Below are positions 1-20,300 of a DNA stretch of 20,300 nucleotides, one piece after another. The stretch is from positions 1-20,300 of IMG/VR virus record IMGVR_UViG_3300048091_000220; one strand, given 5' to 3'. The notes below the pieces were generated by a model, which was not told where the DNA came from, ran no database searches, and worked only from the letters and a program-made list of their open reading frames with translations. Source of the DNA: a virus. Positions within the stretch are counted from its first letter, which is position 1, and each line of letters starts with the position of its first letter. The translations under genes and the position numbers were made by a program.

Positions 1-215
1 AGTCCGGCATGGTGGACGGCGCGGAGATCGAGGTCGGCCCACAGGCTGCGCGCGAACTGGTCGAGGGCTACGTCTTCCCGAACCGGCCGATGGTCGAGGG
101 CCTTCACGTCGCCTGGTCGATCCTGCACGCTGCCATCGTCGGCATCAGCTTAAAAAAAGCGCCCGGCGCGGGGGAGGTGCCGCTGGCCCCCAGCCCCTCC
201 GAAAAGGACAGCTGA
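1..215 (+). CDS. Phage tail assembly chaperone, lambda gpG-like (5' end off window)
   Basis: The reading frame is already open at the left edge (codons from base 3), so the true start probably lies outside; the first ATG is at 9. The visible 68 residues (from MVDGAEIEVG) contain YVFPNRPMVEG and then a VAWSILHAAIVGISLKK stretch, and end at TGA 213-215. This pattern and the position just before a tape measure gene fit the short chaperone that coats the tape measure protein while the tail tube is built. A run of seven A at 152-158 lies in frame as AAA AAA and could shift some ribosomes into the frame of the next ORF. The function comes from gene order and the frameshift arrangement rather than a clear family signature, so the exact family is uncertain. 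Confidence 0.6.
   Translation, partial: SGMVDGAEIEVGPQAARELVEGYVFPNRPMVEGLHVAWSILHAAIVGISLKKAPGAGEVPLAPSPSEKDS
152..158 (+). promoter_or_regulatory. Candidate programmed -1 ribosomal frameshift site (A AAA AAA)
   Basis: In the frame of the upstream chaperone the codons are AGC TTA AAA AAA GCG, giving the slippery heptamer A AAA AAA followed by G. A -1 slip moves ribosomes into the frame of the 233-379 ORF. That frame is open without a stop from 158 through 379, so a fused G-GT product would result. A GC-rich stretch (160-175) follows directly and could slow ribosomes. Programmed -1 shifting between two tail chaperone ORFs just before the tape measure gene is well established for lambda G/GT and many siphophages; its use here is inferred. 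Confidence 0.65.
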
Positions 216-232
216 TCGCCAACTGCGGCGGG

Positions 233-379
233 ATGCACCTGGATTGGGAAAGACTATCGCTTTCAGGCTACTTCGAGGCGCTGGAAGCCCACAATGAGGC
301 GCATGCGACCCCTGGTGCCGAGGCAAGGCAACCGGGGGATCCTGAAAGATTGCGGAGGTTTGTGGAGGCGCACCGGTAG
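233..379 (+). CDS. Tail assembly chaperone T-domain, probably made as a -1 frameshift extension (GT-like)
   Basis: This is a 48-residue reading frame from ATG 233 (MHLDWERLSLSGYFEALEAH onward) to TAG 377-379. The WERLSLSGYFEALEAHNEAH segment resembles small C-terminal chaperone domains that contact the tape measure protein. There is no convincing ribosome binding site before ATG 233, but the same frame is open back to 158, where an A7 slippery run in the upstream ORF would feed ribosomes into it. The likely real product is therefore a fusion with the upstream protein, with linker residues SARRGGGAAG and onward. It could alternatively be translated alone from 233. The next late gene, the tape measure gene, only starts at 1235 because two minus-strand genes intervene. 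Confidence 0.6.
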   Translation: MHLDWERLSLSGYFEALEAHNEAHATPGAEARQPGDPERLRRFVEAHR

Positions 380-397
380 CGATGCGCCTCCGGTATC

Positions 398-733
398 TCA
401 TTCTTCGTTCTTGAGGCCGACGCACTGTTTCCATGCGCCGCCAATCGTGCCGAACTTCTTGCGATATTCGATCCGACTGCCATTGCCTTCCGGATAGACC
501 GAGAAGGCCATGGAGACGCCACCGTACCCGTTCTTGATCAGAACAACCCGCGAACCGTCATCACGGGGCATCGGAGCGGTGTTGTTTTTATTAGCCAGAC
601 AGAAGGCAACCTCGTCAGCGCTCTTCTGGGTGTGGAAGACTTCCTTGGGCTCTTCGCTTAAAACCTTGTTGGTAGAAGCGCAGCCCGCAAGACCAAGCGC
701 TGCCGCTACGGCAGCGATCGCAATGTACTTCAT
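398..733 (-). CDS. Small lipoprotein, likely prophage cargo (moron) gene
   Basis: The product is 111 residues with a lipoprotein signal: MKYIAIAAVAAALGLAGCAS, with lipobox LAGC and lipidated Cys18. The rest is small and soluble and holds two further cysteines (CLANK and QCVG). A strong ribosome binding site (AAGGGGGG) lies about five bases before ATG 733. A short hairpin (748-753 with 758-763) lies in the 5' leader. The gene runs against the surrounding tail operon and sits between the chaperone and tape measure genes, an atypical place that suggests an autonomous unit expressed from the lysogen. A surface role such as superinfection exclusion is possible but not shown. I do not recognise the family of the mature domain. 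Confidence 0.7.
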   Translation of the reverse strand: MKYIAIAAVAAALGLAGCASTNKVLSEEPKEVFHTQKSADEVAFCLANKNNTAPMPRDDGSRVVLIKNGYGGVSMAFSVYPEGNGSRIEYRKKFGTIGGAWKQCVGLKNEE

Positions 734-852
734 ATAACCCCCCTTAAGCTGCGGATTCGCAGCGGCCGGACCATTATTTCCGGCGGGCGGTTTGTCTACT
801 AAATTTTCCGTATCTTAGGTTAATGATCAGACGTAGTGGCGATGCTTATCCG

Positions 853-1194
853 TTACTTGCACGCCCGCATTTCGGCGTCGGTCTTGGCTGACCGCGTGCA
901 GTCGTTGACAGGGATCGGATCGCTACCGGCCGAAGCGCTTGAGGGATCGGTTTCCTCGTAACCGGAGCCGAGGCTGAGTTCAGAACCGAACCCGCCGGCA
1001 CTCCCCTGCGCCGAAAGCCATATCGCAAAGCCGACTGCTCCCCAAAAGGCAATCAGTGCTCCGATCATGGCGCTTTCTTTCAGCTTTCCAGCCTCGGTGC
1101 GGAAGCTGCTGGACGCGAATATCTCGATCGATTTCACCAGCAGATACACGCATCCAAGCCAACCAATGATCTGAAGCAATCCATCCTCCGGCAC
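853..1194 (-). CDS. Small membrane protein with two TM segments, possible cargo gene
   Basis: The frame encodes up to 113 residues from GTG 1194. An in-frame TTG at 1179 has a better-placed GGAGGA ribosome site, so the protein may start at LLQIIGWLGC. Two hydrophobic segments are visible (about residues 6-27 and 42-63). They are followed by a Gly/Ser-rich stretch and a tail with two cysteines, DCTRSAKTDAEMRACK. The orientation and position match the lipoprotein gene at 398-733, from which it is separated by about 120 bases, so the two may be one minus-strand unit. An antisense frame (980-1702) overlaps but is a shadow. The family was not recognised, and a membrane location is the only supported prediction. 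Confidence 0.55.
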   Translation of the reverse strand: MPEDGLLQIIGWLGCVYLLVKSIEIFASSSFRTEAGKLKESAMIGALIAFWGAVGFAIWLSAQGSAGGFGSELSLGSGYEETDPSSASAGSDPIPVNDCTRSAKTDAEMRACK

Positions 1195-1234
1195 GGGCGG
1201 TAAGTCTTTTCGCGCAGCGACATAGCATGCTCAA

Positions 1235-2758
1235 ATGTCCGAAGTCGATCCCGTGATCCTCCGCCTCATGGTCGAGAGAGGCCAGTTCCTCTCCGACATC
1301 AACAACGTCAGCCGCGTGGTAGATCAGCGATTCGGCTCGATGGAGCGCGACGTTCAGGACCTTGAGCGGCAGATGAGAGCCTCGCTCGGGGGAATTTCGG
1401 ATTCCCTGAAGGGTCTGGCCGCTGCTGCTGGCATCGGCATTTCCGTCGGCCAGGTCGCGAGCTTGGCTGACGCATACACCCGCTTTACCAACTCGCTGAA
1501 GGTGGCCGGTCTCGAAGGGCAGGAACTCGGCAAGGTCCAGAACGACCTCTACGCGATTGCCCAGAAATATGGCTCGGAGCTGGAGAGCGTAGGGACGCTT
1601 TACAGTCGCATAGCCGCCAACTCGAAGGACTTGGGACTTAATCAAGAGCAGCTGCTGCAGCTCGTGTCGGGCACGTCCGCTGCTCTCAAGGTATCGGGAC
1701 AATCCGCCGAGGAAGCCTCGGGCGCTCTGCTGCAGCTTTCCCAGGCGCTGGGCGGATCGACGATCCAGGCCGAAGAATACAACAGCCTGATCGATGGCGC
1801 TCGCCCCCTCCTGCAGGCCGTGGCGAACGGATCAGACCGGTTCGCCGGCTCAGTCACCAAGCTCACGGCAGCGGTCAAAAGCGGCAACGTCAGCACCAAG
1901 GAATTCGTTCAGGCCGGGCTGCGCGGCATGCCCTCGCTCATGGCCGATGCCGAGAAGGCAGCGTTCACCCTGAGTGGCGCCCTCACCATCCTGAACAATG
2001 CGCTCGGCAAATACATCGGTGAAGCCGACCAGTCCTTGTCGGCGAGTGCCAAGGTCTCGCAAGGGATCTCGTACATCGCCGAGAATCTACGGATCATTCT
2101 CCCAGCCTTGGCCACACTCGCGACTGCAATCGGTGTGGGCTATGTTGCCGCCGCCGCCAAGGGCGCGATCTCGTCGGCGACTCTGGCTGCGGCGAACACC
2201 CGCGCCGCGCTGACTGCGGAGGCTATGGCGTCGGCCACCTATCAGGCAAACGTCGCATTGCTGGGTGAGCGAGCGGCAGCTGATCTCGCGGCGGTGTCCG
2301 TCAGCAGACTCGCTGTTGCGCAGGGCGCGGCAGCTGGCGCAGGCAATGCTCTCTTGGCAGCAGTAGGCGGCCCAATCGGTGCGGCGGTGCTGGCTCTTGG
2401 TGCAGGCTTTGCCATCCTCTCGGCGCGCGAGGCGGCTGCACAGGCTGCCGCCGATGACCTGTCGGCATCGATCGAGGGGCAAACGACCAGGTTCGAAGCG
2501 CTGCGCCAGAAGAAAGCCCAGGCCGCCGCAGAGACGAACAACCTTACGAAAAAACAGCGTGACGCGCTGACGGCTACCGCCAATCTGACCGGCGAGGCAA
2601 ACTTGCTGGCGAACGCTTGGGCGCGTGTGATGCCAACTCCAAGGCGCTCGCGAAGCACCAGGCGGTTCTCGCCGATCTCGAAAAGCTCAAGGCTGGCGCC
2701 AGCGGTAAAGAACTCGCGACGATCAACACCAAGATCGCGCGGGAGAAGGCGATCATAG
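1235..2758 (+). CDS. Tail tape measure protein, N-terminal part (frameshifted gene)
   Basis: ATG 1235 opens a 507-residue frame with the tape measure N-terminal domain (TMP_3 type). It has a coiled start (about residues 1-60), then the conserved alpha-helical block with YTRFTNSLKVAG, SGTSAALKVSGQSAEEASGA, GGSTIQAEEYNSLIDGARP and GMPSLMADAEKA. Two hydrophobic stretches follow (about residues 288-330 and 370-395), as expected for a protein that is injected or spans the membrane. After residue 465 (AWARV, about base 2629) the frame becomes Arg/Ser-rich nonsense and stops at 2758. The sense sequence continues in the -1 frame as DANSKALAKH. One base is missing relative to an intact gene of about 950 residues. 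The protein sets tail length and forms the inside of the tail tube. Confidence 0.85.
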   Translation: MSEVDPVILRLMVERGQFLSDINNVSRVVDQRFGSMERDVQDLERQMRASLGGISDSLKGLAAAAGIGISVGQVASLADAYTRFTNSLKVAGLEGQELGKVQNDLYAIAQKYGSELESVGTLYSRIAANSKDLGLNQEQLLQLVSGTSAALKVSGQSAEEASGALLQLSQALGGSTIQAEEYNSLIDGARPLLQAVANGSDRFAGSVTKLTAAVKSGNVSTKEFVQAGLRGMPSLMADAEKAAFTLSGALTILNNALGKYIGEADQSLSASAKVSQGISYIAENLRIILPALATLATAIGVGYVAAAAKGAISSATLAAANTRAALTAEAMASATYQANVALLGERAAADLAAVSVSRLAVAQGAAAGAGNALLAAVGGPIGAAVLALGAGFAILSAREAAAQAAADDLSASIEGQTTRFEALRQKKAQAAAETNNLTKKQRDALTATANLTGEANLLANAWARVMPTPRRSRSTRRFSPISKSSRLAPAVKNSRRSTPRSRGRRRS

Positions 2759-4095
2759 GCAACCTGCAGAAGGGTGTCGGAGAGACAGCGGCAATCGCCG
2801 CGGCCTCCGGGTCGGCTGCTAGCCACGCGAAAAAGAAGGACCGGACGGAACAAGAGCTGTCCAGGCTTGCGATCGAGGAATTGCAGGCGCGCTTGGATCT
2901 TGCGACCAATGCCCAAGACCGGGCCGACCTCCAGAACGAGATCTTGGCCGAAGAGCGGAAACAGCGCGTCGCCGAAATCAATTCCGACGATCAGCTATCA
3001 GCGGCTCAGAAGGCGGCGGCCCTTGCCCGCATTGCCAAGCTCTACGGGTCGTCGCCCACCGATAGCGGCGACATACCGGTCACGCCCGGCCTGCTTCAAC
3101 AGCGGATCAATCAGGACAAGGAAGAACAACTGGCGCGGGAAGCGCTGGAGCGCGCTCAGGCGGGCGCTCGAAACGATGAGGACCTTCTGCGGGCGCAAGC
3201 GGACCTCGCCATCACAAGGGCCGACCGCCGCGAAATCGAACTGAAGCTGCTGGACCTCGCCTATCAACAGGAGCGCGCAGAGCAACAGGCTGTGCTGGAC
3301 AGCGCCACCGCCTCCGACGCCCAGCGCGAGATTGCGGCAGAGCGCCTTCGAATCCTGGACCAGCTCAAGGGATATGACGCTGAACGGATCGGCCGCCAGT
3401 ACGAATCGCCCTTGGAGCAGAAGCGCCGAGAAGCCCGAGAGACGGCCGCCAACATGGGCGACGCGATCGAGAACATCCAGATCGATGCCGTCGATCATCT
3501 GGGCGACAGCATCGCAAACGCCACCCAGGAATACATCAAACTGGGCGGCGTGGCAGGCGACGTCATCAACTCGATCATCGCGGATCTGATCAAGCTCCAG
3601 ATCAAGCAAGCCATCTTTGGAAGCGCAGGCGGCGGGCTGTTCTCGATGTTCGGCCTCGGTGGCGGCTCTTCGCTGTCCGGCGTCAACTATGGATCGATCG
3701 CGAGCGCTGCCGGTTCGGTGAAAATCCCCGGTTTCGCGTCAGGGGGTTACACCGGCGATGGCCCCGCCGACCAGGCCGCCGGCATCGTGCACAAGGGCGA
3801 GTTTGTCGTTCCTGCGGATGCCGTGAAACGCATTGGAGTGCAGAACCTTGCCGCAATGTCGAATGCCCGGGCCGCGGCGTCCATGGCCGGCGTAACGGCA
3901 GCCGGCGCCGCCCCTCGCCCAGTTGCGCAGACCGTGCTCGTCCAGGTGGAGGCCAACGATTACTTCGATGCCAGGGTGAAGCAAGGTGCGGCATCGGTCG
4001 CGCAGCCCATCGGCATGGCCGCTGCTGTCCAGGCCCGCACCGACGCCGGTACGGACGTAGCGCGACAGGCCCGCAGGCGCATCCCCGGGCGCTGA
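2617..4095 (+). CDS. Tail tape measure protein, C-terminal part (frameshifted gene)
   Basis: This is the continuation of the 1235 gene in the -1 frame. The frame is open from 2563; the TTG at 2617 is only a nominal start, and meaningful sequence begins near 2629 (DANSKALAKHQ). It holds long charged coiled-coil helices (about 2640-3500), then an Ala/Ile-rich helix (VINSIIADLIKLQIKQAIFG). The Gly-rich C-terminus, FASGGYTGDGPADQAAGIVH followed by KGEFVVPADAV, is a hallmark of lambda gpH-like and related tape measure proteins. No slippery heptamer lies at the junction. The A6 run at 2549-2554 would shift ribosomes to a stop at 2560, so a programmed shift is unlikely. A one-base deletion or sequencing error is the simplest reading. 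Confidence 0.85.
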   Translation: MGACDANSKALAKHQAVLADLEKLKAGASGKELATINTKIAREKAIIGNLQKGVGETAAIAAASGSAASHAKKKDRTEQELSRLAIEELQARLDLATNAQDRADLQNEILAEERKQRVAEINSDDQLSAAQKAAALARIAKLYGSSPTDSGDIPVTPGLLQQRINQDKEEQLAREALERAQAGARNDEDLLRAQADLAITRADRREIELKLLDLAYQQERAEQQAVLDSATASDAQREIAAERLRILDQLKGYDAERIGRQYESPLEQKRREARETAANMGDAIENIQIDAVDHLGDSIANATQEYIKLGGVAGDVINSIIADLIKLQIKQAIFGSAGGGLFSMFGLGGGSSLSGVNYGSIASAAGSVKIPGFASGGYTGDGPADQAAGIVHKGEFVVPADAVKRIGVQNLAAMSNARAAASMAGVTAAGAAPRPVAQTVLVQVEANDYFDARVKQGAASVAQPIGMAAAVQARTDAGTDVARQARRRIPGR

Positions 4096-4140
4096 CGGCG
4101 GTAACGGAAAAGCACGCAATCGCGCACCCTTTCAGGCGCA

Positions 4141-4740
4141 ATGCCTATCTCCCTGCCCACCTGTCCGATGCCGACCGATTACCAGCCCTTGCTGCGCGAC
4201 TTCGGTTCGGTCCTGACGCCTTTCCTCGGAGGCCCGGAGCAGCGCATAAACCGCTTGGGAACCCGCTTCGGTCTCAAGGTAGAAATGCCGCCACTCGGCG
4301 TAGAGGACGGCGGGATGGTCTACATCTCGCGGCTTCTCCAAGGCCGCCAATCGACCGTCATTCTCCCATGGCCGCTTCTCGACTTTGACCCGGGCGCGCC
4401 AGGCGCTCCGCTGGTCAGCGCCGCCGTCGCCAGCGGAACGTCGATCCCGATCAAGGGTCTCGCCGCCGGCTACACGGTGAAGGAAGGGCAGTTCTTCAGC
4501 ATCATCCATTCCGGCCGGCGCTACATGTACATGTTCACCGCCGATGGCACGGCTAGTGCGGGCGGCGCCCTGACCGCCGGGATATTCCCTCTGCTCCGCA
4601 CGCCCCTGTCGGTGAACGACGTCATCGAGATCGCCCAGCCCATGATCGAAGGCTTGGTGCTGCCGGGCGACGAACTGTCGTGGCAGATCGGGCTCGATAA
4701 CGCCCGCGCCTTCTCCTTCTCGGTGATGGAGGCCGCGTAA
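4141..4740 (+). CDS. Phage tail-tip protein, lambda M-position, unassigned family
   Basis: The product is 199 residues, starting MPISLPTCPMPTDYQPLLRD and ending at TAA 4738-4740, overlapping the next ATG by one base (TAATG). An in-frame ATG at 4168 (MPTDYQPLLRDFG) is an alternative start; neither has a strong ribosome site. The sequence is mostly beta-strand-like with no TM segment or known catalytic motif. It lies directly after the tape measure gene, where long-tailed phages encode distal tail and hub proteins. A structural role at the tail tip is therefore inferred from gene order only. The open frame and tight coupling to the next gene make it a confident gene but an uncertain function. 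Confidence 0.75.
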   Translation: MPISLPTCPMPTDYQPLLRDFGSVLTPFLGGPEQRINRLGTRFGLKVEMPPLGVEDGGMVYISRLLQGRQSTVILPWPLLDFDPGAPGAPLVSAAVASGTSIPIKGLAAGYTVKEGQFFSIIHSGRRYMYMFTADGTASAGGALTAGIFPLLRTPLSVNDVIEIAQPMIEGLVLPGDELSWQIGLDNARAFSFSVMEAA

Positions 4741-5381
4741 TGGATCCGACCCTCAAGAATGCCCTGGCTCAGCCGTCGGTCTTGCTGTTCGGCGCGCTTC
4801 GCATCGAACTTCCCGATTACACGATCCGCCTGCTCGACGGCTCTGCCAGCCTCGTGATCGAGGGCGAGACCTATGTCGGCAAGGACGAGACGTTCGGCAC
4901 AATCTCCACGATTTCCGACCTAAACGAAGAGATCGGCGACAGCGCCCCCGAGATTAGCGTGACCCTGATGTCGCCCGATCTTCCCGCGACCGCGGCGCTC
5001 GCCAATCCCGCAATGCAGGGCAGCGTCGCGCGCCTGATGGTCGGCGCCGTCGATCCGATCACCGGTATGGTGTTGGGCCAGCCTGAGACCGTGTTCCTGG
5101 GCGAGATCGACGTACCGAAGATCGAGGTGGACCAGTCCGGCGCCCGAACGGTCGAATTCACCATCGTCAGCGTCTTCGAGCGCCTGTTCGAAGTCGAGGA
5201 AGGCCAGCGCGCCTCGAATGGCTGGCACCAATCCATCTGGCCCGGGGAGAAGGGCTTGGAGTTCATGACCGGTACCGACGTCAATTTGTACTGGGGCGTG
5301 AAGCCTCCGAAGAGCAGCAGCACCGCGCGGTCGGGCAACCTTTGGGCCGTCAGCGCCGCGCAGCAGGTGATTGGCTCATGA
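4740..5381 (+). CDS. Phage tail-tip / baseplate hub-like protein, lambda L-position
   Basis: The product is 213 residues from ATG 4740. The region IRLLDGSASLVIEGETYVGK followed by DETFGTISTIS and DSAPEISVTL resembles N-terminal hub domains of tail proteins similar to DUF2163-type proteins, where a beta-rich domain carries L-DG and fG motifs. The C-terminal part (from about residue 160) contains VFERLFEVEEGQRASNGWHQ. The gene overlaps its upstream neighbour by one base and its downstream neighbour by four (ATGA at 5378-5381), so translation is probably coupled. It sits between the tape measure gene and the NlpC/P60-like gene, as lambda L does. The family assignment is tentative. Confidence 0.7.
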   Translation: MDPTLKNALAQPSVLLFGALRIELPDYTIRLLDGSASLVIEGETYVGKDETFGTISTISDLNEEIGDSAPEISVTLMSPDLPATAALANPAMQGSVARLMVGAVDPITGMVLGQPETVFLGEIDVPKIEVDQSGARTVEFTIVSVFERLFEVEEGQRASNGWHQSIWPGEKGLEFMTGTDVNLYWGVKPPKSSSTARSGNLWAVSAAQQVIGS

Positions 5382-5806
5382 CCCCGCTTGAACGCCGCCA
5401 CGCCGCGATCGAGGCGACCATGGCCAAGTTTCGCGACCAGCCCTTCGAGTGGGGCAAGGTCGATTGCGCCCGGGTCGCAGCCTTCCACCTCAAGCAGCTC
5501 GGCTACAAGATCGCGATCAGCAAAGCCGGACGCTACACCACCATCCTCGGCGCCGCGAAGGCGCTGAAGCGCCTCGGCTACGCCTCCCTTGCGGAGATGG
5601 CCGACGGTCTTGGTCTGCTCCCGATCACGCCTGCGCGCATGCTGCTGGGGGATGTTGTCGAGATCGTTGCAGAGAACTCGATCGGCGCCATCGGCCTCTA
5701 TGCAGGCAATGGCAACGTCTTCTGCTTCCATGAGGACCACCCCGGTCTGGTCACCCTCAAGCCGACCCAAGATTCCATCCTTCGCGCTTGGAGCGTCCTG
5801 CCATGA
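5378..5806 (+). CDS. NlpC/P60-like tail assembly peptidase (lambda K-position; DUF6950-like)
   Basis: The product is 142 residues if started at ATG 5378, which overlaps the previous stop as ATGA; an upstream in-frame start at 5342 is less likely. The motif FEWGKVDCARVAAFHL near residue 30 looks like the nucleophile region of NlpC/P60-type cysteine peptidases (Cys30). A later IGAIGLYAGNGNVFCFHED segment corresponds to the strand region where such enzymes carry the catalytic His, but the His position is not typical. Phage members of this group sit just before the host-specificity protein and are thought to cut peptidoglycan cross-bridges at the tail tip or to help tip assembly. The fold is inferred from the motif and gene order. 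Confidence 0.7.
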   Translation: MTPLERRHAAIEATMAKFRDQPFEWGKVDCARVAAFHLKQLGYKIAISKAGRYTTILGAAKALKRLGYASLAEMADGLGLLPITPARMLLGDVVEIVAENSIGAIGLYAGNGNVFCFHEDHPGLVTLKPTQDSILRAWSVLP

Positions 5807-8800
5807 AGACGCTGCGTACCGCAGGGATGGTCGTCGCCGCTGTTGCCCTCATTGCGACCACGGCGGGCCTTGCCGCTCCGGCTGTCGCCGTGTCCGCGAC
5901 CGCAGCTGCCAGCGCCGGCGGTGTTGCTGGTGTTTCGGCCGCAACGCTGGGCGCAATTGGCGCTTACGGTGGGCTTGCTGCCGGCGTGCTGTCGGCCGTC
6001 ACCGCAGCAGTCGCGCCGGGCGTTTCGAGCCAAGGCAGCGCGACGACGTTCCAGACGAACCCGCAAAGCGGGCTGCCCTACGCAATGGGTCGCACCCGCA
6101 TGTCGGGTCTCCGCTTCTACGCCAACACCAACACCCGGCCTGGCTACACGAAATTCAATGACCTGCTCTGGTTCGGCGCCCTACTCAGCATCGGCGGCCA
6201 GATCGACAGTATCGAAAAGTTCACCGGCGACAATGAGCTGGTGACCTTCGACGCCAGCGGCAACGCGATCGGCACGTATCACGACTATCAGGGTCAGAAG
6301 ATCCACCTCGGCGGCAGCCCAATGGCCAGCGCCCTCGCCCTCTCGCTGGGCGGCGGGACGGCGCCGGGCTGGACCACGGAGCACAAGCTCTCCGGCATCA
6401 CTCACGCCATGTGGTGCCTGCGCTACAACAAGCAGGGCGAGATGTACGGCGCCGGCGCGCCCGAGCCTGCTTGGATCGGCAAATGGGTCAAGGTCTACGA
6501 CCCGCGTCTGGACAGCACATACCCCGGCGGCTCCGGCGCCTGCCGCGCTCTGCAGGAATCGACCTATGTGTGGTCGGATAACCCCGGCCTGCACGCCCTC
6601 ACCTGGTCGCTGGGCCGCTGGCAGAACGGCAAGCGCACTTGCGGCATTGGCGCGCCCGTTGCGAACATCCGCGTTGCCGAGTTCGTCGAATGCGCCAATG
6701 TCTGCGATGCCAATGGCTGGAAGGTCGGCGGTGTCGAGTGGACCACTGACAGCAAATGGGACACGCTGAAGCGCATCCTGCAGGCGGGCGGAGCGGTTCC
6801 CACGCAGACCGCGGCCATGATCGGCTGCCTTGTGTCCATGCCGCGCACGGCAATCGCGACGATAGAGAGCCGGCACTTGCTCGACAACCTGTCGATCGCG
6901 GCAACCAAGAGCCGCCGCGACCGCTTCAACACCGTCATTCCCCGCTATGTCGATGAGGACAGCGACTGGTCGGTGATCAGCGGCACCGCCGTGACCGTCC
7001 CCGAATACGTCGCCGCCGATAAGGGCCAGCGCACCAAGGAAATCGACTTCCCACTGGTGCAGGTATTCTCCGGCGCGGAGGCCAAGCAGCCGGGCCAGCT
7101 TGCGGCATACGAGATCGTCAATAGCCGCGAGGCCGGACCGTGGGCGCTGACCGTCGGACCTGAGTTCATCGGCCTGCAAACCGGCGACGTGGTCAACCTA
7201 AACGTCCCAGAGGAAGGACTGGAAAATCAGCCCGTGCTGATCAAGCAGCGCGGGATCAACCCGGCGACGGGCAAGGTGACGTTCACCGTCGAAACCGAGA
7301 CCTTCGCGAAGCACGCGTTCGCGCTGGGCGAGACTACCACGCCCCCGGCGCCCTGGCAGCTCACCGCGCCCGATCTGAAGCCGCCCGCGCCGGTCGCGAC
7401 GGAATGGAGCGTTTCGGGGACGACGTCCGGCGAAGGCTTTCCCGCGCTGCTCGTCGCCGGCGACAGCGAAATGCCGTCGGCTGACGCCATCGTCATCGAC
7501 TACCGCCTCCACGCCGCTGGCGAGACGGTCGGGGACGGGTGGACCAACTCGGCCATCCTATCGGCGGTGGACACCGTCCGGCACGTCATCGCGCCCCTGG
7601 AAAGCCAGACCGCCTACGATGTGCGGATCAGCTACCGGGTCGGCACGATCGACGGCGACACCACGATCTTCGAGCAGGTGGTGACCGGCGTTGGCAAGAT
7701 CACGATCATCGAGGGCCAGCTTCAGGATCAGGATGCTGCCCTCGCCGAGCTGGACGCAGACATCGCCCAGGCCGAGATCGACATTGCCGCCGCGCAGCAG
7801 ACCATTGCGGACCTGCAGGCCGACGCAGCAGCGACCGAAACGGCGCTCACCCAAGCGCAGAACGACATCCTCGCTGCTCAAGCCGACATCCTGGCCAACG
7901 GCGAGAACATCACGACCCTGACGAGCACCGTAGGCGATCAGGGTGCCTCGATCACGACGCTGCAGCAGACCGCCAACAATCAGGCGGGCCAGCTATCGAC
8001 CCTGTCCCAGACCGTGGCCACTCAAGGTGGCAGCATCACGACGATGCAGCAGTCTATCACGACCCTGCAAGGAAGCGTGTCGACGTTGTCGCAGACGGTG
8101 TCCACGCAGGGCTCTTCGATCACGACCTTGCAGCAGACATCGACTACGCAGGCGGGGCAGATTGCTACGCTGACGACGCGGGTCTCGGCATACGCGCCCA
8201 ACCTGCTGAAGAACGGTGGGCTAGAAGAAGGCACGGCCGGGTATGGTAGCGCAGCGACCCTGACAATTGAGAACGGATCACGGGCCGGACGCTACATTAG
8301 AGCTACAAGCGCGAGCGCTAACTTCGTCGTCAATAGCCCGACAGTGTCCGTCGAAGTGGGCGGTAAATACAGCGGATCATGCGATACTCTGTTTATCGCA
8401 ACAGCAGGCGCGATGCACTGCAATCTGATCTGGCTGAATTCCTCTGGATCCGAGGTCGGCCGTGTAACGTCGTCTGTCCGGGGCGGTCATGATTTCAGCC
8501 TCGACGACAGCGGCCGCGCCCTGAACGCAACGAGCGGTACAGCCCCCGCGGGAGCGGTGTCCGCATTGTATCAAATCGAATGGTTCGGTGTATCCGGCTT
8601 GGTCTACGCAGGCGCGCGACTTCTGAAGATCGAATCTTCCGATAGGTGGTCGAGCTACTCCAGCGAAGCGTCGATCATTCAGACCTATACCGCCGCGCAG
8701 ACCTCGACCACGCAGATCGCTTCGCTACAGACGACGGTATCGACACAGGGCTCCACGATCACCGCGAACAGCACGGCGATCACCACGCTCCAATCACAGA

Positions 8801-9705
8801 CGGCCACGCTCACAACCCAGGTTACGTCCGGAAGCCCGAACCTACTTAGCAACGGGGGATTCGAGAACGGCCTAACCGATTGGGCAGGAGATAACGCAAC
8901 CTTCAGCATAGCCAACGGCGGTGGCTGGGGATACTTCGCGGTCACCACTACGAACATCGCTAACGGTGGTTATGCCGCCCTGTATCATTCGCGCGTATCC
9001 GTAGACCCCACCGCTATTTATACGCTGACCGCCGACGCCCTGCTATTCATTAGCGCGGGCGTCGGCCGTTACTACATGCAGATCAACTGGCATGACGCGT
9101 CCGACCAGTTCATTTCCGCGAATGTGGGAAGCGCTCGGCCAAACGATGTCAATTTCGACAGCGGGTCAAGTAACCGCCAATATAGCAAACTCACGGTAGC
9201 GGCGCCGTCGAATGCTCGATTTGCCCGCATTTATATCTCGATGACCAAGGATAGCGGTACGGTTGGATCGTTCGGTATTCGTCAGGTCAAATTCGAGCGG
9301 GGAAGCTTTGCGACACCGTATAGCAATGAAGCGAGCGTCATCCAGAGCTTCCAGACCCTCTCCACCCTGACCACCCAATACGCCTCCCTCTCTACCACCG
9401 TCAGCACCCAAGGCGTGACGATCACGAGCCAGCAGACCGCGATCACGACGATCAACAACAACATTACCTCGATCATGGGGCGATGGGGCGTGGAGATCGA
9501 CGCAAACGGCTATGTCAGCGGCATTGCCTTGAACAACAACGGCGCGCGGGCAGACTTCGCGATCCGCGCCGATCGGTTCAAGATGGTCCCACCCGGCGGC
9601 AATGGCTCCGATGGGAAGTACATTGTAGTCGACGGAAACGGCCGAACCACGGACTACATCCTCTACCAGGGCGTTCGCGTAGTCGAAATGGGCTGGCGCG
9701 ACTGA
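5803..9705 (+). CDS. Central tail fibre / host-specificity protein, J-like
   Basis: ATG 5803 (ATGA overlap with the previous gene) is preferred over the in-frame TTG at 5788 and gives 1300 residues. The order is: a hydrophobic Ala/Val-rich N-terminus (about residues 8-70, reminiscent of lambda I-type segments); the tip domain (to about 510), including GGVEWTTDSKWDTLKRILQA and the J-typical VVNLNVPEEGLENQPVLIKQ; a fibronectin-like region (about 530-625); a heptad-rich coiled coil (about 630-795) with repeats such as TLSQTVSTQGSSITTLQQ; two jelly-roll-like modules starting NLLKNGGLEEG (800) and NLLSNGGFENG (1013), each followed by a short coiled coil; and a DUF1983-like end (WGVEIDANGYVSGIAL, about 1225). 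It likely binds the cell surface receptor and starts DNA ejection. The module block is the likely site of host-range change. Confidence 0.85.
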   Translation: MKTLRTAGMVVAAVALIATTAGLAAPAVAVSATAAASAGGVAGVSAATLGAIGAYGGLAAGVLSAVTAAVAPGVSSQGSATTFQTNPQSGLPYAMGRTRMSGLRFYANTNTRPGYTKFNDLLWFGALLSIGGQIDSIEKFTGDNELVTFDASGNAIGTYHDYQGQKIHLGGSPMASALALSLGGGTAPGWTTEHKLSGITHAMWCLRYNKQGEMYGAGAPEPAWIGKWVKVYDPRLDSTYPGGSGACRALQESTYVWSDNPGLHALTWSLGRWQNGKRTCGIGAPVANIRVAEFVECANVCDANGWKVGGVEWTTDSKWDTLKRILQAGGAVPTQTAAMIGCLVSMPRTAIATIESRHLLDNLSIAATKSRRDRFNTVIPRYVDEDSDWSVISGTAVTVPEYVAADKGQRTKEIDFPLVQVFSGAEAKQPGQLAAYEIVNSREAGPWALTVGPEFIGLQTGDVVNLNVPEEGLENQPVLIKQRGINPATGKVTFTVETETFAKHAFALGETTTPPAPWQLTAPDLKPPAPVATEWSVSGTTSGEGFPALLVAGDSEMPSADAIVIDYRLHAAGETVGDGWTNSAILSAVDTVRHVIAPLESQTAYDVRISYRVGTIDGDTTIFEQVVTGVGKITIIEGQLQDQDAALAELDADIAQAEIDIAAAQQTIADLQADAAATETALTQAQNDILAAQADILANGENITTLTSTVGDQGASITTLQQTANNQAGQLSTLSQTVATQGGSITTMQQSITTLQGSVSTLSQTVSTQGSSITTLQQTSTTQAGQIATLTTRVSAYAPNLLKNGGLEEGTAGYGSAATLTIENGSRAGRYIRATSASANFVVNSPTVSVEVGGKYSGSCDTLFIATAGAMHCNLIWLNSSGSEVGRVTSSVRGGHDFSLDDSGRALNATSGTAPAGAVSALYQIEWFGVSGLVYAGARLLKIESSDRWSSYSSEASIIQTYTAAQTSTTQIASLQTTVSTQGSTITANSTAITTLQSQTATLTTQVTSGSPNLLSNGGFENGLTDWAGDNATFSIANGGGWGYFAVTTTNIANGGYAALYHSRVSVDPTAIYTLTADALLFISAGVGRYYMQINWHDASDQFISANVGSARPNDVNFDSGSSNRQYSKLTVAAPSNARFARIYISMTKDSGTVGSFGIRQVKFERGSFATPYSNEASVIQSFQTLSTLTTQYASLSTTVSTQGVTITSQQTAITTINNNITSIMGRWGVEIDANGYVSGIALNNNGARADFAIRADRFKMVPPGGNGSDGKYIVVDGNGRTTDYILYQGVRVVEMGWRD

Positions 9706-10016
9706 TGCCCTGGGTATTCCGCTGCCGCACGCCAGCTAACGAGGTAACATACGACAGCTGGACCGACGAAACGCTGTTCTATTACGGCACCTTGTCCATC
9801 CCAGCGAATGCGACGGGGTCTTGGAATTATCCGGATCTGGTCAATCAAAAGGTCGCCATCGTTCGTTCAGACGTGGCGGACCCGTCGGGTGGTGCGGGCG
9901 CCACCCCGCCTCCCGTCATGGGCAAAGAAATTGCCCTATCATTCCCCTCCGGTGTCCCCACGATCACAGCCACCCACCCACCGGAGCCACGCAGTCGGTG
10001 GCGACGGAAATCGTGA
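9705..10016 (+). CDS. Small tail-appendage protein, probably frameshifted near its 3' end
   Basis: ATG 9705 overlaps the stop of the fibre gene (TGATG) and encodes 103 residues starting MPWVFRCRTPANEVTYDSWT. The start resembles that of the next gene (MPWGFSATNAGK), so they may be distant paralogues. Near base 9980 the frame turns into a basic tail, PEPRSRWRRKS, ending at 10016. The -1 frame instead continues as TGATQSVATEIVILTVGGS to TGA 10037-10039, which overlaps the next ATG as TGATG, exactly like the gene's own start junction. This argues that the original protein ended at 10039 and that one base is missing in the ACCCACCCACC tract. A structural role beside the fibre is inferred from position only. 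Confidence 0.6.
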   Translation: MPWVFRCRTPANEVTYDSWTDETLFYYGTLSIPANATGSWNYPDLVNQKVAIVRSDVADPSGGAGATPPPVMGKEIALSFPSGVPTITATHPPEPRSRWRRKS

Positions 10017-10038
10017 TCTTGACGGTAGGAGGAAGCTG

Positions 10039-10770
10039 ATGCCTTGGGGGTTCTCGGCGACGAATGCCGGCAAGCGGCGTGTGGTCGACAGTGAAAAATC
10101 GGCCTACGGCTATATTGGCAAGGTCACACCAGCGTTTGTCCCTGGATCGGGCATTGCGGCCTCTCAAGCCAGGTTCACCTGCGTCGGCCGGCCGTTGCTC
10201 TATTACGAGCTGAACACGACCAACCCTATGGGGATTCACCGGCTCGAAGAAGTGTCCGCGAATACGTGGCGAGTGCTCACGCTTGGCACGAACCCGGTCC
10301 GTATTTTCGGCCGCGTAGACCTTAATTGGCCGAATGGAACATCCGCGAACTGGGCAGCCAGGCTGCGCCGTGTTTCAGACGGAAAGGTGACATTCGACAG
10401 CGGGCTGCGGATGCTCAAACTCGCGGGTTGGACGGCTTACACGAACCTTGAGTTGACGTTGGACCCGGGCGACGCGGAAAACCTGCTTCCGGTCACACCT
10501 CCGTTGAACCCGAACGGCCGAAGCATCAACTGGCAGCCGAACCTCATAAAGTGGGTTTACAATTCCGTAGCGCTTGGCGGGGGGCAGTCCACCGCCAGCA
10601 CTCAAATGCAAAAACCTTCGTGGCGGATCAGCGGCTCCACTTTAATCAACAGCTGGACAGCTTTCGACACAAGAGCCGGCCCAGGCAGCGGCAATCTTAC
10701 GGCCCGCAGATCCATCGGCGGAAATGTTTCGGCACCGATCACGATGATCGACAACTCGGCTTTTCCATAA
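10039..10770 (+). CDS. Tail-tip accessory / fibre-associated protein, DUF6453-like start
   Basis: The product is 243 residues from ATG 10039, with a good ribosome site (TAGGAGG, seven bases upstream). The N-terminus, MPWGFSATNAGKRRVVDSEK, resembles phage proteins that open with a WGF-N-G-vvDS pattern (DUF6453-like). The rest looks beta-rich, with WRVLTLGTNPVRIFGRVDL, WAARLRRVSDGKVTFDSGLR and a Gly/Ser-rich C-terminus. No signal peptide or TM segment is seen. It lies directly downstream of the fibre gene, and such genes encode small virion proteins at or near the tail tip. The family call is from memory of the motif and is tentative. Confidence 0.65.
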   Translation: MPWGFSATNAGKRRVVDSEKSAYGYIGKVTPAFVPGSGIAASQARFTCVGRPLLYYELNTTNPMGIHRLEEVSANTWRVLTLGTNPVRIFGRVDLNWPNGTSANWAARLRRVSDGKVTFDSGLRMLKLAGWTAYTNLELTLDPGDAENLLPVTPPLNPNGRSINWQPNLIKWVYNSVALGGGQSTASTQMQKPSWRISGSTLINSWTAFDTRAGPGSGNLTARRSIGGNVSAPITMIDNSAFP

Positions 10771-10854
10771 CGGCGACAAGCGGCCGCTTCTGCCCCACTG
10801 ACGGCGGTAATCCGCCCTTCCCTCCCCTGACATGCTCGGGCGGAAGGAGTTTTC

Positions 10855-11343
10855 ATGCTGCACCTCAAGACGGCCGCCGGTGAGCGGCTTGAGATCCCGG
10901 CCGGTTGCATCATCGCGGTCATGCGCCCGTGCGACGGTATCAATCCGAGCGCCATCATGTACGACATGGGCGCCGGCCCGGCGATCGATCAGCTTTCCGA
11001 CCAGTATGGGTTCGTCAAAAAGACCGTTCAGGATGCTGGCGGCATGATCAACCCGATCGAGGTCAAGATCGTGGAGGCCGTCACCGTCGGTGAAGGCGAG
11101 GAAGCGGCCACGGCCCTCCAGCAGGGCCGCATGATCTTCGCCCGGTCCCGCATCGAGGGCCGCCGCGAAGTGATCGGCGATCCCAACGGCATCCGCGCCG
11201 GGCTGTTCGTGAATCTCACCGGCCAGAGCATGCGCATTAACGTCGCGGACACCCTGGACGAGCTGGACGGCGTGGAAGCGGATGACGCGCCCATCGCGCC
11301 GCCTGTCCCCATGCCTCTGTCACAGGAGCCGAACCATGGCTGA
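10855..11343 (+). CDS. Unassigned phage protein
   Basis: The product is 162 residues from ATG 10855, with ribosome site GGAAGGAG about five bases upstream. The N-terminal part (HLKTAAGERLEIPAGCIIAV) is beta-like. The middle, AIDQLSDQYGFVKKTVQDAG, is helical. The C-terminus is acidic and Pro-rich (ELDGVEADDAPIAPPVPMPL). It overlaps the next gene by eight bases (ATG 11336 within its 3' end), so the two are likely co-translated. The position between the tail genes and the lysis cassette suggests a minor virion or late protein, but no domain was recognised. Confidence 0.65.
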   Translation: MLHLKTAAGERLEIPAGCIIAVMRPCDGINPSAIMYDMGAGPAIDQLSDQYGFVKKTVQDAGGMINPIEVKIVEAVTVGEGEEAATALQQGRMIFARSRIEGRREVIGDPNGIRAGLFVNLTGQSMRINVADTLDELDGVEADDAPIAPPVPMPLSQEPNHG

Positions 11344-11623
11344 TCCGACTGTTTCCGAAATCGACGCCCAGATTGCCGAGCTGCAGCGCCAGCGCGACAT
11401 CAAGTCGCTCGAAGGCTCGCAGGCCGTGGCCGCCGCCCTCAAGTCGGGCAAGGTCGCGACCCTCGCCGAGGATCTGGCGGCGCTGATCGCCGACCTGTCC
11501 CCGGCCAGCACTGCTTATCAGCAGGCAAAGAACATCATCAGCGTGCTCACCGGCGGGCGCAACCTGATCGATGGCGACATTGCCCGCATCCAGGCGATCG
11601 TCGACGCGCAGGCCGAGACCTGA
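11336..11623 (+). CDS. Small helical phage protein, unassigned
   Basis: The product is 95 residues from ATG 11336 (MADPTVSEIDAQIAELQRQR), nearly all helix-forming: an N-terminal coiled coil and a second helix pair ending LIDGDIARIQAIVDAQAET. It overlaps the preceding gene by eight bases and ends four bases before the ATG of the muramidase gene. There is no TM segment or catalytic motif. It belongs to the late operon by spacing. The role is unknown; a chaperone or minor virion part are both possible. Confidence 0.65.
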   Translation: MADPTVSEIDAQIAELQRQRDIKSLEGSQAVAAALKSGKVATLAEDLAALIADLSPASTAYQQAKNIISVLTGGRNLIDGDIARIQAIVDAQAET

Positions 11624-11627
11624 TCCC

Positions 11628-12221
11628 ATGACCGACCCGCGCAAGGAAGCGTTCGATGCTGTCCGCGCCATTTCGCGGCCGGGCTTGTTCAACGATCCGG
11701 GCAACGTCCTGGCTTTCGACAATCTTCTCGACGCTTTCGGAGCACCGCGCATGGCCACCACCACTAGCATCCCAGACGACTACTGGCCGATGCTCGCCAA
11801 GATCGAAAGCGGCAACCGACCGTACATCAAGGCCGCCACCTCCAGCGCTTCTGGTCTCTATCAGTTCATCAAGTCGACCTGGATCGGCGAAGGCGGCAAG
11901 TGGGGTGCGGATGCCAGCAAGGCATTTGGCGGCCTCACCCCGCCCGAGAGTGAGCAGACCGCGCGCGCCAAGACCTTCACGGAGAAAAACGTCGCAACGC
12001 TCAAGGCCAAGGGTATTCCGATCAACAAGGCATCGCTCTACGCCGCGCATTTCTTCGGCGCAGGAACTGCCGCAAAGGTCATCGCTGCCGACGTGAACGA
12101 CCGAGCGGATCTGATTGCGGGAGACGCGGCGACCAAGGCGAACCCGTCGATTCTGAAAGGCAAGACCGTGGGCCAGTTCTTAACGTGGCTCCATGGCAAA
12201 ACCGGTGCATGGGCCCGGTAA
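11628..12221 (+). CDS. Endolysin: transglycosylase SLT / lysozyme-like muramidase
   Basis: The product is 197 residues from ATG 11628. After an N-terminal helical extension (about residues 1-45), a lysozyme-superfamily domain begins with DYWPMLAKIESGNRPYIKAA. Glu60 is in the place of the catalytic glutamate of SLT-type enzymes and is followed by SSASGLYQFIKSTW, the usual GlyLeuTyrGlnPhe block. A second helical block (LYAAHFFGAGTAAKVIAA) completes the fold. It should cut the glycan strand of peptidoglycan at the end of infection. No signal peptide or SAR segment is visible at the N-terminus, so export would need the holin encoded just downstream. Gene order lysin, holin, spanins supports the role. 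Confidence 0.85.
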   Translation: MTDPRKEAFDAVRAISRPGLFNDPGNVLAFDNLLDAFGAPRMATTTSIPDDYWPMLAKIESGNRPYIKAATSSASGLYQFIKSTWIGEGGKWGADASKAFGGLTPPESEQTARAKTFTEKNVATLKAKGIPINKASLYAAHFFGAGTAAKVIAADVNDRADLIAGDAATKANPSILKGKTVGQFLTWLHGKTGAWAR

Positions 12222-12236
12222 GACGAGACGGGGCAC

Positions 12237-12602
12237 ATGGAAAACTTCTCGCTGTCGGATTGGCTCACTGCAGCGGCCTACACGCTGCTTGCAGCCGTCG
12301 GGGGCCTGCTCGGACATGCCATGCGTGAGCATGACAAAGGCAATAAGCTGAACTGGCTGCGAGCCATGACCGAATCCGTGTCATCCGGTTTCGTCGGATT
12401 TCTCGTCATGCTGCTTTGCTTGGCGATGGGCCTCGATCCTTTGTGGACCGGTCCCATCGTCGGGCTATTCGGATGGCTCGGCGCCAACGTCACTATCCGG
12501 ATGCTGGAACGCATCGTTTACGAAAAACTGGGGGTCAAACTGCGCGCCAACACCGACAAGAGAGTGGCAGCGGCTAAAGCTCAAGAGGAGGACAGGCCGT
12601 GA
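12237..12602 (+). CDS. Phage holin, superfamily III / LydA-like
   Basis: The product is 121 residues from ATG 12237. Three hydrophobic segments are visible: about residues 9-27 (WLTAAAYTLLAAVGGLLG), 48-66 (SSGFVGFLVMLLCLAMG) and 70-88 (WTGPIVGLFGWLGANVTI). They are followed by a charged cytoplasmic tail (KLRANTDKRVAAAKAQEEDR). The pattern of a conserved polar loop between the first two segments and a GLFGWLG stretch fits LydA-type holins. It would form the inner-membrane holes that release the upstream muramidase. Its stop overlaps the GTG start of the next gene (GTGA at 12599-12602), so translation is coupled to the spanin gene. Confidence 0.8.
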   Translation: MENFSLSDWLTAAAYTLLAAVGGLLGHAMREHDKGNKLNWLRAMTESVSSGFVGFLVMLLCLAMGLDPLWTGPIVGLFGWLGANVTIRMLERIVYEKLGVKLRANTDKRVAAAKAQEEDRP

Positions 12603-12988
12603 AATGGCTTCTCAATCTGCTTGCACCCTTCAGGTCCGAACTTTTCGCCATGGTCGGCGTGCTGGCGGTTTGCGGAATAGGTGCGGCCATCGCTGGCTAT
12701 TTGCACATCCAGCGGCAGAACGACCAGATCGAGAATCTAGATGCGCGGGTTGGTGACCTCGTGGTCGCCAATAAGGGGTGGGCCGCACGCGTCGCAGAGC
12801 AGGATCGTCTCCGAGGGCTGGAGCAGAAGAATGTCCTGCTACTCCAGGACAAGCTCGCCCTCATCGAACAGCAGAACACCGCCGCTGCCGCGCAGCTCAA
12901 GCAATTGGAGGCCACCAATGCCGAGGTTAAGGAATATCTCTCTCGCCCTATCCCTGCTGACCTGCGCCGCCTGCTCGACAAAAGGTGA
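12599..12988 (+). CDS. Rz-like inner-membrane spanin subunit
   Basis: The product is 129 residues from GTG 12599, which overlaps the holin stop by four bases. It has a short cytoplasmic end, one TM segment (about residues 13-35, SELFAMVGVLAVCGIGAAIAG) and a long charged coiled coil (about 40-115) rich in Gln, Leu and Glu. It ends LRRLLDKR. This layout, its place after the holin, and a lipoprotein ORF overlapping its 3' end in another frame are the classic Rz/Rz1 arrangement. It would link to the outer-membrane partner and fuse the two membranes in the last lysis step. The sequence family is too variable for a motif, so the call rests on topology and context. Confidence 0.8.
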   Translation: MKWLLNLLAPFRSELFAMVGVLAVCGIGAAIAGYLHIQRQNDQIENLDARVGDLVVANKGWAARVAEQDRLRGLEQKNVLLLQDKLALIEQQNTAAAAQLKQLEATNAEVKEYLSRPIPADLRRLLDKR

Positions 12989-13193
12989 GATCGCCGCGGT
13001 GCCGCCCGCGCCGGCCTACCAAGGTATCCCGGCCGGGCTGATGACCCGTTGCGTCGTGAAGGACGTGGAGATGCTCACGACAGGCGACATCGTCACGAGC
13101 CGGAACCTCTACAAGGATGGGTTCGAAAAGTGCGCCGCGAAGGTGGACGCAATCCGCGAGCATGACGCGGCAGCGAGGGCGTTGGGCGACTAA
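12918..13193 (+). CDS. Rz1-like outer-membrane lipoprotein spanin, overlapping Rz
   Basis: ATG 12918 starts inside the Rz gene in the +1 frame; the first 71 bases overlap. The product is 91 residues. The signal is MPRLRNISLALSLLTCAACS, with lipid Cys most likely at residue 19 (AAC) or else 16. A short Pro-rich stretch (VPPAPAYQG) follows, as is usual for Rz1, then an extended region with two more cysteines (TRCVVKDVE and GFEKCAAK). It is longer than many embedded Rz1 proteins because it runs about 200 bases past the Rz stop. A damaged copy of its last 60 bases lies at 13807-13866. The function is inferred from overlap architecture and lipobox. Confidence 0.75.
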   Translation: MPRLRNISLALSLLTCAACSTKGEIAAVPPAPAYQGIPAGLMTRCVVKDVEMLTTGDIVTSRNLYKDGFEKCAAKVDAIREHDAAARALGD

Positions 13194-13366
13194 AAAGGAT
13201 TGCAAGTGTGCATAAGTGCGCGCTGAAACGCAAGCGCAAATAACGATACGAAGTTGCAAAAGTATCAATTGCTTATGCGAAATTTCCAAATAAAATTCTG
13301 TCCATAGAATCAGCCACTTGATTTTGCCGATGCCCTTGGGTCGCAACTTAACCACGAGTAACGGCA
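13194..13366. other. AT-rich intergenic stretch after the lysis cassette
   Basis: No reading frame is convincing here. Base use is clearly more AT-rich than in the flanking genes. Two loose inverted repeats are visible: GCATAAG near 13209 with CTTATGC near 13272, and GATAC near 13247 with GTATC near 13262. Nothing identifies a function, though acquired or non-phage DNA is possible. Confidence 0.4.
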
Positions 13367-13402
13367 GGGTCACCATCTTAATAGAGAGGTGGCCCTTTTT
13401 TT
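13367..13402 (+). terminator. Rho-independent terminator candidate after the late operon
   Basis: GGGTCACC (13367-13374) pairs with GGTGGCCC (13388-13395), eight pairs including one G-T, across a 13-base loop, followed directly by seven T (13396-13402). This suits termination of the rightward late transcript about 170 bases after the Rz1 stop. A related TGGCCCCTTTTTAT sequence near 13780 means the T-run could instead belong to the edge of the IS remnant. Confidence 0.5.
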
Positions 13403-13795
13403 ATTAGCGCGAGACATCTTTGATCCGCCATTCCGACCTCGCGTTAAAATCTGTTTGTATTCAGCTAGGTGGCGCGAGCGCTGCCGCCAGAGCCTAGCGA
13501 TTTCCGGCTGCTTCCGTAGAATTAGTTGCGAGCCGGGCTTGACGCCGGCTGACCAAGGCCCGCCACGTTGATCCCCTTGTTTGCCCCCTAAGGCACGTCC
13601 ATCTGTGCTGCGGCGGCTCCGGAAAGGTCCGCATCTTGTCCACCGTCTTGCGGTTGATGCCATAATACGCAGCGGCACCCCGACGGCTCATCCCGTCGAT
13701 AATCACCGCGCCGGACCTTCTGGTAAAGCTCCACTCTCTTCATCCTTCTCCTCCACCCAAAAACGGAGGTTAGCAGGACTGGCCCCTTTTTATCC
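13386..13795 (-). mobile_element. Decayed IS21-family insertion sequence remnant
   Basis: The only recognisable coding scrap is the first 48 or so codons of an istA transposase gene on the minus strand (13599-13743). Almost the whole element is missing: istA is about 1.5 kb and istB about 0.75 kb in intact members. On the plus strand, TGGCCCTTTTTTTATTA near 13390 and TGGCCCCTTTTTAT near 13780 bracket the scrap and may be terminal repeats; this is inference. The outer limits are therefore approximate. Confidence 0.45.
13599..13743 (-). pseudogene. istA: istA transposase 5' fragment, IS21 family, frameshifted
   Basis: From ATG 13743, with ribosome site GGAGAAGG upstream, the sequence reads MKRVELYQKVRR, then changes frame and continues as VIIDGMSRRGAAAYYGINRK and TVDKMRTFPEPPQHRW. 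This is the N-terminal helix-turn-helix region of IS21-type IstA. The shift equals two missing bases in a GCGC tract (near 13708). After the PEPPQHRW stretch the family likeness ends, so both a frameshift and a large deletion have destroyed the gene. It cannot encode an active transposase. Confidence 0.75.
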
Positions 13796-13806
13796 CGGTG
13801 CTCTCA

Positions 13807-13866
13807 GGCTTCGAGAAGTGTGCCGTGAAGCAGATGCGATACGCGAGCATGACGCTGGAGCGCGCG
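13807..13866 (+). pseudogene. Second, damaged copy of the Rz1-like gene 3' end
   Basis: Bases 13807-13866 closely match 13119-13179 at the end of the Rz1-like gene: GGCTTCGAGAAGTGTGCCG against GGTTCGAAAAGTGCGCCG, then both with CGCGAGCATGACGC. Translation gives GFEKCAVK and, one frame over, ADAIREHDAGAR, so the copy has lost one base. There is no lipobox or start before it. It is probably a relic of another phage's lysis cassette or of a recombination event that involved the IS between the two copies. Confidence 0.7.
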
Positions 13867-14097
13867 AAATTTCCCGGAGAAATTGAACAGCCACAGAGCG
13901 AGTATCTTACCTCGCCAAACGGTGTTGCGCGGCTTAAGGAGGTGCCGCGCCCCACTTACGAGCGCGGACGCGAATGCGCGTTATCACATTATTAACTGTT
14001 CAAAATTCGGCATATCCGTAGATTTGCCGTGGTTAGGTTCAGAGCAGTCGCATGGGGGGCAACAGCCGCATGTAGACGCCAATGACCAGGGAAGGAG
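13867..14097. other. Intergenic stretch without a supported gene
   Basis: Between the Rz1-like scrap and the 14104 gene I see only short open frames with no ribosome site or family signal. A ribosome site, GGAAGGAG at 14090-14097, belongs to the next gene. Base composition is mixed. Nothing more can be supported. Confidence 0.4.
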
Positions 14098-14103
14098 TTG
14101 GAT

Positions 14104-14370
14104 GTGAGAACCATTGAACACGCCGCACGCGTACTAGCGGAAAAGCAAAGTGGACACGACGACTGGGCTTGCTTGGAGGATGATCTTCGCGCGGAGATTG
14201 TCGCGGAGGTCAAAGCGGTCCTCGGGGCGCTGCGCACGCCAAGCAGCGATATGATATCCTCGGGTGCAATTGTCCTTCGAAATCGCGGGTTCGCGTTGGG
14301 GCACGCCGATATTGCGGAAGCATGGTCGGCTATGATCGATGCGGCGATCAGCGATCCCCTATCAGCTTAG
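14104..14370 (+). CDS. Small conserved-looking helical protein of unknown function
   Basis: GTG 14104 is chosen because GGAAGGAG lies at the ideal distance; the frame is also open from TTG 14098. The product is 88 residues: RTIEHAARVLAEKQSGHDDW, then a helix with AEIVAEVKAVLGALRTPS and MISSGAIVLRNRG, ending AWSAMIDAAISDPLSA. The pattern VKAVL-AL--P---MI--GA is familiar from small proteins of unknown role in alphaproteobacterial phages and genomes. It is cytoplasmic by composition. It stands alone downstream of decayed DNA and points toward a minus-strand gene. I do not know its function. Confidence 0.65.
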   Translation: MRTIEHAARVLAEKQSGHDDWACLEDDLRAEIVAEVKAVLGALRTPSSDMISSGAIVLRNRGFALGHADIAEAWSAMIDAAISDPLSA

Positions 14371-14601
14371 GCAAGTCCGTATTTGTCAGGCTGAGGAACC
14401 ATTTACGATCAATAACGTTATACGCGCGGTCCTGACCGTTGCGCCTTTCGTTACTGGTCCGGCCCACCCTATCTGCGCGAATGCGCGAGACGACCCAAAC
14501 CTTCGCCCGGCGCGGCACTGCGCCGAGCGCTTTCAAAGTAAATGGCGTCCCAGGGATCGCGCTTCCAGCGAGGGGCGGCCTCCTTTAATTCCAAGTTTTG
14601 C

Positions 14602-14934
14602 TCAGTGATACCAGAGGCTAGCGGCAGAATCCCAGCGCGCACTCAGGCTGTTCGCTTTCGATATTCCATGCGCATTCTCATAAGCAGTGTGAACTTCGGT
14701 CATCAATGTGACGCCGCCAACGCGACCCAGCGTTTCGCCAATCGAGAAGAGCGCGAGCCTTTGCAGTGAATGCGCGTCATCATGGGAGAAAAGGCCCTGC
14801 GAAAGAATATTCTCGATATCGATCTTTTCGGTTCGAAACCCGGCAGAGTTCACGGACGACTCCCGCAACTTAAGGTATTCTGAAAGGAGGCGGTCAATAT
14901 AATCGATAAGCTCATTTAGCTGCAATTCGTCCAT
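14602..14934 (-). CDS. Helical protein of unknown function
   Basis: The product is 110 residues from ATG 14934, with AAAGGGG about six bases upstream. The N-terminus, MDELQLNELIDYIDRLLSEY, is a likely amphipathic helix. The rest has no Cys-rich, TM or catalytic motif; IGETLGRVGGVTLMTEVHTA lies near the middle. Its start is about 90 bases beyond the stop of the 15022-15201 gene on the same strand, so they could share a transcript. The codon use and less GC-rich composition differ from the tail genes, which fits accessory DNA. The function is unknown. Confidence 0.6.
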   Translation of the reverse strand: MDELQLNELIDYIDRLLSEYLKLRESSVNSAGFRTEKIDIENILSQGLFSHDDAHSLQRLALFSIGETLGRVGGVTLMTEVHTAYENAHGISKANSLSARWDSAASLWYH

Positions 14935-15021
14935 TGAATCCCCTTTCTCGAATACCGGTTATGCCTGGGTGGAAAGTAACTAGTAATGATGGCGGCGGCG
15001 AGCGCCATTCGGCGTTCGCCC

Positions 15022-15201
15022 TCAGGCCACTTGGCTCTTTCTCGTCTCGAGATCCACAGGGACCGAAAGAAACCATTCCCGCAAGCTAGCATCCCAAGAA
15101 GCAAGCCCCAATTCCACGGCGTCGGCTATTGCTTCCTCGATACTGTCACGCCACCCCGAACGCGGGCGCCCGAATATGGTGATCCGATATCCATTCGGCA
15201 C
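15022..15201 (-). CDS. Small protein coupled to the YozE-like gene, unknown function
   Basis: This 59-residue frame starts at GTG 15201, two bases after the stop of the YozE-like gene, and ends at 15022. The product begins MPNGYRITIFGRPRSGWRDS and continues IEEAIADAVELGLASWDASL, then REWFLSVPVDLE. It reads like a compact alpha/beta protein: a strand, then a helix that carries acidic residues at regular spacing, then a Trp-Phe stretch. The short gap suggests translational coupling, which would explain the lack of a clear ribosome site. No family was recognised; gene-like composition and coupling are the evidence. Confidence 0.6.
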   Translation of the reverse strand: MPNGYRITIFGRPRSGWRDSIEEAIADAVELGLASWDASLREWFLSVPVDLETRKSQVA

Positions 15202-15203
15202 GA

Positions 15204-15422
15204 TCAGTAGCTCGACCAGTCGAGTTCGGCGTCGTCGACCGCTTCGAACATCTCAGGATCCGCGCCGGTGTCGCCCAACCGCTTTCGGACGGCATCAGGG
15301 CCGCCGTGCTTCGGGAAGCCTCGGTCAGCCTTGGCGATGGTGGCAAGCTGCCCGATGAAGCCGCCCTTCTCCGTCTGTTGGATCAGCCAGGTGCCGAAGC
15401 AAGGGCGCGTATCGATGTCCAT
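15204..15422 (-). CDS. YozE SAM-like domain protein
   Basis: ATG 15422 is preferred to GTG 15425 because AAGGAG lies seven bases upstream. The product is 72 residues. FGTWLIQQTEKGGFIGQLAT followed by IAKADRGFPKHGG and AVRKRLGDTGADPEMFEAVD matches the YozE SAM-like fold (small helical bundle, Trp-Leu start, IG-LA and FP motifs). Members are short, of unknown molecular role, and occur in bacteria and phages. It is followed two bases later by the 15022-15201 gene, so the pair forms a small operon transcribed away from the 15497 gene. The domain call is by motif. Confidence 0.75.
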   Translation of the reverse strand: MDIDTRPCFGTWLIQQTEKGGFIGQLATIAKADRGFPKHGGPDAVRKRLGDTGADPEMFEAVDDAELDWSSY

Positions 15423-15496
15423 CACAATGCTCCTTTTCCGAATCAGCGGAACGGCGCTATAGCATGTTCCCCATTCGTTCTCATATGGAGTTTGTC

Positions 15497-15643
15497 ATGG
15501 ACCGCACCGTCACCCTGCCGATCGACCTAGCCGAGCGGCTTATAGCAGTCGCAGCGCGGGTTCAGGGCGTGAACGACACGCCCACACTGATGATGTTCGC
15601 GGAAGCGAGAAAGCTCATCGAGGACGAGAGGCGAAAGTCATGA
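15497..15643 (+). CDS. Small helical protein, unknown
   Basis: This 48-residue frame has ATG 15497 and ribosome site GGAG six bases upstream. The product is MDRTVTLPIDLAERLIAVAA followed by RVQGVNDTPTLMMFAEARKL and ends IEDERRKS. A beta strand followed by helices, as in very small ribbon-helix-helix-like proteins (start RTVTLPIDLAERL), is possible but unproven. Its stop overlaps the ATG of the next gene by four bases (ATGA at 15640-15643). That overlap, the ribosome site and the sensible composition make it a real gene despite its size. Confidence 0.6.
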   Translation: MDRTVTLPIDLAERLIAVAARVQGVNDTPTLMMFAEARKLIEDERRKS

Positions 15644-15839
15644 CCTGCCGCATCTGCACCGCAAACGACGAGGAAGCGCTAATCGCGCAGATGGCCGAGG
15701 CCATGTGGCTCACGCAAGAGACGCGCGATCCGGATAACGAGTGGAGGCCGTGGGACCATGCCGGGCCTACTGGCAGCGGGTCATGCTGGATTACGCGCGG
15801 GCGTCGCTTAAGGTGCTGCGCCGGGACTTCGCTGCATAG
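15640..15839 (+). pseudogene. Small phage protein, frameshifted
   Basis: ATG 15640 overlaps the stop of the previous gene. The frame reads MTCRICTANDEEALIAQMAE and then AMWLTQETRDPDNEWRPWDH and AGP; after that it becomes nonsense and runs to 16125. In the -1 frame from 15768 the sense sequence continues YWQRVMLDYARASLKVLRRD to FAA and TAG 15837-15839. One base is missing where CCTTAC would be expected (now CCTAC). The restored protein is about 66 residues, an acidic helical protein with a W-x(n)-AGPYWQRVMLDYARA pattern familiar from small phage proteins. The function is unknown. Confidence 0.65.
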
Positions 15840-15999
15840 CCACCAGGCACGCGGCACGGGCTTGGAGGCCCTCAACCTCGCGCACGAGGCGGCGCCAGCG
15901 TTTCAGACGCCGCGGATCAGCCATAGCCCAATTCGCCCACATCTCATCCGCCCGACGTCCCTTGCGCTCAGCCAGCGCGAGCAGGGTTTCTCTGGTCAT
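15808..15999 (-). CDS. Small basic helical protein, last gene of the minus-strand operon
   Basis: The product is 63 residues from ATG 15999, which overlaps the stop of the upstream gene by four bases (ATGA). The sequence begins MTRETLLALAERKGRRADEM and continues with WANWAMADPRRLKRWRRLVR, EVEGLQARAACLVAMQR and SPGAAP. It is strongly basic and helical, which could suit nucleic acid contact, but no domain was recognised. It converges with, and overlaps by about 32 bases, the end of the frameshifted 15640 gene on the other strand. Confidence 0.6.
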   Translation of the reverse strand: MTRETLLALAERKGRRADEMWANWAMADPRRLKRWRRLVREVEGLQARAACLVAMQRSPGAAP

Positions 16000-16517
16000 G
16001 ATCCTTCCTTCCAGCGCTTATGGATCTCATTGCAGTCGGGTAGCCGCGTCCACCACAGACGGGCTTCGTCCTCTTCAGCGAATGGCCATTCTGTATCTTG
16101 CGGAGTTCCGACCCATGGGGGCTGACAGATCGGCATGAGGTGCCACAGCACATCCCCATCATCATCGCTCCATTGATCGAGCGTCCGCGGTACGTGTAGG
16201 CGATCGATAACCCCGCAGTGGGCGCGCAGGCTCTCCATCCGGTTCGCCGTAGCCGTCATGAAATGGCTGTATTCGGGATCCAGGTTGTCGCGCGCTTGCA
16301 TCCGAAGCTGGCCGACGAAAGTCTCGGTAGGCCATTTATCGAGCCCGCCGCCGTCTGTCTGGCTTTCAATCTTCTGGAGGCGATCCGCGGCTTTGCGCAG
16401 GCGCTCGATCTCGGCAGCGGCTTCGCACTGCAACTCCATCTGATTACGCTGCGAAAGAAGTCTGGTCGTCCGCAATCTGGCGACAAGATCGCTCTGGGTG
16501 GTCTCAGGCATGGTCAT
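15996..16517 (-). CDS. Phage protein with N-terminal coiled coil, unknown
   Basis: ATG 16517 overlaps the stop of the phosphatase gene (ATGA). The frame is open much further upstream, but that extension is only the antisense shadow of the phosphatase gene. The product is 173 residues. Residues about 8-55 are coiled-coil-like (LVARLRTTRLLSQRNQMELQ and CEAAAEIERLRKAADRLQK). A Trp-rich C-terminus follows (WHLMPICQPPWVG, EARLWWTRLPDCNEIHKRW). No enzyme motif is seen. Its tight coupling to the phosphatase and ASCH genes implies a shared task or shared timing, but the job cannot be named. Confidence 0.65.
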   Translation of the reverse strand: MTMPETTQSDLVARLRTTRLLSQRNQMELQCEAAAEIERLRKAADRLQKIESQTDGGGLDKWPTETFVGQLRMQARDNLDPEYSHFMTATANRMESLRAHCGVIDRLHVPRTLDQWSDDDGDVLWHLMPICQPPWVGTPQDTEWPFAEEDEARLWWTRLPDCNEIHKRWKEGS

Positions 16518-17146
16518 AGAACCTCCAGCACAGTGATGCGGCCCGTCGCGAAGCACCCGGTATCGATCCAGCTCATGTTCGCGGAATGGAGCGGCGCGGC
16601 GGTGGGCGTGTGACCGAAATAGACATGATCGACGTTCCGGATCGGCGCGAGAAGGCCGCCGCGTTTGGCCGTGGCCACGCGCTCCCTTGCCCACATCGCA
16701 TAGTCCTGAACTTGCTGCGTCGGCAGCATCGCCATGAACTCGTCCCAATCCGTGCCTACCATGTCCGCATGGACGAGGCCGATCTTCCGGCCTATCGGGC
16801 TGATGACGGTCATTGCGACCGGCAGTTCTTCCGCCATCGCTGCGAACTCGTCTCGCTCGGTCTGATCGAGAAGGCCGAACCAACCGCCACCATTGATGAC
16901 GTGCATGTCCGCGTTGCCCCGCGCGCTCTCGATCATCATTTCCTCGTGGTTGCCCCGGATCGAGAGGAACCACGGCTCATCCAGCAGCCGCATTACCTCC
17001 GCGCTCTTGGGTCCGCGATCGACAAGATCACCGACCGCATGGAGCCGGTCCTTCTCGCGATCGAAGCCAAGCCGGGCAAGCTCCGCCTCCAGCTGGTCGA
17101 GGCAGCCGTGAATGTCGCCCACGACGAACATGCGCCAACCGCTCAT
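16514..17146 (-). CDS. Metallophosphatase, PP2A-like / lambda phosphatase type
   Basis: The product is 210 residues from ATG 17146. The calcineurin-like signature is complete: GDIHG (residues 10-14, Asp11 and His13), GDLVDRG (39-45), GNHE (65-68), then LVHAD and FGHTP further on, carrying the remaining metal-binding histidines. It is the compact form seen in lambda-type phosphatases and bacterial PrpA/PrpB, which remove phosphate from Ser/Thr/Tyr phosphoproteins or small phosphoesters using Mn. The ATGA overlap with both neighbours puts it in the middle of a four-gene operon. Its substrate is unknown. This is one of the most secure calls in the window. Confidence 0.9.
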   Translation of the reverse strand: MSGWRMFVVGDIHGCLDQLEAELARLGFDREKDRLHAVGDLVDRGPKSAEVMRLLDEPWFLSIRGNHEEMMIESARGNADMHVINGGGWFGLLDQTERDEFAAMAEELPVAMTVISPIGRKIGLVHADMVGTDWDEFMAMLPTQQVQDYAMWARERVATAKRGGLLAPIRNVDHVYFGHTPTAAPLHSANMSWIDTGCFATGRITVLEVL

Positions 17147-17449
17147 ACCGCCGCCTCCGAAACATCGATCGCGAAGACGGCGACAGGATCGGCGCCGAAG
17201 TGCTCATGCTGGATGGTCCGCCGGTCGTAGCCGCGCCACACCCGCGTTAGACGGGTCTCGCCCTCCACACCGCCACCCTTCGGATAGCCGCGTCATCACC
17301 ACATGGCGATAGGTCCGACCTTCGAGGCGCTTGGTCCAGAACGGCGTCTGCAAACGAAACTCGTGGAACTTCGTGCCGGCGGCGATCTGATCGAAGTAGA
17401 TGCCTTTGACCGGGATGATGAGGTCTCGGGGTTTGTTGTCAGCAGGCAT
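17143..17449 (-). pseudogene. ASCH-domain protein, frameshifted
   Basis: ATG 17449 has GGAGGG four bases upstream. The frame reads MPADNKPRDLIIPVKGIYFD, QIAAGTKFHEFRLQTPFW and TYRHVVMTR, a typical ASCH start (LIIPVKGIYFDQIAAGTKFHE). The frame then fails near 17288 and stops at 17204. In the neighbouring frame the family sequence continues RGYPKGGGVEGETRLTRVWR, then GYDRRTIQHEHFGADPV and FAIDVSEAAV, ending TGA 17143-17145, which overlaps the phosphatase ATG. Length 307 is not a multiple of three: two bases are missing in a CGCG tract, or one extra base is present. ASCH proteins have an RNA-binding-like pocket; the role is unknown. Confidence 0.75.
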
Positions 17450-17582
17450 TTAACCCTCCGATCTTTGGCGACGATTCGCTCAATTGCTGTGGAAAAGTTT
17501 GGCGCGAACGGCCCGTGAACAGATTGTGCCGCGCACTGTGCGCCCGAGTTCTGCGGGTTCCGCGCTTTTCGCGCGTCCTGCG

Positions 17583-17611
17583 TTGACAAGAAAACCCGGA
17601 AACCTTAGGTG
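17583..17611 (+). promoter_or_regulatory. Possible promoter for the tRNA-Ser gene
   Basis: TTGACA at 17583-17588 is a perfect -35 box; a 17-base spacer leads to TAGGTG at 17606-17611, a poor -10. The start would fall about 10-12 bases before the tRNA at 17631. Spacing is right but the -10 is weak, so this is a suggestion only. Confidence 0.4.
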
Positions 17612-17630
17612 CACGGGCATAGGCCGCTAC

Positions 17631-17722
17631 GGAGACGTGGGTGAGTGGCTGAAACCAGCGGTTTGCTAAACCGTCGTACCCTTAAGGGGGTACCGAGGGT
17701 TCGAATCCCTCCGTCTCCGCCA
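17631..17722 (+). tRNA. tRNA-Ser (anticodon GCU), CCA encoded
   Basis: The acceptor stem GGAGACG (17631-17637) pairs with CGTCTCC (17712-17718), then G73 and an encoded CCA (17720-17722). The anticodon loop TTGCTAA (17663-17669) sits on GCGGT/ACCGT and gives anticodon GCU for AGC/AGT codons. A long variable arm (TACCC...GGGTA region 17677-17693) is the class II serine hallmark. The T arm GAGGG-TTCGAAT-CCCTC (17695-17711) is perfect. tRNA 3' ends are common integration targets, but no second copy of the 3' end is in this window. Confidence 0.95.
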
Positions 17723-17761
17723 CGGCGCCGCAGTTTTCTGCGCTTCGTGGGCCTAAGTTTC

Positions 17762-17839
17762 AGCCCGGGTCCACGATAGGGACCATGATAGACACTTCGC
17801 TTGGAAGAGTTTTTCATGGACTATCGTGGACCTCGGGCT
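17762..17839. repeat. Cluster of 12-mer repeats: two tandem, one inverted
   Basis: GGTCCACGATAG (17768-17779) is followed at once by the near copy GGACCATGATAG (17780-17791; 10 of 12 identical), and its exact reverse complement CTATCGTGGACC lies at 17821-17832. The inversion extends outward as AGCCCG / CGGGCT with one extra base. The cluster begins about 40 bases after the tRNA-Ser 3' end. Possible readings are arm-type binding sites of an integrase, an operator, or a cruciform-forming relic; none is shown. Confidence 0.6.
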
Positions 17840-18350
17840 AGAAATTTTTCCGGGAAATTTGTAGATTTTCATGACGCCGGCGAATGCATTTACGTCGGGT
17901 GCCGTGATTTGTTGAGATCGGTAAAGTCGCGGCGAGCCCCGAGTCGCCTTGGCCGGCGAAGGACTATATCTCAGCGCCTCACCGTTTGCTGATTAGATCG
18001 CTGCTGCTGCTTTAGCGTGATGTCACTCTTCTCGCTCGTCGCGGCCGCGCTAGCCGCCGAGCGATTCCATGGCAACGATATCAACGTGTCCGTTAAGGCT
18101 AAGGTGAAGACCGATACGGCAACGTCGTGGATCGATGTTCGCGATGATCGACCGTTTGCTGGCCCGATCCACTGCCAGCGCTGTGCCATTGTCACGCGAT
18201 CGGCGCGGTAAACAATCCAAGGCCGTGCCTGGCGTTTGGTCAACCCATCCTGCAAGCCAATGCCTATGTCCGCTACAGCGAGCTTGACGACCAGCCGAGA
18301 TTTGCGGGGCCACTTCACGAGCATCACTGGAACAACCAGAGTGGTCGCAA
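17840..18350. other. Stretch without a supported gene
   Basis: Open frames exist on both strands, for example on plus 18017-18211 and on minus 17971-18372. They overlap one another, and none has a convincing ribosome site or family signal. The minus frame begins inside the receptor gene's terminator. An AT-rich patch (17841-17870) follows the 12-mer cluster. This may be degraded chromosomal or element DNA. Confidence 0.4.
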
Positions 18351-18383
18351 GGAAAAGGCGGGGCGCCATCACAGCGCCCCGCC
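18351..18383 (-). terminator. Rho-independent terminator for the TonB receptor gene
   Basis: GGCGGGGCGC (18357-18366) pairs perfectly with GCGCCCCGCC (18374-18383) over a seven-base loop. On the minus strand the stem is followed by TTTTCC (18356-18351). It lies about 50 bases past the receptor stop, as expected for a receptor terminator. Confidence 0.8.
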
Positions 18384-18429
18384 CTTGTTTCGGCTCTTTC
18401 GGAAACGATCCCCTGGCGGTCGTCCGAAC

Positions 18430-19845
18430 TCAGTACTTCAAGCGAATGCTTGCACCGTAGAACTTGTCGTCGATACGGATGTCGTGCGGGAAGGCTGGCG
18501 TATCGAAGTAGCTGTAATACTTGCCGCCGTTCACATTGACGCCATCGAACGTGACGGTGATATTCGGTGTCACGTCATAGCCGATCGAGAAGTCGAGACG
18601 GCCGTTGGACTTCACCTTGTTGAACTGCACCGAGTCTGTCGAGCCGGTCAGCGTACCCGCTCCGAATGCCGTCTCGTTGTAGCCCGAGCGCCAGGTGTAG
18701 ACCACGCGCGCGGTGATGCCGTACTTCTCGTAAAGCGCGCCCGCGGTGTAGCTGTACTTTGAAACGCCGAGCAACTGCTGGCCTTCCAGAAGATCGCCCT
18801 TGGTCGTCACCTTGCTGTCCGCATAAGTGAAGGTACCCATGAGACCGAAGCCGTCGAAGCCTTCGGGCAGGAAATCGAGGAAGAACTGGCCGGCCGCCTC
18901 GATGCCCTTGAGGTTCGAGGAACCAAGGTTGCGCGGCTGGGTGATCTGGTAGGTCTGTCCATCGATCACCTGGATCGTGGTGTCCGGTGCCACGCGATCC
19001 TTGAGCTTGCGGTAGTAGCCCGCCAGCGAGACATAGCTCGAACGGCCGAAGTAGTATTCCGCAGTCACGTCAAAGTTGTGGGACTGCTGCGCCTTGAGAT
19101 CGGGATTGCCGCCGGAACCCGCCAGGATGACGTTCGGGTTGCCGCCCGGCGCTGCCAGCGACAGGCCGGGGTTGAGATCGCCGAACGTCGGCCGCGACAT
19201 CGTCTTGGCATAAGTACCGCGGAACTGAAGTTGGTCGTTCGCCTTGAAGCGGATGCTGGCGTTGGGCAGGACGTAGACGTCCGAGGTGTCGCGGTTGACG
19301 GGTACGAACAGGTCGCTGCCGTCCGTTGCCCCGCCGATCACGCGCGAGGTGCCGTCGATCGTGCGGTTGGTCCGTACTACGCGCAGGCCGACAAGGCCGT
19401 CGATCATCGAGACATCGCCGATATCGAGCTGGTACTTGCCCTGCATATATGCCGCGAAGGTCTTCTCCGCCGCATCGTAGTTACGGGTCGGATCCCAGTC
19501 CGGATCGCCGGCGGGCGCGCCGTAAAGCGCACGCAGGTCATCGGTGTTGTTGAGCAGGTAATCCGCGTTGGGCGTATACCAGTGCGATCCGCCATTGATG
19601 TAGGGGATGGAATCGGGCGAGCGCACCATGAAGTCCGAAGGCAGGCCAACGGAATCGACCAGTGTGCCGCGGTTCGGTCCGGGGAACGAAGGACCGCCTG
19701 CCACGGCCCGGAACGTGCCCTGGCGATCGCTGTAGCGTGCACCGACCTGGACCTGGCGCAGGAAGCTGCTGTCCACGTCGAACGCGGAGTCCAGCTTGAA
19801 GGCATACTGGCGGCTGTTGGACTTGTTGAGGTCCTGGAAAAGCGG
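18430..19845 (-). pseudogene. TonB-dependent outer-membrane receptor, 5'-truncated (beta-barrel part only)
   Basis: The minus-strand frame ends at TGA 18432-18430 after the barrel's closing strand (FYGASIRLKY). Its family likeness starts near LFQDLNKSNSRQYAFKLDSA around 19840. At least 448 residues of barrel are clear, with strands such as GQYQLDIGDVSMIDGLVGLR (approximate), SIRFKANDQLQFRGTYAKTM, SRPTFGDLNPGLS and FDVTAEYYFGRSSYVSLAGY. The plug domain, TonB box and signal peptide are absent. Full receptors have about 900 residues, so roughly half is missing. The nearest in-frame start (19776) is internal. The cut lies within about 20 bases of the regulator's start region, which suggests a deletion. 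A functional receptor cannot be made from this. Confidence 0.85.
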
Positions 19846-19868
19846 GATGACAACACAAGGACGGCTTA

Positions 19869-20300
19869 GTGACAGGCTCCTCCCCCCTCATCGTCGATGA
19901 GCCCGTCGCTCAGCTCGGCCGCAATCTGACATATGGCCTGCTCGACAGCATGGGCCGTGCCATCGTTACCGGGCAATTCGATAACAAGGTTTTTCCCACC
20001 GAAGCCGAGCTTGCCAAGCAGCAAGGCGTCAGTCGCTCGGTAACGCGCGAGGCGGTCAAGATGCTGACCGCCAAGGGACTGGTCAGTGCCCGCCCGCGCC
20101 AGGGTACCATCGTGCAGCCGACGTCGTCCTGGAACCTGTTCGATACCGATGTCCTGCGCTGGATGCTCGAACGCCAGCTTTCGGTCGAATTGCTGCGCCA
20201 GTTCAATGAGTTGCGTGTCGCGGTAGAGCCTGAGGGTGCCGCTCTGGCGGCGCAAGTCGCGGGAGAGGAAGACATTTCGCGGATCAGAGCGGGTCTTCTG
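19869..20300 (+). CDS. GntR-family regulator, FadR/FCD type (3' end off window)
   Basis: GTG 19869, with AAGGA seven bases upstream, opens a frame that runs past the window edge (144 codons seen). The winged helix-turn-helix spans about residues 28-84: FPTEAELAKQQGVSRSVTRE, AVKMLTAKGLVSARPRQGT and IVQP. The FCD effector domain begins with LLRQFNELRVAVEPEGAALA. FadR-type members bind DNA as dimers and are released by small organic acids or sugars. It is divergent from the truncated receptor gene, so it may once have controlled the receptor or a neighbouring sugar/acid catabolic operon. Since the truncation ends so near, its original promoter may also have been altered. The effector is unknown. 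Confidence 0.85.
   Translation, partial: MTGSSPLIVDEPVAQLGRNLTYGLLDSMGRAIVTGQFDNKVFPTEAELAKQQGVSRSVTREAVKMLTAKGLVSARPRQGTIVQPTSSWNLFDTDVLRWMLERQLSVELLRQFNELRVAVEPEGAALAAQVAGEEDISRIRAGLL

Follow-up and report, generated by a model that had tools for sequence, protein, structure and literature searches.

The HK97 exclusion protein gp15, a predicted inner-membrane protein, blocks DNA injection, and HK97 hybrids that carry the tail tube and tape measure (TMP) genes of HK022 escape it (PMC10883804). DNA injection is also blocked by the inner-membrane protein SieA of P22, and the exclusion lipoprotein Ltp of TP-J34 is overcome by an altered TMP (PMC10883804). In mEp021, gp81 excludes its own phage when expressed (PMC11893012). 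An orientation antisense to the lytic genes of the prophage has been described as typical of moron loci (PMC7067206).

The stretch of DNA analysed here (the window) comprises the first 20.3 kb of the virus record IMGVR_UViG_3300048091_000220. In it, a lipoprotein gene (LIPO) and a gene for a protein with two transmembrane segments (TM2) occupy the slot between the tail chaperone genes and TMP. TM2 resembles HK97 gp15 in being a small membrane protein encoded at this position. The gp15 gene is, however, on the sense strand and its product has 62 aa and one hydrophobic segment, whereas TM2 is antisense and has two. By eye, no sequence relation to gp15 was seen, and membership of TM2 in the gp15 family is not claimed because a PHROG profile search gave no match for it. 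LIPO has no counterpart in the HK97 slot. Like mEp021 gp81 and the mEp010 lipoproteins (Lpp), it is encoded by a lipoprotein gene in the structural cluster of a temperate siphophage, and the gp81 gene is also antisense in the tail cluster, but gp81 is a coliphage protein of 72 aa encoded beyond the tail fibre gene J. Ltp can be likened to LIPO as a lipoprotein, although its host is Gram-positive. SieA, found with an antirepressor region, recalls the Synechococcus phages, in which TM2 has an AntA antirepressor and an RHH repressor as neighbours; unlike TM2, SieA has 162-164 aa with three TM segments, and the phage on which it acts is short-tailed. The features of the window referred to below are the following.

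3..379, plus strand: end of the tail-assembly-chaperone region, with the C-terminal part of an ORF at 3-215 and the ORF 182-379; bounds the slot on its upstream side; function assigned by position
364..391: hairpin of 12 bp shortly after the LIPO stop codon, sharing sequence with the 3' end of the convergent tail ORF, without a T run
398..733, minus strand: LIPO, encoding a 111-aa lipoprotein whose lipobox is LAGC and whose mature form starts CAST
734..852, minus strand: A+T-richer gap between TM2 and LIPO, G+C 0.50
738..745, minus strand: LIPO Shine-Dalgarno, AAGGGGGG, four bases 5' of the LIPO ATG, assigned from sequence
853..1179, minus strand: TM2, encoding a 108-aa protein with two TM segments; start codon TTG; C-terminal tail with two cysteines that are conserved
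1184..1189, minus strand: TM2 Shine-Dalgarno, GGAGGA, four bases upstream of TTG 1179, assigned from sequence
1235..4095, plus strand: TMP, two ORFs with a frame break near 2620-2640; downstream edge of the slot
12237-13193: holin and two-part spanin set, behind a transglycosylase-like gene
17631-17722: tRNA-Ser (GCT), between phage genes and host-like genes (TonB-type receptor, FCD-like regulator)

The window contains the prophage end that carries the tail and lysis genes; beyond it lie the tRNA-Ser and then host-like genes. Judged by its relatives, it is a Sphingomonadales prophage, LIPO homologues in genomes being almost wholly from Sphingomonadales, and the tRNA-Ser is a likely attachment site. 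An earlier, sequence-only reading of this DNA had placed LIPO and TM2 head-on to the tail operon, between two tail blocks, and both flanks were confirmed as tail genes. The plus-strand gene at 1235 was identified as TMP by its match to TMP_3 (E 5e-49), and the 182-379 ORF is kept directly upstream of TMP in relatives. The position of the 3..379 ORFs equals that of the TAC11 genes gp41/gp42 in vB_MseS-P1. At 2617-2758 the window lacks about 352 bp of TMP relative to the related locus L053, and therefore the reading frame is broken and the gene lies in two frames; either the gene is damaged or the assembly is at fault.

The predicted minus-strand lipoprotein ORF was found at 398-733, with AST after LAGC; the alanine at +2 predicts sorting of LIPO to the outer membrane. 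More than 40 homologues were collected, 25 in viral contigs and 23 in genomes, the two sets partly overlapping. Their alignment had 14 invariant columns, including the CAST that comes after the lipobox and two more cysteines, and dN was 0.11-0.19 against a dS of 1.0 to saturation, which indicates purifying selection. A Shine-Dalgarno of the GGGG type is frequent among LIPO genes, and beyond it no promoter block was conserved upstream of them. The earlier statement that the family of neither mature domain could be recognised was overturned for LIPO: the protein matched the phrog_914 profile over residues 8-95 (E 5.9e-11) and is, on this profile evidence, a remote member of phrog_914, a family of unknown function. 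A further phrog_914 member (E 1e-21), p33 of Pseudomonas phage phiAH14a, was also the top fold match of LIPO; its gene lies in the left arm, on the integrase/repressor strand, unlike LIPO in its tail slot. With the AlphaFold2 model of LIPO (pLDDT 86) a PDB fold search gave weak matches only (best E 0.03), and sequence searches found no solved-structure relatives of either LIPO or TM2. No plasmid match for LIPO was found, and tblastn gave no LIPO match in cultured phages. Two assignments were rejected. Homology of LIPO to Cor (phrog_1119) was not borne out, as only the signal peptide matched (residues 1-23, E 0.085) and the mature protein did not; and E. coli YfjS, considered as the phrog_914 match of the E. 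coli control, belongs to phrog_5248.

For the second gene the minus-strand two-TM ORF was confirmed, but its end had been set at 1194, 15 bases too far. All close TM2 homologues start with MLQIIGWLGC, which in the window corresponds to TTG 1179; because of this shared start and the GGAGGA upstream, the start is most likely TTG 1179 and not GTG 1194. About ten homologues were found, with a dN/dS of about 0.16-0.27 where dS was unsaturated. In every complete member, two hydrophobic segments precede a C-terminal tail that contains two cysteines; in L027 the first of these segments fell below the threshold used. The tail may be periplasmic, to which the charge pattern weakly points. The AlphaFold2 model was poor (pLDDT 65), and the earlier view that the family of TM2 could not be recognised held in the PHROG search. 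From their homologues and dN/dS values, LIPO and TM2 are genuine genes and not chance ORFs.

The G+C content was 0.55 in LIPO and 0.58 in TM2, against 0.63-0.65 in the neighbouring genes; such a departure from the surrounding composition is seen in morons. The gap at 734..852 is likely the LIPO promoter region, although it held no match to the sigma-70 consensus and no promoter was recognised in it. The 55-base stretch with the hairpin at 364..391 had a folding energy of -24.9 kcal/mol (z -3.7), and the hairpin is a possible two-way terminator.

Related prophages were compared for the presence of the block, as the sequence-only reading had proposed, and the slot was found to hold LIPO alone (L004, L005/L032, where L032 is Sphingobium jiangsuense DSM 26189), TM2 alone (L027, L029, L059), TM2 with other genes (L024, L026, L028 and Synechococcus phages) or no insert (L054-L056). 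The alignment of the close relative L053/L024 to the window ends at base 378 and resumes at 1008, and where the window has LIPO this relative carries a different gene; the breakpoint falls inside TM2, so that the membrane part is conserved and the C-terminal tail differs. Immediately upstream of TMP, TM2 recurred in antisense orientation in six additional contigs and two Synechococcus phages. It was also present away from TMP, in the neck region (L025), the head region (L060) and an integrase-bearing island (L092). The latter (L092 4913-8502, from a Sphingomonadales genome) carries a full-length TM2 homologue between integrase and SNase-like genes, with no recognisable tail module, and is perhaps a small mobile island. 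In the Synechococcus phages, a stop codon stands at the position of the Trp that TM2 otherwise conserves, and therefore the start differs or the gene has decayed.

LIPO was found antisense in the neck region (L008-L013), near the terminase (L006, L007, L014, L015, L022) and between other tail genes (L003, L061, L062). In two prophages it lies 15 bp (L052) and 39 bp (L017) behind a CI-like repressor on the same strand; a counter-example is L063, where LIPO is in sense, upstream of the terminase. In chromosomes, several lineages have LIPO behind gatCAB, and at other sites its neighbours are different host genes. In Sphingobium/Sphingomonas lineages LIPO follows gatB on the same strand (L033, L036, L037, L039, L041, L047, L049, L051). 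Phage and host copies interleave in the LIPO tree, which had modest support and whose well-supported branches force only 2-3 changes. Within Sphingomonadales, LIPO was found in 5 of 301 genomes. Variable presence, mobility, chromosomal copies, CI-like neighbours and the antisense strand thus agree with the earlier proposal of envelope-directed cargo rather than tail genes, and we are highly confident that LIPO and TM2 are mobile, non-structural cargo (morons).

To place the slot in a wider setting, a census was made by scanning with a 12-member TMP alignment, which yielded 80 loci, 79 of them usable. The chaperone and TMP blocks had been described as usually adjacent, and this was borne out: in 58 of the 79 loci the gap was at most 250 bp and nothing was inserted, whereas 17 had antisense genes in the slot and 4 had a larger gap with no called antisense gene. 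Two of these four (L140, L150) contained antisense ORFs that the gene caller had missed and that encode a lipobox or signal peptide, and therefore the count is conservative; the uncalled L150 protein was homologous to the slot protein of RHph_X2_25 (E 4e-13). At least one lipoprotein or membrane/exported protein was encoded in 13 of the 17 antisense-bearing loci. Envelope families made up 12 of the 21 families in the antisense slot. The share was 9 of 47 among the sense families of these loci (P=0.0025) and 19 of 142 among the families predicted at other phage loci (P=3e-5). These P values are indicative only, since both the gene caller and the hydropathy rule were home-made and structural proteins abound in the sense control. 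In L124 the slot holds an independent pair, consisting of a membrane protein and a lipoprotein remotely homologous to LIPO (hhalign 88%), and in L119 a lipoprotein together with a relative of the Synechococcus-phage antirepressor (46% identical). Antisense slot genes are also present in the annotated phages RHph_X2_25, RHph_TM3_3_14B and vB_MseS-P1, each encoding a signal peptide or hydrophobic segment, and the same applies to gp63 of mEp021. The chaperone-TMP junction is thus a recurrent antisense slot for envelope proteins. No published hotspot at this junction was found in a literature search that reached only a minority of subscription papers.

On balance we favour the view that LIPO and TM2 are envelope morons which the lysogen expresses and which bring about superinfection exclusion by acting on DNA entry. 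As morons on the strand opposite the late operon, they would be expressed in the dormant lysogen. TM2 would span the inner membrane with two helices and expose a periplasmic tail with a probable disulphide, and LIPO would be an outer-membrane lipoprotein facing, and reaching into, the periplasm. They would hinder siphophages in bringing their DNA into the cell, probably at the step at which the tape measure protein of the newcomer passes through the periplasm and the inner membrane. Exclusion at this step appears the most likely function because of the precedents of HK97 gp15, mEp021 gp81 and antisense morons. That TMP is the target is a weaker suggestion than exclusion itself, and weakest for LIPO, since its occurrence at many sites weakens the link to TMP. 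Profile searches, including PHROG, matched neither protein to a known exclusion family; PADLOC models gave no match at E 0.1, and an NCBIfam search returned nothing useful. The slot may represent an address for uncharacterised superinfection-exclusion genes, which would be antisense, envelope-directed and beside TMP. Were its enrichment a general rule, LIPO/phrog_914 and TM2 would be candidates, together with the unrelated genes that fill the slot in other phages. Only tentatively do we suggest that the junction is, in siphophages, a dedicated antisense exclusion locus, in which unrelated lipoproteins and membrane proteins would be placed time and again because each of them blocks entry via the neighbouring TMP type, gene and target moving and recombining together.

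The chief rival to exclusion is a host-envelope function of LIPO: by lysogenic conversion without exclusion, LIPO (perhaps with TM2) would alter the host envelope for stress or fitness, a host lipoprotein having been captured repeatedly. Such a role is possible because chromosomal copies lie outside prophages, and it agrees with their conserved synteny behind gatCAB in Sphingobium and Sphingomonas, with the other host sites and with the interleaving of phage and host copies in the tree. LIPO is nevertheless too rare in the order to resemble a housekeeping lipoprotein, and the enrichment of the slot beside TMP for unrelated envelope proteins would be left unexplained, so this function is to us a serious but rather doubtful alternative. 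It seems improbable that an outer-membrane LIPO shields a phage receptor as Cor or Llp does. The predicted outer-membrane sorting and the correlation of lipoprotein exclusion with receptor use in mEp phages (PMC11893012) would suit such masking, but the resemblance to Cor stops at the signal peptide, and the mature domain of LIPO is very conserved across hosts, unlike that of a receptor-matched protein. A block of DNA entry is favoured over receptor masking because the slot adjoins TMP and HK97 gp15 blocks DNA entry.

Two further readings return the genes to the lytic programme. Several phages whose tails are related have TM2 at this position, as would be expected of ordinary conserved tail genes that merely lie on the other strand; yet the absence of an insert from 58 of the 79 related loci, the TM2 copies in neck, head and integrase island and the LIPO copies in chromosomes make this very improbable. 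The sequence-only reading, too, had set its cargo proposal against conserved tail structural genes, and a role as structural tail proteins was rejected on orientation, variable presence and chromosomal copies. It is scarcely credible that TM2 is a holin and LIPO an outer spanin: the size and topology of TM2 fit a holin and LIPO is a small lipoprotein, but a holin and spanin set is already present at 12237-13193, the genes oppose the late operon, their presence varies and LIPO has chromosomal copies.

Inspection of the slots by eye revealed an apparent toxin-antitoxin pair (L167 1854-2431) and an apparently HicB-like protein (L107 1235-1516), both antisense, and the slot therefore takes other lysogeny cargo too. 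In the Synechococcus phages Ssp-JY40 and Yong-M3-232 (L069 7034-8665, L070), an antisense AntA antirepressor and a TM2 relative lie upstream of TMP, and an RHH repressor in the same block is read in the opposite direction, an arrangement somewhat like the P22 immI region. In RHph_TM3_3_14B an attR is annotated inside the tape measure gene (L101 3352-3365), which would be odd for a temperate phage and is possibly an annotation error.
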